DNA of 64,000 nucleotides from Lysobacter sp. yr284 (GTDB lineage: Bacteria; Pseudomonadota; Gammaproteobacteria; Xanthomonadales; Xanthomonadaceae). The position numbers were made by a program, and so were the translations under genes. Location: NCBI RefSeq assembly GCF_900107375.1, contig NZ_FNPT01000013.1, forward strand, positions 18,004 through 82,003, in the 5' to 3' direction. Below the pieces are notes generated by a model. The model did no database searches. It had not been told where the DNA came from and saw nothing but the letters and a program-made list of their open reading frames with translations. Of this stretch, positions 1 to 64,000 are shown in pieces (position 1 is the stretch's first letter; the number at the start of each line of letters is the position of its first letter).

Positions 1-1
1 T

Positions 2-700
2 GCTGCCGAACAGGCCGAGGCCGAGCGTCTCGAAGCTGAGCGCGTCGCCGCCGAACAGGCCGAAGCCGAACGTCTCGAAGCTGAGCGTGTTGCGGCCGAG
101 CAAGCCGAGGCCGAGCGCCTCGAAGTCGAGCGCACTGCCGCCGAGCAGGCCGAAGCCGAACGCATCGCGGCGCAGAAGGCCGAGGCCGACCGCATCGCCG
201 AAGAAGAGCGCCTGGAGTACGAGCGCCTGGAGGCGCAGTACGCCGCCGAGGCCGAAGCCGCGCGTCAAGAAGCCGAACGCGCCGAGACCGAAAAGGCCGA
301 GGCGCAACGTCTGGCCGCCGAGCACCTCGAAGCCGAGCGCCTCGCGGCCGAGCAAGCCGAAGCCGAACGCCTCGAAGCCGAGCGCGTCGCTGCTGAGCAA
401 GCCGAAGCCGAACGCCTCGAAGCCGAACGCGTCGCCGCTGAGCAAGCCGAAGCCGAACGCCTCGAAGCCGAGCGCGTCGCTGCCGAACAGGCCGAAGCCG
501 AGCGCCTCGAAGCCGAGCGCGTCGCCGCCGAGCAGGCCGAAGCCGAGCGTCTCGAAGCCGAACGCGTCGCCGCGGAGCAGGCCGAAGCCGAGCGTCTCGA
601 AGCCGAATGCGTCGCCGCGGAGCAGGCCGAAGCCGAACGCCTGGAATACGAACGCCTGGAAGCGCAGTACGCCGCCGAGCGGCTGGCCCGCGATCAGGCC
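2..700 (+). repeat. 42-bp coding minisatellite (14-residue [14 protein letters not shown]-type repeats)
   Basis: In-frame tandem array encoding a highly charged helical linker in the CheA homolog. The unit is 42 bp (14 residues). The most regular block, about 330-640, has some seven near-identical copies; the copies before 250 are more diverged and are separated from it by a non-repeat Glu/Ala/Arg stretch. Predicted structure is a long single helix or coiled coil upstream of the Hpt domain. Arrays like this commonly vary in copy number. Confidence 0.9.
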
Positions 701-3244
701 CAGGCCGATGCGCTGGAGCCGGCCTACCTGCACGACGCCGCGCACCTGGACGAGCAGGCGCCTGCGCCGGCCGCCAACGACGAAGCCGAACCCGCCCTCG
801 CCGCGACGACCGTCGCCGGCGTGCCGGCGGCGCTGGCCGCGGCGTTCGCCCGCGCCGCCAACGCCGATCCGGATCCGGACGAGTCGCTGGACCTGAGCGA
901 GCTCGACCCCGAACTGGTCGACATCTTCGTCGAGGAAGGCGGCGACCTACTCGACCATTCCGACGGCCTGCTCGCGCAGCTGCGCGAAACGCCGGGCGAA
1001 CGCGAGCTGCTGGTCGGCCTGCAGCGCGACCTGCACACGCTCAAGGGCGGTGCGCGCATGGCCGGCATCATGGCCGTGGGCGAACTCGGCCACGTCATGG
1101 AATCGCTGCTGGAAGCGGTGGTCGACCACCGCACCGAACTGGGCCGCGACAGCGTCGCCTTGCTCGAGCGCGGTTTCGACCGCCTGCACGCCATGGTCAC
1201 CCGGGTCGGCCAGCGCAAGGCGATCGCCATGCCGGCCGCGCTGATCGCGACGTTCGAAGCGCGTTCGCGCGGCGAGCTGACCCTGGGCGCGATCGAGGCG
1301 CCCGCCGCCGTCGCCGCGCCCGAGCAAACCGCCGACGACGACACCGGCCTCAAGCCGCTGTCCGCGCCGATCGCCGACGCCGCGCCGCTGGCCGACGACG
1401 ACGACATCGGCGTGCGCGCGCCGCAGGAGCAGGTGCGCATCCGCGCCGACCTGCTCGACCGCCTGGTCAACTACGCCGGCGAGGTCGCGATCTACCGCGC
1501 CCGGCTGGAGCAGCAGCTCGGCGCGTTCCGCGGCGCGATCGCGGAAATGGCCCAGACCAACCTGCGCATGCGCGACCAGCTGCGTCGCCTGGAAATCGAA
1601 ACCGAGGCGCAGATCATCGCGCGCTACCAGCGCGAGGGCGATGCCGGCGAGCATTCCTTCGACCCGTTGGAACTGGACCGTTTCTCGACCCTGCAGCAGC
1701 TCTCGCGCGCGCTGTCGGAATCGGCGGCCGACCAGAACAGCCTGCAGATCACCCTCGACGACCTGACCCGCCAGTACGAAACCCTGCTGCTGCAGCAGTC
1801 GCGGGTGAGCTCGGAGCTGCAGGAAGGCCTCATGCGTACGCGCATGGTGCCGTTCGACACGCTGCTGCCGCGCCTGCGCCGCGTGGTGCGCCAGGCGTCC
1901 AGCGAACTGGGCAAGCAGGTCGCGCTGAAGCTGGAAGGCACCCAGGGCGAACTCGACCGCAACGTGCTCGAGCGCATGACCGCGCCGCTGGAACACATGC
2001 TGCGCAACGCGGTCGCGCACGGCCTGGAAACCCCGGCCAGGCGCCGCGCCGCCGGCAAGGTGGACGAAGGCACGGTGCGCATCGCGGTGCGCCGCGAAGG
2101 TTCGGAAGTGGTGCTGGAAGTCGCCGACGACGGCGCCGGCCTGGACCGCGCGGCGATCCGCCGCCGCGGCGAGGAGCGCGGGCTGGTCCGCAGCGACGCG
2201 GTGCTGTCCGACTCCGACCTGGACATGCTGATCCTGGAGCCGGGCTTCTCCACCGCCGACGAGGTCAGCCGTCTGTCCGGCCGCGGCGTCGGCATGGACG
2301 TGGTCGCCAGCGAAGTGCGCCAGCTCGGCGGCGCGCTCGACATCCAGTCCACGCCCGGCCAGGGCGTGCGCTTCACCCTGCGCCTGCCGCAGACGCTCGC
2401 GGTCACCCAGGCGGTGTTCGTGCGCATCGGCGACACCACCTTCGCCGTGCCGATCGCCTCGGTGCGCGGCGTCGGCCGGCTCTCGCGCGACTTGCTCGAC
2501 CAGGGCGACGTGGCCTACCGCTACGGCGGCGAGGACTACCACGTGCACGACCTGGGCGTGCTGGTCGGCCACGCGCCGGCCAAGGCCGAAGGCCAGCTGC
2601 AGATGCCGTTGCTGCTGATCCGCTCGGGCGACCTGCGCGCGGCGGTGTCGGTGGACCAGGTCGTGGGCAACCGCGAAATCGTGGTCAAGCCGGTCGGCCC
2701 GCAGGTGGCCTCGGTGCCGGGCATCTTCGGCGCCACCATCATGGGCGACGGCCGCGTGGTGGTGATCCTCGACGTCGCCCCGCTGGTGCGCCGCCGCACC
2801 GCGCAGTTGCTGGACTTCGCCCAGAGCGCGCCGCCGCCGGCGGTGCCGGTCGAGGCGCGCAAGGTGCCGCTGGTGATGGTGGTCGACGACTCGGTCACCA
2901 TGCGCAAGGTCACCGGCCGCGTGCTGGAGCGCCACAACTTCGAAGTGGTCGCGGCGAAGGACGGCATCGACGCGCTCGAGCGCATGGCCGAGCGCGTGCC
3001 CGACCTGATGCTGCTCGACATCGAGATGCCGCGCATGGACGGCTACGAATTGGCCACGCAGATGAAGGCCGATCCGGTCCTGCGCAACGTGCCGATCGTG
3101 ATGATCACCTCGCGCAGCGGCGAGAAACACCGCCAGCGCGCGTTCGAGATCGGCGTCGAACGCTATCTCGGCAAGCCATACCAGGAGCCGGAATTGATTC
3201 GGAACGTGTTCGAACTGTTGGGAATCGCGCGTCACCATGGCTGA
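2..3244 (+). CDS. chpA: ChpA/PilL-like hybrid chemotaxis histidine kinase, 5' end outside window
   Basis: CheA-type kinase of a type IV pilus (Pil-Chp) chemosensory system; it autophosphorylates an Hpt histidine and passes phosphate to receivers. The frame is open from base 2, so the N-terminus lies upstream. Visible order: Glu/Ala-rich 14-residue repeats (to about 700); one Hpt domain with HTLKG (His codon 1034-1036); dimerisation helices; HATPase with N box RNAVAHG, G1 DDGAG and G2 GRGVGMD; a CheW-like domain; and a C-terminal receiver with DDS, phospho-acceptor Asp in LLDIEMP (codon 3017-3019) and Lys in GKP. Pseudomonas ChpA carries many Hpt domains; only one is visible here, so others may lie upstream. 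The stop overlaps the start of the next gene by 8 bp, indicating one operon. The family call is confident; the assignment to Pil-Chp rests on domain order and the CheB/CheW neighbours. Confidence 0.9.
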
Positions 3245-5540
3245 CGGCGATCGTCGTGTAGTGTTGTTGGCGCGCGCGGGCGTGGCCTGCGAGCGCCTGC
3301 GCAATGCGCTGGTCGAGGCCGGCGCGCAGTTGGTCCTGGAAGGCGATCCGACCGTGCTCGACCCCAAGGCGCTGGATGCGGCCGACCCCGACGTGGTCGT
3401 GGTCGTGCTCGATCCGGCCGCCGAGGACGCGCTGGACCGGTTCGAGAACGTGCTGGTGGATCCCTCGATCGAGGTGATTTTCGAGGAGGCCGAACTGGCC
3501 GCCGCGCGCGAGGGCTGGGACGCGGCGCGCTGGGCGCGTCATCTCACCGCCAAGCTGCATCGCCACGACGATGTGCTGCCGCCGGGCCGCGAGCCCGAGC
3601 AGCCGCCGGCGCCGGCGTTGCAGGCCGAAGGGTTCCAGCGGCCGGTGCAGGAAGGCTCGCCGCTGGCGCAGGAGCCGGCCGACGTGCCGGCGCCGGTCGC
3701 CAGCGACAACGTGCTGGCGTTCGTGCGCCCCGGCGCCGCGGCCGCGCTGGCCGCCGCCGAGCTTGCGCCGGCATCGGCCGAGGTCTCGGTCGCTGCGCCG
3801 TCGCCGCAGGGCGAGGACGCCGCGGCCGCCGAATACACCCTCGACTTCGCCGAGACGGCGCCGCAAGCCGAGTACATCGGGTTCGACGAGGGCGCCGCGC
3901 GAGTGACGTTCGACGCCGTCGAGCCCGCGCCGCAGGTTGACCCGGACGCGGCCGGCCTGGATTCGATCGGCCTGGATTCCAGCGCGCTCGATTCGGCCGA
4001 GTTCGAATCGACCGAGCTCGAATCGGCCGACCTCGATTCGACCCGCCTGGACTCGCTCGACTTCGAGTCCGCCGGTTTCCAGTCGCCGGCAAGCGAACCG
4101 CCCCGCCACACCGCCGATCGCTTCGACTCCGCCGATTTCGGCGAGATCGAGGAAATCGAAGCGGTCGAAGCGCTGCCTGCGTTCGATCCCGACGACGAAC
4201 CGCCGCCGGCGCTTGCGGCGCATGTCAGTTTCGATCCGGTCTCGGCCGAATCGCCGGTGGATCCGCTGTCGTTCGGCGGCGAATCGCTGGGCGAGCTCGA
4301 CCGCGTCGCGCCGATCGGCTCGGCCGGCGACCGCGTGCTCACCGAGCCGCCGCCGCTGCCCGACGAGGCGCGCGAGTTCTTCGCCCGCCAGGCGCTCGGC
4401 CCGAGCGACGAATCCGCCGGCGCCGACGCGCCGGCCGCGTCGCACGACGGTGGCGACGTAACGTTCGACTTCTCCAACCTGACCCTGGAAGCCGGCGACT
4501 ACTCGACCCAGGTGCCGGGCCAGGCGCAGCCGTTCGACGCCCAGCACCACGACTGGCAGGCCGAAGGCGCCGACGCCGGCGTGCCGCCGCTCGACGAGGC
4601 CGGGCTGGGCGAGATGGAAATGTGGCGCGCGCCGGCGCCGGGCCAGGTGCAGGAACTGGTCGACCTGGACGCCGCATTCGCCGCGCACGGCGACGATGCC
4701 GGCGCGGCGCTCGACTTCGACGACAGCCGCGCGCCGCCGCCGCAGGCGGCCACGCCCGCGCGCAGCTTCGAGACCACGCTGGAGTTCGCCAGCGACGAAA
4801 CCGCGCCGGCGCAGCCCAAGGGGCCCGCGCCGTCGGCGCCGTCGGTGCCGGATTGGTCGTTCGCCGACGAGACCAGCCTGGTCGAGGCCGCGACCGGCCA
4901 GAGCGGCGCGCATGCGCCGCCGGGGCCGCGGCACGACCTGGAAGAGATCGAACGGCGCATCTCCGGCCTGGAACTGGTCGACGACAGCCCGGCCGACGCC
5001 GGCGCCGTCGCCAACGGCGGCCGTGGCGGCGCGGTGCTGGTGCTGGCCGGCATCGGCGGCCCGGACGCGGTGCGCCAGCTGCTCGGCGCGCTGCCGGACA
5101 ACTTCGACCGCCCGGTGCTGGTGCAACAGCGCCTGGACGGCGGCCGCTACGACAAGCTGGTCGCGCAGATGCAGCGCGCCACGCCGGTGCTGGTGAAGCT
5201 GGCCGAAGCCGGCGCACGCACCATCGCCGGGGTGATCTACATCCTGCCGGCGGGAATCGGCATCGAGGTCTCCGACAACGGCATCCAGTTCGCCGAAGGC
5301 GGCGAGGTGCTCGAAGCCTTGCCGGCCGGCGACAGCGCGGTGCTGTTGTTCAGCGGCGCCGAACCGGCCCAGGTCGATGCGGCGATGGCCTTGGCCGCGC
5401 AGGGCGCGATGGTCGTCGGACAGGCGCCGGACGGTTGCTACGACGCGGCTGCGGCCAGCGCCGCGATCGCGCGCGGCGCCGGCAGCGGCCAGCCGGCCGA
5501 ATTGGCGGCGCGGCTGGCGGCGCGCTGGTCGCGGCTCTGA
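3237..5540 (+). CDS. CheB-like chemotaxis protein with degenerate methylesterase domain (ChpB position)
   Basis: 767 residues, overlapping the end of the kinase gene by 8 bp. The first ~100 residues resemble a receiver-like fold but lack a clear DD...D...K set. A long acidic Ala/Pro/Asp/Glu-rich linker (about 115-590) contains pentapeptide-like repeats at about residues 241-285. The last ~170 residues align by eye with CheB methylesterase, but the three catalytic positions are altered: the Ser of the ASTGG loop reads AGIGG, the His of TQH reads VQQ, and the Asp of the GMGxDG loop is missing from the corresponding SGAEPA segment. By position this is the ChpB of the Pil-Chp cluster. It is probably a scaffold or regulator rather than an active methylesterase. 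Homology of the C-terminus is moderately sure; inactivity is inferred from eye alignment. Confidence 0.75.
3951..4090 (+). repeat. 15-bp tandem repeats encoding pentapeptide-like A[DE][LF][DE]S units
   Basis: About nine consecutive 15-bp units inside the CheB-like gene encode five-residue repeats such as [20 protein letters not shown] and RLDSL. The pattern (small residue, acidic, Leu/Phe, acidic, Ser) resembles the A(D/N)LXX consensus of pentapeptide-repeat helices, though nine units would make only about two coils. Confidence 0.75.
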
Positions 5541-5596
5541 TCGCGGGTCCGGCTTCGCGCGCCCGCTGACGGGCGTGCGGATGCGCGGGCCCGGCG

Positions 5597-5677
5597 TCGC
5601 CGGCCGCGGCCGGCGATCCGCGCGGGACGCGCGTCCCGCGTCGCGGCCTCCACGCGCCGCCGCAGCGATGCGGCGCG
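5597..5677. other. Three consecutive perfect inverted repeats between chpB-like and cheW-like genes
   Basis: Within the 240-bp gap 5541-5780: a perfect 20-bp palindrome at 5597-5616, a second at 5621-5640, and a hairpin with 8-bp arms at 5653-5660/5670-5677. None is followed by a T tract, so a standard intrinsic terminator is not supported. They may be mRNA-stabilising or attenuating structures, or simply a result of high GC. Confidence 0.55.
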
Positions 5678-5780
5678 CGGCGATACCCCGGCAGCGCGCG
5701 CGCGCCGCCACCGTCCACACGGCTCCGCCCGGCGGAGCTTCAGCCACACGGCCGCGCGCGACGCGGCGAGGAACCGCGCG

Positions 5781-6347
5781 ATGTCCAACGAAATTCCCGA
5801 TCGCGACGACGCTGCGGCCGACCAGGCCGCCGACAGCGTGCAGGCGCAGGCCGCGGCCGACGACGGCGCGCTCGCCCTGAGCGCCGCCAACGACATCCGC
5901 GGCGTCATGATCCAGGTGGCCGGCGCGCGCCTGCTGCTGCCCAACGCCACCATCGCCGAGGTGCTGTCGTACGCGCCGCCGGCGCCGATCGCCAACGCCC
6001 CGCGCTGGCTGCTCGGCCAGATCCGCTGGCGCGGCTGGAGCCTGCCGATGATCGCCTTCGGCGAACTCTCCGGCCTGGCGCGCGAACCCGGCGGCCTGGG
6101 CAGCAAGGTGGTCGTGCTCAAGGCGCTCAGCGCCGCCTCGCGCCTGCCGTACTTCGCGATGCTGACCCAGGGCTTCCCGCGCCTGGTCACCGTGTCGCCG
6201 TCGGGCCTGTACCTGCAGAGCCGCGACGACGAAGCGCTGCCGTTGGGCGTGCAGGCGCGGGTGCGGCTCAACGACGACCCCGCGCTGCTGCCGGACCTGG
6301 AAGCGGTCGAGGCGATGATCGGCGAAGCCCTCGCGCAAGCCGCGTGA
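5781..6347 (+). CDS. CheW-like chemotaxis coupling protein (ChpC position)
   Basis: 188 residues. A short acidic N-terminal extension (1-35) precedes a CheW domain: a recognisable receptor-coupling fold with LLLPNATIAEVL near residue 50, the hydrophobic PRWLLGQIRWRGWSLPMIAF segment near 75, and a C-terminal helix. CheW proteins link chemoreceptors to the CheA kinase. It follows the CheA and CheB homologs after a 240-bp hairpin-rich gap, as chpC follows chpA-chpB in Pseudomonas. A GAGG ribosome-binding motif lies about 10 bp before the ATG. Its stop overlaps the next GTG start by 4 bp, though the downstream acyltransferase is unlikely to be chemotactic. PilI is an alternative name; position favours ChpC. 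Confidence 0.8.
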   Translation: MSNEIPDRDDAAADQAADSVQAQAAADDGALALSAANDIRGVMIQVAGARLLLPNATIAEVLSYAPPAPIANAPRWLLGQIRWRGWSLPMIAFGELSGLAREPGGLGSKVVVLKALSAASRLPYFAMLTQGFPRLVTVSPSGLYLQSRDDEALPLGVQARVRLNDDPALLPDLEAVEAMIGEALAQAA

Positions 6348-7462
6348 GCGCGGCGCCGGCGCAGGCTCCGGCGTCCGCCGCCGCGCCGCGCGCGCCGTCG
6401 CCCAAACGCTACGCCTCGGTCGACGCGCTGCGCGGACTCACCGTCGCGGCGATGCTGCTGGTCAACGATCCCGGCGACTGGAGCCACGTCTACGCGCCGC
6501 TGCTGCACTCGGACTGGCACGGCTTCACCCCGACCGACCTGGTCTTCCCGATGTTCCTGTTCATCGTCGGCGCGTCGATCGCGCTGGCGATGCTGCCGCG
6601 GCTCGATGCCGGCACGCCGCGGCCGGCGCTGCTGCGCCCGGCGCTGTGGCGCGCGCTGCGCATCTTCGCCCTGGGCCTGCTGCTGCACCTGATCGCGATG
6701 TGGGTGGTCGATCGCCAATTCCTGCGCGTGCCCGGGGTGCTGCAACGCATCGGCCTGTGCTTCGCCGCGGCCGCGTGGGTCGCCCTGTACCTGCCGGCGC
6801 GCGCGCAATGGGCGTTGTGGGGCGCGCTGCTGCTGGGCTATTTCGGATTGCTCGCCGCGGGCGGCAGCTATGCGCCGCTGGTCAACATCGCCAGCCGCAC
6901 CGACTTCGCGATCTTCGGCGCGCACGTCTACCAGATCGATCCCGCCAGCGGCCGCGGCCACGATCCGGAAGGGCTGGTCTCCACCCTCGGCGCGCTGGCG
7001 ACCACGCTGCTCGGCCTGCGCGCCGGCGACTGGCTGCGCCGCGGCCGGATGCGCGCGCTGCTGATCGCCGGCGCCGTCGGCCTCGCCGCCGGCGGCGCGC
7101 TGGACCTGCTGCAGCCGATCAACAAGAACCTGTGGACGCCCGCCTACGTGCTGTGGGCCGGCGGCTGGTCGTGCTGGATCCTCGCGCTGTGCCATGTGCT
7201 GGTCGACCGCAAGGGCTGGCCGCCGCTGGGCCGCGCGTTCGGCGTCAACGCCATCGCCGCGTACGCCGGTTCGGCGCTGCTGCTGTACCTGCTGATGGCG
7301 ACGGGCTGGCTGGAGCCGCTGTACCGCCACGGCTTCGCCGACTGGATGACGCCGCGGTTCGGCCCCTACCTGCCGTCGCTGGCGTTCGCGCTCGCGTTCG
7401 TCGCGCTGTGGTGGCTGGTGGTGCGCGCGCTCGACGCGCGGCGGATCTATTTCAAGATCTAG
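6344..7462 (+). CDS. HGSNAT/NagX-like membrane acyltransferase (DUF5009-type)
   Basis: 372 residues with a GTG start overlapping the cheW-like stop (GTGA). The N-terminus has the family signature RYASVDALRGLTVAAM followed by LLVNDPGDWSHVYAPLLHS, HGFTPTDLVFPMFLFIVG and roughly ten membrane helices. This is the family of bacterial relatives of heparan-alpha-glucosaminide N-acetyltransferase, exemplified by NagX, which sits in GlcNAc-utilisation loci of gammaproteobacteria. The His in the LLHSDWHG segment is the likely acyl-transfer residue by analogy. It probably modifies an amino sugar across the inner membrane; the substrate cannot be told from sequence. No nag genes lie nearby, and co-transcription with a chemotaxis gene looks incidental. 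Confidence 0.85.
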   Translation: MSAAPAQAPASAAAPRAPSPKRYASVDALRGLTVAAMLLVNDPGDWSHVYAPLLHSDWHGFTPTDLVFPMFLFIVGASIALAMLPRLDAGTPRPALLRPALWRALRIFALGLLLHLIAMWVVDRQFLRVPGVLQRIGLCFAAAAWVALYLPARAQWALWGALLLGYFGLLAAGGSYAPLVNIASRTDFAIFGAHVYQIDPASGRGHDPEGLVSTLGALATTLLGLRAGDWLRRGRMRALLIAGAVGLAAGGALDLLQPINKNLWTPAYVLWAGGWSCWILALCHVLVDRKGWPPLGRAFGVNAIAAYAGSALLLYLLMATGWLEPLYRHGFADWMTPRFGPYLPSLAFALAFVALWWLVVRALDARRIYFKI

Positions 7463-7554
7463 CCGGGCCGTTGCGGCTGCGCGAAACGCGCGGATTTCGA
7501 GTGCCTTTGGTGCACAAACGAGAGGCCAAGGCCCGCGCTCAAGATGAATCGTGA

Positions 7555-7568
7555 GTGATGTGCGTCAC
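7555..7568. promoter_or_regulatory. Candidate Clp/CRP-type binding site
   Basis: GTGA-N6-TCAC palindrome (GTGATGTGCGTCAC), matching the core of the CRP consensus also used by Clp of Xanthomonadaceae. It sits about 580 bp before the porin start, so the target promoter is unclear. Low-complexity chance matches of this length occur. Confidence 0.35.
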
Positions 7569-7787
7569 GTTTTAGTTGTCGATGTAACTATCGCGACGCG
7601 GATTTTTCGTTCGAACAAGTCCTAAACGCCTTTGCGTGCCTGCCGCGCGCGCTGCAGGTGCCGCACGCGGCCGCCCATGCGCCGGACGCGAGCGTCGCGG
7701 CAACGCCACCATCCTCGTGCTCGATGCCCCGGCGCGTTGATGCATCGCTGTTTCTTCGGGTCGAACCGCACGCCGCAGTATGCGGAC

Positions 7788-7816
7788 TCGTCGCGGCCGC
7801 CTTGCGGCCGCGACGA
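7788..7816. other. Perfect 13-bp hairpin with 3-nt loop
   Basis: Arms 7788-7800 and 7804-7816 are perfectly complementary around a CTT loop. No T tract follows on either strand. It may be a structured RNA element in the porin leader or a protein-binding palindrome. Confidence 0.55.
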
Positions 7817-8149
7817 CAGGGCGATCGCACCATATGAGCCGATCGCAGCTACGCAAACAACGCCAAGTCTGTGCATCCGCCGCGCATCGCGGTTTTTCCC
7901 GTCTGGACAAGGCTTTTTCGCCTCGTTATCTCGGACCTCGCAATCAATGGTTTCGCGCCGCCGCGCAACGCGCATCGCGAGACACAGGGGGCAAGGGGAG
8001 GGGAGCGGCACGACGGCGGCGCGCAGGCGCCGGTGGCAGACGTCGGCCGCGCCGTGCGGAAGGCGCCGCGTCGGCCAGGCCGACGCGGCGCCCGCCGCGA
8101 TCGTTCCAGCCCGCCGGCATCGACGTCCAGTTACGGCCCGGGAGGCTGC

Positions 8150-9295
8150 ATGCGATTCGAACGAGTGTGGTGGGGGGCGCTGTCGTTGCTGGCGGCGTCG
8201 CCCGCGTGGGCCGCCGACGGCTACAGCGTGCTGGGCGACTGGCCGGTCAAGGCGACGAGCGAATCCGGGATCGAGGCCGGGCTCAAGGGCAACCTCAGCT
8301 ACGACGTCGCCCGCTTCGGCGGCGCCGACGGCGGCGCGTTCGCCGACGACGACGCCTGGCGCCGGCAGGAACTCAGCGCCTTCGTGCGCAAGCCCGGCAT
8401 GTTCGAGCTGGCCCTGGGCTACGACTTCCGCAACGAGGTCTGGCTCGACAACTTCGTGCGCATCTCCGGCGCCGCGGGCGACCTGCGCATCGGCCAGTTC
8501 AAGACCCCGGTGGGCTACGAGGAAAGCGCGGTCAGCACCACCGCGACCACGTTCATGGAGCGGGCGCTGCCGGTGACCGCGTTCTACGCCGGCCGCCGCC
8601 TGGGCGCGGACTGGACCTACGAGAAGATCCCGAACTGGTATCTCAACGCCGCGGTCCAGGCCGGCGGCGATCTGCTCGGCGACAACCGCGGCCGCACGCT
8701 CGGCGCGCGCGCGGTGTTCAACCCGGTCAAGGACGAGAACCAGGTGCTGCACCTGGGGCTGTCGGCCTCGAACGAGAAGCGCGACGACGACAGCCTGCGC
8801 CTGCAAGTGCGCCCGGAAGCGTTCCTGGCCGCGCGCCGGCTGGTCGATACCGGCGCGTTGAACCGGGTCGAAGGCATCGCCCGCTATGGCGTGGAAGCGA
8901 TCTGGCAACGCGGCCCGCTGCTGCTGCAGAGCGAATACCTGCGCATCGGCGTCGACCGCGATGGCGTCGCCGACTACAGCGCCGACGGCTATTACCTCGC
9001 CGCCTCGTGGGTGCTGACCGGCGAGAAGCGCGGCTACAAGAGCGCCGCCTTCGGCAACCTCAAGCCGCGCCGCGACTGGGGCGCGGTGGAACTGGCCGCG
9101 CGCTATTCGCACATCGACCTCGACGATGCCGGCGTCGCCCTCGGCGGCCGCCAGCGCGACTGGACCTTCGGCGCCAACTGGTACCTCGGCCAGCATTTCC
9201 GGTTGCAGTTCAACTACGTGTGGGCCGAGGCGCGCCGGCGCGGAACCGGACTCGATCCGCAGATCGCGCAGCTGCGCGCGCAGATCTATTTCTGA
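8150..9295 (+). CDS. Phosphate-selective porin O/P-type outer-membrane protein
   Basis: 381 residues. The ATG at 8150 gives a clean Sec signal peptide (basic MRFER, hydrophobic core, cleavage near SPAWA-AD) and is preceded by GGGAGG, so longer upstream reading is rejected. The mature part has alternating amphipathic strands typical of a 16-stranded porin, with OprO/OprP-like landmarks: LRIGQFKTPVGYEESAVS near 115-135, ALPVTAFYAGRRLGADWTYE, and a C-terminal strand ending in a terminal aromatic (AQIYF). OprO/P porins pass phosphate or polyphosphate; anion preference is not provable here. It lies 67 bp before the membrane kinase, in the same direction, so the signalling cassette may be co-transcribed with it. 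Confidence 0.88.
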   Translation: MRFERVWWGALSLLAASPAWAADGYSVLGDWPVKATSESGIEAGLKGNLSYDVARFGGADGGAFADDDAWRRQELSAFVRKPGMFELALGYDFRNEVWLDNFVRISGAAGDLRIGQFKTPVGYEESAVSTTATTFMERALPVTAFYAGRRLGADWTYEKIPNWYLNAAVQAGGDLLGDNRGRTLGARAVFNPVKDENQVLHLGLSASNEKRDDDSLRLQVRPEAFLAARRLVDTGALNRVEGIARYGVEAIWQRGPLLLQSEYLRIGVDRDGVADYSADGYYLAASWVLTGEKRGYKSAAFGNLKPRRDWGAVELAARYSHIDLDDAGVALGGRQRDWTFGANWYLGQHFRLQFNYVWAEARRRGTGLDPQIAQLRAQIYF

Positions 9296-9362
9296 TCCGC
9301 AGCGCGCCGGGGCGCAACCGCCGGTCCGTCCGGGCCGGCGAGGCAGACAGGGGAGCAAGCTC

Positions 9363-11519
9363 ATGCGTGTGATGAAGCGGGTGGACAGCGGCGGTCTGTG
9401 GGGACGCTACTCGGCCATCATGGTGTCGGTGGCGTCGTCGCTGGTCATCGCGGCGGTGATGGTGGTGGTCAGCGTGCGGCTCGGCGAGGAGATCGGCCAG
9501 CGCGTGATCGTGCGCGACCTGGCTGGCCAGGAGCGCACCTCGATCCAGATCGCGCTGCGCGCGCTGATGCAGATGGAGCGCGAACAGCGAGCCGGCCGGG
9601 CGCCGTCGCCGGAACTGGCCAAGACGCTGCGCGCGCGCGCCGAGCGCATCGGCCACACCATCCAGGTGTTCCGCGAAGGCGGCCGCATGCCCGAGGAAAG
9701 TCAGCGCAAGCCGCTGCGGCCGGAATGGTTCAGCAAGGAATTCGCCGACAGCAACGCCAAGGTCGATGCCCTGTGGCGGCCGTTCGAGCAGCGCATCCAG
9801 CGCTTGCTCGACGCGCCGGAGCTGCCGCCGGAGCAGGTGGCCGACGCGGTTCAATACGGCCTGACGAACATCGAGCCGCTGCTGCAGGAAATGACCGCGC
9901 TGATCGGCATCGTGCAGGAGCGCACCGAAGCCAACAGCCTGCTGCTGGCGGAAGTGCAGTACGGCGGCGCGGCCGCGCTGCTGCTGAACTTCCTGTTCAC
10001 CGTGTTCGTCGCCCTCGGCCGCCTGCGCGCCGGCGACCGCGCCGTGGTCCAGTCCAACAAGCAGACCCAGGACATCCTGGCGACGGTGAAGGAAGGCCTG
10101 TTCCTGGTGTCGAGCGACTTCAGCATCGGCGACCGCATGTCGCAGTCGCTGCCGCAGATCATGCAGCGCCGGGTCGAGCCGGGCATGGACCTGATCGAGC
10201 TGCTGCGGCCGATGGTGGCCGCGCAAACCCTGGAAGCGGCCCGCGATTACCTCGGCCTGCTGTTCGGCAAGCGGGTCAAGGAGAACCTGGTCGCCAGCCT
10301 CAACCCGCTGTCGGAAGTGCCGGTGGCCGGCGGCAGCGACGGGCGCGGCCAGGCCCAGCCGCGCTACCTCAATTTCCAGTTCAACCGCGTGCAGGAAGGC
10401 GAGGGCACCGTGCACCTGCTGGTGACGGTGTCGGACGCGACCGAGCGGGTGCGCCTGACCCAGGAAATCGCCGCCGCCAAGACCCGCACCCGCGAGGAGA
10501 TGGAGAGCCTGCTGCGCGTGCTCAGCCGCGACTCGGCCGAAGTGCGCTTCTTCCTGCACCGCATCGGCGTGGTGCTGGAACGCATCAACGACGATCTGCG
10601 CCAGGCCGCCGCGCGCCGCGGCGGCACCGACTATCTGGAACTGGTCCACGCGGTCTTCCGCGACGTGCACTCGCTCAAGAGCGAGGCGGCGGCGCTGAAC
10701 CTGGAAATGCTGGAGGCGCTGGCGCACAACTTCGAGGTCGACCTGATCGGCCTGCGCGACCGCGGCGAGGTCGAGGGCGCCGACATGGTCAAGATGACCG
10801 TGCACCTGGACGCCATGTTCGAGTGCGCGGCGACGATCCGCGAGTTCCTCGACCGCATCGGCGGCGGCGACAACGCCCGCGCGGCGGCCGCGGCGACGCC
10901 GGCGCAGCGCCTGGTCGAAGGCTGGGGCGGGCTGGCCGAACGCATCGCCCGCGAGCAGGGCAAGCAGGTGCAGTTGCAGATGCAGCTCGATGGCCTGGAG
11001 CGGGTGCCGGCGGAAACCCTGACCGCCTTGCGCGCGATCGGCCTGCAACTGCTGCGCAACGCGGTCGCGCACGGCATCGAGCCGGCGCAGGAGCGCGCGG
11101 CGCTGGGCAAGCCGGCGACCGGCGCTGTCGCTTTCCGCAGCGCCGACGCCGGCAGCCGCCAGATCGAGCTGAGCGTGCGCGACGACGGCCGCGGCATCGA
11201 CGTGGCGCGGGTGCGCGCGGCGCTGGCGGCGTCGGGGCGCTACAGCCCGGAGCAACTGGACTCGCTCAGCGACCGCGACGCGATGATGAAGATCTTCGAG
11301 CCGGGCGTATCGACCGCGGCCGATCGCGGCGACCGCGACGCCGGCCACGGCGTCGGCATGGACCTGGTGATGAAGCAGGTGCGGGCGATGGCCGGGACCA
11401 TTTCGATGTCGACCAAGGTCGGCGCCTACACCGAATTCCGCATCCGCCTGCCGGTGGCCGAGGCCAGGCCGGCGCCCGCCGCCGCGGCCGAGGGCGGCGA
11501 TTTCCAACTCACTTTCTGA
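9363..11519 (+). CDS. Membrane CheA-like histidine kinase (Hpt + HATPase, no CheW domain)
   Basis: 718 residues. The ATG at 9363 has GGGGAG about 8 bp upstream. Helices at about 15-38 and 200-218 flank a ~160-residue periplasmic sensor. After a PAS-like segment, an Hpt-like helix bundle carries VHSLKSEA with His436 (codon 10668-10670). The HATPase domain follows, with N box [10 protein letters not shown] (Asn566), G1 DDGRG (about 607) and G2 GHGVGMD (about 661). This is the CheA catalytic layout (Hpt phospho-acceptor in trans, CheA-like ATPase) without the CheW regulatory domain and fused directly to a membrane sensor. A receiver and CheX follow within 12 bp and by overlap, implying a private phosphorelay. 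Input signal unknown. Very similar in plan to the gene at 12587. Confidence 0.85.
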   Translation: MRVMKRVDSGGLWGRYSAIMVSVASSLVIAAVMVVVSVRLGEEIGQRVIVRDLAGQERTSIQIALRALMQMEREQRAGRAPSPELAKTLRARAERIGHTIQVFREGGRMPEESQRKPLRPEWFSKEFADSNAKVDALWRPFEQRIQRLLDAPELPPEQVADAVQYGLTNIEPLLQEMTALIGIVQERTEANSLLLAEVQYGGAAALLLNFLFTVFVALGRLRAGDRAVVQSNKQTQDILATVKEGLFLVSSDFSIGDRMSQSLPQIMQRRVEPGMDLIELLRPMVAAQTLEAARDYLGLLFGKRVKENLVASLNPLSEVPVAGGSDGRGQAQPRYLNFQFNRVQEGEGTVHLLVTVSDATERVRLTQEIAAAKTRTREEMESLLRVLSRDSAEVRFFLHRIGVVLERINDDLRQAAARRGGTDYLELVHAVFRDVHSLKSEAAALNLEMLEALAHNFEVDLIGLRDRGEVEGADMVKMTVHLDAMFECAATIREFLDRIGGGDNARAAAAATPAQRLVEGWGGLAERIAREQGKQVQLQMQLDGLERVPAETLTALRAIGLQLLRNAVAHGIEPAQERAALGKPATGAVAFRSADAGSRQIELSVRDDGRGIDVARVRAALAASGRYSPEQLDSLSDRDAMMKIFEPGVSTAADRGDRDAGHGVGMDLVMKQVRAMAGTISMSTKVGAYTEFRIRLPVAEARPAPAAAAEGGDFQLTF

Positions 11520-11531
11520 TCCGGGGGCCGG

Positions 11532-11900
11532 ATGAAACTGCTGATCGTGGACGACTCCAACGTGATCCGCCAACGCATCGCGCGGCTGGCGGGCGACGCG
11601 CGGCTGCCGAACCTGGAGATCGTCGGCCAGGCCCGCAACGGCGCCGAAGCGCTGAGCCTGTTCGTGCGCCACCGCCCCGACGTGGTGACCATGGACCTGA
11701 CCATGCCCGAACTGGGCGGCGTGGAATGCACCGAACAGATCGTCGCCATCGACGACGACGTCAACATCCTGGTGGTCTCGGCGCTGAGCGACAAAACCAC
11801 CGCGATCACCGCGCTCAAGAAGGGTGCGCGCGGATTCCTCTACAAACCTTTCACCGACGACCAACTGGTCGAGGCCCTGCTGGAGATGCTGCCGACATGA
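11532..11900 (+). CDS. Single-domain CheY-like response regulator
   Basis: 122-residue stand-alone receiver: LIVDDSN at the N-terminus, phospho-acceptor Asp55 in VVTMDLTMPE, the Ser of VVSALSDK, and conserved Lys in LYKPF. No output domain. It starts 12 bp after the kinase and overlaps the following cheX-like gene by 4 bp (ATGA). The natural reading is that it takes phosphate from the upstream membrane kinase and is dephosphorylated by the CheX protein. Its effector target is unknown; flagellar or pilus motors are possible but nothing here proves it. Confidence 0.93.
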   Translation: MKLLIVDDSNVIRQRIARLAGDARLPNLEIVGQARNGAEALSLFVRHRPDVVTMDLTMPELGGVECTEQIVAIDDDVNILVVSALSDKTTAITALKKGARGFLYKPFTDDQLVEALLEMLPT

Positions 11901-12358
11901 GCGACCTCAACGAAACCGAGATCAAGGTCTTCATCGACGCGGTCACCAACTACTTCAACCAGCTCACCCATGAGCCGGCGAGCGTGCGCGGCGCGTTCCT
12001 CGACGACAACGGCGGCACCGCGCCGGTGTTCGACTACAGCGGCCAGATCGCGGTCAGCGGCCAGTTCCGCGGCACCATCACCGTGTCGGCGCCGCGGGCG
12101 ATGATCCGCCACTTGTTGCTGGCGCTCAACGAGAGCGACCAATCCGACGCCAACCTGCGCGACACCATCGGCGAACTGGCCAACACCCTGGCCGGCAACG
12201 CGCGCAAGCACTTCGGCGGCGAGATGGAGATCTCGGTGCCGCGCACCGCCGCCGGCGCGATCGGCACCGCCGGCTCGCGCAAGCGGCCGTACGTGATCAT
12301 GGTGAGCTGGAAGACCTACAGCGCTTCGCTGGTGGTGGATATCGAGCGGCTGGAATAA
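11897..12358 (+). CDS. cheX: CheX-like chemotaxis phosphatase
   Basis: 153 residues of the CheC/CheX/FliY phosphatase family. The catalytic helix matches the family signature [DS]-x3-E-x2-N: DTIGELANTLAGNARKHFG at about residues 92-110, followed by the conserved Pro of EISVP. CheX removes phosphate from CheY-type receivers. It overlaps the receiver gene (ATGA), so the two are translationally coupled and almost certainly act together. The N-terminus (NETEIKVFIDAVTNYFNQL) is the usual CheX opening helix. Confidence 0.88.
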   Translation: MSDLNETEIKVFIDAVTNYFNQLTHEPASVRGAFLDDNGGTAPVFDYSGQIAVSGQFRGTITVSAPRAMIRHLLLALNESDQSDANLRDTIGELANTLAGNARKHFGGEMEISVPRTAAGAIGTAGSRKRPYVIMVSWKTYSASLVVDIERLE

Positions 12359-12586
12359 GCCGCGGACGTTTCGCGAAGCCGGCTCCGGCCGGGCGCTGTC
12401 GGCGGGCGGAATCCCCCCTGATGCGGCCGCCGTGCGGGGCCGAACCCTGCCGCGCGGTCGGGGCCGGTCTTCGCGATCTGCAATGGATGCGACGAGCGTC
12501 GCGACTGGCGGCGGCCGCGGCGGCGGACGTCGCGCCGCCGGCGCCGCATTCGCCGCGCCGGTGCAGCGGCGCAAAAGGAGCAAGCG

Positions 12587-14932
12587 ATGTCCGAACATGG
12601 CAACGATCCCGATGACCGCCTGCGGCCGCCGCTGGCCGCGTTCGCCGTTGCCGCGCTCGGGCTGGCGACGATGGCGGCGGCGCTGACGGCGTATTCGGCC
12701 GAGGGGCTGGCGGCGGCGGTGCGGCTGGCGTCGGTGCGTTATTGCCTGGGTCTGGCCGCGCTCATGGGCGCGATCACGACCATCGGTTCGGTCGCGTTCC
12801 TGGCGCTGGGGCCGCTGCGCCGGCAGCGCGAAGCGCAGGCCGAGCGCGCGCAGTGGCGCGAGCGTTGCGAAGACCTGCTGCACGCGCTTCCCGACGGCGT
12901 GTGCCTGATCGATGCGGATTTCATCGTCTGCGAACCGGTGTCGCCGTCGCTGTCGGCGGCGCTGCGGTGCAAGCTGTGGCCGGGCATGGATCTGGTCGAG
13001 GCGTTGCGGCCGCTGCTCGCCGCCGAGACCGTCGAGGCCCTGCGCGCGCACCTGCGCCAATGCTTCGCGGCGCGCGCCGGCGCCGCGCCGGCCGGGCGCA
13101 ATCCGCTGGCGGAGGCGACGTTTCCGGGGCCGCCGTCGCGGCCGTCGCACTGGGGCTTCCGCTTCGAGCCGGTGCGCCATGGCGAACGCGTCGCCTACCT
13201 GCTGGTGATCGCGACCGACATCGGCGAGCGCCAGCGCATCGCCCGCGAACTGGCCGGCGCGCGCATGCGCCTGCGCGCGCAGATCGACGGCCTGCTGCGC
13301 GCCTGCCTGCGCGACGGCTTGCAGATCCGCAGTTGCCTCGGCCACGCCGACGCCGCGCTCGAACGCGCCCGCGTGCGCCTGCCGCGCCTGCGCGCCGCGG
13401 TCGGCGCGGCCGAGCGCGAGGCCTCGCTGCGCAGCCTGTTGCAGGAGGCGCGCACGATCAAGCGCGAGGCGGCCGAGATCGAACTGGAACTGCTGGAGAC
13501 GCCGGCCCACCATCTGGAACTGGACCTGCTCGAACGCGCGGCCGCGGCGCCGGCCGGCGACGAGGGCGCGCGCCTGGCGGGACACCTGGAGCTGTTGGCC
13601 GAGCGCATCGCGATGGTGCGCGATTTCGTGGTCGGCCTGGACGCGCGCGGCGCGCGCAAGAGCATCGACGAACGCGCGGGCGAGCGGTCGGAAAGCGGCG
13701 CAGCCGCGGCCGTCGTGCCGGCGCCGCGCGCTGCCGCGGTCGCGCCTGCGTCGGTGCCGGCGGCGACGGTAGCGGAACCCGGAGAGGGAGCCGCGTTCGT
13801 CGCCCGTCTGCGTCGCCACACCGGCGAGCCCGGATCGGATGAGGCCCCGCACGATGCGGGCGCGGCGGCGGTTGCGCCGGCGATGGCTGCGGCGGACGAA
13901 GCGATGCCGGCTGCGACAACGGCGCATGGACCGATGAAGTCGGCGGACGCTCCCGCTCCTGCGCCGCGCCCGAGCGAACCCACCTCCGCGACACCCTCGC
14001 CGCGGCCTGTGTCCGCGCCGTCGGCCGCGATCGCGCCTACGCCGGTCGCCGAGCGCAGGATTCCCGCTCCGGTTGCGGTTTCGGTATCGCCGCCGCCTTC
14101 GCGCCTGGCCGACGCCGCCGTCGCTGCGTTGGTGCTCTCGCCGCAGCGCAGCGATCCGCAGCGCTGCGATGCGGCCGCAGCGCGCTTAGCGTTTTCGCCG
14201 CGCGGTGGGAGCCTCGGCGCGGGCGCAGCGGAAAGCGTCGGGCCTGAAGGCCCGCCCACGTCGCCAGCGCCAGCGGCGGACGCTCTCGCTGCGATTGCGG
14301 CCGATCCCGCCGATCCGTTCGCGCTGGTGCCGTTGCTGGCCTTGTCCGGCGGCGGCGAGGCCGGGTTGCCAGCGGATCGGGCCGCCTTCGCCGACTGGGC
14401 CGCGCTGGCGCGCCGCCTTGCCGGCGAACAGGGCAAGGCGGTGCGGGTGGAGGCGGTGCTCGACCCGTTCCTGCGCCTGCCGCCGGCGCGGGCGGCGATG
14501 TTGCGCGACGTCGGCATGGAACTGGTCGCCAACGCGGTGCTGCACGGGATCGAGCCGATGTCGGCGCGGCGCCGGATCGGCAAGGACCCGGTCGGCGCGG
14601 TCCGCCTGACCCTGGGCTTCGACGAACGCGAAGGCTGGCTGTTCTGCGCGCGCGACGACGGCCGCGGCGTCGATCTGGCGCGGCTGCGCGCCGCGTTGGT
14701 TAGCAGCGGTGCGTGCACGCCGGACCAAGCGCAGCGGCTCAGCGAACGCGAGGCGATCGTGAAAGTGTTCGAACCCGGCGTCACCACGGCGATGCGCGCC
14801 GACGGCGCGCGCGGGCACGGCCTGGGGCTGCCGAACGCGGTCGAGCGGCTGCGCGGCCTGCAGGCGCGGGTATCGCTGGTGACGGTGCCGGGGCGTTCGA
14901 CCGAGGTGCGGATCGCTTGGCCGCCGGGGTGA
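12587..14932 (+). CDS. CheA-like kinase paralog lacking the phospho-accepting histidine
   Basis: 781 residues, paralog of the kinase at 9363. Two hydrophobic helices (about 14-35 and 48-70) open the protein with almost no periplasmic loop. The PAS-like segment (GMDLVEALRPLLAAETVEAL) and Hpt-like bundle align with the upstream paralog, but the expected His of HSLKSEA is Arg289 (ARTIKREA, codon 13451-13453). A ~200-residue Ala/Pro-rich linker (about 360-560) is unique to this copy and contains a repeat element. The HATPase is intact: N box ANAVLHGIE (Asn649), G1 DDGRG (about 690), G2 GHGLGL (about 742). It could phosphorylate the partner's Hpt in trans or act as a pseudokinase. The 228-bp gap after cheX holds no gene I recognise. 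Confidence 0.8.
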   Translation: MSEHGNDPDDRLRPPLAAFAVAALGLATMAAALTAYSAEGLAAAVRLASVRYCLGLAALMGAITTIGSVAFLALGPLRRQREAQAERAQWRERCEDLLHALPDGVCLIDADFIVCEPVSPSLSAALRCKLWPGMDLVEALRPLLAAETVEALRAHLRQCFAARAGAAPAGRNPLAEATFPGPPSRPSHWGFRFEPVRHGERVAYLLVIATDIGERQRIARELAGARMRLRAQIDGLLRACLRDGLQIRSCLGHADAALERARVRLPRLRAAVGAAEREASLRSLLQEARTIKREAAEIELELLETPAHHLELDLLERAAAAPAGDEGARLAGHLELLAERIAMVRDFVVGLDARGARKSIDERAGERSESGAAAAVVPAPRAAAVAPASVPAATVAEPGEGAAFVARLRRHTGEPGSDEAPHDAGAAAVAPAMAAADEAMPAATTAHGPMKSADAPAPAPRPSEPTSATPSPRPVSAPSAAIAPTPVAERRIPAPVAVSVSPPPSRLADAAVAALVLSPQRSDPQRCDAAAARLAFSPRGGSLGAGAAESVGPEGPPTSPAPAADALAAIAADPADPFALVPLLALSGGGEAGLPADRAAFADWAALARRLAGEQGKAVRVEAVLDPFLRLPPARAAMLRDVGMELVANAVLHGIEPMSARRRIGKDPVGAVRLTLGFDEREGWLFCARDDGRGVDLARLRAALVSSGACTPDQAQRLSEREAIVKVFEPGVTTAMRADGARGHGLGLPNAVERLRGLQARVSLVTVPGRSTEVRIAWPPG
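14203..14261. repeat. REP-like element (family A) inside a coding sequence
   Basis: GTGGGAGCC...GCGTCGGGCCTGAAGGCC...CCCAC, the same palindromic family found between genes elsewhere in the window, here lying in frame in the kinase paralog and encoding GGSLGAGAAESVGPEGPP in its linker. Confidence 0.8.
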
Positions 14933-14955
14933 GGTTCGCGGCGAACCGAGCGGAG

Positions 14956-14982
14956 GGCGTCGGGCCTGAAGGCCCTCCCACC
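14956..14982. repeat. REP-like element, family A
   Basis: Core GGGCCTGAAGGCCC (6-bp arms around GA) flanked by GCGTC and CTCCCACC, just after the kinase paralog stop. Confidence 0.8.
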
Positions 14983-14995
14983 GCGCAAGACTCCG

Positions 14996-15019
14996 GTCCG
15001 CAGTCGCAGTCGCAGTCGC
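14996..15019. repeat. CAGTCG hexanucleotide microsatellite
   Basis: Three to four head-to-tail CAGTCG units between REP-like copies in the 220-bp gap between convergent genes. Confidence 0.7.
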
Positions 15020-15027
15020 GCCCAGCG

Positions 15028-15133
15028 ACGGCCTTCAGTCCCGATGCTTCGCGGGCCCTTCAAGCCTCATGAGTTCGTGGCAAGCCTTCAGGCCCAACGC
15101 TTGGTGGGAGGGCCTTCAGGCCCGACGCTTTCC
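15028..15133. repeat. Three head-to-tail REP-like elements, family A
   Basis: Diverged copies at 15028-15052 and 15081-15103 and a consensus copy at 15104-15132 (GTGGGAGGGCCTTCAGGCCC followed by GACGCTTTC), all opposite in orientation to the copy at 14956. They fill the space between the convergent kinase and rsmE genes. Confidence 0.8.
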
Positions 15134-15152
15134 TGTCGGCTGCGACAGTCCC

Positions 15153-15890
15153 TCAAGCCAGATCGCCGAACCTGGCCTGCAGCGCCGCGATCGCCGCCAA
15201 TCCCGCGGTCTCGGTGCGCAGGATCCGCGGCCCCAGGCGCAAGCCCTGGAACCCCGCGGCGCGCAGTTGCTCGCGGTCCGACGGCGACCAGCCGCCTTCC
15301 GGCCCGATCGCCAGCAGCACCGGCGCGGCTGCGTCCACCTGCAGGGTCGAGAACCCCAGTTCGCCGTCCGGATCGAGGATCAGCCGCAGCCCGCCCGGCG
15401 CCAGCGCCGCCAGCGCCGCGGCCAGCGCCAGCGGCGCGGCCACCTCCGGCACCGCCGCCCGGCCGCTCTGCTCGCAGGCCGAGGCGACCACGCTGCGCCA
15501 ATGCGCCAGGCGCTTGTCCGCGCGCGCGGCGTCGAGCTTGACCTCGCTGCGCTGCGACCACAGCGGATGGAACGCGCTCGCGCCCAGTTCGGTCGCCTTC
15601 TGCAGGATCAGGTCCATCTTCTCGCCGCGCGCCACGCCCTGCAGCAGCACCAACCGCAGCGGCGATTCGCGCGCGACCGTTTCGGCCGAAACAATCTCTA
15701 CCCGCACCTCGCGCTTGCCCACTGCGCTGATGCGGCCGTGGTAATCGCGCCCGTCGCCGTTGAACAGCACGCAGGCGTCGCCGACCTCGTGGCGCAGCAC
15801 CCGCGCCAGATGCGTGGCCGGGCCTTCCGGCAACGCCACCTCGCGTCCGGGCGCCAGTTCGGTTTCGACGTGCACGCGGGTCAGTCTCAT
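15153..15890 (-). CDS. rsmE: 16S rRNA (uracil1498-N3)-methyltransferase RsmE
   Basis: 245 residues. A PUA-like N-terminal domain (HLARVLRHEVGD) precedes a SPOUT methyltransferase with knot motifs LAIGPEGGWSPSDRE (about 193-207) and LGPRILRTETA (about 219-229), both diagnostic of RsmE, which methylates U1498 of 16S rRNA using S-adenosylmethionine. The ATG at 15890 overlaps the bioA stop (ATGA), so it is translationally coupled to bioA. An in-frame reading upstream into bioA is a high-GC artefact and is rejected. Full length for the family (about 243). Confidence 0.97.
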   Translation of the reverse strand: MRLTRVHVETELAPGREVALPEGPATHLARVLRHEVGDACVLFNGDGRDYHGRISAVGKREVRVEIVSAETVARESPLRLVLLQGVARGEKMDLILQKATELGASAFHPLWSQRSEVKLDAARADKRLAHWRSVVASACEQSGRAAVPEVAAPLALAAALAALAPGGLRLILDPDGELGFSTLQVDAAAPVLLAIGPEGGWSPSDREQLRAAGFQGLRLGPRILRTETAGLAAIAALQARFGDLA

Positions 15891-17308
15891 GCGTCGGCCT
15901 CGGCGATGGCGTGGTCGATGGCTTCGCGCGTGGTCCGCGCGAGCAGTTGCAGGGCGTCTTCGTCGACGCAGTACGGCGGCATCCAGTACAGCACGTCGCC
16001 GAGCGGGCGCAGCAGCACGCCGCGCTGCAGCGCGGCGCGGTAGGCGCGCAGGCCGATGCGCGCGGCCGGGTCGAACGGCGTGCGCTTGTCGCCGCCGCGG
16101 GTCAGTTCGAACGCGACGATCATGCCGGCCTGGCGAAGCTCGGCCACGTGCGCGTGCGCGCCCAGCGGCGCGGCCAGTTCGGCCATGCGCGCGCTGGTGG
16201 CGCGGTTGCGCTCGATCACATCGTCTTCGGCGAAGATCGACAGGCTCGCCAGCGCCGCCGCGCACGCCAGCGGGTTGCCGGTGTAGCTGTGCGAGTGCAG
16301 GAACGCGCGCTCGCGCGAGTCGTCGAGGAAGCCGTCGTAGATGGATTGGGTGGCCAGCACCGCCGCCAGCGGCAGCGAGCCGCCGGTCAGGCCCTTGGAC
16401 AGGCACAGCAGGTCGGGCATGACCCCGGCCTGCTCGCTGGCGAACATCGTGCCGGTGCGGCCGAAGCCGACCGCGATCTCGTCGGCGATCAGGAACACGC
16501 CGTGCTCGTCGCAGATCTCGCGCGCCAGCCGCAGGTACTGCGGATCGTGCATGCGCATGCCGCCGGCGCACTGCACGCGCGGCTCCAGGATCATCGCGCA
16601 GACCTGTCCGGCATGGCGTTCGAGCAGTTCGCGCAAAGCCTGGGCGGCCTGGCGCGCGCGCTCGGCCGGGCTCTGGCCGGGTTCGCATTGGTAGGCGTCG
16701 GGCGAGGGCGCGAACAGGGACTCGATCAGCAGCGGCGCGTAGATGCGCCGGTACAGCGGGATGTCGCCGACGGCCAGCGCGCCGAGGGTCTCGCCGTGGT
16801 AGCCGTTCTCCAGGGCGACGAACTTGGTGCGCCGGTCCTCGCCGCGGTTGCGGAACCAGTGGAAGGCCATCTTCAACGCCACCTCGACCCCGGCCGAGCC
16901 GTTGTCGGCGTAGAACACCTTGGCCAGCGGCGCGCGCCCGGCCTGGCGCGGAGCGATGGCGAGCAGGCGCTCGGCCAGTTCCACCGCCGGCGGGTGCGAA
17001 ACGCCGGCCAGGATCACGTGTTCCAGGGTCCGCGCCTGTTCGGCGATGGCCGCGGCGATGCGCGGCTCGGCGTGGCCGAAGATGTTGGTCCACCAACTGG
17101 AAATCGCGTCCAGGTAGCGCTGGCCGTCCTGGCCGATCAGCCAGGGCCCGCGGCCGCTGGCGATCGGCAGCAAGGGCAGGGTGTGCGGGTGTTCGCGCAT
17201 TTGGGTGCACGGGTGCCACAGCACGTTCAAGTCGCGTTCGCGCCAGGCGTCCGCCGCAGCGTTGCCGGGCTCTGCTAGCATCTGGGGGTCGTGAGTGATC
17301 TCTCGCAT
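15887..17308 (-). CDS. bioA: Adenosylmethionine-8-amino-7-oxononanoate aminotransferase BioA
   Basis: 473 residues, class III PLP aminotransferase of biotin synthesis: converts 7-keto-8-aminopelargonate to 7,8-diaminopelargonate using SAM as amino donor. BioA landmarks: LWHPCTQM near the N-terminus, SSWWTNIFGHAEPRI, NGYHGETLGALAVGD, LIADEIAVGFGRTG (PLP-binding Asp), and SKGLTGG (PLP-Schiff-base Lys). No other bio genes are nearby, so the pathway is dispersed; rsmE follows by overlap. Start choice is uncertain: the first ATG (17308) lies in a tandem 16-bp repeat, and an in-frame ATG at 17281 is an alternative. The far N-terminus is not conserved, so either would give a full enzyme. Confidence 0.96.
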   Translation of the reverse strand: MREITHDPQMLAEPGNAAADAWRERDLNVLWHPCTQMREHPHTLPLLPIASGRGPWLIGQDGQRYLDAISSWWTNIFGHAEPRIAAAIAEQARTLEHVILAGVSHPPAVELAERLLAIAPRQAGRAPLAKVFYADNGSAGVEVALKMAFHWFRNRGEDRRTKFVALENGYHGETLGALAVGDIPLYRRIYAPLLIESLFAPSPDAYQCEPGQSPAERARQAAQALRELLERHAGQVCAMILEPRVQCAGGMRMHDPQYLRLAREICDEHGVFLIADEIAVGFGRTGTMFASEQAGVMPDLLCLSKGLTGGSLPLAAVLATQSIYDGFLDDSRERAFLHSHSYTGNPLACAAALASLSIFAEDDVIERNRATSARMAELAAPLGAHAHVAELRQAGMIVAFELTRGGDKRTPFDPAARIGLRAYRAALQRGVLLRPLGDVLYWMPPYCVDEDALQLLARTTREAIDHAIAEADA

Positions 17309-17331
17309 CCCCCTATTCTCGCATCCCCTAT
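17301..17331. repeat. Tandem 16/15-bp direct repeat across the bioA start
   Basis: TCTCGCATCCCCCTAT (17301-17316) is followed at once by TCTCGCATCCCCTAT (17317-17331). On the bioA strand each copy reads AGGGG(G)ATG, duplicating a Shine-Dalgarno-like run and an ATG; the upstream ATG is out of frame. Confidence 0.85.
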
Positions 17332-17388
17332 GGTGCCTTTCCGCCTTCCGCCCGTGGCGCCGCTGCGCGCGCCGTCCGGAGCCGCGCC

Positions 17389-18006
17389 GTGAGCCGGCGG
17401 CTGCCGATCGTCCACAACGTCGTCGAGCACGACGCCTCCGGCTACCGGATGGAATCGCTCGACCTGGAGTTCTCCAACGGCGAACGCCGCCGCTACGAGC
17501 GCCTGCTCGGCCGCCCGCGCGCGGCCGGCCCCGGCGCGGTGATCGTGGTGCCGATGCTCGACGATGAAACCGTCCTGCTGGTGCGCGAGTACGCCGCCGG
17601 CGTGCACCGCTACGAGCTGGGCCTGGTCAAGGGCCGGATCGACGCCGGCGAGAGCGCCATCGAGGCCGCCGACCGCGAGCTCAAGGAAGAAGCCGGCTAC
17701 GGCGCGCGTTCGCTGACCGTGCTGCGTTCGCTGAGCCTGGCGCCGACCTACATGATCCACCAGGCCTACCTGGTGCTGGCGCGCGACCTGTATCCCGAGC
17801 GCCTGCCCGGCGACGAACCGGAGGAGTTGGACGTGATTCCGTGGAAGCTCGACCGCCTGCACGAACTGATCCTGCGCGAGGACTTCTCCGAAGGCCGCAG
17901 CATCGCCGCGCTGTTCATCGCCCGCGAGTGGCTCAGCCACGGCGAGCCCGCGCCGCCGCCGGCCGAGGCCGTCGATCCGGCGGCCGGCGCGGAGATCGCG
18001 CCGTGA
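17389..18006 (+). CDS. nudE: ADP compounds hydrolase NudE (Nudix family)
   Basis: 205 residues, GTG start. A complete Nudix box G-x5-E-x7-REL-x-EE-x-G is present at residues 82-104 (GRIDAGE...RELKEEAGY). NudE hydrolyses ADP-ribose, NADH and Ap3A-type dinucleotides. NudE-like features include the N-terminal SRRLPIVHNVVEHDASGYRM and SLAPTYMIHQAYLVLARDLYPE segments. The stop overlaps the cysQ start by 4 bp (GTGA) and mazG follows by overlap: three nucleotide-salvage hydrolases in one operon. In E. coli nudE lies apart from these. Divergent from bioA. Confidence 0.93.
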   Translation: MSRRLPIVHNVVEHDASGYRMESLDLEFSNGERRRYERLLGRPRAAGPGAVIVVPMLDDETVLLVREYAAGVHRYELGLVKGRIDAGESAIEAADRELKEEAGYGARSLTVLRSLSLAPTYMIHQAYLVLARDLYPERLPGDEPEELDVIPWKLDRLHELILREDFSEGRSIAALFIAREWLSHGEPAPPPAEAVDPAAGAEIAP

Positions 18007-18836
18007 GCGCCGCCGCCCCCCTGGTCGTCGACGCCGCGCTGGTCGAAGGCGCCGTCGCCATCGCCCGCGCCGCCGCCGCGGCGATCCTGGAGATCTACGA
18101 CGGCGAGTTCGCGGTCGAGCGCAAGGCCGACGCCTCGCCGCTGACCGCCGCCGACATGGCCGCGCACCACACCATCGTCGCCGGCCTGGCCCGGCTGACC
18201 CCGGACATTCCGGTGCTGTCGGAGGAATCGGCCGACGAAGTCGGCGCCGAGCAGCGCCACGGCTGGGACCGCCTGTGGCTGGTCGATCCGCTCGACGGCA
18301 CCCGCGAGTTCGTCAAGCGCAACGGCGAGTTCTCGGTGAATCTGGCCCTGATCGAGAACGGCGAGGCGGTGTTCGGGCTGGTGCTGGCGCCGGTCGGCGG
18401 CGCGCTGTGGCACGGCGCGCGCGGCGGCCACGCCTATCGCCGCGACGGCGACGACGAGCGCCGCATCCAGGTGCAGGCGCCGCCGGCGCAGCCGCTGCGG
18501 GTGGCCGCCAGCCGCTCGCACCACAGCCAGCGCAGCGACGATTTCCTCGCCCGCGCCCACCGCGAAGCGCCCGGCGGCATCGCCATGGTCAGCCTGGGCT
18601 CGTCGCTGAAGTTCTGCCGCATCGCCGAGGGCTCGCTGGACCTGTATCCGCGTTTCGGCCCGACCAGCGAGTGGGACACCGCCGCCGGCCAGTGCGTGCT
18701 CGAAGCCGCCGGCGGCGCGTTGGTGGACCCGCAGGGCCGGCCGTTCCGCTACAACCAGCGCCAGGGCCTGCTCAACGGCGACTTCATCGCCGTGGGCGAC
18801 ACCGCGCTGCCGTGGAGGGCCTGGCAGGATGGCTGA
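18003..18836 (+). CDS. cysQ: 3'(2'),5'-bisphosphate nucleotidase CysQ
   Basis: 277 residues, GTG start coupled to nudE (GTGA overlap). Inositol-monophosphatase superfamily: metal-binding LSEE (72-75), DPLDGT (95-100) and the late EWDTAAG motif are intact. CysQ hydrolyses PAP to AMP, clearing the by-product of sulfate assimilation and sulfotransfer. Length matches the family (about 250-270). The 3' end overlaps mazG by 8 bp. Confidence 0.95.
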   Translation: MSAAAPLVVDAALVEGAVAIARAAAAAILEIYDGEFAVERKADASPLTAADMAAHHTIVAGLARLTPDIPVLSEESADEVGAEQRHGWDRLWLVDPLDGTREFVKRNGEFSVNLALIENGEAVFGLVLAPVGGALWHGARGGHAYRRDGDDERRIQVQAPPAQPLRVAASRSHHSQRSDDFLARAHREAPGGIAMVSLGSSLKFCRIAEGSLDLYPRFGPTSEWDTAAGQCVLEAAGGALVDPQGRPFRYNQRQGLLNGDFIAVGDTALPWRAWQDG

Positions 18837-19665
18837 GGTGCTGAACCTGCCGCCCGGCCTCGCCGGCCTGCTGGAGATCATGGCGCGGCTGCGCGATCCG
18901 CAGCGCGGCTGCCCGTGGGACATCGAGCAGACCTTCGCCAGCATCGTGCCGTACACCATCGAGGAAGCCTACGAAGTCGCCGACGCGGTCGACCGCGGCG
19001 ACCGCGGCGCGCTCAAGGACGAACTCGGCGACCTGCTGCTGCAGGTGGTGTTCCATGCGCGCATGGCCCAGGAGGAGGGCGCGTTCGCGTTCGACGACGT
19101 GGTCGCGGCGATCAGCGACAAGATGGTGCGCCGGCATCCGCACGTGTTCGGCGATGCCAGCGTCGAGGACGCGCAGGCGCAGACGCTGGCCTGGGAAGAA
19201 CTCAAGCGGCGCGAGCGCGCGGCCTCCGGCGAGGCCGACGCCTCGGCCCTGGCCGGCATCGCCCGCGGCCTGCCGGAATGGCAGCGCGCGGTGAAGCTGC
19301 AAAAGCGCGCCGCCACGGTCGGTTTCGACTGGCCGGCGCCGACGCCGGTGATCGCCAAGCTGCACGAAGAGATCGAGGAAGTGCGGGTCGAATTCGACGC
19401 GGTCGCCGCCGCGCCCGAGGATGCGGCCGCGCGCGACCGGCTGGAGGAGGAGATCGGCGACGTGCTGTTCGTCTGCGCCAATCTCGCCCGCCACGCCAAG
19501 GTCGATGTCGGCGCCGCGCTGCGCCGCGCCAACCTCAAGTTCGAACGCCGTTTCCGCGCGATGGAACTGCAGGCCGCGCAGGACGGCATGGCGCTGGCCG
19601 AACTGCCGCTGGAACGGCAGGACGAATACTGGGAACAGGCCAAGCGGGCCGAACGCGGCGAGTGA
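18829..19665 (+). CDS. mazG: Nucleoside triphosphate pyrophosphohydrolase MazG
   Basis: 278 residues with two MazG helical domains. The N-terminal copy has CPWD (28-31), EEAYE (45-49) and DELGDLL (64-70); the C-terminal copy has KLHEEIEEV and LEEEIGDVLF, giving the paired E-x2-E and E-x2-D Mg sites. MazG hydrolyses NTPs (and ppGpp in E. coli) to monophosphates and removes damaged nucleotides. Third gene of the nudE-cysQ-mazG overlap operon. Confidence 0.96.
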   Translation: MAEVLNLPPGLAGLLEIMARLRDPQRGCPWDIEQTFASIVPYTIEEAYEVADAVDRGDRGALKDELGDLLLQVVFHARMAQEEGAFAFDDVVAAISDKMVRRHPHVFGDASVEDAQAQTLAWEELKRRERAASGEADASALAGIARGLPEWQRAVKLQKRAATVGFDWPAPTPVIAKLHEEIEEVRVEFDAVAAAPEDAAARDRLEEEIGDVLFVCANLARHAKVDVGAALRRANLKFERRFRAMELQAAQDGMALAELPLERQDEYWEQAKRAERGE

Positions 19666-19695
19666 GCGCGGTGGGGCGGCCGGCGACCTGAGCGT

Positions 19696-19723
19696 AAGGC
19701 GTCGGGCCTGAAGGCCCTCCCGC
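19696..19723. repeat. REP-like element, family A
   Basis: GGCGTCGGGCCTGAAGGCCC core just after mazG. Confidence 0.8.
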
Positions 19724-19840
19724 CAGGGCGGCGTGGCTTTCGCGTCGCGCGCTAACGTTCCGACACGGCCGCCGGGCCTTCGCGCGCTACCGGAATCGCC
19801 GTCGCCGCAGTGCCCGCTTGCCTGCCCGCGTCGCCGCTCT

Positions 19841-19873
19841 TGTGGGACGGCCTTCAGGCCCGACGCTCTCCTT
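19841..19873. repeat. REP-like element, family A
   Basis: TGTGGGACGGCCTTCAGGCC then CGACGCTCTC, opposite in orientation to the copy at 19696, ending 14 bp before ynfA. The two form an inverted pair about 120 bp apart. Confidence 0.8.
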
Positions 19874-19886
19874 TCCGGTCGCCGCC

Positions 19887-20213
19887 ATGCTCAAGACCCT
19901 GCTGCTGTTCCTGCTCACCGCCGTCGCCGAAATCGTCGGCTGCTATCTGCCGTACGTGTGGCTGCGCAAGGGCGGCAGCGCCTGGCTGCTGCTGCCGGCC
20001 GCCGCCAGCCTGGCGCTGTTCGCCTGGTTGCTGACCCTGCATCCGACCGCCTCGGGCCGGATCTACGCGGCCTACGGCGGCGTCTACGTCGCCGTCGCGA
20101 TCTTCTGGCTGTGGTGGGTGGATGCGGTCAAGCCCAGCCGCTGGGACCTGCTCGGCGCCGCGCTATGCCTTGCCGGCATGGCGGTGATCATGTTCGCGCC
20201 GCGCACGGCCTGA
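19887..20213 (+). CDS. ynfA: YnfA family small membrane protein
   Basis: 108 residues with four membrane helices. Family landmarks: [20 protein letters not shown] at the start, [16 protein letters not shown] (about 52-67), and [16 protein letters not shown]. YnfA is an SMR-like UPF0060 protein of the inner membrane; E. coli and Shigella members have been linked to multidrug efflux, but the role is not settled. The ATG at 19887 is chosen because the longer reading is encoded by the REP-like element. It appears to stand alone, bracketed by REP-like copies. Confidence 0.93.
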
Positions 20214-20217
20214 GCTT

Positions 20218-20250
20218 TGGTGGGAAGGGGGCCGGTCCCGACACGTTCGT
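20218..20250. repeat. Diverged REP-like element, family A
   Basis: TGGTGGGAAGGGGGCCGGTC then CCGACACGTTC just after the ynfA stop; resembles the family consensus but the palindrome is weaker. Confidence 0.5.
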
Positions 20251-20373
20251 CGCAGAGGGCGGCGGCCCGGTCGGACTGCACGACGATGCGGGTTCTGCCG
20301 GCTCCGACCGTCGCGGCTTGAACCGCCCACGGCGCGGGCGCAGGATGGGCCGGTCGCCGCCGAAGTCGCATCC

Positions 20374-20736
20374 ATGCAGTGCTTTCGCCACGCTCCCGAA
20401 CCCGCGCTGGGCATCTGCCGCTCCTGCGGCCGCGGCGTCTGCGCGCAATGCGCGCGCGATCTCGGCCCGCCGCTGGCCTGCAGCGAGGAATGCGAGCGGC
20501 GGGTCGGCCGCACCGAGGCCCTGATCGCCAACGGCGAAGTCGGTTACCGCCTGGCCCGGCGCGGCAGTGCGGTCGCGGTGGGGTTCCCGCTGCTGCTGGG
20601 CGCGGTGCTGGTGTATTTCGGCGTGGCCGGCGAGCGCGACTGGTTCAACGCGGTGACCGCGATGGGCGCGTTGCTGATGCTGTTCGGCGTGGCGATGTGG
20701 CTGCGCCAGCGGCAGGTGGCGCGACAGTTGCGCTGA
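20374..20736 (+). CDS. Small membrane protein with N-terminal Cys-rich (B-box-like) zinc motif
   Basis: 120 residues. The first ~40 hold MQCFRHAPEPALGICRSCGR, then GVCAQCARDL and ACSEECE: Cys/His pairs spaced like a B-box or GATA-type zinc ribbon. Two membrane helices follow (about 65-83 and 88-107), with a basic tail (RQRQVARQLR). Such proteins occur as uncharacterised B-box zinc-finger membrane proteins in proteobacteria. Function unknown; the zinc domain should face the cytoplasm. No operon partner: 160 bp after ynfA, 119 bp before the DUF962 gene. Confidence 0.78.
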   Translation: MQCFRHAPEPALGICRSCGRGVCAQCARDLGPPLACSEECERRVGRTEALIANGEVGYRLARRGSAVAVGFPLLLGAVLVYFGVAGERDWFNAVTAMGALLMLFGVAMWLRQRQVARQLR

Positions 20737-20855
20737 GCGGCGGCCGCGTCGCCCTGGCGCCGGGCGAATGTCGCATCGACGACACTCCGGCGCGGCCGGC
20801 CGCGCTATGGTGAGGCAATGAGACTACGGTGCGCCGCCGGCGCGAGGAGCCGCAC

Positions 20856-21161
20856 ATGAGCCAGCGCTTCCAGACGTTCCGCGAGTTCTACCCGTTCTAC
20901 CTCAGCGAACACAGCAACCGCACCAGCCGCCGCCTGCACTTCATCGGCAGCTGCGGGGTGCTGGCGCTGCTGGCGCTGGCGATCGCGCAGGGGCGGCCGT
21001 GGCTGCTGCTGGCCGCGCTGGTGTGCGGCTACGGCTTCGCCTGGGTCGGGCATTTCTTCTTCGAGAAGAACCGGCCAGCGACCTTCAAGCACCCGCTGTA
21101 TTCCTTCGCCGGCGATTGGGTGATGTTCAAGGACATCCTGACCGGGAAGATCAGGTTCTGA
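20856..21161 (+). CDS. Mpo1-like (DUF962) membrane protein
   Basis: 101 residues; the ATG at 20856 has GAGGAG 7 bp upstream and gives the family N-terminus (FREFYPFYLSEHSNRTSRRLHFIG). Two membrane helices (about 35-50 and 52-68), then GHFFFEKNRPATFKHPLYSF, matching the conserved His-rich pattern of the Mpo1/DUF962 family. Yeast Mpo1 is an iron-dependent dioxygenase of fatty-acid alpha-oxidation; the His residues here (H40, H67 region, H79) fit a metal site, but bacterial members are untested. Confidence 0.88.
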   Translation: MSQRFQTFREFYPFYLSEHSNRTSRRLHFIGSCGVLALLALAIAQGRPWLLLAALVCGYGFAWVGHFFFEKNRPATFKHPLYSFAGDWVMFKDILTGKIRF

Positions 21162-21171
21162 CCGCCGCGGG

Positions 21172-21183
21172 TTTCGTACGAAA
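21172..21183. promoter_or_regulatory. 12-bp perfect palindrome, possible operator
   Basis: TTTCGTACGAAA lies 33 bp before the following start, in an AT-richer patch of otherwise very GC-rich sequence. It may overlap a promoter. Confidence 0.3.
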
Positions 21184-21216
21184 ATGGCGGCGCCGCGCCG
21201 TGCGCGCCCTGCAAGG

Positions 21217-21795
21217 ATGCCGTCCGTGAAAATCCCGATCTCGCTCGCTTTCGGCCTGGCCTGCGTCACCGCAAACGCGGCCGCCCCCGCCGCGCCGGAC
21301 CTGCCGCTGCGTGTCTCGACGTGGCTGGAGCAGGCCACCGACAGCAAGACCTGTCCGCTGGTGGACGTGTGGGCCGACGGCAACGGCGAAATCGGCTCGG
21401 GCCGGCGCGTGGCGACGGTGTGGCGCGCGCGCGAGGACGAGACCGGCGAACTGTCGGATTGGCCGGCGCTCTACCTGTCGCTGGGCGGCAAGCCGCTGGC
21501 GCTGCGCCGGCAGGGCGCCGGCGATGTCGAATCGCAGACCCTGCGCGATCATCGCGGCGCGCTGCTGCGCTGGACGCTACCGGCCGAACGGGTGTCGGCG
21601 CGCTTGCAGCTGCAGGCGCCGCGTCTGTATGTCGAGACCGGCGAGGGTTGGCGCGCGGTGGCGCCGGCCGAGGCGGCCCGCGCGCGTCAGGGCGAGGAGT
21701 CGACCCGCACGGTGTGGAAGGGCCGGCTCAGCCTGGATCTCCGCGGCCGCGCCTGGGAACGCGACGTCGAGGTGGTCTCGACCTGCGGGCCGTGA
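21217..21795 (+). CDS. Exported protein of unknown function
   Basis: 192 residues. The ATG at 21217 gives a signal peptide (MPSVKIPISLAFGLACVTAN, cleavage near ANA-AA). The mature part is ~170 residues with several predicted beta strands (ALYLSLGGKPLALRR, SARLQLQAPRLYVET, GRLSLDLRGRAWERDVEVV) and two Cys (near residues 48 and 190), which could form a disulfide in the periplasm. No family recognised. A palindrome lies just upstream. Convergent with the gene at 21839. Confidence 0.65.
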   Translation: MPSVKIPISLAFGLACVTANAAAPAAPDLPLRVSTWLEQATDSKTCPLVDVWADGNGEIGSGRRVATVWRAREDETGELSDWPALYLSLGGKPLALRRQGAGDVESQTLRDHRGALLRWTLPAERVSARLQLQAPRLYVETGEGWRAVAPAEAARARQGEESTRTVWKGRLSLDLRGRAWERDVEVVSTCGP

Positions 21796-21838
21796 CGACG
21801 CCCGCCCGGCCGCGGGATCGGGCGCCGGGCCGTCGCGC

Positions 21839-22495
21839 TCAACGTCGCGGCAGGTAAGGCGCGATCTCGCGGATCGCCTGCAAGGCCGCGCGCGGATCGG
21901 CGTCCTGCGCGGCCAGCGCTCGCCAGTGCGCCGGGTCGTCGCAGGGCGTCATCAGGCTGCGCAGCCACCGGCCGTTGTCGAAGCCGCCGGGCAGGTCCGG
22001 ATCGTCGGCCGCGGCCGCGAGACTGGCGTCCACGGCAGTGAGCGCGAAACGCCGGCCGCGACGCAGGAAATGCAGGCCGGTGCGGCCGTCGACCAGCACG
22101 GCGCCCTGGTCGGCGCCGACGAAGTGGAACCATTCCAGCGTCGGTGCCGGCCGCAGGCCGCGCAGCCAGGGCAGCGCCTGCGCCAGCGGCAGGCCGCGCC
22201 ACAGGTCCAGGCTCGCACCCAAGTAATGCCCGCGCAGGTAGAACGGTTTGAGCGTCAGCGGCCGCCAGCCGCCGCGGTGGCGCAGCCGGAGGTCGCGTTC
22301 GAGTTGTTCGGTCGCCGATGCCTGGTCGGTGGAACGCTCCCAGCCCTGCGCCAGCGCGGCGTCGAGGTCCCGCTGCGGGTCGAGCCCGAACGCGGCGGTC
22401 GACAGCAGCCGGCCGTGCCGCAGGTACTCCCCGACCACGGCCCGCAGGCTCAGGCCGATGCGCAGCGGCGCCGGGGGCGGGTCGAGGCGGGCCAT
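21839..22495 (-). CDS. Protein of unknown function
   Basis: 218 residues, soluble, Leu/Arg/Ala-rich, no signal peptide or membrane helix. Visible patches: LRHGRLLSTAAFGLDPQRDL, WRPLTLKPFYLRGHYLGASL, LEWFHFVGADQGAVLVDGRT and FDNGRWLRSLMTPCDDPAHW. Codon use is like its neighbours, supporting a real gene. It lies 43 bp downstream of the DUF486 gene on the same strand, so the two may be co-transcribed. I do not recognise the family. Confidence 0.6.
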   Translation of the reverse strand: MARLDPPPAPLRIGLSLRAVVGEYLRHGRLLSTAAFGLDPQRDLDAALAQGWERSTDQASATEQLERDLRLRHRGGWRPLTLKPFYLRGHYLGASLDLWRGLPLAQALPWLRGLRPAPTLEWFHFVGADQGAVLVDGRTGLHFLRRGRRFALTAVDASLAAAADDPDLPGGFDNGRWLRSLMTPCDDPAHWRALAAQDADPRAALQAIREIAPYLPRR

Positions 22496-22538
22496 CGTCG
22501 GCTCGGGTGCGGGTGCGGGGGGGGCGTCGGCGCGGCGG

Positions 22539-22892
22539 TCAGTCCAGGAAGATCAGCCAGGCCGCGACCACGATCAGCCCGAACCCGGCCCAGTGGTTCC
22601 ACTTCAGCGGCTGGCCCAGGTACCAGATCGAGAAACAGGCGAACACCAGCAGGGTGATGACCTCCTGCATGCCCTTGAGCTGCGGCGCCGAATAGACCGC
22701 GCTGCCGAGCCGGTTGGCCGGCACCTGCAGGCAGTACTCGAACAGGGCGATGCCCCAGCTGACCGCGATGGCGACCGTCAGCGGCGCGGACTTGTACTTC
22801 AGGTGCCCGTACCAGGCGAAGGTCATGAAGATGTTGGAGCCGAGCAGGAGCAGGACGGGGTAGACCAGGGAAGAGAGACGATCGGCGGGCAT
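22539..22892 (-). CDS. DUF486 family small membrane protein
   Basis: 117 residues, four membrane helices, DMT/SMR-like. Landmarks: NIFMTFAWYGHLKYK (about 18-32), SWGIALFEYCLQVPANRLG (about 45-63), QLKGMQEVITLLVFACFS (about 71-88) and LKWNHWAGFGLIVVAAW. Family members are uncharacterised. The ATG at 22892 is chosen over an in-frame ATG further upstream because it starts right at the conserved N-terminal helix. Divergent from the response regulator at 23002. Confidence 0.85.
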   Translation of the reverse strand: MPADRLSSLVYPVLLLLGSNIFMTFAWYGHLKYKSAPLTVAIAVSWGIALFEYCLQVPANRLGSAVYSAPQLKGMQEVITLLVFACFSIWYLGQPLKWNHWAGFGLIVVAAWLIFLD

Positions 22893-22936
22893 GCAAGGGC
22901 CGGAAGGGGTGGTGTGTGATGGCCCTACAGTATCGC

Positions 22937-22979
22937 CTTCACGAACCGTCCACCTTGTGGAGGGCACTCTTCACAAAAC
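22937..22979. promoter_or_regulatory. Candidate regulatory region of the two-component system
   Basis: Two CTTCAC direct repeats (22937-22942, 22969-22974) 32 bp apart flank an inverted repeat TCCAC-CTT-GTGGA (22949-22961), in the 109-bp divergent gap. The layout suggests OmpR-family binding or autoregulation; inferred from pattern only. Confidence 0.35.
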
Positions 22980-23001
22980 TGAAGGACGCCGGAGGGGCTG
23001 C

Positions 23002-23712
23002 ATGCAGGGTACGAGAGACGGGGGCCTGGTCCTCATCGTCGAAGACAACCGCAATATCTCCGAGATGGTGGGCGAGTACCTGGAAAGCCGCGGCTTCGAG
23101 GTCGACTACGCCGCCGACGGTCTCGACGGATACCGGCTGGCGACGGAGAACAGCTACGACGTGGTCGTGCTCGACCTGATGCTGCCGCGCATGGACGGCA
23201 TCGAGGTGTGCAAGAAGCTGCGCGAGGAGGCCCGCAAGTCGACGCCGGTGCTGATGCTGACCGCGCGCGACACCCTCGACGAGAAGCTCACCGGCCTGAG
23301 CGCCGGCGCCGACGACTACCTGACCAAGCCGTTCGCGATCCAGGAACTGGAAGCGCGCCTGCGCGCCCTGATCCGGCGCGAGCGCCGCCAGGTCGGCGGC
23401 GAGGTGCTCAAGGTCGCCGACCTGGTGCTCGACCCGGCCAGCCTGCGGGTCACCCGCGGCGGCAGCGAACTGCAGCTCTCGCCGATCGGCCTGCGCCTGT
23501 TGACCATCCTGATGCGCGAATCGCCGCGCGTGGTCAGCCGGCAGGAGATCGAGCGCGAGATCTGGGGCAACGGCCTGCCAGACTCGGACACCTTGCGCAG
23601 CCATCTGTACAACCTGCGCAAGACCATCGACAAGCCCTTCGACAAACAATTGCTGCACACCGTGCAGAGCGCCGGATACCGGGTAGCGGATATTTCGCAG
23701 CCGCCGGACTGA
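23002..23712 (+). CDS. OmpR/PhoB-family response regulator
   Basis: 236 residues; the ATG at 23002 has GGAGGGG about 7 bp upstream, so the longer reading is rejected. Receiver domain with VEDN (acid pocket), phospho-acceptor Asp in VVVLDLMLPRMDG, Thr in MLTARD and Lys in LTKPF; then a winged-helix DNA-binding domain (LSPIGLRLLTILMRESPRVV ending in HTVQSAGYRVAD). The cognate kinase follows after 24 bp and a MacAB efflux set follows that, so control of efflux genes is likely. Resembles several Xanthomonadaceae regulators; I do not assign a symbol. Confidence 0.95.
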   Translation: MQGTRDGGLVLIVEDNRNISEMVGEYLESRGFEVDYAADGLDGYRLATENSYDVVVLDLMLPRMDGIEVCKKLREEARKSTPVLMLTARDTLDEKLTGLSAGADDYLTKPFAIQELEARLRALIRRERRQVGGEVLKVADLVLDPASLRVTRGGSELQLSPIGLRLLTILMRESPRVVSRQEIEREIWGNGLPDSDTLRSHLYNLRKTIDKPFDKQLLHTVQSAGYRVADISQPPD

Positions 23713-23736
23713 TTGGACCGGTTCGCCGCCACCGCC

Positions 23737-25071
23737 ATGCCGCAAGGGCTACCGCGCAAGATCAAGCTTGCGTTCATTCTGCAGGCCTTGATCGGCAGCA
23801 TAGCGATCACGCTGGGCATTCTCCTGGCGGGCCTGGCGGTGCGCCATGTGGTCCTCGAGCAGCGCATGCAGCGCGAGGCCGACGACTTCTGGGACGGACG
23901 CAAGCACGACCCGGCCTACCCGCTGCCGCGCACCTCGACCACGCGCGGCCATTTCGTGCCGACCGGCGCCAGCGACTCGGTGCTGCCGGCGCAGATGCGC
24001 GGGGTCGGCTCGGGCCTGCACAACCTGCCGGGCGGCGGCAAGGTGGTGCTGGTGGACCGGCGCGAGGCCGGCAGCTTCTACCTGGTCTACGCGACCTCGC
24101 TGATCGACGAGGCGATCCTCTACACCGGCCTGTTCTCGCTGCTGTTCTCGCTGCTGACCACGTACCTGATCTCCTGGCATACCTACCGTACCTCCAAGCG
24201 GCTGGTCTCGCCGGTGAGCTGGCTGGCCAACGTGGTCTCGCAATGGGACCCGCGCGATCCCGACACCAGCCTGATCGAGCCGATCAAATTCCCCTACGAC
24301 CCCGGCAGCGAAGTGCGCCGGCTGTCGAGCGCGCTCAGCGGCCTGGCCGAACGGGTCAGCGACTTCGTCCAGCGCGAGCGCGATTTCACCCGCGACGCCA
24401 GCCACGAACTGCGCACGCCGCTGACCGTGATCCGGGTCGCCACCGACCTGATGCTGGCCGACCCGGACACGCCGGTGCGCGCGCAGCGCTCGCTGCTGCG
24501 GGTGCAGCGCGCCGGGCGCGACATGGAGGCGGTGATCGACGCCTTCCTGATCCTGGCGCGCGAATCCGACGTGGAGCCGCAGTCGGAGGAATTCGCGGTG
24601 CGCGACATCGTCGACAACGAGATGGAGCGGATCCTGCCGCTGCTCAACGGCAAGCCGGTGGAGCTGCACCTCTACGACGAGGGCGGCCCGCGCCTGACCG
24701 CGCCGCCGCACGCGCTGGGGGTGATGATCGGCAACCTGCTCAGCAACGCGGTGCGCTTCACCGACAGCGGCCGCATCGATGTGCGCCTGGGCCGCGACAG
24801 CATCGAGATCCGCGATACCGGCATCGGCATGTCGGTGGAAACCCTGACCAAGGCCTTCACCCCGTTCTACCGCGCCGACTTTTCCGCCGGCGACGGCAAG
24901 GGCATGGGCCTGTCGATCGTGCGCCGGCTCGGCGAGCGCTTCGGCTGGCCGGTGACCCTGACCAGCGCGCCAGGGCAGGGCACGACCGCGGTGATCCGGT
25001 TCAAGCCGGGCTTGCCGCCGCCCCCGCCGGCGGTGCCGCTCGCGCCGGCGCCGCGGGTGCCCGAGGCGTGA
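23737..25071 (+). CDS. Sensor histidine kinase of the OmpR-type pair
   Basis: 444 residues. Membrane helices at about 12-34 and 127-147 frame a ~90-residue periplasmic domain. A HAMP-like linker leads to the H box FTRDASHELRTPLTVIR (His223), N box LLSNAVRFT, G1 DTGIGM and G2 GDGKGMGLSIVRRLGE. Canonical class I kinase paired with the upstream regulator. The tail after the ATPase is short and Pro-rich. I choose the ATG at 23737; a TTG at 23713 right after the regulator stop is possible. Confidence 0.93.
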   Translation: MPQGLPRKIKLAFILQALIGSIAITLGILLAGLAVRHVVLEQRMQREADDFWDGRKHDPAYPLPRTSTTRGHFVPTGASDSVLPAQMRGVGSGLHNLPGGGKVVLVDRREAGSFYLVYATSLIDEAILYTGLFSLLFSLLTTYLISWHTYRTSKRLVSPVSWLANVVSQWDPRDPDTSLIEPIKFPYDPGSEVRRLSSALSGLAERVSDFVQRERDFTRDASHELRTPLTVIRVATDLMLADPDTPVRAQRSLLRVQRAGRDMEAVIDAFLILARESDVEPQSEEFAVRDIVDNEMERILPLLNGKPVELHLYDEGGPRLTAPPHALGVMIGNLLSNAVRFTDSGRIDVRLGRDSIEIRDTGIGMSVETLTKAFTPFYRADFSAGDGKGMGLSIVRRLGERFGWPVTLTSAPGQGTTAVIRFKPGLPPPPPAVPLAPAPRVPEA

Positions 25072-25268
25072 TCGGCAACTAGCCGATCCTGGCGCTCGCG
25101 CGACGCTCGCCCGCGTCGCCGCATCCATCAGCCGACATCGCCTTGCCGCGGCCGGTTGCCGCCGGCCAAACTGAATGCCGTCACCGTGCGCGGCGCGGCG
25201 CGGCGCTACGCTGTCAACCCGATCCGACCATGCGCGTTGGCACCCGCAGAACCCACCGTCCCGAGCCC

Positions 25269-26858
25269 ATGAGCGCAGCCAAGCCGTCCTCGCCCCGCCC
25301 CGCGCCCACCGTGCGCCCGCGCAAGTCGCCCTGGCCCAAGCGCGCCGCCATCGCCGTGGCGGTGTTGGCGCTGGCCGGGGTCGGCTGGCATTTCTACAGC
25401 CAGCGCAGCGCGCAGGAAGCGGCGGGCGCCTACCGCACCGCCAAGATCGAGCGCGGCGACATCCGCGTGACCATCTCCGCCACCGGCGCGCTGTCGGCGA
25501 TCTCCACCGTCGATGTCGGCAGCCAGATTTCCGGCCAGGTGATCGACGTGCTGGCCGACTACAACGACCACGTCACCAAGGGCCAGGTGATCGCGCGCAT
25601 CGACCCGGCCACCTACGAAGCGCAGATCAACCAGGGCAACGCCCAGGTCGCCAACGCCCGCGCCTCGCTGGCCACCGCGCAGGCGACCCTGCGCAACGCC
25701 GAGCTCGACTACCAGCGCAAGTCCTCGCTGGTGAAGGACCAGCTGATCGCGCGCAGCGACGCCGACCTGGCCCGCGCCGCGCTCGAGCAGGCCCGCGCCC
25801 AGCTCAACGGCGCCCAGGCGCAGATCGAACAGCAACTGGCCTCGACCCAGACCTCGCGCCTGAACCTGCAGCGCACGGTGATCCGCGCGCCGGTCGACGG
25901 CGTGGTGCTGACCCGCAGCATCGAGCCCGGCCAGACCGTGGCCGCGAGCCTGCAGGCGCCGGTGCTGTTCCAGATCGCCGAGGACCTGTCGAAGATGGAG
26001 ATCGTGCTGGCCATCGACGAGGCCGACATCGGCCAGGTCAAGCCGGGCCAGGCGGTCAACTTCACCGTCGATTCCTTCCCCGACCGCAAGTTCCGCGGCG
26101 CCGTGCAGCAGGTGCGGCTGTCGGCGACCAACACCAGCAACGTGATCACCTATCCGGTGGTGGTCGCGGTCGACAACGCCGACGGCGTGCTGCTGCCGGG
26201 CATGACCGCCAACGCCGAGATCGAGGTCAGCCACCGCGACGACGTGCTGCGGGTCGGCAACGCCGCGCTGCGCTACAAGCCCGACGACGATGCCGCGGCC
26301 GCGGCCGGCGCGCCCGCCGGCGGCGCCGGCGGCCAGCGCGGCGGCCTCGGCAACGACCTGCCGCGGGTGGCCGAGCAGCTCAAGCTCGACGCCAACCAGC
26401 GCGCCGCGTTCGACGCCGCGCTGGAACAGATGAAGCAGCGCATGGCCGCGCGCAGCGGCGCGGCCGCGGGCGGCGCCAGCGGCGGTCCGCCGGCGGGCGC
26501 CGCGCCGAACCTGATCATGGGCGGGCGCGGGCCGGGCGGCGGTGGCGGCAACAACAACAACCGCAATCGCGCCGCCGGCGCGGTTTCCGGCGCCGCGCGC
26601 CAGCGCATGCTGGAACGTTTCAACCAGCAGTTCGGCGCGTTCCGGGCGACGCTCAGCGACGCCCAGAAGCAGACCTGGGACAGCGAAGTCGGCGCGCTGG
26701 TCAGCGCGCGGCGGGCGCCGCTGTACAAGCTGGTCGCCGGCAAGCCCGAAGCGGTGACGGTGCGGGTCGGCGCCAGCGACGGCAGCTGGACCGAGGTCTC
26801 GGGCAACATCGAGGAAGGCGACGAGGTCGTCGTCGGCAGCGGACGCGGCGCGAAATGA
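25269..26858 (+). CDS. macA: MacA-type periplasmic efflux adaptor with Gly-rich/LTxxQ-like insert
   Basis: 529 residues, longer than usual MacA (about 370). One N-terminal membrane anchor (about 28-43), lipoyl/barrel halves (VDVGSQISGQVIDVLADYND, VIRAPVDGVVLTRSIEPGQT), a helical hairpin (about 115-200) and a beta-barrel (DEADIGQVKPGQAVNFTVDS). An insert at about 337-480 is Gly/Ala-rich with an Asn run and two helical patches containing LDANQ (about 376) and LSDAQ (about 462), like the LTxxQ motifs of Spy/CpxP. The last ~50 residues resume the adaptor fold. It bridges the MacB transporter to a TolC-type channel, which is not in this window. Stop overlaps the ATPase start (ATGA). Confidence 0.9.
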   Translation: MSAAKPSSPRPAPTVRPRKSPWPKRAAIAVAVLALAGVGWHFYSQRSAQEAAGAYRTAKIERGDIRVTISATGALSAISTVDVGSQISGQVIDVLADYNDHVTKGQVIARIDPATYEAQINQGNAQVANARASLATAQATLRNAELDYQRKSSLVKDQLIARSDADLARAALEQARAQLNGAQAQIEQQLASTQTSRLNLQRTVIRAPVDGVVLTRSIEPGQTVAASLQAPVLFQIAEDLSKMEIVLAIDEADIGQVKPGQAVNFTVDSFPDRKFRGAVQQVRLSATNTSNVITYPVVVAVDNADGVLLPGMTANAEIEVSHRDDVLRVGNAALRYKPDDDAAAAAGAPAGGAGGQRGGLGNDLPRVAEQLKLDANQRAAFDAALEQMKQRMAARSGAAAGGASGGPPAGAAPNLIMGGRGPGGGGGNNNNRNRAAGAVSGAARQRMLERFNQQFGAFRATLSDAQKQTWDSEVGALVSARRAPLYKLVAGKPEAVTVRVGASDGSWTEVSGNIEEGDEVVVGSGRGAK

Positions 26859-27568
26859 GCGCCGTGGCCGCAACGCCGGCCGCCGCGGTCATCGAGACGC
26901 GCGCGCTGGGCAAGGTCTATTCGCCCGGCAGCGAGGCCGAGGTGATCGCGCTGCACGGCGTCGACCTGCGCATCGCCCGCGGCGAGTTCGTCGCGATCAT
27001 GGGGCCCTCGGGGTCCGGCAAGTCGACCCTGATGAACCTGATCGGCTGCCTCGACACGCCCACCAGCGGCGTGTACCTGTGCGACGGCGTCGATGTCGCC
27101 ACGCTCGACAAGGAAGAGCGCGCTATCCTGCGCCGCGACAAGATCGGCTTCGTGTTCCAGGGCTTCAACCTGCTGCCGCGGATGAACGCGCTGGAGAACG
27201 TGGCCATGCCGATGGGCTACGCCAACGTGCGCCGCGACGAACGCGCCCAGCGCGCGCAGGAGGCGCTGGACGCGGTCGGCCTGGGCCAGCGCGCCGGGCA
27301 CCGGCCCAGCGAACTGTCCGGCGGCCAGCAGCAGCGCGTGGCGATCGCGCGCGCGCTGATCAACCGCCCGCCGATCCTGCTCGCCGACGAACCCACCGGC
27401 GCGCTCGACACCCGCACCGGCGAGGAGATCCTGGCGCTGTTCAAGAGCCTGCAGGCGCACGACCACACCGTGGTGCTGATCACCCACGACCCCGACGTCG
27501 CCGCGCACGCCGACCGCATCTTCGTGATGCGCGACGGCGAACTGCACGAGCAGGAGCGCGACGCATGA
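26855..27568 (+). CDS. MacB-type ABC transporter ATPase subunit
   Basis: 237 residues: Walker A GPSGSGKST, Q loop in FVFQGFNLLPRMNALENV, signature LSGGQQQRVAIARAL, Walker B ILLADEPTGALD, H loop ITHD. LolD/MacB-type nucleotide-binding subunit. In E. coli MacB the ATPase and permease are one protein; here they are separate genes overlapping by 4 bp (ATGA). Energises the adjacent permease and adaptor for export of macrolide-like compounds, peptides or lipids; substrate not predictable. Confidence 0.95.
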   Translation: MSAVAATPAAAVIETRALGKVYSPGSEAEVIALHGVDLRIARGEFVAIMGPSGSGKSTLMNLIGCLDTPTSGVYLCDGVDVATLDKEERAILRRDKIGFVFQGFNLLPRMNALENVAMPMGYANVRRDERAQRAQEALDAVGLGQRAGHRPSELSGGQQQRVAIARALINRPPILLADEPTGALDTRTGEEILALFKSLQAHDHTVVLITHDPDVAAHADRIFVMRDGELHEQERDA

Positions 27569-28803
27569 ACTTCCTGGAAACGCTGCACACCGCGGTGTTC
27601 GCCCTGCGCGGCAACTGGCTGCGCAGCGCGCTGACCTCGCTGGGCGTGATCATCGGCATCGCCGCGGTGATCGTGATGGTGTCGGTCGGCCAGGGCACCC
27701 AGTCGGAAATCGACAAGCTGGTCTCGGGCCTGGGCTCCAACCGCCTGGACATCAGCTCCGGCGGCGGCGGGCGCGGCACCGGCGGCGTGCGGCTGAGTTC
27801 GTCGAGCTTCTTCACCCTGACCGAGGCCGACGCCGAGGCCATCCGCAACGAAGTGCCCGAGGTGCAGTACGTCGCCGCCTCGCTGCGCGGCGGCACCCAG
27901 GCGGTGTACGCGGAGAACAACTGGTCGACCCAGTGGCAGGGCGTGCAGCCGGACTTCTTCGACATCAACGGCTGGACCATCGGCGCGGGCTCGAATTTCG
28001 AGGCGCGCGATTACGGCAGCGGCGCCAAGTCGGTAATCCTCGGCGAGACCGTGCGCCGCTCGCTGTTCGGCGACGAGGACGCGATCGGCCAGACCGTGCG
28101 CCTGGGCCGGGTGCCGTACACGGTGATCGGCACGCTCAACCCGAAGGGGCAGGGCGGTTTCGGCCAGGACCAGGACGACGTTGTGCTGGTGCCGCTGGAA
28201 ACCGGGCGCCGGCGCATGCTCGGCGCGATGGGTCTGCCCAACGGCGCGGTGATGCAGATCGCGGTCGGCGTCGGCCGCGCCGAGGACGTGTCCTACGCGC
28301 AGGAGCAGATCGAAGGGCTGCTGCGCCAGCGCCACAAGATCCAGCCCGGCAGCGACGACGACTTCAGCGTGCGCAACATCGCCGAAGTGGTGGCCACCCG
28401 CACCCAGACCACGCGGCTGATGTCGCTGCTGCTCGGCGCGGTGGCGACGATCTCGCTGATCGTCGGCGGCATCGGCATCATGAACATCATGCTGGTGTCG
28501 GTGACCGAGCGCATCCGCGAGATCGGCCTGCGCATGGCGGTCGGCGCCGGGCCGGGCGACATCCAGCGCCAGTTCCTGGCCGAGGCGATGCTGATCTCGC
28601 TGATCGGCGGCGCGCTCGGCATCGCCATCGGCATCGTCGGCACCCTGCTGGTCGGCCGCATCGGCGCGCTGCCGGTGGCCTTGAACGGGCAGGTGATCGC
28701 GCTGGCGGCGGGGTTCTCGATCGCCACCGGCCTGTTCTTCGGCTATTACCCGGCGCGCAAGGCCTCGCAGCTGGACCCGATCGAGGCGCTGCGGCAACAG
28801 TAA
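27565..28803 (+). CDS. MacB-type ABC transporter permease subunit
   Basis: 412 residues. Membrane helix at about 20-42 (RSALTSLGVIIGIAAVIVMV), a large MacB periplasmic domain (about 45-280), then three C-terminal helices with the FtsX core (ISLIVGGIGIMNIMLVSVTE, IREIGLRMAVGA) ending in PARKASQLDPIEALRQQ, the standard MacB C-terminus. Uses the mechanotransmission mechanism known for MacB: ATP binding moves the periplasmic domain to push substrate into the tripartite pump. Last gene of the macA-ATPase-permease set. Confidence 0.95.
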   Translation: MNFLETLHTAVFALRGNWLRSALTSLGVIIGIAAVIVMVSVGQGTQSEIDKLVSGLGSNRLDISSGGGGRGTGGVRLSSSSFFTLTEADAEAIRNEVPEVQYVAASLRGGTQAVYAENNWSTQWQGVQPDFFDINGWTIGAGSNFEARDYGSGAKSVILGETVRRSLFGDEDAIGQTVRLGRVPYTVIGTLNPKGQGGFGQDQDDVVLVPLETGRRRMLGAMGLPNGAVMQIAVGVGRAEDVSYAQEQIEGLLRQRHKIQPGSDDDFSVRNIAEVVATRTQTTRLMSLLLGAVATISLIVGGIGIMNIMLVSVTERIREIGLRMAVGAGPGDIQRQFLAEAMLISLIGGALGIAIGIVGTLLVGRIGALPVALNGQVIALAAGFSIATGLFFGYYPARKASQLDPIEALRQQ

Positions 28804-28887
28804 GGCGCCGACTACGACAATCGACACGGGTGCGCGCCGGCGCGGCGTGACATGGTGCGCGCTCGGTCGGCAGCTCGGGAACGCGCG

Positions 28888-30147
28888 ATGAAGACGGGGT
28901 GGCTGGGAACGCTGTTGTATGGATTCGCCGCGTTGGCCGCGGCGGCGCCCGCGCCGCAAGCGCGGCCGCCGTCGCCGACCACGGTCGTCGTGCTCGGCGT
29001 CGACCACGCCGCGCAACTGGTGTCGCCGCGCGACCGCCCGGCCTTGCTCGACGCCTTCCTCGACCGCGCCAAGCCCGATGCGATCTGCATCGAGCGCACG
29101 CCCGAGGCCTTCGCCCGCGGCGATTTCTACGAGTTCACCTACGAGGTCCAGGACCTGGCGGTGCCGTTCGCGCGCCGCCACGGCATCGAGCTGTGTCCGA
29201 TCGACTGGGAGCCGCCGGTGGAAGACCAGCGGCTTGGGTTCGGCCTGGCGCTGGACGCGCCGCCGGAGCTGCGTCCGCTCAAGGGCCTGTTCGGTTTGCT
29301 GAGCTTCGCCGGGGCGAGCCTGCAGCGCGACCTGTTCCACGCCGACGATCCGGCCAAGCTGGAGAGAGTGACGCACTGGGCGGCGACGCCCGCGGCCAAG
29401 GCCGGCAACGACCTGCCGCGCCGGCTGTATCTGTACCGCACCTACCTGCAGGCCCAGCGCATCGCCGCGGCGGCGCGCGCGCATCCGGGCGGGCGGGTGG
29501 TCGTGGTGGTCGGCGAGTTCCACAAGCGCGACATCGAGGCGATCCTCGCCGACGCGGCCGGCATCCGCGTGGTCCAGCCGTCCAGCCTCGGCCGGCCAAG
29601 CGAGGCCGAGGCCGCCGCGCACGACCGGCCCGAGTACCAGGCGGCGATCGCCGGCTTCAACCTGCTCGGCGTGCAGGCGGCCAGCGGCGCGGTCGACTAC
29701 GCCTTCGTCGGCCGCGCCCTGGCGGCGCTGGAGGCGGCCGGCGCCACGCCGCAGACGCGGCTGCTGCGGGTGCGGCTGGAACGGCTGCAGGGGCGGATCG
29801 GCCGCGCCGAGGCGGTCGCCCGCTACCGCGCCATCGCCGCCGAGGCCGGCGATGCGCGGTTCGCCTGGACCGGGGTCAAGGACGCGACCCGGGTGGATTC
29901 CTGGTTCGACCCGTTCGGCAACCTCGACGTGCGCCGGCGCGCGCTGCTGGAGGCGGCGCGCGAAGCCCAGGCCGGCGGCGATGCGGCGGCCGCGGCCGGC
30001 TGGCTCGACGCCTGCGCGGCGGGCCTGAGCCCGCGCCAGCAGGCGCAACTGCGCGGCTATTGGCAGCGCGATATCGCCCCAGCCACGCCGCCGGTGGCCG
30101 GAGTCCCTGTAGGCGCGGCGCGAGCCGCGACCCCGACCTCCGGCTGA
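28888..30147 (+). CDS. Exported protein, weakly TraB/ChaN-like
   Basis: 419 residues. The ATG at 28888 gives a signal peptide (MKTGWLGTLLYGFAALAAAA). Patches TVVVLGVDHAAQLVSPRD (about 31-48), CIERTPEAFARGDFYEF and VVVVVGEFHKRDIEAIL (about 206-222) have the look of the TraB/TIKI/ChaN fold, in which a conserved His/Glu set coordinates metal, but the similarity is weak. The C-terminal third is Ala/Arg-rich helical, with a tetratricopeptide-like feel. The last ~14 codons are encoded by a REP-like element, so the natural C-terminus may have been altered. Function unknown. Confidence 0.7.
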   Translation: MKTGWLGTLLYGFAALAAAAPAPQARPPSPTTVVVLGVDHAAQLVSPRDRPALLDAFLDRAKPDAICIERTPEAFARGDFYEFTYEVQDLAVPFARRHGIELCPIDWEPPVEDQRLGFGLALDAPPELRPLKGLFGLLSFAGASLQRDLFHADDPAKLERVTHWAATPAAKAGNDLPRRLYLYRTYLQAQRIAAAARAHPGGRVVVVVGEFHKRDIEAILADAAGIRVVQPSSLGRPSEAEAAAHDRPEYQAAIAGFNLLGVQAASGAVDYAFVGRALAALEAAGATPQTRLLRVRLERLQGRIGRAEAVARYRAIAAEAGDARFAWTGVKDATRVDSWFDPFGNLDVRRRALLEAAREAQAGGDAAAAAGWLDACAAGLSPRQQAQLRGYWQRDIAPATPPVAGVPVGAARAATPTSG

Positions 30148-30195
30148 CGGCGCAAGCGAGGCTTCGCGGTCGCGGCTCGCACCACGCCTGCAGGG
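30105..30195. repeat. Inverted pair of REP-like elements (family B) spanning a stop codon
   Basis: CCTGTAGGCGCGGCGCGAGC continuing to CGCGACC (30105-30133) and its inverse GCGGTCGCGGCTCGC...CCTGCAGG (30166-30195) flank the TGA at 30145-30147. A hairpin of both arms would enclose the stop. Confidence 0.8.
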
Positions 30196-30521
30196 AGCTG
30201 CGGCCGCGGCGCGGTTAGCTGGCTGAACCGCTGCGCGCGGTCGACAGGTCCAGCCGCAGGACCGTCCCGGCCGGCTCCGGGCCGCCCCGGCCCCCGCCCG
30301 GCGCGCCGCCGTCGGCCGCCCGCACCCCCGTCCTCGGGGCGACGGCCCTGGCCTTGTGGCAAAATCGCGGCCTTGTGGCGGCCGCCGGCCGCCGTCGCCG
30401 GGCCGGCCCCGGCCTTAGCACCGAGAACGCCCGCCCATGCCGACCACCCCGTCGTTCCCGACCGCGCGCCCCCGCGCGGCCTCTGCTTCCGTCGAGGTAC
30501 GTTCCGCCGAGGTGCGCCGGC
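30148..30521. other. 374-bp gap before dgkA
   Basis: Apart from the REP-like arm at 30166-30195, very GC-rich sequence with no gene I can support. TTGTGGCAAAATCGC near 30354-30368 is the only AT-richer promoter-like stretch, with the direct repeat CGGCCTTGTGGC / TGGCCTTGTGGC alongside. Confidence 0.5.
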
Positions 30522-30917
30522 ATGGCTGACGAATACGGGCACCTGCCGCGGGGTCCCGGCCGCATCCTCAAGGCCGCGACCTGGTCGTTCCAGGGCCTGC
30601 GCGCGGCCTGGCTGCACGAGTCCTCGTTCCGGCTGGAGGTCTACCTGTTCCTGGTGCTGGCGCCGGTGGGCTGGTGGTTCGGCGAGACCGGGGTCGAGCG
30701 CTCGCTGCTGATCGGCTCGATCCTGCTGGTGCTGAGCGTGGAACTGCTCAATTCCGCGGTTGAGGCGGTGATCGAACGCTACGGCCCGGAGTTCCACGAA
30801 CTCGCCGGCCGCGCCAAGGACATGGGCTCGGCCGCGGTGTTCGTGCTGCTGATGAACGTGCTGCTGGTGTGGGCCTCGATCCTCGGCCCGCGCCTGTGGC
30901 ACCACTTGATGGGCTGA
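30522..30917 (+). CDS. dgkA: Diacylglycerol kinase DgkA
   Basis: 131 residues, three membrane helices. Catalytic and signature region LLVLSVELLNSAVEAVIERY near residues 67-86 matches DgkA, with the early KAATWSFQGLRAAWLHESSF segment carrying the conserved Glu-x-Ser/Ala/Phe pattern. It phosphorylates diacylglycerol to phosphatidate, recycling the diacylglycerol left by periplasmic glucan and LPS decoration. The ATG at 30522 starts close to the conserved helix; longer in-frame readings lack support. Confidence 0.95.
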   Translation: MADEYGHLPRGPGRILKAATWSFQGLRAAWLHESSFRLEVYLFLVLAPVGWWFGETGVERSLLIGSILLVLSVELLNSAVEAVIERYGPEFHELAGRAKDMGSAAVFVLLMNVLLVWASILGPRLWHHLMG

Positions 30918-30950
30918 TCGCCCCGGCAGGGAGCGCATCGCCCATCGCAA

Positions 30951-30972
30951 GGACGGCGCCCCCGCGCCGTCC
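30951..30972. other. Perfect 9-bp hairpin after dgkA
   Basis: GGACGGCGC / GCGCCGTCC around a CCCC loop, 34 bp past the dgkA stop, followed by more GC-rich inverted repeats but no T tract. It could end or protect the dgkA mRNA. Confidence 0.45.
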
Positions 30973-31056
30973 GTCCCGGGCCGCCCGCCGCGGCGCGCCC
31001 GTGCCTGCGGCCTCGCCGCGGGCGCTACACCCAACACTCTTAGAGGTAGGCCGCAC

Positions 31057-31791
31057 GTGATTGAAATGCTGAGCGATCCGCAAGTCTGGATCACCTTGTT
31101 CACCCTGAGCGCGATCGAGATCGTGCTGGGTATCGACAACCTCGTCTTCATCTCGATCGCGGTCAGCAAGCTGCCGTTCGACCAGCGCGAGAAAGCGCGC
31201 AAGTTCGGCATCGCCGTGGCCTGCATCACCCGCATCGCCCTGCTGCTGACCCTGGCCTGGCTGGCCGGCCTGACCAGCGACCTGTTCGCCGTCGCCGGCA
31301 TCGGCATCTCGATCCGCGACCTGGTGCTGATCCTGGGCGGCGCGTTCTTGCTGGTGAAGGGCTCGATGGAGATCAAGGACCTGATCGTCGGCGAGGAAGA
31401 CTCCGACGACGTCCACACCAAGCCGGCGGCGTCGTTCATGATGGTCATCGCCCAGATCGCGGTGATCGACATCGTGTTCTCGCTGGACTCGGTGATCGCC
31501 GCGGTCGGCATGGCCAGCCACACCCCGGTGATGGTCGCCGCGATCCTGCTGGCGGTCGGCGTGATGCTGCTGGCGGCGCGTCCGCTGGGCCAGTTCATCG
31601 ACTCCAACCCGACCATCAAGATGCTGGCGCTGGCCTTCATCGTCTTGGTCGGCGCGTTCCTGATCCTCGACGGCCTGGGCATCCACATCCCGAAGGGCTA
31701 CATCTACGCGGCGATGGGGTTCTCGGCGCTGGTGGAATGCCTGAACCTGTGGGCGAAGAAGCGCGCGGCGCAGCGGCTCACCGCCGAGTAA
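31057..31791 (+). CDS. TerC family integral membrane protein
   Basis: 244 residues, about seven to eight helices. Family motifs IEIVLGIDNLVFISIAV (about 20-36) and IDIVFSLDSVIAAVGMA (about 148-164) carry the paired acidic residues thought to bind metal; an acidic loop GEEDSDD sits mid-protein. TerC/Alx-type proteins export Mn2+ or support tellurite resistance and metallation of exoenzymes; which applies here is unknown. GTG start with AGAGG upstream. I looked for the manganese riboswitch that controls some relatives and did not see its conserved core. Confidence 0.92.
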   Translation: MIEMLSDPQVWITLFTLSAIEIVLGIDNLVFISIAVSKLPFDQREKARKFGIAVACITRIALLLTLAWLAGLTSDLFAVAGIGISIRDLVLILGGAFLLVKGSMEIKDLIVGEEDSDDVHTKPAASFMMVIAQIAVIDIVFSLDSVIAAVGMASHTPVMVAAILLAVGVMLLAARPLGQFIDSNPTIKMLALAFIVLVGAFLILDGLGIHIPKGYIYAAMGFSALVECLNLWAKKRAAQRLTAE

Positions 31792-31814
31792 GCGCGAGCC
31801 TGCGCGCGACCGCG

Positions 31815-31846
31815 AAGGCCGGCGAGCGATCGCCGGCCTTTTCGTT
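31815..31846 (+). terminator. Rho-independent terminator after terC-family gene
   Basis: AAGGCCGGCG / CGCCGGCCTT stem (10 perfect bp) around AGCGAT, followed by TTCGTT. It sits 24 bp past the stop. Confidence 0.85.
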
Positions 31847-31866
31847 GGTGCGAGGCCGGGGCTGTT

Positions 31867-31948
31867 GCGGGAGGGGCTTGAGTCCCGATGCTTCGCTGTC
31901 AGGCCGCCGGCCTCTGGCACAAACGCATCGGGATGAAGTCCCTCCCAC
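31867..31948. repeat. Inverted pair of REP-like elements, family A variant
   Basis: GCGGGAGGGGCTTGAGTCCC + GATGC (31867-31891) and GCATCGGGATGAAGTCCC + TCCCAC (31925-31948) form a long imperfect hairpin between the terminator and the lemA-TPM operon. Confidence 0.8.
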
Positions 31949-32070
31949 AAAAGCAGTTCCTTCCACAGAAGTTCCTCACCGCGGCCGCGGCCTTCATCAC
32001 GCGCCGTCCATTGCGCCGCCCCGCGCCCGGTGCTGCAATGCGGCCGTCATCCCGCCGGAGTGCCGCCGCC

Positions 32071-32703
32071 ATGTTCCGTCCCCTGATCGTGCTCGCCCTG
32101 GCCGTGCTGCTGAGCGGCTGCGGCTACAACACCATCCAGCAGAAGGACGAGTCGGTGAAGGCGGCCTGGTCGCAGGTGCTCAACGTCTACAAGCGCCGCG
32201 CCGACCTGGTGCCGAACCTGGTCGCCACGGTCAAGGGCTATGCCAGCCACGAGCAGCAGGTGCTGACCCAGGTCACCGAAGCGCGCGCCAAGGTCGGCAG
32301 CATCAACGTCAACGCCAACGATCCCAATTCGCTGCAGCAGTTCGAGCAGGCCCAGGGCGAACTGCGCGGCGCCATCGGCCGGCTGCTGGTGGTCAGCGAG
32401 AACTACCCGCAGCTCAAGGCCGACCAGAGCTTCCTGAGCCTGCAGACCCAGCTGGAAGGCACCGAGAACCGCATCACCGTGGAGCGCCAGCGCTACATCG
32501 CCTCGGTGCAGGACTACAACACCTACATCCGCCAGTTCCCGACCAACCTCACCGCGAAGATGTTCGGCTACGCCACCAAGCCGAACTTCACGGTCGAGAA
32601 CGAGGCGCAGATCCAGCAGGCGCCGACGGTGGACTTCGGCTCGGCGCCGCCGGCCGCGCAACCGCCGGCGCCGGCGCCGCAGCAGCCCGCGCCGCAGCAT
32701 TGA
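32071..32703 (+). CDS. LemA family lipoprotein
   Basis: 210 residues. Lipoprotein signal peptide with lipobox LLSGC (Cys at about 17). LemA core: YNTIQQKDESVKAAWSQVLN, YKRRADLVPNLVATVKGYA and SLQTQLEGTENRITVERQRY, a long helical bundle; C-terminal Pro/Ala/Gln tail. LemA proteins are membrane-anchored helical bundles usually next to TPM-domain proteins; biochemical role unsettled. Here it is 10 bp before the first of four TPM genes, the head of an apparent operon. Confidence 0.94.
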   Translation: MFRPLIVLALAVLLSGCGYNTIQQKDESVKAAWSQVLNVYKRRADLVPNLVATVKGYASHEQQVLTQVTEARAKVGSINVNANDPNSLQQFEQAQGELRGAIGRLLVVSENYPQLKADQSFLSLQTQLEGTENRITVERQRYIASVQDYNTYIRQFPTNLTAKMFGYATKPNFTVENEAQIQQAPTVDFGSAPPAAQPPAPAPQQPAPQH

Positions 32704-32713
32704 CCGTCCGGCG

Positions 32714-33733
32714 ATGAACATGGCTCCGCGCCGAACCTCGCGGCCGTGGGCGGCAGTGCTGATGGCGCTGTGGCTGTGCGCGGCGCCGCTGGCCGCGCGC
32801 GAGCCGGCGCCGACCACGGCGGTGCGGCCGGCCGAGGGCGTGGAGACCGTCGCGGCCGACGCGCAGGTGCCGGTGCCGGAACTGACCGGCCCGGTCGTCG
32901 ACCTCACCGGCACGCTCGATGCGGACGCGGTGGCGCGCTTGAGCGAGCGCTCGCTGGACCTGCAGCGGCGCAAGGGCGCGCAGTTGATGCTGCTGATGCT
33001 CGACAGCACCGATGGCGAAGACATCGCCGCCTACGCCGGCCGGGTGTTCGCGCGATGGCAGCCCGGCCGCGCCGGCATCGACGACGGCGTATTGGTGGTG
33101 GTGGCCAAGCGCGACCGGCGCATGCGCATCCACCTCGGACGTGGGCTGGAAGCGACGATCGCGGACGACACCGCGCAGCGGGTGATCGACGAGATCCTCG
33201 CGCCGGCGTTCCGCGACGAGGATTATGCCGGCGGCCTGGAGCGCGCCAGCGATGCGCTGATCGACTTGGTCGACGGCACGCCGCTGCCCGAGCCCGAGCC
33301 CGATCGCCTGCCGTGGCCGCTGCTGGTGTTCGCCGGCGTCATGGTCTCGCCGTTCCTGCTGATCCCGCTGTTCGGCATGCGCGCGGCGTGGCGCACAGGG
33401 CCGGCGGCGTTCTTCGGCCGCTGGGCGCTGATCGCCGTGGTCGCGGTGGCCGCCTATTTCTTCACCGTGCCGAAGCTCGCGCCGGACCTGCCCGAGTGGC
33501 AGCGGTGGATGCCGATGGCGCTGCTGACCTACATCGTGTCGGCCTTCGCCTGGGTCAGCGCGTTCGCCGGCGGCGACGGCGGACGCAGGCGCGGACGGCC
33601 CTGGGACGATCGCGACGAGGACGAGCGCCGGCGCAGGCGGTCTTCGTCGAGTTCGTCCAGTTCGAGCGATTCCAGCAGTTACTCGGGCGGCGGCGGCAGC
33701 AGCGACGGCGGCGGCGCCTCGGGGCGTTGGTGA
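32714..33733 (+). CDS. TPM-domain membrane protein 1 (YgcG-like)
   Basis: 339 residues. Signal peptide (to about 28), periplasmic TPM domain (about 58-200: PVVDLTGTLDADAVARLSER, GIDDGVLVVVAKRDRRMRI), three membrane helices (about 203-285), then an Arg/Asp-rich and poly-Ser tail ending GGGASGRW. TPM domains were named for TLP18.3, Psb32 and MOLO-1; plant members act in photosystem II repair, bacterial ones usually sit beside LemA. Stop overlaps the next start (TGATG). The Gly/Ser tail and terminal SGxW recur in the next two paralogs. Confidence 0.88.
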   Translation: MNMAPRRTSRPWAAVLMALWLCAAPLAAREPAPTTAVRPAEGVETVAADAQVPVPELTGPVVDLTGTLDADAVARLSERSLDLQRRKGAQLMLLMLDSTDGEDIAAYAGRVFARWQPGRAGIDDGVLVVVAKRDRRMRIHLGRGLEATIADDTAQRVIDEILAPAFRDEDYAGGLERASDALIDLVDGTPLPEPEPDRLPWPLLVFAGVMVSPFLLIPLFGMRAAWRTGPAAFFGRWALIAVVAVAAYFFTVPKLAPDLPEWQRWMPMALLTYIVSAFAWVSAFAGGDGGRRRGRPWDDRDEDERRRRRSSSSSSSSSDSSSYSGGGGSSDGGGASGRW

Positions 33734-35124
33734 TGGCGGCCGTCGGCGCATCGCTACGCGCGCGGCCGCAGCGGTGTGGCGCGATGGCCGTCGCCTTGCT
33801 GTGCCTGTTCGCATGGGCCTTGGCGCTATCGGCACAGGCGCGCGCGCCCGCGTCGGCGAGTACGGCTCCGGCGAATACGGTTCCGGTGCTGGATGCGCCG
33901 GCCTTGGATTCGCCGGTGCAGGATCAAGCCGGCGCGCTGCGGCCCCAGACCCGCGCACGCCTGGAAGCGCGCGCGCGCGAGTTGCGCGAACGCAAGGGCG
34001 CGCAGGTGCAGGTGCTGATCGTCGCCAGCACCGCGCCGGAATCCATCGATGCCTATGCCCAGCGCGTGTTCGACGCCTGGGCGCTCGGCCGCCGCGGGGT
34101 CGACGACGGCGTGCTGCTGGTGGTCGCGCGCGACGACCGCCGCGCGCGCATCCAGGTCGGCTACGGATTGGAAGGGCGCATTCCCGACGCGGCCGCGCAG
34201 GACGTGCTGTCGGCCTACCTGCTGCCGCAACTGGCGCGCGGCGAGTACGACGCGGGCGTGGACGCGGCCAGCGCGGCGCTGGTGGCGTTGATCGAACAAG
34301 AGCCGTTGCCGGCGCCGGCCGCGGACGCGTATGCGTCCGCGCGGGCGCCGGCGTGGAGCCCGATCGCGCGGATCTGCGCGCTGGGCGGCGCGTTCGCGCT
34401 GGTGCTGGGCTGGTGCGCGCAGCGGCGCGGCTGGCCGCTGGCCGCGGCCGCGCCGGCGGCGTTGCTGCCGCCGGCGGTGGCGGCCTGGGTGTGGAGCGGG
34501 CCGGTCTGGCTGGGGCTGGCGCTGCTGTGCGGCGCGGCCGGCGGCGCGCTCGGTTTGGCCTTGCCGCGCTGGCGCTGGTTGCGCAGCGTGGCCGGCGCGG
34601 CGGCGGTGGGGCTGGCGGTCGCGGCGATCGGCGCGGCGCTGGTGCGGCGCGGCGTGCCCGCGCCCGCCGACATCGGCCTGGGCGCGGTGGCGGTGCTGTT
34701 CGCCACGCCGTTGCTGGTCGGCGCGGTGGCGCCGCCGATGATCGCCTGGCAGGAGCGCGGCCGGCTCGGCTTCGCGTTGCGCGCCGGCATATTGGCCGCG
34801 CTCGCCTGGCTGACCTGGCGCTTGCTGCTGCGCATGACCGACGGCGACCTGTCCGGCCTCAGTGGCGGCGGATGGCTCGGCGTCGGCCTGTTCGCTTACT
34901 TCGCCTGGGTGCTGGTGTTCCTGCTCAGCGGCGAGATCTGGAGCGGGCGTTCGCGCAAGCGCGACGCGCGTGCCGCGCGCGGACGCGGCGACGGCGAGCG
35001 CCGGGAGCGTTCCGGCGCCGCGGCGTCGAGCCGTTCGGATTCGGGCGGTTCGGACACCGGCGACACCGGCTGGTCCGGCGGCGGCGGGCGCAGCGGCGGC
35101 GGCGGAGCGAGCGGATCATGGTGA
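33733..35124 (+). CDS. TPM-domain membrane protein 2, polytopic
   Basis: 463 residues. Signal peptide in the first ~36 residues, TPM domain (about 55-200: GVDDGVLLVVARDDRRARI, VGYGLEGRIPD), then a much longer membrane region than its paralogs, about seven helices (about 210-405), and a Ser/Gly/Asp tail ending GGGGASGSW. An internal ATG at 33784 right before the hydrophobic stretch is an alternative start. Overlaps both neighbours by a few bases. Paralogous duplication with added helices is the simplest origin. Confidence 0.86.
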   Translation: MAAVGASLRARPQRCGAMAVALLCLFAWALALSAQARAPASASTAPANTVPVLDAPALDSPVQDQAGALRPQTRARLEARARELRERKGAQVQVLIVASTAPESIDAYAQRVFDAWALGRRGVDDGVLLVVARDDRRARIQVGYGLEGRIPDAAAQDVLSAYLLPQLARGEYDAGVDAASAALVALIEQEPLPAPAADAYASARAPAWSPIARICALGGAFALVLGWCAQRRGWPLAAAAPAALLPPAVAAWVWSGPVWLGLALLCGAAGGALGLALPRWRWLRSVAGAAAVGLAVAAIGAALVRRGVPAPADIGLGAVAVLFATPLLVGAVAPPMIAWQERGRLGFALRAGILAALAWLTWRLLLRMTDGDLSGLSGGGWLGVGLFAYFAWVLVFLLSGEIWSGRSRKRDARAARGRGDGERRERSGAAASSRSDSGGSDTGDTGWSGGGGRSGGGGASGSW

Positions 35125-36026
35125 ACCTGGGCGCGATGGCCGCGCCGGGCCTGCGCCGCGCGCTGCTGGCGCTGGGCCTGTGGCTGCTGGCCGCGACCGC
35201 GTTCGCGCAGCAGCTCGCGCCGATCCCGGCGCTGGATTCGCCGGTGGTCGACACCACCGGCACCCTCGACGCCACCGCGCGCGCGCAGTTGGACGCGCAG
35301 GCGCGCGCGCTGCAGCAGCGCAAGGGCAGCCAGTTGCAGGTGCTGATGGTGGCGACCACGCGGCCGGAGGAGATCGAGCAATACGCCGTGCGCGCGTTCG
35401 AGCAGTTCAAGCTCGGCCGCAAGGGCGTCGACGACGGCGTGCTGGTGGTGGTGGCCAAGGACGACCGGCGCGTGCGCATCGAAGTCGGCTACGGCCTGGA
35501 GGGCGCGATCACCGACGCCCAGTCCGGCCGCATCATCCAGGAATACCTCGGGCCCAAGTTCCGCAACGGCGACTACGCCGGCGGCCTGATCGACGCCACC
35601 GCGATGCTGGCGCGGCTGATCGACGGCGAACCGCTGCCCGAGCCGATGGGCGCGGGCGGGCAGGGCGGCGTGGGCGACGGCGCCGCCGGCGGCAATTGGG
35701 TGATGGCGCTGGTGCTGGCGATGATCGGCTCGGCGCTGATCCGCGGCGTGTTCGGCGGCGTGCCGGCGCTGCTGCGCGGGCTGATCGGCGGCGCCGGCGC
35801 CGGTGCGATCGCGTGGCTGCTGTCGATGTCGTGGGGGCTGGTCGCGCTGGCGGTGGCGGCCGGGTTCGTGTTCTCCCTGTTCGGGCGCGGCGGCGGGCAC
35901 TACGTCGGCAGCGGCGGTTGGGGCGGGTATAGCGGCGGCGGTGGTGGCGGCGGAGGCGGTGGCGGTGGCGGCTGGTCCGGCGGCGGCGGTTCCAGCGGAG
36001 GCGGCGGCGCCTCGGGGAGCTGGTGA
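35118..36026 (+). CDS. TPM-domain membrane protein 3 (YgcG-like)
   Basis: 302 residues. Signal peptide cleaved near AFAQQ, TPM domain (about 38-180: PVVDTTGTLDATARAQLDAQ, GVDDGVLVVVAKDDRRVRI, VGYGLEGAITD), three helices (about 193-258) and a Gly-rich tail ending GGGGASGSW. Closest of the array to the common LemA-linked YgcG architecture, so perhaps the ancestral copy. Overlaps the previous gene by 7 bp and the next by 1 (TGATG). The tail is encoded by a GGC/GGT run at about 35925-36015. Confidence 0.9.
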   Translation: MVNLGAMAAPGLRRALLALGLWLLAATAFAQQLAPIPALDSPVVDTTGTLDATARAQLDAQARALQQRKGSQLQVLMVATTRPEEIEQYAVRAFEQFKLGRKGVDDGVLVVVAKDDRRVRIEVGYGLEGAITDAQSGRIIQEYLGPKFRNGDYAGGLIDATAMLARLIDGEPLPEPMGAGGQGGVGDGAAGGNWVMALVLAMIGSALIRGVFGGVPALLRGLIGGAGAGAIAWLLSMSWGLVALAVAAGFVFSLFGRGGGHYVGSGGWGGYSGGGGGGGGGGGGGWSGGGGSSGGGGASGSW

Positions 36027-36517
36027 TGCGCGCGCTGCGGCACCTGTTCGCACCGTCGGCGCGCTGGCGTTTCCCCGAAGCCAGCCTGCGTCGCATCGCC
36101 GAGGCGATCGCGGTCGGCGAGGCGCACCATGCCGGCCAGCTGCGCTTCGCGGTGGAATCGCGGCTGGGCTGGCGCGACCTGCTGGCCGGGCGCGACGCGC
36201 GCCAGGCCGCGCGCGCCGCGTTCGCCCAACTCGAGGTGTGGGACACCGCCGGCAACAACGGCGTGCTGCTGTACCTGCTGCTGGCCGACCACCGCATCGA
36301 GATCGTCGCCGACCGCGGCTACGCGCGCCGGATCGGCGACGAGCGCTGGCAGGCGGTGTGCGACGGCATCCAGCGCGCGCTGGCGGCCGGCGAGGCCGAG
36401 GCGGCGGTGCTCGGCGGCATCGCCGCGTTGAACGAGATCATGGCCCAGGCCTTCCCGCGCAGCGGCGCGAGCAACGGCGCCGGCAACGAATTGCCGGACG
36501 CGCCGGTGCTGCTGTAG
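36026..36517 (+). CDS. TPM-domain protein 4, short and without signal peptide
   Basis: 163 residues. The TPM fold is recognisable (WDTAGNNGVLLYLLLADHRI, EIVADRGYARRIGDERW), but the GxDDGVL stretch reads GNNGVL. No signal peptide, no membrane helix and no Gly tail, so it is probably cytoplasmic, unlike the three upstream paralogs. The N-terminus (FPEASLRRIAEAIAVGEAHH) resembles stand-alone TPM phosphatase-type proteins found beside LemA in proteobacteria. A GTG at 36023 is an alternative start; translation is coupled to the previous gene. Confidence 0.85.
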   Translation: MRALRHLFAPSARWRFPEASLRRIAEAIAVGEAHHAGQLRFAVESRLGWRDLLAGRDARQAARAAFAQLEVWDTAGNNGVLLYLLLADHRIEIVADRGYARRIGDERWQAVCDGIQRALAAGEAEAAVLGGIAALNEIMAQAFPRSGASNGAGNELPDAPVLL

Positions 36518-36711
36518 CGCGGCGCCGTCCGCGCCCGGCGCCGGTCGGCGCGAACCCGGACGGCCTTTAGCAGGCGTTGCCCGAACGCCGCCCGAACGCG
36601 ACGCGGCCTGCGCGCCAGCGGCCGCAGCCCGCACCCTGCGCGCGGGCGCGCTGGGGCACAATAGGTCGGTCTCCCGCTCCGTCGAGCGTCTTTCCGAGCC
36701 CGTCCCGCCGC

Positions 36712-37608
36712 ATGATCATCCTGCACCAGATCGATCCGATCGCGATCTCCCTCGGCCCGCTGCAAGTCCACTGGTACGGGATCATGTACCTGCTGGGCTT
36801 CGTCACCGCCTGGTGGCTGGGGCGGCAACGGATCCGCGCCGGGCGCTTGCCCGGGGTCGGCGAGCAGGCCTACGGCGACCTGCTGTTCTACGCCATGCTC
36901 GGCGTGGTCCTGGGCGGCCGCATCGGCTACGTGCTGTTCTACGGCTTCGCCGACCTGATGCGCGACCCGCTGATGTTGCTGCGCATCTGGGAAGGCGGCA
37001 TGAGCTTCCACGGCGGCCTGCTCGGCGTGGTCGCGGCGATGTGGTGGTGGTCGCGCAGCCACCGCACCCATTTCTTCGACACCGCCGACTTCATCGCCCC
37101 GCTGGTGCCGCCGGGGCTGGGCTTCGGCCGGCTCGGCAACTACATCGGCGGCGAGTTGTGGGGCAAGTTCACCGACGGCGGCTGGGGCGTGGTGTTCCCG
37201 CGCGCGCCGGAGTTCGCCAACTGGAGCGCGCAGCAACTGCAGACCCAGTTCGCCGCCGGCGCGCTGGAGCGCTACGCGCGCCATCCCTCGCAGCTGTACC
37301 AGGCGGCGCTGGAAGGGCTGGCCATGTTCGCGCTGCTGTGGTGGTTCTCGCGCAAGCCGCGCCCGCGCTATGCGGTCTCGGGCCTGTTCGCGCTGCTGTA
37401 CGGCGGCTTCCGCTTCCTGGTCGAATTCGTGCGCATGCCCGACCAGCAGCTCGGCGACCACGGCTATCTGGCCTTCGGCTGGCTGACCATGGGCCAGGTG
37501 CTGAGCGTGCCGCTGATCGTGCTCGGCCTGTTCTGGCTGTGGCTGTCGACCCGTTCGCCGACCCTGCAACCGCAACTGCCGGCGGCCGCCGAGCCGGCCA
37601 AGGGCTGA
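36712..37608 (+). CDS. lgt: Prolipoprotein diacylglyceryl transferase Lgt
   Basis: 298 residues, seven membrane helices. Lgt motifs: [11 protein letters not shown] (about 20-30), [21 protein letters not shown] (catalytic His region), and the signature [14 protein letters not shown] (about 139-152), where one Asn of the usual NFxNGE is Gly. It transfers diacylglycerol from phosphatidylglycerol to the lipobox Cys of prolipoproteins, the first step of lipoprotein maturation. thyA follows after 3 bp. The ATG at 36712 begins at the conserved [21 protein letters not shown] segment. Confidence 0.97.
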
Positions 37609-37611
37609 GCC

Positions 37612-38406
37612 GTGCGCCAATACCTCGACCTGCTGCGGCACGTACTCGAACACGGCGCGGAGAAGTCCGACCGCACCGGCACCGGCACGCGCAGCGTGTT
37701 CGGCTGGCAGATGCGCTTCGACTTGAACCAGGGCTTCCCGCTGGTCACCACCAAGAAGCTGCACCTGCGCTCGATCGTGCACGAGCTGCTGTGGTTCCTG
37801 CGCGGCGAGACCAACATCGCCTACCTGAAACAGAACAAGGTCGGCATCTGGGACGAGTGGGCCGACGCCGACGGCGAACTCGGCCCGGTCTACGGCAAGC
37901 AGTGGCGGCGCTGGGCCGACGGCAACGGCGGCGAGATCGACCAGATCCGCTGGGTGGTCGAGGAGATCAAGCGCAATCCCGACTCGCGCCGGCTGATCGT
38001 CAGCGCCTGGAACGTCGCCGACCTGCCGCAGATGGCGCTGATGCCGTGCCACGCGCTGTTCCAGTTCTACGTGGTCGACGGCAAGCTCAGCTGCCAGCTG
38101 TACCAGCGCAGCGGCGACATCTTCCTCGGCGTGCCGTTCAACATCGCCAGCTATGCGTTGCTGACCCACATGATCGCGCAGGTGTGCGGGCTGGGCGTCG
38201 GCGATTTCGTGCACACGCTCGGCGATGCGCATCTGTACTCGAACCACTTCGAGCAGGCGCGCGAACAGCTCGCGCGCGAGCCGCGGCCGCTGCCGAGGCT
38301 GAAGCTCGCTCCGGCGGTGACCGACCTGTTCGCGTTCGGCTACGACGACATCGCCATCGAAGGCTACGACCCGGCGCCGGCGATCAAGGCGCCGGTCGCG
38401 GTCTGA
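37612..38406 (+). CDS. thyA: Thymidylate synthase ThyA
   Basis: 264 residues, GTG start, exactly the E. coli length. Catalytic Cys146 in [12 protein letters not shown]; folate and dUMP contacts [18 protein letters not shown] and [15 protein letters not shown] conserved. It methylates dUMP to dTMP with methylene-tetrahydrofolate, producing dihydrofolate that the downstream folA product reduces. lgt-thyA is a widely conserved pair. Confidence 0.98.
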
Positions 38407-38414
38407 GCGGGCCG

Positions 38415-39089
38415 ATGGCGCGCGTCGGCCTGCCGCTGGCGGCGTGGCTGCTGTTGTCGCTGGGCCTGGCCGCGTGCGCGCGCCCGGCGGCGCCGGCGGC
38501 CAAGGACGAACGCCAGGCGCCCGCGGCCGCCACCGTTTCGCCGCGGCCGCCGGAACCGCCCATGACGCTGCCCCCCGTGCCCGAACCGGGCGTGCGCGCC
38601 GAGCCCGAAGCCGTCGGCTCTCTGCCCGACGGCAGCGCGACCGACGCGGTGCGCGGGTTCTACGACCTGCACATGCAGCTGCACGCCAGCGGCCTGCCGG
38701 TCGGCGAGGACCTCGCGCGCTACCGGCCCTACCTGTCCCGGCACCTGTTGGCGCGGATGGCGCCGGCCGCGCGCGAGCGCGACCGGATGATCGCCGAACA
38801 GCCCGGGCTGAAGCCGCCTTACCTGGAAGGCGACATGTTCACCGGCCTGGGCGAGGGCGCGACCGGCTACCGGGTCGGCGCGCGCACCGCGCTGGGGCCG
38901 GGCCGCGAACGCGTCGAACTCGAATTCGTCTACGACCGTTCCGAGCCGCCGGTGCGCTGGCGCGGCCGCGCGCTGATGCTGCGCGAGGACGGCCGCTGGA
39001 AGCTCGACGACGTCGAGTACGGCGATTTCGACGCCGGCACGACCGGCGAATTCGTGCGCAGCGGACGCCTGGCGGATTGGTTCGAATGA
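38415..39089 (+). CDS. Lipoprotein of unknown function (DUF3828-like)
   Basis: 224 residues. Lipoprotein signal with lipobox LAAC (about Cys21), a Pro/Ala-rich stalk to about 65, then a compact domain (AVRGFYDLHMQLHASGLPVG, YRPYLSRHLLARM, EPPVRWRGRALMLREDGRWK, LDDVEYGDF) with the look of a DUF3828/NTF2-like fold. Lies between thyA and folA in the same direction, 8 bp after thyA; such inserted small genes are common in this neighbourhood. Role unknown; likely outer-membrane or periplasmic. Confidence 0.8.
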   Translation: MARVGLPLAAWLLLSLGLAACARPAAPAAKDERQAPAAATVSPRPPEPPMTLPPVPEPGVRAEPEAVGSLPDGSATDAVRGFYDLHMQLHASGLPVGEDLARYRPYLSRHLLARMAPAARERDRMIAEQPGLKPPYLEGDMFTGLGEGATGYRVGARTALGPGRERVELEFVYDRSEPPVRWRGRALMLREDGRWKLDDVEYGDFDAGTTGEFVRSGRLADWFE

Positions 39090-39159
39090 GCGTCCGCCGG
39101 CCGGCCCGGCGGCGCACACCGCGCGCCTGCGCGCGCCGCCGCAACGCAAGGAGTTCCGC

Positions 39160-39669
39160 ATGACCCCTCAGCTCAGCCTGATCGCCGCGCTCGACCGCCA
39201 CCACGCCATCGGCCGCGACAACGCGCTGCCCTGGCGCCTGTCCGACGACCTCAAGCGCTTCAAGGCGCTGACCCTGGGCAAGCCGCTGCTGATGGGGCGC
39301 AAGACCGCGCAATCGCTCGGCCGCGCATTGCCGGGCCGGCGCAATCTGGTGCTGACCCGTTCCGGCGAGGTGCCGTTCGCCGGCATGGAGGCGGTCGGTT
39401 CGACCGAACGGGCGCTGGAACTCGCCGCGGCCGACGGCGCCGCCGAGCTGTGCGTGATCGGCGGCGGCGAGATTTATGCGCTGTGCCTGCCGTCGGCGAC
39501 GCGGCTGTATCTGACCCGGGTCGATACCGAAGTCGAAGGCGCCGACGCGTTCTTCCCGCGCTTCGACCCGGCCGAGTGGCGCGAAACCGCGCGCGAGCGC
39601 CATCGCGCCGACGAGCGCAACGAATTCGATTTCGAGTACGTGGATTACGCTCGCCTGGGTATGGACTGA
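39160..39669 (+). CDS. folA: Dihydrofolate reductase FolA
   Basis: 169 residues; the ATG follows AAGGAG at good spacing. DHFR landmarks: SLIAALDRHHAIGRDNALPW, the catalytic Asp30 in LSDDLKRFK, LLMGRKTAQSLGRALPGR (NADPH) and VIGGGEIYAL. It regenerates tetrahydrofolate after ThyA. Convergent with the gene at 39691, 21 bp away. Confidence 0.97.
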   Translation: MTPQLSLIAALDRHHAIGRDNALPWRLSDDLKRFKALTLGKPLLMGRKTAQSLGRALPGRRNLVLTRSGEVPFAGMEAVGSTERALELAAADGAAELCVIGGGEIYALCLPSATRLYLTRVDTEVEGADAFFPRFDPAEWRETARERHRADERNEFDFEYVDYARLGMD

Positions 39670-39690
39670 CCCACGCGCAGGCGGCGCCGC

Positions 39691-40374
39691 TCAGGGGCGG
39701 GGATCGGTTTCGCCGCGGGCCGGCGCAGGCGCGTCATCCGCATCGGCGCCTGCGTTCAACGGCAGCAGGAAGCGATGGCGGGTGGCGTCGGCGTCCGCTG
39801 CGGCGGACCAGTCGGCGAACGCGGAGATCGGCGGCTGCGCCTGCCTGATCGCGTCGCCGAAGCGGGCATAGGCCGCGGCGTCGCCGAGCAGCGAGCCGAT
39901 GCACAGGTGCGGGCCGCATTCGAACTGCTCGATCGCGAGTTCGAGTCGGGACGCAGCGATGGTTCGTTGCAACTGCGAACGGAAGCCCGCCGTGCGTTCG
40001 CGCGCCTCGTTGCTGGCGGCGCTTTGCTCGCGCAGTTCGGCCAGCGTCGTATCGAAGGCGCGCTCGACGATGCGGTCGGTGGCGTTCGGGCCGGTCGCGG
40101 TCGCGGCGGGTCCGGCGGCGGCTGCTGCTGCGGCCGCGGCGCGTTGCGCGGCAGCTTCTACGGCAGCCTCGGCCTCGGTCTGCGAGTGGCTGAGGTTGGT
40201 GCGCACGATGTCGGTCAACACCAGCGCCACGATGACCGCCGCGCCCATCAGCAGGATCGGGCCGGGCCTGTGCCGGGTGTACTCGCGCGCATCGATCTGC
40301 GCGGCGAGGCGACGATTGGGCCCGCCCTTGACCGGCGCCGGCGTCTGCGGCGTGGGCGTCTCGGGCGAGGTCAT
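39691..40374 (-). CDS. Membrane-anchored protein of unknown function
   Basis: 227 residues. Pro/Thr-rich N-terminus (1-20), a single membrane helix (about 41-58, GPILLMGAAVIVALVLTDIV), then an Ala-rich helical stretch (poly-Ala about 78-95), a coiled-coil-like segment, and a C-terminal domain with a CGPHLC Cys pair (about 153-158) that could be a disulfide in the periplasm. No family recognised. Overlaps the DUF1287-type gene upstream (ATGA), so it is last in an apaG-apaH-linked run. Confidence 0.7.
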   Translation of the reverse strand: MTSPETPTPQTPAPVKGGPNRRLAAQIDAREYTRHRPGPILLMGAAVIVALVLTDIVRTNLSHSQTEAEAAVEAAAQRAAAAAAAAAGPAATATGPNATDRIVERAFDTTLAELREQSAASNEARERTAGFRSQLQRTIAASRLELAIEQFECGPHLCIGSLLGDAAAYARFGDAIRQAQPPISAFADWSAAADADATRHRFLLPLNAGADADDAPAPARGETDPRP

Positions 40375-41198
40375 CTGTTCGCGACCGCCGGCGGCAGCTG
40401 CGGGCGATAACGGCCGGTGACGGTGTAGGCGAACAGCACGTCTTCCTCCTGCGTCCCGCGCGCGATGTTGTGCAGGACCAGCGGCCGGCGGCGGTCCCGG
40501 GAACGGCGGTCGGAGACGATGCCGATGTGGGTCTGGCCGCGGCCGAGGTCCCAGGTCACCACGTCGCCGGCGCGGTAGTCGGCGGCGTCGGCGCTGACCG
40601 GCAGCGACCAGCCCTGGCGTTCGAACCAGCGGCGCAGGTTGGGCACGCGGCGGTGGTCGATGCTGCGGTCGGTCGCGCTCGCCCGCCACAGCGACGGGTA
40701 GGCGGCGAAGTCCGCGCGCATGTCCTCGTGCACGCGCTGTTGCAGGTCCAGGCCCTGCACGCGCAGGGCGCGGATCACCACGTCGGTGCAGACGCCGCGG
40801 TCGGGCGCGACGTCGCCGCCGGGGTAAGCCAGTCGCACGTAGGCCGGGTCGTACAGGCGCACCACGCCGACCTGGGCGCGCGCGGCGGCGACCAACGGCG
40901 GCGACGGCGTCGCCGGTTCGGCGGAAGCCGGCGGCGCAGCCTCGGCGGCCGTGCGTCCGGCCGGCGGTGCGGCGGGTTGCGAGCAGCCAGCGGCGAGCGC
41001 GGCGAGCAGCAGCAACGGGGCGAGAAGCCGCAACGGCGCGGACCAGTCGCGCGTGGACGCGCGCGCCGGCGCTGCGGACGGCCGCGTCGCGGCCGCGAGC
41101 GATGCCGCGCGCGCCGGCTCAGGCGCGATCGCGCGACTGGGCCGCGTGGCCCGCGGCTGCTGCGGAGGCTGCTGCGATCGCGACCGTCCCTGGCGCAT
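40371..41198 (-). CDS. DUF1287-family lipoprotein
   Basis: 275 residues. A ~50-residue basic/Ala-rich N-terminal stretch precedes a hydrophobic core and lipobox LAAGC (about 68-72), an unusually long leader; there is no in-frame ATG/GTG/TTG nearer the hydrophobic core, so the ATG at 41198 is kept. The DUF1287 domain (ARAQVGVVRLYDPAYVRLAY, RGVCTDVVIRALR, DYRAGDVVTWDLGRGQTHIG) has a conserved Cys and His like NlpC/P60-type papain-fold hydrolases. A periplasmic cell-wall amidase is plausible, unproven. Starts 12 bp after apaH. Confidence 0.85.
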   Translation of the reverse strand: MRQGRSRSQQPPQQPRATRPSRAIAPEPARAASLAAATRPSAAPARASTRDWSAPLRLLAPLLLLAALAAGCSQPAAPPAGRTAAEAAPPASAEPATPSPPLVAAARAQVGVVRLYDPAYVRLAYPGGDVAPDRGVCTDVVIRALRVQGLDLQQRVHEDMRADFAAYPSLWRASATDRSIDHRRVPNLRRWFERQGWSLPVSADAADYRAGDVVTWDLGRGQTHIGIVSDRRSRDRRRPLVLHNIARGTQEEDVLFAYTVTGRYRPQLPPAVANR

Positions 41199-41210
41199 GC
41201 GCGTTCCCCG

Positions 41211-42074
41211 TCAGCCCGGCTGGCGCGGCGGCCGCGGCCGCGGCGGATTCGCCGGCACGTCGCGGCCGGGCACCTGCACCAGCCGCAGCTCGTCGGTGTC
41301 CAACTGCAGCGCGGTGAGCTTGCCGCCCCAGACCGCACCGGTGTCGATGGCGTGCACGCCGTGGCCGATGAACAAGCCCAGCGTGGACCAGTGCCCGCAC
41401 ACGATCTTGAGGTCGCGCTCGGCCCGGCCCGGCACTTCGTACCAGGGGTACAGGCCGACCGGCTGGGTGCCCGGCGCGCCCTTGTCCTCGAACGCGATGC
41501 GGCCGCGCGGGGTGCAATAGCGCAGGCGGGTGAAGATGTTGATGATCGCGCGGTGGCGGTCGATGCCGGCCAGCTTGGGATTCCAGGCCGGGCGGTCGCC
41601 GTACATGTTCTTGAGCAGGCGCCGGTACTGGTCGCCGTGCAGCCGTTCCTCGACCTCGCGCGCATGGCGCTCGGCCATCGAGGTGGTCCACTTCGGCGCC
41701 ATGCCGGCGTGCACCATCATCCAGCCGAGGCTGCGGTCGGCATGCACCAGCTTCTGCATGCGCAGCCAGTCCAGCAGCGATTCGCCGTCGGGCGCCAGGA
41801 CGATGCGCTGCAGGTCGGGATTGACCTTGCGCTTCTCTTCCTCGGTGCGCTGGCCGATCGCCAGCAGCGACAGGTCGTGGTTGCCGAGCACCACGGTGCT
41901 GTGCTCGCGCAACGAGTGCACCAGCCGCAGGGTTTCCAGGGATTGTCCGCCGCGGTTGACCAGGTCGCCGCAGAACCAGAGTTTGTCCTGCGCCGGATCG
42001 AACTTCAGCCGCTCCAGCAGTCGCTGGGTGGCGTCGTAACAGCCCTGCAGGTCGCCGATTGCCCAAACGCTCAT
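41211..42074 (-). CDS. apaH: Diadenosine tetraphosphatase ApaH
   Basis: 287 residues. Calcineurin-type metallophosphatase motifs: GDLQGCYD (7-14), FCGDLVNRG (about 34-42), LGNHDLSLL (about 63-71) and HAGMAP. ApaH cleaves Ap4A symmetrically into two ADP and acts on Np4-capped RNA. It follows apaG by 13 bp. The last ~15 residues are Pro/Arg-rich and not part of the domain. Confidence 0.97.
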   Translation of the reverse strand: MSVWAIGDLQGCYDATQRLLERLKFDPAQDKLWFCGDLVNRGGQSLETLRLVHSLREHSTVVLGNHDLSLLAIGQRTEEEKRKVNPDLQRIVLAPDGESLLDWLRMQKLVHADRSLGWMMVHAGMAPKWTTSMAERHAREVEERLHGDQYRRLLKNMYGDRPAWNPKLAGIDRHRAIINIFTRLRYCTPRGRIAFEDKGAPGTQPVGLYPWYEVPGRAERDLKIVCGHWSTLGLFIGHGVHAIDTGAVWGGKLTALQLDTDELRLVQVPGRDVPANPPRPRPPRQPG

Positions 42075-42087
42075 GTGCCGTCCGCGC

Positions 42088-42471
42088 TCAGTGCAGGGTA
42101 CGCGGGATGGTCAGGGTGAACGTCGGCACCGGCGCGTCGAAGCAGGTGCCGTCGTCGGCGACCATCGCGTACGTGCCTTCCATCGTTCCCAGACTCGTCT
42201 CCAGCACCGCGCCGGAGGTGTATTCGTAATCGTCGCCCGGACGCAGCCACGGCTGCTCGCCGACCACGCCGTCGCCGCGCACTTCCTGCACCTTGCCGTT
42301 CGCGTCGGTGATCACCCAATGGCGCGAGACCAGGCGCGCGGGCACGGTACCGGCGTTGCGGATGTGGATGGTGTAGGCGAACACGTAGCGATCCTGCTCC
42401 GGAGCGGATTGGTCGTCCAGGTAGCGGGTCGCCACGTCGATGTCGAAGACGTATTCGGTGGGGCGGTTCAT
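42088..42471 (-). CDS. apaG: ApaG (DUF525) protein
   Basis: 127 residues, fibronectin-III-like fold. Family motifs YVFAYTIHIRNAGTVPARLV (about 29-48), SRHWVITDANG (about 49-59), GVVGEQPWLRPGDDYEYTSG and MEGTYAMV. ApaG is conserved upstream of apaH; role debated (Co2+/Mg2+ phenotypes). In E. coli it is joined to rsmA; here a 139-bp gap with a terminator-like hairpin separates it, so apaG-apaH may have its own promoter. Confidence 0.96.
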   Translation of the reverse strand: MNRPTEYVFDIDVATRYLDDQSAPEQDRYVFAYTIHIRNAGTVPARLVSRHWVITDANGKVQEVRGDGVVGEQPWLRPGDDYEYTSGAVLETSLGTMEGTYAMVADDGTCFDAPVPTFTLTIPRTLH

Positions 42472-42545
42472 GGCGGCAGTTTAAGCAAAGCGGGGATGAA
42501 GCGGGAATGAGTCGTCGCGGCGATGCGCGACGCCGCGGGCGGGCG

Positions 42546-42590
42546 AAAAACGCGGCTGCGGCGGCGCCGTGCGGGCAGGCGCCGCGGCGG
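42546..42590 (-). terminator. Likely intrinsic terminator after rsmA (minus strand)
   Basis: On the minus strand, 8-bp arms (42578-42585 / 42561-42568) with further partial pairing, then GC-rich sequence and a T5 run (42550-42546). The distance from stem to T run is longer than ideal. Confidence 0.5.
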
Positions 42591-42610
42591 CGCGGGCGAG
42601 GGCGTCGCCC

Positions 42611-43456
42611 TCAGGTCGCGGAGGGATCGGGGAGGACCTTGTCGTGGGCGCGCAGCCAATTGGCCAGGCGCACGAACTGCGCCACTTCCAGTTGTTCGGC
42701 GCGCGCGTCGGGACGCACGCCGGCGGCTTCGATCGAGGCGCCGTCGCAGACCAGCGAGAGCGCGTTGCGCAAGGTCTTGCGGCGCTGGCCGAAGGCGTCG
42801 CGGACCAGCCGCGCGAACAGCGCGCGGTCGTCGATGCCGATTCGGTCGGGCGCCAGCGGGATCATCCGCACCACCGCCGAATCGACCTTCGGCGGCGGCC
42901 GGAACGCGCCCGGCGGCACGTCGAACAGCGCGATCACCTGGCAATACGCCTGCAGCATCACGCTCAGGCGGCCGTAGACCTTGCTGCCGGGGCCGGCGGC
43001 CATGCGGTCGACGACTTCCTTCTGCAGCATGAAATGCATGTCGCGGATCGCCGCGGCGTGCTCCAGAGCATGGAACAGGATCGGCGAGGACAGGTTGTAG
43101 GGCAGGTTGCCGACCAGCCGGATCGGCCCGCCGTTGTGCGCCAGGGCACTGAAATCGACCGTGAGCACGTCGCGATGAATCACTTCCAGCGTGCCGTGCG
43201 CGCGCGCGGTTTCGGTCAGCGGGAAGATCAGGTCGCGGTCGAACTCGATCACGGTCAACTCGCCGTGGCGGTCCAGCAGCGGGAAGGTGATCGCGCCCTG
43301 GCCGGGGCCGATCTCGACCAGACGGTCGTGGGGCTGCGGGTCCACCGCGTGCACAATCATCGCGATGATGTTGGCGTCGTGCAGGAAGTGCTGGCCCAGA
43401 TGCTTCTTGGCCTCGGGCTTGAAGCCCTTGGCGTGGGTCTTGGCGGTGCCGGTCAT
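42611..43456 (-). CDS. rsmA: 16S rRNA dimethyladenosine transferase RsmA (KsgA)
   Basis: 281 residues. KKHLGQHFLHD N-terminus, SAM motif VEIGPGQGAITFPLL (about 48-62) and catalytic NLPYNLSSPI (about 118-127). It dimethylates A1518 and A1519 near the 3' end of 16S rRNA, a late check on 30S assembly. Overlaps pdxA by 4 bp (ATGA), as in the classic lptD-surA-pdxA-rsmA operon. Confidence 0.98.
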   Translation of the reverse strand: MTGTAKTHAKGFKPEAKKHLGQHFLHDANIIAMIVHAVDPQPHDRLVEIGPGQGAITFPLLDRHGELTVIEFDRDLIFPLTETARAHGTLEVIHRDVLTVDFSALAHNGGPIRLVGNLPYNLSSPILFHALEHAAAIRDMHFMLQKEVVDRMAAGPGSKVYGRLSVMLQAYCQVIALFDVPPGAFRPPPKVDSAVVRMIPLAPDRIGIDDRALFARLVRDAFGQRRKTLRNALSLVCDGASIEAAGVRPDARAEQLEVAQFVRLANWLRAHDKVLPDPSAT

Positions 43457-44460
43457 GGCGAGCCTCCGGGCGGGTTGCGGTCGCTGCGGGTCGTGCGGAC
43501 GTGGGCGATGCGCGCGCAGGTCTGCGCCGCGGCGATCAGGCTGGACGGGTCGGCCAGGCCGCGCCCGGCCAGGTCGAGCGCGGTGCCGTGGTCGACGGCG
43601 ACGCGCGGGTAGGGCAGGCCGAGGGTCAGGTTCACCGCGCGCTCGAAGCCGCTGTACTTGAGCACCGGCAGGCCCTGGTCGTGGTACATCGCGACCACGG
43701 CGTCGAAGCCCCGCAGCTTGGCCGGCAGGAACGCGGTGTCGGCCGGCAGCGGGCCGACCAGGTCCAGGCCTTCGCCGCGCAGCGCGGCCAGCACCGGCTC
43801 GATCACCTCGATCTCCTCGCGCCCCAGGTGCCCGGCTTCGCCGGCGTGCGGGTTGAGGCCGAGCACGGCGATGCGCGGGCGGTCCAGGCCGAAGTCGCCG
43901 CGCAGGGCGGCATGGACGATGCGCAGGGTGCGCGCCAGCGGCTGCGGCGCGATCGCGTCGGCGACCTCGCGCAGCGGCAGGTGGGTGGTGGCCAGGCCGA
44001 CCCGGACGATGTCGTTGGCCAGCATCATCACCACCTCGCAGCCGGCCTGCTGTGCCAGCAGCTCGGTGGTGCCGGTGTAGGCGATGCCGCCTTCGTTGAT
44101 GACCGCCTTGTGCACCGGGCCGGTGATCACGCCGTCCAGGCGTCCGTCCAGGCAGGCCTGGGCGGCGTCGCGCAGGGCCTGGATCACGGCCGCGGCGTTG
44201 CCCGGCTCGGGCGTGCCGAAGGCCGGGGGCACGGGATTGGGGATCTCGACCACGGCCACTTCGCCCGGCGCCCGCGAGGGGCGGTCCGGCGGCAGCAGGG
44301 TCAGCGGCAAGGCGAGGGCGTCGGCCGCGGCGCGCAGGCTGCGCGGGTCGGCGTAGCAGATCAGGTCGTAGTCGCGCGGCTGTTGCAGCAGCCGCACGCT
44401 CAGCTCCGGCCCGACGCCGGCCGGCTCGCCCGGCACCAGCGCGAGCCGGGGCGGGGTCAC
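43453..44460 (-). CDS. pdxA: 4-hydroxythreonine-4-phosphate dehydrogenase PdxA
   Basis: 335 residues, GTG start 1 bp past the surA stop. PdxA signatures: LVPGEPAGVGPELSVRLL, ITGPVHKAVINEGG, GLNPHAGEAGHLGREE (metal His) and YHDQGLPVLKY, DHGTALDLAG. It oxidises 4-phosphohydroxy-threonine in pyridoxal-phosphate synthesis (DXP-dependent route). Common PdxA has GDPAGIGPE here; GEPAGVGPE is a mild variant. Confidence 0.97.
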   Translation of the reverse strand: MTPPRLALVPGEPAGVGPELSVRLLQQPRDYDLICYADPRSLRAAADALALPLTLLPPDRPSRAPGEVAVVEIPNPVPPAFGTPEPGNAAAVIQALRDAAQACLDGRLDGVITGPVHKAVINEGGIAYTGTTELLAQQAGCEVVMMLANDIVRVGLATTHLPLREVADAIAPQPLARTLRIVHAALRGDFGLDRPRIAVLGLNPHAGEAGHLGREEIEVIEPVLAALRGEGLDLVGPLPADTAFLPAKLRGFDAVVAMYHDQGLPVLKYSGFERAVNLTLGLPYPRVAVDHGTALDLAGRGLADPSSLIAAAQTCARIAHVRTTRSDRNPPGGSP

Positions 44461-44461
44461 G

Positions 44462-45820
44462 TCAGCTGCCCTTGGTCGGCAGCGTGGTCTCGGTACCCGG
44501 TTGGTTGCCTTCCGAGCCCTTGCCCATGCGGAAGTCGACGTAGGCCTCGCTGCGCTTCTCGCGCAGGAAGCGGTTCCATTCTTCTTCCAGCTTGCGCCGG
44601 CCGATGGTCTCCTGGACCTGGGCGCGCTTGCTCTGGTTGGACACGTCGCTCTCGCGGGTGCCCAGGCGCTGGACGATGTGGTACCCGGCGGTGGTGTGGA
44701 TCGGCTGCGAGACTTCGTTGTCGGCCAGGGCCGCGACCGCGCCGCCGAACTCGGGACCGAATTCGTCGCGCATGAACCAGCCCAGGTCGCCGCCCTTGCT
44801 CTGGGTGCCGAGGTCTTCGCTGCTTTCCTTGACCACGTCCTCGAACTTGGCCCCGCCGGCGATGCGCGCGCGCAGGGTCTCGGCCCGCGCCTTGGCCTGG
44901 GCTTCGGTGGCCTGGTCGCCGACGCGCACCAGGATGTGGCGGGCGTGGTATTGGGTGACCATCTGCGGGCCGGACTGCGAGGCGTCGCGCACCTCGACCA
45001 GCTTGAGCAGCTGGAAGCCGCTCGGGCCGCGCAGCGGCGTGGTGACCTGGCCGGCCTTCATCGACTTCATCATGTCGGCGAACGCGGCCGGGATCTCGTC
45101 CACGCTGCGCCAGCCCAGGTCGCCGCCTTCCAGCGCGTTGGGGCTGTCGGAATAGCGCACGGCGGCGGCGTTGAAGTCCATCTCGCCCTTGTCGATCAGC
45201 GCCTTGACGCCGTCGACCTTCTTCTGCGCGGTGGCGATCTGCTCGGCGGTGGCGCCTTCGGGCAGGGCGATCAGGATGTGGGCCAGGTGGTACTGGGTGC
45301 CGGTGCTGGCCTGCGCGGCCAGGGCGGCGTCGATTTCGGCGTCGCTGACCGAGACCCGGGTCTGGGCGAAGCGCTGGCGCAAGCGCTGGACCAGCAGTTC
45401 GTCGCGGATCGAGTTGCGGAAGTCGGCGTAGGAACTGCCGTCGCGGGCCAATTGCTGGCGCAGCTGGTCGACGCTGATGCGGTTGGACTGGGCGATGCCG
45501 GCGATGGCCTGCTCGATTTCCTGGTCGGTCACGCGTACGCCGGTGCCCTGGGCCTGGGCGACCTGCAGCTTGAGCAGGATCAGGCGCTCGAGCACCTGGC
45601 GTTCGAGCACGTCGCGCGGCGGCAGCTGTTCGCTGCGGCCGGCGTACTGGCTGAGGATGTTGGCGACCGCGCGATCGAGCTCGGTCTTGAGGATGACGTC
45701 CTCGTCCACGACCGCGGCGATGCGGTCGATCGGCTGCAGCTCCTGGGCCTGGGCGACGCCGATCAGCAGGCCGGTGGCCAGGACGCCAGCGGTCAGGGCG
45801 CGGGCAAAACGATTGTTCAT
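44462..45820 (-). CDS. surA: Periplasmic chaperone/peptidyl-prolyl isomerase SurA
   Basis: 452 residues. Signal peptide cleaved near AQAQE, SurA N domain (IDRIAAVVDEDVILKTELDR), and two parvulin domains opening with TQYHLAHILIALPEG (about 172) and TQYHARHILVRVGDQ (about 285). SurA escorts unfolded outer-membrane proteins, including LptD encoded next door. Its start overlaps the lptD stop (ATGA). Confidence 0.97.
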   Translation of the reverse strand: MNNRFARALTAGVLATGLLIGVAQAQELQPIDRIAAVVDEDVILKTELDRAVANILSQYAGRSEQLPPRDVLERQVLERLILLKLQVAQAQGTGVRVTDQEIEQAIAGIAQSNRISVDQLRQQLARDGSSYADFRNSIRDELLVQRLRQRFAQTRVSVSDAEIDAALAAQASTGTQYHLAHILIALPEGATAEQIATAQKKVDGVKALIDKGEMDFNAAAVRYSDSPNALEGGDLGWRSVDEIPAAFADMMKSMKAGQVTTPLRGPSGFQLLKLVEVRDASQSGPQMVTQYHARHILVRVGDQATEAQAKARAETLRARIAGGAKFEDVVKESSEDLGTQSKGGDLGWFMRDEFGPEFGGAVAALADNEVSQPIHTTAGYHIVQRLGTRESDVSNQSKRAQVQETIGRRKLEEEWNRFLREKRSEAYVDFRMGKGSEGNQPGTETTLPTKGS

Positions 45821-48378
45821 AGGGTCGGGTCGAGGATGGCCTCGTCGCCGCCCGGACCGCGGTTTTCGCGGCTGACCGAGGGGGACGGAGGCGTCAAATA
45901 GAGGTCGTCGCGGTTGTAGCCGAGAATAGCACGGCGCAACACCCGCTCCGTGTTCTGGCCCGCCGAGCCTAGGCCCTTGAGTTCGAACTCGACCTGAAAC
46001 GAGCTGTTCAGCTCTTCGGAGCGGTTGCGCTGGTAGCGACGGGCGATGGCGCGCACGGCCAGGCAGCAGCTTTCCCACTGCACGCCGGCGATCTGCTCGA
46101 GCGAGCGGCTGTCCTTGATCGAGTAGTAGTAGCGCCCGACCACGCTCCAGTTGTTGTTGATCGGGTACAGGAACGACACGTCGGCCTGCTCGTACTGGTC
46201 GGCGATGTCGCTCGGCGAGCCGGGCGGCGCGGCGAGGTTGCGGCGGTAGCGGTAGGCGAAGTTGACCACGCCGGTGTTGCGGAACAGGTAGCGCGCGCGC
46301 AGGGTCGCGACGTCCTCGCTGCGCAGGCGCGGGTCCCACTGGTAGGTGGCGTTGATGGTCCAGCGGTCGGTCGGCGAGACGCTGACGTCGGCGACCCAGG
46401 CCGACTTGCCCTGCTTGATCGGGGTTTCGGCGCCGGCGACCACGCGGATGTCGTCGAAGTACTGGATCTGGCCGAGGCTCGCGGCCAGCCGCTCGCGGCC
46501 GTCCTCGGAGTTGATCAGGCGCGTGGTCAGCGCGGTGGTCAGCTGGTTGGCGTCGGTCTGGCGGTCGGCGCCGGAGTAGCGGTTGTCGCGGAACAGCGCG
46601 CCCCAGCTGAACGACATCGGGTTGGTGTCGAACAGCGGGATCGAATCCTGGTCGCGGTACGGCGCGCGCAGGTAGAACACGCGCGGCTCCAGGGTGTGCA
46701 CGTAGTTGTCGCCGCGGATCACCGTCTCGCGGTCGAAGTACAGCCCGGCGTCGATCGAGGTGATCGGCAGGCTGCGGGTCGGCGACTTGTCGTAGAAGCT
46801 GCGCACCAGCTCCGGCGTCTTGACCGTGCCGGGGTTGTTGGCGACGAAGCTGTTGGCGCGGGCGTCGGCGATCTGCGCGGCCATCTCGCCGTCGAGCTCG
46901 TAGGCGGTGTAGCGCCAGGCCAGCTTGGGCCGGATGAACCAGGCCGCGCCCTCCAGCGGGAAGCTGATGTAGGGCTTGACGTCGAAGCGGCTGCCGCCGG
47001 GAATGCTCTGGCGCCGGCTTTCCGGGATGCCCGGGGTGGGATCGTTGGCGACGAACTTGAGGTCGGCGTGCTGGAAGCGCACCGCCTCGGTGTCCACGCC
47101 GGTCTCCAGCCACGGCTGCACCGGCTGCGCCCAATGGAAGGTCGCGCGCGGCAGGCGGTCGAAGGCCAGCGAGTTCTCGCGCAGGGTGAAGTCGGCGAGC
47201 TGGTTGTGGTCGGCGATGATGCTCGCGTCCCAGTAGCGGCCGCGGCCGTACAGGCCGACTTCGCTGCGCAGCGAGATCGTCGACTGGCCGTACAGGCTGT
47301 TGCTGAAGTCCTGCAGGTAGTACTTGTCGCTGACCCAGGCCAGGTTGGCGCCGGCGTACCAGGTGCCGTCGAAGCGGTGCACGCCCTTGAACGCGAACTC
47401 GCCGCGGTTGTCGCGCGGCATGTCGTCCTTGGGGATGGTCGGCAGCGGGTCGCCGGTGCGGATGTAGTAGGTGTAGCGGTCCGGGTCCTTGCGCGAGAGG
47501 TCGTCCTTGGGCATCCAGTTGACGTAGGTCTCGCCCGAGCCGTTCTCGTACAGCCAGCGGAACTCCACGCCCAGGCTCTCGCCGCGCCGGCTCATGTAGC
47601 GCGGGAACAGGGTCGCGTCGTAGTTCGGCGCCAGGTTGAGGTAGATCGGCTGGCGCCAGTCGAAGCCGTTCTTGCCGGACATGCCGATGTTCGGATACAG
47701 CAGGCCGGTGCGGCGGCGGTCGTCGACCGGGAACATGAACCACGGCACGTACAGCACCGGCACCTTGCCGATGCGCAGGGTGGCGTTGCGCGCCACGCCC
47801 ATGCCTTCCTCGGTGTCGATGTCGATGCGGTGGGCGCGCAGTTCCCAGGCGCGCTGGTTCGGCGCGCAGGTGGAATAGGTGGAGCTCAGCAGCGAACCCT
47901 TGGCGCCGTTGAGCTCGATCCGCTCGGCGCCGCCGTTGCCGCGGCGCGAGGTCAGCTGGTACTCGACGTCGTCGATCTGGTGCTTGTCGGCGTTCTGGTC
48001 GCCCTCGGCGTGCTCGGCGACCAGGCGCATGCTCGAGTCCTGGTAGCGGACGTGGCCCTCGGCGGTGTACTTGCCGCTTTCCTGGTTGTAGCTGAGCTTG
48101 TCGGTGCCGAGGAACTGGTCGCCGCGGCTGAGCCGGACGTTGTCCTGGACGACGATGTTCTGCTCGTCGCCGGCGCGCTCCAGGGTGCCGCCGTCGATCG
48201 CGGTCGGCTGGCTGGCGCGCTGGTCGGCGGTGCCGGTCGGGGCGGGGGCGTCGTTGAAGGACGGGACCGCATCGATCAGCGGGCACAGTCCCCAGTTCTC
48301 GTTGTCGTCCGCCGCGTACGCGGGCAGGGCGATGGCGATGCAGAGCGACAACGGGAGCAGGCGGAGGGGTTTGCGCAC
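45817..48378 (-). CDS. lptD: LPS-assembly outer-membrane protein LptD
   Basis: About 853 residues from a GTG at 48378 that begins a standard signal peptide ([20 protein letters not shown], cleavage near AYA-AD). In-frame ATGs at 48453 and 48474 would add 25-32 residues with no signal-peptide character; none of the three has a strong ribosome-binding site. N-terminal LptA-like jelly roll ([20 protein letters not shown]) then a 26-strand barrel. Four Cys fit the LptD disulfide pattern: one in WGLCPL near the mature start, one in STCAPNQ, and the paired ESCC near the C-terminus. With LptE it inserts LPS into the outer leaflet. Head of lptD-surA-pdxA-rsmA. Confidence 0.96.
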
Positions 48379-48553
48379 GCGAGCATCCGGCAGACGGGGA
48401 AAAACGGCGGTTAGCTTGCCCCATCCCTTGCAAGCGGGCAACGCGAACGCCATCTGGGAGTCATCGGCGTTCATCTTGCAAGTTTCGCCGGACCGGCCGG
48501 GATTCCCCGCCGATCGCGCCGGCAACGTGGCGCCGTCCACCCAGGAGGAGAGC

Positions 48554-48982
48554 ATGAGCCAGCACCCCGTCCCCGATCCCGCCGTCCCGGTCGAGAAGAC
48601 CGAAGCTGAATGGCGCGAGCAGCTGTCGCCGGAGCAGTACGCGATCTGCCGCTGCTCGGCCACCGAGCGGGCGTTCACCGGCCGCTTCTGGAACCACAAG
48701 GACGCCGGCACCTACACCTGCGTGGCCTGCGGCGAGCCGCTGTTCGCCTCCGACACCAAGTACGACTCCGGCAGCGGCTGGCCGAGCTACTACCAGCCGA
48801 TCCGCCCCGAAGCGGTCAGCGAACAGTCCGACGAGAGTCACGGAATGCGCCGGATCGAAGTCAAATGTGCGCGTTGCCAGTCGCACCTGGGGCACGTGTT
48901 CCCGGACGGGCCGCGCCCGACCGGGTTGCGTTATTGCATCAATTCGGCGTCCCTGGACTTCCAGGCCAAGCCCGAAGCCTGA
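48554..48982 (+). CDS. msrB: Peptide-methionine (R)-S-oxide reductase MsrB
   Basis: 142 residues; AGGAGGAG precedes the ATG. Two zinc pairs (CVACG at about 57-61 and CARC), [21 protein letters not shown] and the catalytic Cys in [10 protein letters not shown] mark a zinc-type MsrB. It repairs methionine-R-sulfoxide with thioredoxin. Divergent from lptD, monocistronic, convergent with the gene at 49102. Confidence 0.98.
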
Positions 48983-49001
48983 TCGAGCCGGCCGACGTCC
49001 C

Positions 49002-49030
49002 CCTGTAGGAGCGGCGCAAGCCGCGACCGC
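49002..49030. repeat. REP-like element, family B
   Basis: CCTGTAGGAGCGGCGCAAGC then CGCGACCGC between convergent msrB and the deacetylase gene; partner-like sequence follows to about 49080. Confidence 0.8.
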
Positions 49031-49101
49031 AGGGTGGCCGGTCGCGCCGCAAGCCGAGTATCGCGGCCGCGACCCGCGTCGCCCCCGCCGGGGCGGTCCG
49101 C

Positions 49102-50016
49102 TCAGGCCAGCATCGCACCGACGTGGGCGACGGCGCTTTCGCGCAGGGCGGCCAGGTCGTAGCCGCCTTCGAGCATCGACACCACCCGCCCGGCCGCATG
49201 GCGCTCGGCGATCGCCACCAGTTCGGCGGTGAGCCAGGCGAAATCCTCGCCGTCGAGTTCGATCTGCGCCAGCGGGTCGCGTTTGTGCGCGTCGAAGCCG
49301 GCCGAGATCAGCACCAGTTGCGGACGGAAGCCGTCGACGATCGGCAGCAGGCGCTCGCGCCAGACCCGGCGGAAGCCCGCGCTGCCGGTGCCCGCCGGCA
49401 ACGGCGCGTTGACGATGTTGCCGACGCCGCGCTCGTGGGCGTAGCCGGTGTCGGGATACAGCGGCAGCTGGTGCGAGCTGACGTACAGCACGCGCGGGTC
49501 GCTGTCGAAGATCGCCTGGGTGCCGTTGCCGTGGTGGACGTCGAAGTCGATCACCGCGACCCGCGCCAGGCCGTGCTTGTCGCAGGCGTGGGCGGCGGCG
49601 ACGGCGATGTTGTTGAACAGGCAAAAGCCCATCGCCGCGTGCACGGTGGCGTGGTGGCCGGGCGGACGCACCGCGCAGAAGACGCGGCGGTCCTCGCCCT
49701 TGAGCACGCAGTCGACCGCGGCCACGCCGGCGCCGGCGGCGCGCAGCGCGGCCTCGGCCGAGCCCGGCGCCAGCACGGTGTCGGGGTCGAGCTGCACCGG
49801 GCCGTCGACCGGCGTGTCGAGCACCAGCGCCAGCAGTTCGTCGGAGTGCGCGCGCAGCAGTTGGCCGCGGCTCGCGGCCGGCGCCTCGTGCCAGTGCAGG
49901 CGCTCGGCGAAGGCCTCGCGCAGGGATTCGGTCACCGCCACCAGCCGCAGCGGCCGCTCGGCATGACCCGGGCCGGGGTCGTGGCGGGTGCAGGCCGGAT
50001 GCGTGTAGACGCGCAC
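49102..50016 (-). CDS. Histone deacetylase superfamily (AcuC/HdaH-like) enzyme
   Basis: 304 residues. Zn-dependent deacetylase motifs: HDPGPGHAERPLRL at the N-terminus, RPPGHHA (about 119-125, catalytic His pair), IDFDVHHGNGT (about 154-164, Zn ligands), SSHQLPLYPDTG and ISAGFDAHKRDP (second Asp ligand). Bacterial members deacetylate acetyl-lysine, acetylpolyamines or similar amides. The substrate cannot be read from sequence; the polyamine-specific loop insertion is not evident. Starts just after the cobalamin adenosyltransferase gene (stop 50021) on the same strand. Confidence 0.92.
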   Translation of the reverse strand: MRVYTHPACTRHDPGPGHAERPLRLVAVTESLREAFAERLHWHEAPAASRGQLLRAHSDELLALVLDTPVDGPVQLDPDTVLAPGSAEAALRAAGAGVAAVDCVLKGEDRRVFCAVRPPGHHATVHAAMGFCLFNNIAVAAAHACDKHGLARVAVIDFDVHHGNGTQAIFDSDPRVLYVSSHQLPLYPDTGYAHERGVGNIVNAPLPAGTGSAGFRRVWRERLLPIVDGFRPQLVLISAGFDAHKRDPLAQIELDGEDFAWLTAELVAIAERHAAGRVVSMLEGGYDLAALRESAVAHVGAMLA

Positions 50017-50020
50017 GCGG

Positions 50021-50575
50021 TCAGGCCTTGCGGCGCTCGTGGTTCCAGGTGACCTCGCCGTGGCCGCTGGCGCGCGCGAGCACGCGCGCGATCACGAACA
50101 GCAGGTCGGACAGGCGGTTGAGATAGCGCACGGCTTCGGGCCGGATGTCCTCGACCCGCGCCAAAGCCACGGTCTCGCGCTCGGCGCGGCGGACCACGGT
50201 GCGGGCGATGTGGCAGCGCGCGGCGGCCTCGCCGCCGGCCGGGAGGATGAACTCCTTGAGCGGCGGCAGGTGCTCGTTGTGCGCGTCGAGCCACTGCTCG
50301 AGCCGGTCGATGTCGGCGGCGAAGATCGCTGCGTGGCCCGGGATGCACAGCTCGGCGCCGAGGTCGAACATCTGGTGCTGGATCGACACCAGTTGTTCGC
50401 GCACGTCGGCCGGCAATTCGGCGGCGAGGATCAGGCCGAGGGTCGAGTTGGCTTCGTCGACCGTGCCGTAGGCGCCGACGCGCGCGGAGTCCTTGCCGAT
50501 GCGGCTGCCGTCGCCCAGGCCGGTGGAGCCGTCGTCGCCGGTGCGGGTGTAGATCTTGGAAAGGCGGTTGCCCAT
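50021..50575 (-). CDS. PduO-type cob(I)alamin adenosyltransferase
   Basis: 184 residues. ATP-binding N-terminus KIYTRTGDDGSTGLGDGSR, then GTVDEANSTLGL, and the helical signature RTVVRRAERE...RYLNRLSDLLFVIAR. It adenosylates cob(I)alamin to coenzyme B12. ATG at 50575. The adjacent upstream gene encodes a membrane protein possibly involved in cobalamin uptake, 25 bp away. No corrin-ring synthesis genes are visible, consistent with salvage of imported corrinoid. Confidence 0.95.
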   Translation of the reverse strand: MGNRLSKIYTRTGDDGSTGLGDGSRIGKDSARVGAYGTVDEANSTLGLILAAELPADVREQLVSIQHQMFDLGAELCIPGHAAIFAADIDRLEQWLDAHNEHLPPLKEFILPAGGEAAARCHIARTVVRRAERETVALARVEDIRPEAVRYLNRLSDLLFVIARVLARASGHGEVTWNHERRKA

Positions 50576-50600
50576 CGGGTCGATCCGTCCTCGCGGCGGA

Positions 50601-51191
50601 TCAGCGCTTGCGCGCGTCGTCGGACTGCGCCGGCAGCGCGGTCTTGCTGGCCGAGGCGGCGATCGCCTGGACCACCGCGGCGATGCCGACATAGGTCGCG
50701 GTGGTGCGCAGGTACGGCAGCAGCCACTCGAAGTAGTTGGCGGCCCAGCCGGCCACGCTCTTGTTCTGCACCGAGTCGGAGATCCAGTAGAAGCTGCCCT
50801 GGCTCAGCAACTGGCACAGCGCGACCGAGGCCAGCAGCGCGACCGCGGCCACGCCCACGGTGCTCCAGCTGCGCTTGTAGTTGCGCGCGACGAACAGGCC
50901 GCCGGCCCACATCGCGAAGTACGCCGGGACCAGGAACCAGTACGCGGCCGAGACGCAGTAGTGGTCCCAGAAGCTGATGCCCATGCGGCTGATCACCGCG
51001 TAGTCGATCAGCACCGCCAGCGCCATCAGCGCCGGGAACGCCCAGCGGGTCCAGTTGCGCAGGTAGAAGCCGCCGATGAAGAACACCGCCCACGAGGCGT
51101 CGGGGATCGGCGTCCAGTGATTGACGCGGGTGGCGACCATCAACACGGCCAGCAGGGCGAGGATCAGGCTGTTGCGGGTGTTCGGCTTCAT
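50601..51191 (-). CDS. Membrane protein, candidate BtuM-like cobalamin transporter
   Basis: 196 residues, about six helices. Start LILALLAVLMVATRVNHW, then WAVFFIGGFYLRNWTRWAFP, a central GISFWDHYCVSAAYWFLVPA with a single Cys at position 79, and a late YFEWLLPYLRTTATYVGIAA. Annotated relatives are usually uncharacterised membrane proteins. Size, helix count, the solitary membrane Cys (BtuM of Thiobacillus denitrificans uses a Cys near residue 80 to ligate cobalamin, from memory) and pairing with a cobalamin adenosyltransferase suggest a BtuM-like ECF S-component. Membrane protein is certain; function is inference. No B12 riboswitch seen upstream. Confidence 0.7.
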   Translation of the reverse strand: MKPNTRNSLILALLAVLMVATRVNHWTPIPDASWAVFFIGGFYLRNWTRWAFPALMALAVLIDYAVISRMGISFWDHYCVSAAYWFLVPAYFAMWAGGLFVARNYKRSWSTVGVAAVALLASVALCQLLSQGSFYWISDSVQNKSVAGWAANYFEWLLPYLRTTATYVGIAAVVQAIAASASKTALPAQSDDARKR

Positions 51192-51307
51192 GGATCGGGC
51201 TCCGGACGCGGCGGCGTCGATGCGGCCATTCTAAAGAAGCTTGCGGGCGAATGCGCCGGTTGGGGCAGGGGGCAGGGCTAAGTGGTTGATTCTGGAGGTT
51301 GAGGCGG

Positions 51308-51395
51308 AAGCGCCGGGCTGAAGGCCCTCCCACGAAGGCGCGGGCTTCGCCATCGCCATCGCTCTTGTGGGAGGGCCTTCAGGCCCGGTGCTTTT
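51308..51395. repeat. Inverted pair of REP-like elements, family A, upstream of ubiH
   Basis: AAGCGCCGGGCTGAAGGCCC + TCCCACGAAG (51308-51337) and its inverse CTTGTGGGAGGGCCTTCAGG + CCCGGTGCTTTT (51364-51395), 26 bp apart: arms of about 28 bp. Lies in the divergent gap 51192-51455, ending 60 bp before ubiH. Confidence 0.85.
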
Positions 51396-51455
51396 GTCTC
51401 GGCCCGCCGCGCCGCCGCGCCTTCGCGACAGACGCTTCGCAAGCGCCGACGTATC

Positions 51456-52790
51456 ATGAACCCCATGACTTCCGACGCCACGCCGCATTCTTCCGCCGGC
51501 GCGCCCGACCCCGCCATTCACGCCAGCCACGATGTCCTGATCGTCGGCGGCGGCCTGGTCGGCGCCAGTCTCGCCATCGCCCTGGACCGTATCGGCCTCG
51601 ACGTGGGCCTGGTCGAGGCCGCCCCGCCCGGGGCGTTGCCGGCGGTGTTCGACGAACGCAACCTCAGCTTCGCCGAAGCCACCCTCAACGCCCTCGACGC
51701 GCTCGGCGTGCTGGCCAAGCTGCGCGCGCCGACCGGGCCGATCCGGCGCATCCACATCAGCCGCCGCGGCGATTTCGGCCGCACCGTGCTCGACGCGCAG
51801 CGCTACGGCCGCGAGGAATTCGGCCGGGTGGTGGTGGCGCGCGACTTCGGCGAAGCGCTGGAGGCGCGGCTGGCCGAACTGCCGCGGCTGCTGCGCTACC
51901 GCCCGGTGCGCTTCGTCGGCTTGGCCGACGGCGGCGACGGCTGGCGCGCGGTGCGGGTGGCCGACGGCGCCGGCGAGCGGATCGTGCGGGCGCGGTTGCT
52001 GGTCGCCGCCGACGGCACCCGCAGCGGCGTGCGCGAGGCGCTGGGGATCGGCACCGAGGAACACGACTACGGCCAGACCCTGTTCGTCGCGCGCCTGCGC
52101 GGCGAGCGCACCCCCGACGGCACCGCCTACGAGCGCCTGGGCCGCGACGGCCCGACCGCGCTGCTGCCGCGCGGCGACCGCCACTACGGCCTGATCCACG
52201 GCGTCGCCAGCGTCGATGCCGACGCGGTCGCCGCGCTCGACGAAGCCGGCTTCCTGGCGCGCGTGCAGGACGCGTTCGGCTGGCGCGCCGGGCGCTTGCT
52301 CAGCTGCGGCGCGCGCAGCCTGTATCCGGCGGTGCGGGTGCTGGCGCAGCGCACCGTCGCGGCGCGCGCGGTGCTGGTCGGCAACGCCGCCCAGACCATC
52401 CACCCGATCGGCGCGCAGGGCTTCAACCTGGGCCTGCGCGATGCGATGACCCTGGCCGAACTGATCGAAGACCAGCGCCGCGGCGGCGACGCCGATTGCG
52501 GCGGCGAGGCGCTGCTGGCGCGCTACCTGGAGCGCCGGCGCGAGGACCGCGAGCGCACCGTGGGTTTCTCCGACGGGCTGGCGCGGCTGAGCGCCAACGA
52601 CACCGACCTGATGCGGCCGCTGCGCAGCCTGGGCCTGTTCGCGTTCGACCGCCTGGCCAGCGCGCAGTCGTTCCTGGTCGGCGGGGCGATGGGCTACCGC
52701 GGCGACGTGCCGGCGCTGTGCCGCAACGACCGCGCCGCGACGGCGCCGGCCGCCGGGGGTTTCGCCGGCGAACGCGGAGGCCGCGCATGA
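51456..52790 (+). CDS. ubiH: 2-octaprenyl-6-methoxyphenol hydroxylase UbiH
   Basis: 444 residues, FAD monooxygenase of ubiquinone synthesis. Rossmann DVLIVGGGLVGASLAIAL (about 28-45), DG motif VAADGTRSGVREALGI and FAD-ribityl motif LVGNAAQTIHPIGAQGFNLG, where GNAAQ (rather than GDAAH) is typical of UbiH. An N-terminal ~25-residue extension is Ala/Pro-rich; a second in-frame ATG at residue 4 exists. Overlaps the next hydroxylase gene (ATGA). TATCAT just before the start may be a -10 box. Confidence 0.93.
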   Translation: MNPMTSDATPHSSAGAPDPAIHASHDVLIVGGGLVGASLAIALDRIGLDVGLVEAAPPGALPAVFDERNLSFAEATLNALDALGVLAKLRAPTGPIRRIHISRRGDFGRTVLDAQRYGREEFGRVVVARDFGEALEARLAELPRLLRYRPVRFVGLADGGDGWRAVRVADGAGERIVRARLLVAADGTRSGVREALGIGTEEHDYGQTLFVARLRGERTPDGTAYERLGRDGPTALLPRGDRHYGLIHGVASVDADAVAALDEAGFLARVQDAFGWRAGRLLSCGARSLYPAVRVLAQRTVAARAVLVGNAAQTIHPIGAQGFNLGLRDAMTLAELIEDQRRGGDADCGGEALLARYLERRREDRERTVGFSDGLARLSANDTDLMRPLRSLGLFAFDRLASAQSFLVGGAMGYRGDVPALCRNDRAATAPAAGGFAGERGGRA

Positions 52791-53986
52791 GCCGGCGCGA
52801 GATTCTCGATGTGGCGGTGGTCGGCGCCGGCGTGGTCGGCGCGGCCGCGGCGCTGGCGTTCGCCCGCGACGGTTTCGAGGTCGCCCTGGTCGAAGCGCGC
52901 GAACCCGCGCCGTGGTCGCCGCCGCGGCCGGACCTGCGCGTATACGCGTTCGCGCCCGACAACGCCGCGCTGCTGCAGGACCTGGGCGTGTGGGGCGCGG
53001 TGCGCGATGCGCGCGCGCAGCCGTATCGCGCGATGCGGGTGTGGGATGCGGCCGGCGGCGGCGAGATCGCTTTCGACGCCGACGCGTTCGGCCGCCGCGA
53101 ACTGGGCTGGATCGTCGAGAACGGCCTGCTGGTCGACCGGCTGTGGTCGGCGCTGCCGCAGGCCGGGGTGCAACTGCATTGCCCCGAGCAGGTCGAGGCG
53201 CTGGAGCGCGACGGCAGCGACAGCGTCGGCCTGGCCCTGGCCGGCGGCCGGCGCCTGCGCGCGCGGCTGGTGGTCGCCGCCGACGGCGCCGAATCCAAGC
53301 TGCGCCGGCTGGCCGGGATCCAGGCGCCCGCGCACGACTACGGCCAGCGCGGCCTGGTCGCCTACGTCGACAGCGAACGCAGCCACGAGGCGACCTGCTG
53401 GCAGCGTTTCCTGCCGGGCGGGCCGATCGCGTTCCTGCCGGTGGCGGGCGACGAGGGCGCGCGCGACCGGCGCAGCTCGATCGTGTGGACGCTGCCCGAG
53501 GCCGAAGCCGAGCGCTTGCTGGCGGCGGACGATGCCGCGTTCCTGGTCGAACTCGAACGCGCCTTCGCCGGCCGCCTGGGCGCGCTGACCAAGGTGTCGG
53601 CGCGCGCCGCGTTCCCGCTGCGCCGGCAACTGGCGCAGCGTTATGTGTCCGGGCGGGTGGCGGTGATCGGCGATGCCGCGCACGTGGTTCATCCGCTCGC
53701 GGGGCAGGGCGTCAACCTGGGCTTGCGCGACGTCGCCGGGCTGCGCGCGAGCCTGCAGCAGGCGCGTCGCCGCGGCGCCGATCCGGGCTCGCCGCACCGG
53801 CTGGCGCGCTGGGCGCGCGAGCGGCGCAGCGAGAACGCGCTGGCGGCCTACGGTTTCGACGGCTTGAACAGGCTGTTCTCCAACGACGACCTCGCCGCCA
53901 CCCTGCTGCGCGGGCCGCTGTTGGGGCTGGCCGGCAAGCTGCCGCCGCTGGCGCATTTCTTCTGGCGCCGCGCGGCGGGCGTGTAA
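52787..53986 (+). CDS. UbiF/UbiI-type FAD-dependent ubiquinone hydroxylase
   Basis: 399 residues. Rossmann DVAVVGAGVVGAAAALAFAR (8-27), VAADGAESKLRRLAGI and FAD motif VIGDAAHVVHPLAGQGVNLG. The GDAAH form fits the UbiF/UbiI/VisC branch rather than UbiH. It hydroxylates the C5 or C6 position of the octaprenyl ring; which one cannot be settled by eye. Coupled to ubiH by a 4-bp overlap, as in many Xanthomonadaceae. Confidence 0.92.
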   Translation: MSRREILDVAVVGAGVVGAAAALAFARDGFEVALVEAREPAPWSPPRPDLRVYAFAPDNAALLQDLGVWGAVRDARAQPYRAMRVWDAAGGGEIAFDADAFGRRELGWIVENGLLVDRLWSALPQAGVQLHCPEQVEALERDGSDSVGLALAGGRRLRARLVVAADGAESKLRRLAGIQAPAHDYGQRGLVAYVDSERSHEATCWQRFLPGGPIAFLPVAGDEGARDRRSSIVWTLPEAEAERLLAADDAAFLVELERAFAGRLGALTKVSARAAFPLRRQLAQRYVSGRVAVIGDAAHVVHPLAGQGVNLGLRDVAGLRASLQQARRRGADPGSPHRLARWARERRSENALAAYGFDGLNRLFSNDDLAATLLRGPLLGLAGKLPPLAHFFWRRAAGV

Positions 53987-54016
53987 GCCGCACCATCGAC
54001 ACGCAAGGAGGCGGGG

Positions 54017-54349
54017 ATGCTCAAGGCCATCGTGCTGGAACACTCGCGGCGCCGCGGCGCGGCGCTGATCGCGGCGGCCGCCGCGCTGTGGCCGTCGCTG
54101 GCCTCGGCCATGGCCCGGTGCCCGCCGGAATACGGCGAAAAATCCACCGCGTTCTGGGCGCTGGGCTGGGGCGTGGTGGGCCTGTTCGCGGTGCTCGGCA
54201 TGGCCCTGCCGGTGCTCGCCGCGCGCTGGACGCTCGGCCGTGGCGGCTGGGTGCGCGCGGCCTGGATACTGCTCGCCTGCCTGGCGATGCTGGGCTGCTG
54301 GATCGCCGGGTTGTGGATCTTCGGCGTGTACTTCGTGATGGTGTGCTGA
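54017..54349 (+). CDS. Small membrane protein of unknown function
   Basis: 110 residues; AAGGAGG lies about 7 bp before the ATG. An N-terminal hydrophobic stretch (RGAALIAAAAALWPSLASAM) may be a signal peptide or anchor, then a short periplasmic segment ARCPPEYGEKSTAFW and two helices (about 55-75 and 82-108). No family recognised. Follows the ubiquinone hydroxylases by 30 bp and is convergent with the MFS gene. Confidence 0.7.
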   Translation: MLKAIVLEHSRRRGAALIAAAAALWPSLASAMARCPPEYGEKSTAFWALGWGVVGLFAVLGMALPVLAARWTLGRGGWVRAAWILLACLAMLGCWIAGLWIFGVYFVMVC

Positions 54350-54356
54350 CGCGCGC

Positions 54357-55691
54357 TCAGTCTTCGTGGAACTGCTGGCGCGGATCGCTCAGCAGGTACG
54401 CCGACACCGCCACCCCGACCAGCGCCACCGCCATCACGTAGTAAGCCGGCGCCATCCCGCCGAAGTGCGGGGCGAGGTATCCGCCGATCAGCGGCGGCGT
54501 GGCCGCGCCGAACACCGCATAGGCGACGTTGTAGGAAAACGACAGCCCCGAGAATCGCACCGGCGCCGGGAACGCGGCCACCATCACCGCCGGGATCACC
54601 CCGACCACGCCGACGAACACGCCGGCCAGCGCGTACAGCAGCAGGAAGTTGTGGGCGCCGTGGTTGAGGTCGTAGTACAGCGCGAAGCTGCTGGCCAGCA
54701 CGCCCAGCGAACCGATCAACAGCGCGCGGCCGCGGCCGATGCGGTCGGTCAGCCAGCCGCCGCCGATCGCGCTGAGGGTCAGGCAGAACGCCGCCAGGCT
54801 GTTGCCGAGGAAGGCGCGCGAGGGCGCCATGCCGAACTTCTGCTGCACGATGGTCGGGGTCATCAGGATGATCACCACGATCGCCGCGGTCAGCAGCCAG
54901 GTCACCAGCATCGACAGCGCGACCCCGGGCAGGTGGTCGCGCAGCACCTGCTTGAGCGGCAGTTCGCGCACCAGCTGGCGGCTCTCGCGCATCGCGGTGA
55001 ACACCGGCGTCTCGCTGAGCCAGCGGCGCAGGTACACGGCGAGGAAGCCGAACACGCCGCCGAGCACGAACGGCACCCGCCAGCCCCAGTCCAGCACCTG
55101 CGCCTGCGCCAGCCAGGTGTTGATCGCGGTGGAGATCAGCGAGCCGATCAGGATGCCGGCGGTGAGCCCGGCCGACAGCGAGGCGCAGGCGAAGCCGACC
55201 CGGCCGCGCGGCGCGTGCTCGGCGACGAAGGTCCAGGCGCCGGGCACTTCGCCGCCGATGGCGATGCCCTGGACGACGCGTAGGAACAGCAGCAGCAGCG
55301 GCGCGGCGATGCCGATCTGCGCATGGGTCGGCAGCAGGCCGATGAACAGCGTCGGCAGCGCCATCAGGAACACGCTCAGGGTGAACATGCGCTTGCGCCC
55401 GGAGCGGTCGCCGAAGTGGGCCATGATCACCCCGCCGATCGGCCGCACCAGGTAGCCGGCGGCGAAGATGCCGTAGATCTGCAGCGTGCCCAGCCATTCG
55501 GGCGTGCCGACCGGGAAGAACAGCTGGCGCAGGGTCTCGGTCAGGAAGACGAAGATCACGAAATCGTAGAACTCCAGCGCGCCGCCGAGCGCCGACAGCA
55601 GCAGCGTGCGGGTGTCCTTGCGGCTCAGCGGCGCGGCGCCGGCGGGCGTGGCGGCGACGGCGTCGGAATGCATCGGCTGCGGCGGATTCAT
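54357..55691 (-). CDS. MFS transporter, metabolite:H+ symporter (MHS) type
   Basis: 444 residues, twelve helices. MHS landmarks: ALEFYDFVIFVFL in helix 1, loop 2-3 motif HFGDRSGRKRMF, FLRVVQGIAIGGEVPGAWTF, the central loop, and DRIGRGRALLIGS between helices 8 and 9. The closest known types are ProP/ShiA/citrate-like importers of organic acids or osmolytes; substrate unknown. The ATG at 55691 is preferred over one 27 codons upstream. Divergent from the DUF1302 gene, 155 bp away. Confidence 0.93.
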   Translation of the reverse strand: MNPPQPMHSDAVAATPAGAAPLSRKDTRTLLLSALGGALEFYDFVIFVFLTETLRQLFFPVGTPEWLGTLQIYGIFAAGYLVRPIGGVIMAHFGDRSGRKRMFTLSVFLMALPTLFIGLLPTHAQIGIAAPLLLLFLRVVQGIAIGGEVPGAWTFVAEHAPRGRVGFACASLSAGLTAGILIGSLISTAINTWLAQAQVLDWGWRVPFVLGGVFGFLAVYLRRWLSETPVFTAMRESRQLVRELPLKQVLRDHLPGVALSMLVTWLLTAAIVVIILMTPTIVQQKFGMAPSRAFLGNSLAAFCLTLSAIGGGWLTDRIGRGRALLIGSLGVLASSFALYYDLNHGAHNFLLLYALAGVFVGVVGVIPAVMVAAFPAPVRFSGLSFSYNVAYAVFGAATPPLIGGYLAPHFGGMAPAYYVMAVALVGVAVSAYLLSDPRQQFHED

Positions 55692-55846
55692 GGACTGCGG
55701 CGGACTCGGGCGGGGCTGGCATCGCACTATGCCGCAACTGCGCGCGCGCACAACCGGGGCGCGGCGGAACACAGTCTAAAGTAGTAGTGCGGGCGTCGCC
55801 GGGGCGGTGCTAGAAACGCTGCGGAAGTTTCGCAGGATCGGTTCGC

Positions 55847-57760
55847 ATGGCGTTTTATCCGCTGTTTTCCGGTATTTTTTCGCGTCGTTCGTTCACGCAT
55901 CGAATGTGCTGCCTGTCCGCATCGGCGCTCGCCGCGCTCGCTGCCGCGCCCGCCGCGGCTGCCGATTTCGAGTTGGCCGACGGCCGCATCCAGGGCCAGT
56001 GGAACACCCGCATCGTCGCCGCCACCGGGGTGCGCACGGGCCAGGCGCAGCCGCACCTGCTCGGCAAGGGCTACGCCTCCGATGGCCGACCCAAGGGCGG
56101 CAGCGGCGCCGACACCGCCGACGACGGCAACCTCAACTTCGGCCGCGGCGACGCGTTCTCCAGCCTGTTCAAGATCGTCCAGTCGGTGGAGCTGAAGGTC
56201 GGCGACGTCGGCCTCGACCTGAGCGCGCGCACCTGGTACGACGCCGCCCTGGACCGCGGCGAAGTGCGCCAGGGCAACGTGCCCAACGGCTTCGCTGCGT
56301 CCGCGCCGCTCAGCGACGCCGGGTTTTCGCGCTCGAACAAATTCTCCGGCTTGCTGTGGCTCAACGCCTACCTCTACGGCCGCCTGACCCTCGACGATGA
56401 CCGCGCGCTGGACGTGCGCGTCGGCAAGCAGACGGTGAAGTGGGGCGGCGGCGTGTTCTTTAACGGCGTCAACCAGATCAATCCGGTCGACTACACCACC
56501 CTGCGCCGGCCCGGCACCGACGCCGCCCGCGAGGCGCAGATTCCGGTCGAGATGCTGTGGGCGAAATGGACGCTGGATTCCAAGCTGAGCCTGGAAGGCT
56601 TCTGGCAATGGAACTGGCGGCCGTCGCAGTACGACCCGTGCGGCACGTTCTTCTCCGGCAGCGACCTGGGCATCGAGCGCGGCTGCGCCGGCATCCAGTC
56701 CAACGCCTACTACCCGCTCAATACCGCGTCGGCGGACGCGGGGCCGTGGCTCAGCGACGGCTTCATGCAATCGATCGGCGCGATCCTGCCGCGCGACCGC
56801 GACCGTCATGGCAGCGACCGCGGCCAGTACGGGTTGTCGCTGCGTTATCGCGACGAGGCCGGCGGCCGAGGTTGGGGCGCGTACTACCTGCGGATCAATT
56901 CGCGCGCGCCGTACCTGGACGCGACCGTCATCGACCCGGCGCGCACCGACCCGACCCTGGCGCCGCGGCTGGTCGCGGCGGGCGTGCCCGCGGCGTACGC
57001 GCAACTGTCGGCGAGGCTGTCGACGATCCGCGAGATCTGGGACTACCCCGACGACATCCGCATCCTCGGCCTGAGCGCGCAGACGCGCTGGCGCGGCTGG
57101 CAGTTCGGCGCCGAGCTGTCGCACACCCGCGGCCAGCCGGTGCAGCTCAACACCGCCGACATGTTCCGCGCGCTGACCAGCAACGGCGGCCCGATCGGCG
57201 CGCGCAACGCGGCGCTGGCGCCGGGCGCGGTGCTGCGCGGCTACGACCGGGTCGACAAGGACCAGCTGCTGGTGAACGTCCAGCGCGCGTTCGCCGACGC
57301 GCTCGGCGCGAGGCAGGCGACGCTGGCGGCCGAGGCGATGTACAGCCGCGCCGACCTGCCTGCGTTGGATCGGGCGCGCTACGGACGCGGCTTCCACTGG
57401 GGGTTCTCGCCGCAGGGCTACGGCGGCGCGTGTCCGCCGATCCAGAACCCGCGTGGCTGCGTCGATCAGGGGTTCTACACCCGCACGGCCTGGGGCTACC
57501 GGCTGCGCGCGCAGCTCGACTACGCGTTCGGCGCGGACTGGACCGTATCGCCGAACCTGAGCTTCGGCCACGACGTGCGCGGGTTCGCGATCGACAACCA
57601 ACTGGTCGAGGACCGGCGCCAGCTGACGCTCGGGGTGACGGCGAAGTACGCGCAGCGTTACTTCGCCAGTCTGAGCTACACCGATTACGCGGGCAGCGCG
57701 CGTTACGATCCGTTGGCGGATCACGATTTCGCGAGCGTGGCGGTGGGGGCTACGTTTTGA
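55847..57760 (+). CDS. DUF1302 family outer-membrane protein
   Basis: 637 residues. Signal peptide (cleavage near APAAAADF after a basic SRRSFTHR stretch), then a beta-barrel with the family patterns FELADGRIQGQWNTRI, DRALDVRVGKQTVKWGGGVF, GVNQINPVDYTTLRRPGTD and AREAQIPVEMLWAKW, ending in an aromatic C-terminal strand (VAVGATF). Six Cys in the middle and late loops (DPCGTFF, RGCAGI, GACPP, RGCVD). DUF1302 proteins usually accompany a DUF1329 partner and export or uptake of hydrophobic compounds; no partner is present here. Upstream, CTGCG-N7-CGCAG (55819-55835) may be an operator. Confidence 0.9.
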   Translation: MAFYPLFSGIFSRRSFTHRMCCLSASALAALAAAPAAAADFELADGRIQGQWNTRIVAATGVRTGQAQPHLLGKGYASDGRPKGGSGADTADDGNLNFGRGDAFSSLFKIVQSVELKVGDVGLDLSARTWYDAALDRGEVRQGNVPNGFAASAPLSDAGFSRSNKFSGLLWLNAYLYGRLTLDDDRALDVRVGKQTVKWGGGVFFNGVNQINPVDYTTLRRPGTDAAREAQIPVEMLWAKWTLDSKLSLEGFWQWNWRPSQYDPCGTFFSGSDLGIERGCAGIQSNAYYPLNTASADAGPWLSDGFMQSIGAILPRDRDRHGSDRGQYGLSLRYRDEAGGRGWGAYYLRINSRAPYLDATVIDPARTDPTLAPRLVAAGVPAAYAQLSARLSTIREIWDYPDDIRILGLSAQTRWRGWQFGAELSHTRGQPVQLNTADMFRALTSNGGPIGARNAALAPGAVLRGYDRVDKDQLLVNVQRAFADALGARQATLAAEAMYSRADLPALDRARYGRGFHWGFSPQGYGGACPPIQNPRGCVDQGFYTRTAWGYRLRAQLDYAFGADWTVSPNLSFGHDVRGFAIDNQLVEDRRQLTLGVTAKYAQRYFASLSYTDYAGSARYDPLADHDFASVAVGATF

Positions 57761-58213
57761 GCGCGGCGCGCTGCGGCGATGCGGGCGTTGGGTGGTAGGG
57801 CTGTGGCGCCGTCGTTGCGAAGCGGCCCGGAGTATGGAGGCCGCGACTACGCCGGTGCTTTTGCTGCCTGGCCGTCATTCCCGCGAATGCGGGAATCCAG
57901 GGCGGTTCGTGCGAGAAGGGTCGAAGTCTTGCGGTACCGCTTCTACAAAGCCGGTCATGCGATAGGTGCGAGGTCGTTGTGTTGGCGCGGTCGCGGCTTG
58001 CGCCGCTCCTACAGGTAGCGGCCGGGACTGCGCGGATGCTTTTGCTTCTTTGCCGTCATTCCCGCGGAAGCGGGAATCCAGGGCGGTTCGCGCGAGGAGG
58101 CGCGAAGTCCCGGATTCCCGCTTCCGCGAAACCGGCGATGCGGGGCTGCCGCACAGTCGAGTCGTCGCAGTCGCGGCTTGCGCTACTCCTGCAGGCAGCG
58201 GACGGCGCGGAAC
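57761..58213. other. 453-bp repeat-filled gap between convergent genes
   Basis: Holds two 180-bp tandem units (57841-58200), each a composite of two REP-like families. No gene supported on either strand; open frames read across the repeats. Confidence 0.7.
57841..58200. repeat. Tandem 180-bp duplication of a composite REP-like unit
   Basis: Copy 1 is 57841-58020 and copy 2 is 58021-58200, aligning end to end. Each holds CCGTCATTCCCGCG...GGGAATCCAGG (family C; 57872-57900 and 58052-58080) and an inverted family-B element (57987-58014, 58168-58194). In copy 2 the family-C palindrome has a perfect 17-bp inverted partner (58063-58079 / 58112-58128); in copy 1 that partner is eroded. Confidence 0.85.
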
Positions 58214-58903
58214 TCAGCGCCGCCAGCCGTTGACTTCGTCGACGCTGATGCGCCCGTCGGCATTGACGTCCACCGCCAGGAAGTTCGCGCTCAACGCGGC
58301 GTGGGCGCGCGATTCCTCGCGGCTGATCGCGCCGTCGCCGTCGCGGTCGAGCGCGGCGAAGTCGACGTTGCGGCCGTCGCTGGGCGGGGCCACGACCCGG
58401 TCCGGCAGGCGGTTGGCTTCGGCGGTGGCGGCGGCCGCGGCGCGGGCGACGCTGCCGGCATCGGCGGCGACCGCGTTGGCGGTGCGCGCCTCGTTCATGG
58501 CCGCGCGCGCCTGCACCGCCGCGCCGGCCGGGTTGCTGCCGGAGACCGCGGCGGCCTGCGCCGAACGCGCGTCGTCGGCGGCGCGGATCGCCTGCTGGGC
58601 GGCGCTGCGCGCATCGGCGGCGGCGCGCTCGGCCTGTTGCGAAGTGGCCTGCGCGGCGATCGCGCCGCGCGCGGTGGCGGCGCCCTGTTCGCGGGTCTGC
58701 ACCGCGGCTTCGGCGGCGAGTTCGGCGCTGGCGGCGCTGTCGCGCGCCTGCATCGCGTTGCCGGCGGCGACGTCGGCCTTCTCGACCGCGTCTTGCTTGG
58801 ACTGCACCTTGCCCGGCACCTGCGCGTTGGCGGCGCCGAGGGCGAAGGTCGCGGTCATGGCCAGGACCAGCAGGGACTGTCGCTTGATCGCGTGCTGTCG
58901 CAT
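58214..58903 (-). CDS. Exported Ala-rich protein with two EF-hands
   Basis: 229 residues. Signal peptide cleaved near ANAQV. Residues ~35-170 are an Ala/Arg/Asp/Gln-rich helix with heptad-like spacing (coiled coil). Two canonical EF-hand loops close the protein: DRDGDGAISREE (about 186-197) and DVNADGRISVDE (about 212-223), both with Asp at 1, 3 and 5 and Glu at 12, so calcium binding is likely. Periplasmic or secreted calcium-responsive scaffold is a guess. Family not recognised beyond the EF-hands. Confidence 0.82.
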   Translation of the reverse strand: MRQHAIKRQSLLVLAMTATFALGAANAQVPGKVQSKQDAVEKADVAAGNAMQARDSAASAELAAEAAVQTREQGAATARGAIAAQATSQQAERAAADARSAAQQAIRAADDARSAQAAAVSGSNPAGAAVQARAAMNEARTANAVAADAGSVARAAAAATAEANRLPDRVVAPPSDGRNVDFAALDRDGDGAISREESRAHAALSANFLAVDVNADGRISVDEVNGWRR

Positions 58904-59129
58904 GGGAGGAGCCTCGCGCTATGGGGACGAGGCGACGCTAAACCCGGTGCGATCAAACCCGCGTTAATCGGCGCAACCGGCGATGAACGCCTCGCCGCGA
59001 ACGTGTCGCGCATGCCTGCCACACGCGTACTCGCGCGAAGTCCCGCCGGTTCGCGCGCCCCGCTCGCCGATGCCGGATGGCGTTGCGATCCCGCTCAGCA
59101 ATGTCGCGATGGCATGAACGCCGCGGCGC

Positions 59130-60188
59130 TCAGCGCGGCGCGGCGAACACGGTGATCTCTTCGCGGTCGTGATAGAGCTGGCGCGCGCGCACGATCATCG
59201 GCCGATGGGTCTGGTACTCGAACGCTTCCAGGCACACGCGGGTTTCGTCCCAGCGCTTCTTCATCGGCAGCTTGAGGTTGAAGATCGCCTGCCGGCACCA
59301 GTTCTCGCGGAACCAGGTGGCCATGCGCTCGGCCACCCGCGCCGGCGACTCGACCATGTCGCAGACCATCCAGTCGAGCGTGCGCTTGGGCTGCCAGCTG
59401 AAACCGTCGGCGCGCAGGTGGTCGACCCGGCCGCTGTCGAGCAGGGCCTGGCGCAGCGGGCCGTTGTCGACCGAGGTGACCTTCATGCCGTTGCGCATCA
59501 GCACCCAGGTCCAGCCGCCGGGCGCGGCGCCGAGGTCGGCGGCCTGCATGTTGTCGCGCACGCGCCGCGCGCGCTCGTCCGGGTCGAGCAGGGTCAGCAG
59601 CGCTTCTTCGAGCTTGAGCGCGGAGCGGCTGGGCGCGTCGGGATGCATCTTCAGCCGCGGGATGCCCAGCGGCCACGGCGCGCTGTCGTCGGGATCGGCC
59701 TGGGCCAGCACGGCGTGGTCGCCGGCGAGGAAGACCACGTGCAGGCGCGGCCGGCGCGGGTCGTCGAGCTTGCTGAGCCAGCCGGCCTTGCGCAGCGCCG
59801 GGCGCAGCGCGTTGCCGAAGCTGCGGGCCAGGCCGGCCAGCGGCTTGCCGTCGTCGGAGTCGGGATGCTCGACCCACAGCTCGCCGAACGCCTCCGGCGC
59901 GCCGAGCGCGTCCAGCGCGCCGAGGATCGGGGCGATGCGGTCGCTGGGATCGAGCCCGCGCAGGTCGGCCAGGCGCACCAGTTTCTGCCGGGCGAAGATC
60001 AGGTTCGACCACGGCAGCGCCTGCGATGCGGCGGCCGCGTCTTCGACGATGAACTCGACGTAGCCGCTGTTGCGCTGGGTGCGGGCGTAGCCGTGGTGGC
60101 CGGCGAGCGCGGCGCGTTCGCTCAGTTCGGCGGCGAGCTCGGGTTCGAACCCGGCGCGGCACAGGCAGAACAGGGCGGAATCGGTCAT
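59130..60188 (-). CDS. rlmM: 23S rRNA 2'-O-ribose C2498 methyltransferase RlmM
   Basis: 352 residues. N-terminal THUMP-like region (LFCLCRAGFEPELAAELSER, TQRNSGYVEF), then a Rossmann methyltransferase with SAM motif ADLGAAPGGWTWVL (about 215-228), MVCDMVESP and the K-D-K-E catalytic set including LKLPMKKRWDE. RlmM methylates C2498 of 23S rRNA. Monocistronic, minus strand. Confidence 0.96.
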   Translation of the reverse strand: MTDSALFCLCRAGFEPELAAELSERAALAGHHGYARTQRNSGYVEFIVEDAAAASQALPWSNLIFARQKLVRLADLRGLDPSDRIAPILGALDALGAPEAFGELWVEHPDSDDGKPLAGLARSFGNALRPALRKAGWLSKLDDPRRPRLHVVFLAGDHAVLAQADPDDSAPWPLGIPRLKMHPDAPSRSALKLEEALLTLLDPDERARRVRDNMQAADLGAAPGGWTWVLMRNGMKVTSVDNGPLRQALLDSGRVDHLRADGFSWQPKRTLDWMVCDMVESPARVAERMATWFRENWCRQAIFNLKLPMKKRWDETRVCLEAFEYQTHRPMIVRARQLYHDREEITVFAAPR

Positions 60189-60513
60189 GGGGCGCGGCTC
60201 GGGGGCGGGTAGGGGAAGTGAAGCACAGGCGGCGGGCGTTGGGTTGGCGACGCGGGCGCCGGGCCGATGCCTGGATGCCCGCGTTTCGGCGGACGCTTCG
60301 CCAGCGTCGTTCCGGGGAACGCCTGGTTGCCGTCATGCAAGCGAAAGCCGGAATTTATTTTGCTGTCGCCTCTGCCCCTGCGCGGCGCGCGAGAGCAGGA
60401 TCGAAATGGATTCCGGCTTTGGCCGGAACGGCGGTGTGGCGGGGCGGCCGGTTCTGGCCGTTTCGGCAGGGCGGCGAGGCGATGGCAGCGACGCGCGACC
60501 GCTGCGGCGCCGG
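60189..60513. other. 325-bp gap between rlmM and the deaminase gene
   Basis: Contains one hairpin-forming repeat (60344-60420) and no gene I can support. Confidence 0.55.
60344..60420. repeat. Inverted repeat resembling family-C REP
   Basis: AAAGCCGGAAT (60344-60354) and ATTCCGGCTTT (60410-60420) are perfect 11-bp arms; the flank CCGTCATGCAAGCGAAAGCC resembles the C-family start CCGTCATTCCCGCGAAAGC. Confidence 0.7.
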
Positions 60514-61085
60514 TCAGTACGAAACGCCGCTCTCGCCGTACTTGCGCAGCACCTCGCACGCGGCCTCGCGCTGCAGGTCGCGGCGCACGGCGATGCCGCG
60601 GCGTTCCAGTTCGCCGATCCAGTCCGCCGGCAGCGGGCCTTCGTCGAACTCGGTCAGGCGCATCACGTCTTCCGAGCGCGCGCCGATCAGCAGGTTGTTG
60701 ATGCCGGCCCAGAAGCTGGCGCCGTAGCACATGCAGCACGGCTGGGCCGAGGTCGCCAGGGTCATCGACCCGAGTTCGTTGAGGCGGAACTGGCTGACCG
60801 CGGTCTGCGCGCACATGAACGCCATCATCTCGGCGTGGGCCACCGAGCAGTTCTGCGGCACCACCCGGTTGACGCCGACGCCGACCACGCGGCCGTGGCC
60901 GTCGAACACCGCCGCGCCGAACGGGCCGCCGGTGGCGAGTTCGACGTTGCGCCGCGACAGCTCGATCGCCAGCGCGACTTTTTCCTCGTCGCTGGCGTAG
61001 ATGCGGGTGCGGTCGACCGCGGCGTCGATCCAGTCCGGCAGCAGCAACTGCACCTGCCGGGTCAGCGGGGACGGGATTTTCGGAC

Positions 61086-61089
<4 letters not shown>
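60514..61089 (-). CDS. Cytidine/guanine deaminase-type zinc nucleoside deaminase
   Basis: 191 residues. Zn motifs HAEMMAF (about 85-91, His ligand and catalytic Glu) and PCCMC (about 117-121, two Cys ligands). [15 protein letters not shown] and [15 protein letters not shown] match the guanine deaminase/TadA-like group; the N-terminal ~35-residue extension ([20 protein letters not shown]) is not part of the core. Overlaps the glnS stop by 4 bp (ATGA), so it is translated with glutaminyl-tRNA synthetase. Free-base or nucleoside deamination is more likely than tRNA editing because the TadA-specific tail is absent. Confidence 0.88.
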
Positions 61090-62849
<1,760 letters not shown>

Positions 62850-63093
62850 GCGGCGCGGCATCTTCGGAAAAGGGAGAACCGGGAGTTTAGCCGGTGCGGC
62901 GCCGGCTTGCCTGGGCGCGCGGTCCCGCGTGCCGCGCCGGCGGCCGGGTTTGCCGGTCGTGCCGGTTGGCCGGCGGTGGCGCGCTCGGGGCGCTTTCACC
63001 GCGCGGACATGACGAAAGTGGGTGCGTGCGGCGCGGTTTTGCGGCGTATGCTGCCCGCAGACCCGCCTGGCCTGCCGGCCGAAGGACGCGACG

Positions 63094-63363
63094 ATGCGAG
63101 TCGTCTACGAAGCCGCCCACCTGATCGACGCCCATCTGGTCCGCCATGCGCTGGAAGACGCCGGGATTCCGGTGTTCCTGCGCGGCGAGGCGCTGATCGG
63201 CGGCATGGGCGAGCTGCCGTTGTTCGGCGCGGTGCAGGTGTGCGTGCCGGATGCGGCCTGGCCGCAGGCGGACGAGGTGGTCCAGGCGCTGGCCCTGGGC
63301 GACCCGCCGACCGAGCCGGAGCCGCAGGCGGCGATGCCGCCGCCGGCGTGGCTGCCGGCCTGA
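63094..63363 (+). CDS. DUF2007 small protein
   Basis: 89 residues. DUF2007 (putative signal-transducing) core: [39 protein letters not shown] and [17 protein letters not shown], a ferredoxin-like fold similar to PII-type small proteins, plus a Pro-rich tail. GAAGGA upstream of the ATG. Divergent from glnS. Biological role unknown. Confidence 0.88.
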
Positions 63364-63404
63364 GCGGCGCCACCGCCGTTCGCACGGGCGCCTGAAGCGC
63401 CCAG

Positions 63405-63560
63405 CCGCGGCCCCGGCCGCGGTCGCGCCGGGAGCGTCCCGGCGCCCAGCACCGTCTTTCCAACCCTTCGCGCCCGCGGCGGGGCGGCCGGCATCGCGCC
63501 GGCCGGCCCGCGCCGGACGCTCCGTCCGCGGCGCGCCGCGCACGGGCCATCGGAGTTTTC
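63405..63560. other. Run of GC-rich perfect hairpins before the EamA gene
   Basis: In the 271-bp gap 63364-63634: CCGCGGCC-CC-GGCCGCGG (63405-63422), GCGCCGGGA-GCG-TCCCGGCGC (63425-63445), GGCCGGC-ATCGC-GCCGGCC (63486-63504), then a weaker GGACG/CGTCC pair. No T tracts. Similar in style to 5597-5677. Confidence 0.5.
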
Positions 63561-63634
63561 CCCATGTTCCTGGCTATCGCATCGTCGCCCCACGCGCCCG
63601 CGGCCGCGGACCGCCGCGGGTCCCGGAGGCACGC

Positions 63635-64000
63635 ATGAACGCCTCGTCCTCCGCCCCCGCCGCGGGCTCCGGCGCGCCGCTGCTGCAGATGCTGCTCGGC
63701 GCCAGCGTGATCAGCAGCTCGGCGGTGTTCGTGCGCTGGGTCGAGATCGGCCCGGGCGCCTCGGCGTTCTGGCGCATGGGCCTGGCCGCGATCATCCTGC
63801 TGCTGTTGCTGGGCCAGCCGTGGCGGCGCGAGCGCCTGCGGCAGTGGCGGCCGCAGCCGCGCGTGCTCGGCCTGGTGATGCTGAGCGCGGTGTTCATGGC
63901 CTTCGACCTGTGGATGTGGCACCGCTCGATCGTCTATGTCGGCGTCGGCCTGTCGACCCTGCTGGCCAATTTCCAGGTGTTCGTGCTGGCCGGCGCGGGC
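63635..64000 (+). CDS. EamA/DMT family transporter, 3' end outside window
   Basis: First 122 residues of a ten-helix drug/metabolite transporter. CCCGGAGG precedes the ATG. Visible: helix 1 (LLQMLLGASVISSSAVFVRW), SAFWRMGLAAIILLLLLGQ (the conserved FxR of helix 2), VLGLVMLSAVFMAFDLWMWH, and SIVYVGVGLSTLLANFQVFV, the EamA repeat signature. Substrate unknown. Confidence 0.9.
   Translation, partial: MNASSSAPAAGSGAPLLQMLLGASVISSSAVFVRWVEIGPGASAFWRMGLAAIILLLLLGQPWRRERLRQWRPQPRVLGLVMLSAVFMAFDLWMWHRSIVYVGVGLSTLLANFQVFVLAGAG

Follow-up and report, generated by a model that had tools for sequence, protein, structure and literature searches.

A receptor-fused, CheW-free kinase, a receiver and CheX as a probable chemosensory-type signalling module in Lysobacter, with a companion kinase lacking the phospho-acceptor histidine

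CheA is regarded as dependent on CheW and receptors, and the known CheX-CheY pairs belong to flagellar systems of receptor, CheW and CheA. In the available sections of the survey by Berry et al. 2023 (PMC10782961), CheW is present in 100% of CheA proteins, and a pair of Rhodobacter sphaeroides kinases is described in which CheA3 carries the phospho-acceptor and CheA4 has dimerisation, kinase and CheW domains but no acceptor; the two act together, both have CheW domains and both are localised with the cytoplasmic receptor array. ChpA, according to the available sections of PMC12632253, contains numerous Hpt-type domains together with a receiver and works with the receptor PilJ. No published description of the K1-REC-CheX system presented here was found in the open-access literature, most subscription journals being outside the scope of the search, and the first-pass annotation of this DNA had likewise known of no described system with the exact four-gene set. 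It looks like a compact, hitherto undescribed signalling circuit.

The locus was analysed within a window of 64,000 nucleotides, the whole stretch of DNA under study, from the 6.25 Mb genome of a soil bacterium that belongs to Lysobacter by its relatives (Table 1). The window K1 is 80% identical to K1 of L. enzymogenes ATCC 29487. From sequence comparison, K1, REC and CheX probably constitute a receptor-fused, CheW-free chemosensory-type phospho-signalling module, with K2 as a companion that lacks the acceptor histidine and likely works with K1. The order and coordinates of all four genes stood as first annotated, with 12 nt between the K1 stop and the REC start and a 4-nt overlap (ATGA) of REC and CheX, but the row is not gapless throughout, as K2 follows CheX only after 228 nt. 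A promoter scan gave nothing exceeding chance. Against NCBIfam, CheX had no match and K1 matched only below the cut-off.

Table 1. Features of the locus and its surroundings; positions are those of the window unless a locus is named.
Feature	Position	Strand	Evidence or remark
Pil-Chp-type cluster end	2..6347	+	Pfam domains; context, outside module
ChpA-like protein, cut by window	2-3244	+	CheW, H-kinase_dim
CheB-methylesterase protein	3237-5540	+	Pfam
CheW-type protein	5781-6347	+	Pfam
OprO/OprP-type porin	8150..9295	+	PF07396 E 2e-63 (searched from 8153); start codon by eye
K1, membrane sensor / PAS / Hpt / CheA-type ATPase kinase	9363..11519	+	718 aa
K1 N-terminal TM - periplasmic helical bundle - TM	9393..10034	+	~residues 11-224; TM helices by eye
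K1 PAS-type region	10056..10448	+	~residues 232-362; conserved block in A1 profile
K1 Hpt domain	10530..10862	+	~residues 390-500; Pfam Hpt E 6e-5
K1 phospho-acceptor His436 codon	10668..10670	+	HxxKxE motif
K1 HATPase_c, CheA P4-like	11034..11459	+	HATPase_c E 4e-13; 1i58 E 3e-22
K1 C-terminal peptide (D/E)FQLTF	11499..11516	+	conserved in Lysobacter K1
REC, stand-alone receiver	11532..11900	+	122 aa; Response_reg E 1e-25
REC phospho-acceptor Asp55 codon	11694-11696	+	conserved receiver Asp
CheX phosphatase (predicted from family and motif)	11897..12358	+	153 aa; PF13690 E 5e-17
CheX catalytic motif D89-x3-E93-x2-N96	12161-12184	+	PF13690 protein
K2, K1 paralog without phospho-acceptor His	12587..14932	+	781 aa; HATPase_c E 2e-7
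K2 codon at Hpt His position, Arg289	13451..13453	+	K1/K2 alignment
GTCGGGCCTGAAGGCCCTCCCAC repeat copies	14237, 14959, 15104(-), 19701, 19842(-), 51367(-)		one inside K2 linker coding sequence
Sister cluster, L129	L129 9901-12409
Sister cluster, L130	L130 5474-8247

From the N- to the C-terminus, K1 consists of a transmembrane helix, a periplasmic helical bundle, a second transmembrane helix, a PAS-type region, an Hpt domain containing His436 and a HATPase_c domain. Its earlier reading as a membrane kinase with an Hpt, a CheA-like ATPase and no CheW was borne out by a Pfam scan at E<=1, in which neither CheW nor H-kinase_dim (PF02895) matched K1; the ChpA of the window, used as a positive control in the same scan, gave CheW at E 1e-17 and H-kinase_dim at E 7e-4. 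A scan of 11 K1-family proteins (E limits 1, 1 and 0.1) gave no match to either domain, H-kinase_dim being often overlooked by HMMER according to the available part of the CheA survey (PMC10782961). The K1 C-terminus lies about 20 residues past the ATPase, and only a short stretch separates the Hpt and ATPase regions. Measured against CheA, K1 has the P1/Hpt with its histidine and the P4 ATPase but shows neither a P3 dimerisation nor a P5 CheW match, and on this composition is best regarded as CheA-like yet not CheA.

The Pfam Hpt match of K1 is weak (23.6 bits, cut-off 24.6). The A1 profile, made from the PAS-Hpt part, matched the CheA P1 structure 1tqg at E 3.6e-9, with designed helical proteins matching too and one of them scoring better, and the Hpt of the K1 model gave a Foldseek TM of 0.82 on the target for 1tqg, but at E 0.057. 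The Hpt histidine is kept in 14/14 K1 proteins and in 23/23 trio K1 proteins, two overlapping sets; residue counts here and below cover 23 trio loci, five from Lysobacter and 18 others, with locus L126 and the other four Lysobacter trios outside them. In K1, the ATPase boxes N, G1 and G2 were compared across the trio loci. The first-pass architecture of both kinases was incomplete, having overlooked a PAS region that lies between the membrane part and the Hpt. The fold was obtained for K2 only, where the region homologous to that of K1 was modelled as PAS and matched solved PAS domains; K1 itself gave no Pfam PAS match and a low-confidence model there. The AlphaFold2 model of K1, built from 4 alignment rows, was poor (mean pLDDT 53, pTM 0.33) and too weak to carry claims on interfaces. 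Its best-modelled portion is the sensor, for which Foldseek ranks 1-4 were NarQ sensor/transmembrane fragments with weak E of 0.007-0.016.

Compared with three other Lysobacter proteins, the window K1 is 38-59% identical in the sensor, 91-97% in the Hpt and 84-92% in the ATPase, and the divergent sensor part suits a changing ligand or an exchange of that part. The PilJ N-terminal domain PF13675 was matched by three of the eight Pfam-scanned extra-genus K1-family proteins (G069a, E 1e-13; G336, E 7e-13; G307, E 9e-6, slightly below the cut-off) and was not matched by the window K1. Over the sensor (window 9363-10034 versus L035, L038 and L039), pS was 0.36-0.43 and pN/pS 0.77-1.12, both above the rest of K1, and may reflect a recombinational swap of the sensor part.

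The distribution of the genes was followed in a genus sample of the source genome and 19 others, a class sample of 369 and a phylum sample of 398 genomes, with 100 relatives used for CheX. K1 was found in 9 of the 20 genus-sample genomes, accompanied by REC and CheX in all nine, and in every K1-positive genome the Lysobacter trio is inserted between genes that are presumably DUF5009-like and BioA. The flanking region was examined in six of the 11 K1-negative genus genomes. In five (G004, G007, G010, G015 and G019) the flanking genes are separated by 0.8-1.2 kb in which nothing matched the porin, the trio or K2; in the sixth, G014 (L049 8673-12851), porin and K2 are present and K1, REC and CheX have no match.

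Outside the genus, a search with whole K1 was abandoned, being swamped by generic CheA ATPase matches, and the K1 family was found with A1 instead; matches mainly on the Hpt columns (~158-262) were set aside as generic CheA. A1 gave some match in 206/369 class-sample genomes but reached E<1e-30 in only 12, the source genome and 11 others, a scattered distribution of the family. In the phylum sample, strong A1 matches were confined to the source genome and G184, the weaker ones in G767 and G670 representing the sister architecture described below. The 22 extra-genus K1-family matches comprise six in members of the order, among them the K1 of G099 (L048) that is cut at a contig end and stands outside the trio counts, and 16 in the class sample. 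REC and CheX lie directly downstream of K1 at 19 of the 21 uncut loci, counting L126 (G255), whose K1 is interrupted by runs of N and is absent from the tree; the locus listing omitted receiver matches below 50 bits. A further full trio (L161), from another order, is outside all counts. Among plasmids, 435 records matched K1, none across more than 80% of it, and among the matches listed all fell in the ATPase part.

An all-against-all comparison of the neighbours of 20 loci gave no real neighbour family at more than four loci besides the trio. One neighbour cluster spanning seven loci was rejected as a real family, its frames being antisense to the trio (genes were picked by longest frame). 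Amid otherwise unshared neighbours, mean identity to the window was 29% for K1, 55% for REC and 38% for CheX, and recurrence of the trio is, by this comparison, in excess of chance. Divergence of the three proteins was correlated (n=19, one Lysobacter kept; r 0.70 for K1-REC, 0.65 for K1-CheX and 0.53 for REC-CheX; permutation p 2e-4 each), a correlation that linkage by itself would give. The relay first proposed, self-contained and with sensor and kinase in one protein, is well supported for K1-REC-CheX by the conserved trio, the conserved catalytic residues and the restriction of strong CheX genes to K1-bearing genomes among 100 relatives, but not for a four-gene unit. When that set was checked by neighbourhood search, K2 was not found in three of the nine Lysobacter trio genomes, and the K2 of G014 stands without a trio. 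Judged from these occurrences, the core is K1-REC-CheX and K2 an add-on.

K2 is laid out as membrane segments (by eye), PAS, an Hpt-like bundle, a long linker and HATPase_c. Its designation as a second kinase paralog stands as far as paralogy is concerned, the K2 clade being the sister of Lysobacter K1 with support of 100/100, but K2 is no ordinary kinase, Arg289 having replaced the acceptor histidine. The histidine is absent from all eight K2 copies (Arg in six, Gln in two), whose ATPases largely retain the N, G1 and G2 boxes. K2 occurs in G014 and in six of the nine trio genomes, one of which, G018, has two copies; for the five K1-negative genomes outside the regions examined, its absence rests on the whole-K1 search, in which no match was K2-strong. 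A 23-base repeat, GTCGGGCCTGAAGGCCCTCCCAC, has six copies in the window with at most two mismatches and 0 in 100 shuffles.

The alternative that survives best, though a rather doubtful one, is that K2 is a decaying, functionless duplicate and not a companion kinase. The lost histidine and the absence of a K2 match from a third of the trio genomes are what decay would predict, as are a long tree branch (1.12), a long, variable linker containing a dispersed-repeat copy and pN/pS values in the Hpt-like part of 0.33, 0.55 and 0.73 between the window K2 and those of L. enzymogenes, G018 and G014 (0.47, 0.40 and 0.56 in the ATPase). The open frames are nevertheless long in 8/8 copies, the ATP-binding motifs persist, and against the K2 of G008 the Hpt-like part gives a ratio of 0.14 and the ATPase one of 0.24. 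The G014 values, from one pairwise comparison, would fit relaxed selection following trio loss.

A second clade without the histidine, found in other genomes, also argues against decay. L125 (G449) and L128 (G353), the only uncut K1-family genes that lack REC and CheX, come from genomes that also have a full trio, and carry Asn and Leu, respectively, at the acceptor column. The N-box Asn and DDG are retained in the two, with more divergence in the G2 boxes. Their clade is placed apart from K2 by a branch with support of 100/97 but sits within a poorly resolved group, both His-less clades being long branches and several rows, including K2 and L125, being of unusual composition. By this tree, the acceptor would have been lost, and the ATPase retained, at least twice. 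A sampled His-less paralog is present in eight genomes, seven of which have an intact trio, the exception being G014.

Three kb upstream of K1 ends a cluster that we take to be of Pil-Chp type, its kinase being presumably ChpA. A DUF5009-like gene and the porin are also located upstream. The reported lack of CheW and CheB holds inside 9363-14932, but CheA, CheB and CheW genes adjoin on the upstream side, and their products may cross-talk with the module in Lysobacter. The N-terminal part of the ChpA-like protein (window 2-745) is a long run of repeats. At the far end of the window, ARAGORN places a tRNA-Sec gene at 63345-63427 (-).

An alternative raised by this neighbourhood makes K1, REC and CheX an accessory branch of the Pil-Chp system next door, with ChpA as the main REC kinase and with CheX and K1 tuning type IV pilus signalling. 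The cassette does directly follow the ChpA-ChpB-ChpC-DUF5009 block at nine of nine Lysobacter trio loci, and the three distant K1 proteins with a PilJ-type sensor match, one slightly under the cut-off, point the same way. Such a branch is nonetheless unlikely, as the Pil-Chp block is kept in all six trio-less Lysobacter genomes inspected, and around the 22 extra-genus loci no match was found to ChpB, ChpC, the ChpA-type CheW or the ChpA dimerisation domain (tblastn E 1e-3, limited sensitivity; ~20 kb per locus, 7 kb for one). Membership of the trio in Pil-Chp as a general rule was rejected on the same contrast between the linkage in Lysobacter and the lack of matches at the other 22 loci.

The porin, 67 nt upstream of K1, adjoins it at 9/9 Lysobacter loci and had no match around the 22 extra-genus loci, and its placement just upstream of the kinase is in this way true of Lysobacter but was not found elsewhere. 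In G069, an Alginate_exp-type outer-membrane barrel (L043 6725-7894) lies directly 3' of the trio CheX; after the Lysobacter porin, it is the second outer-membrane barrel that adjoins the module.

REC has the residues of a CheY-type receiver, D7, D8, D55, S83 and K105 being invariant at 23/23 trio loci. The best solved matches of its profile are Thermotoga-type CheY (E ~1e-37), and CheY-3 of 3hzh, a structure solved with CheX and presumably from Borrelia, matched at E 4e-25. The D-x3-E-x2-N motif of CheX was confirmed as intact, with a PF13690 match and D89, E93 and N96 present. Across the 23 loci the Asp is found in 23, the Glu in 22 and the Asn in 22, the exceptions being Ser for Asn in G184b and Asp for Glu in G069a. 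The G184 locus (L123) contains two tandem trios separated by an additional CheX, the second trio being the one with the Ser.

A CheX match of any strength was present in 20 of the 100 relatives, and the 14 strong genes (E<=1e-15) all lie within trios, nine in Lysobacter, two in G069 and one each in G078, G081 and G093. The 11 K1-negative genomes of the genus gave no CheX match. In the class sample CheX occurs in 72/369 genomes, and just 14 of the 46 with E<1e-15 sit in trios; the notion that gammaproteobacterial CheX belongs generally to such trios was rejected on this count. Neighbours were inspected for 16 of the 32 non-trio class CheX (3-kb loci), the CheX frame not being picked in four. 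With a model of trio CheX, trio members scored 93-250 bits (model-building members included; lowest in G184), four class-sample trio CheX when rescored gave 175-196 bits, and the 12 scorable non-trio CheX gave 28-51 bits. The trio also suggests a role for a separate CheX subfamily. Although a sensor kinase with a receiver is the commonest bacterial signalling pair and CheX is also frequent in the class away from trios, an ordinary two-component pair with CheX as a bystander retained by linkage is very improbable given this separation in score and the conserved catalytic motif.

A sister architecture was present at L129 and L130, where genes for a CheX-domain protein and a stand-alone receiver come after that for a 4HB_MCP-HAMP-PAS-Hpt-HATPase kinase, in which CheW again had no match. 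Each cluster encodes a further protein, with a weak CheX match in L130 (E 0.027) and none in L129. It resembles the K1 trio in uniting a CheW-match-free sensor kinase, a CheX-domain protein and a receiver in one cluster, and differs in gene order, in its larger CheX-containing proteins and in a receiver only 26-29% identical to the window REC. In both clusters the CheX-domain protein and the further protein end in GELELF-like peptides. In K1, FQLTF follows a variable tail in 9/9 Lysobacter proteins and is absent from 18 other K1 proteins compared. Both kinds of tail are possible docking peptides.

From the architecture, residues, co-occurrence and phylogeny observed, we infer the phosphotransfer steps, the role of K2, the input and the output as follows. 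The periplasmic helical bundle and the cytoplasmic PAS domain would control the CheA-type catalytic core of K1, which by homology would phosphorylate His436 of K1. The phosphate would then pass to Asp55 of REC, and CheX, by its family and motif, would strip it from REC. Phosphorylated REC probably acts on a target encoded elsewhere. An output domain is absent from REC, and effector genes do not generally accompany the trio. K2, whose acceptor histidine is missing, cannot be a phospho-donor, but its ATP-binding domain is kept. Most likely it is a partner of K1, either phosphorylating His436 in trans, an idea that follows the precedent of CheA4, which has no acceptor domain and works with CheA3 (available sections of PMC10782961), or serving as a regulatory non-donor partner.

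A bolder reading, offered tentatively, takes the locus as a receptor and CheA core fused and freed of CheW and arrays, in one membrane protein, with a dedicated CheX, a repeatedly arising His-less, ATP-binding sister kinase that feeds or gates the donor in trans and, in Lysobacter, the C-terminal FQLTF in place of the P2 docking domain of CheA. If this were true, two sensors would control one Hpt and one receiver, and the locus would represent a distinct class of chemosensory pathway. For the preferred module, K1 would be a natural kinase with the P1 and P4 parts of CheA, its own sensor and a dedicated CheX, scattered through Gammaproteobacteria. The minimal three-protein system makes signal, kinase, receiver and phosphatase all directly testable, and the recurrent His-less companion does the same for the question of trans-phosphorylation versus decoy.

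Among known systems, the Thermotoga CheX-CheY and the CheX-CheY3 pair (3hzh) are alike in CheX family and motif and in REC profile. Pil-Chp (ChpA, PilG, PilH) shares a CheA-like kinase with stand-alone receivers and adjoins the trio in Lysobacter, but the window ChpA, unlike K1, has CheW. The residue pattern of K2, with the acceptor lost and the ATP-binding motifs kept, recalls CheA3/CheA4 of Rhodobacter sphaeroides, whereas K1 and K2 both look like membrane sensors and K1 retains its own ATPase. Compared with CheA itself (P1-P3-P4-P5), the K1 Hpt resembles P1 and the K1 ATPase resembles P4; unlike CheA, K1 is without a P3 or CheW match and carries its own transmembrane sensor and PAS.
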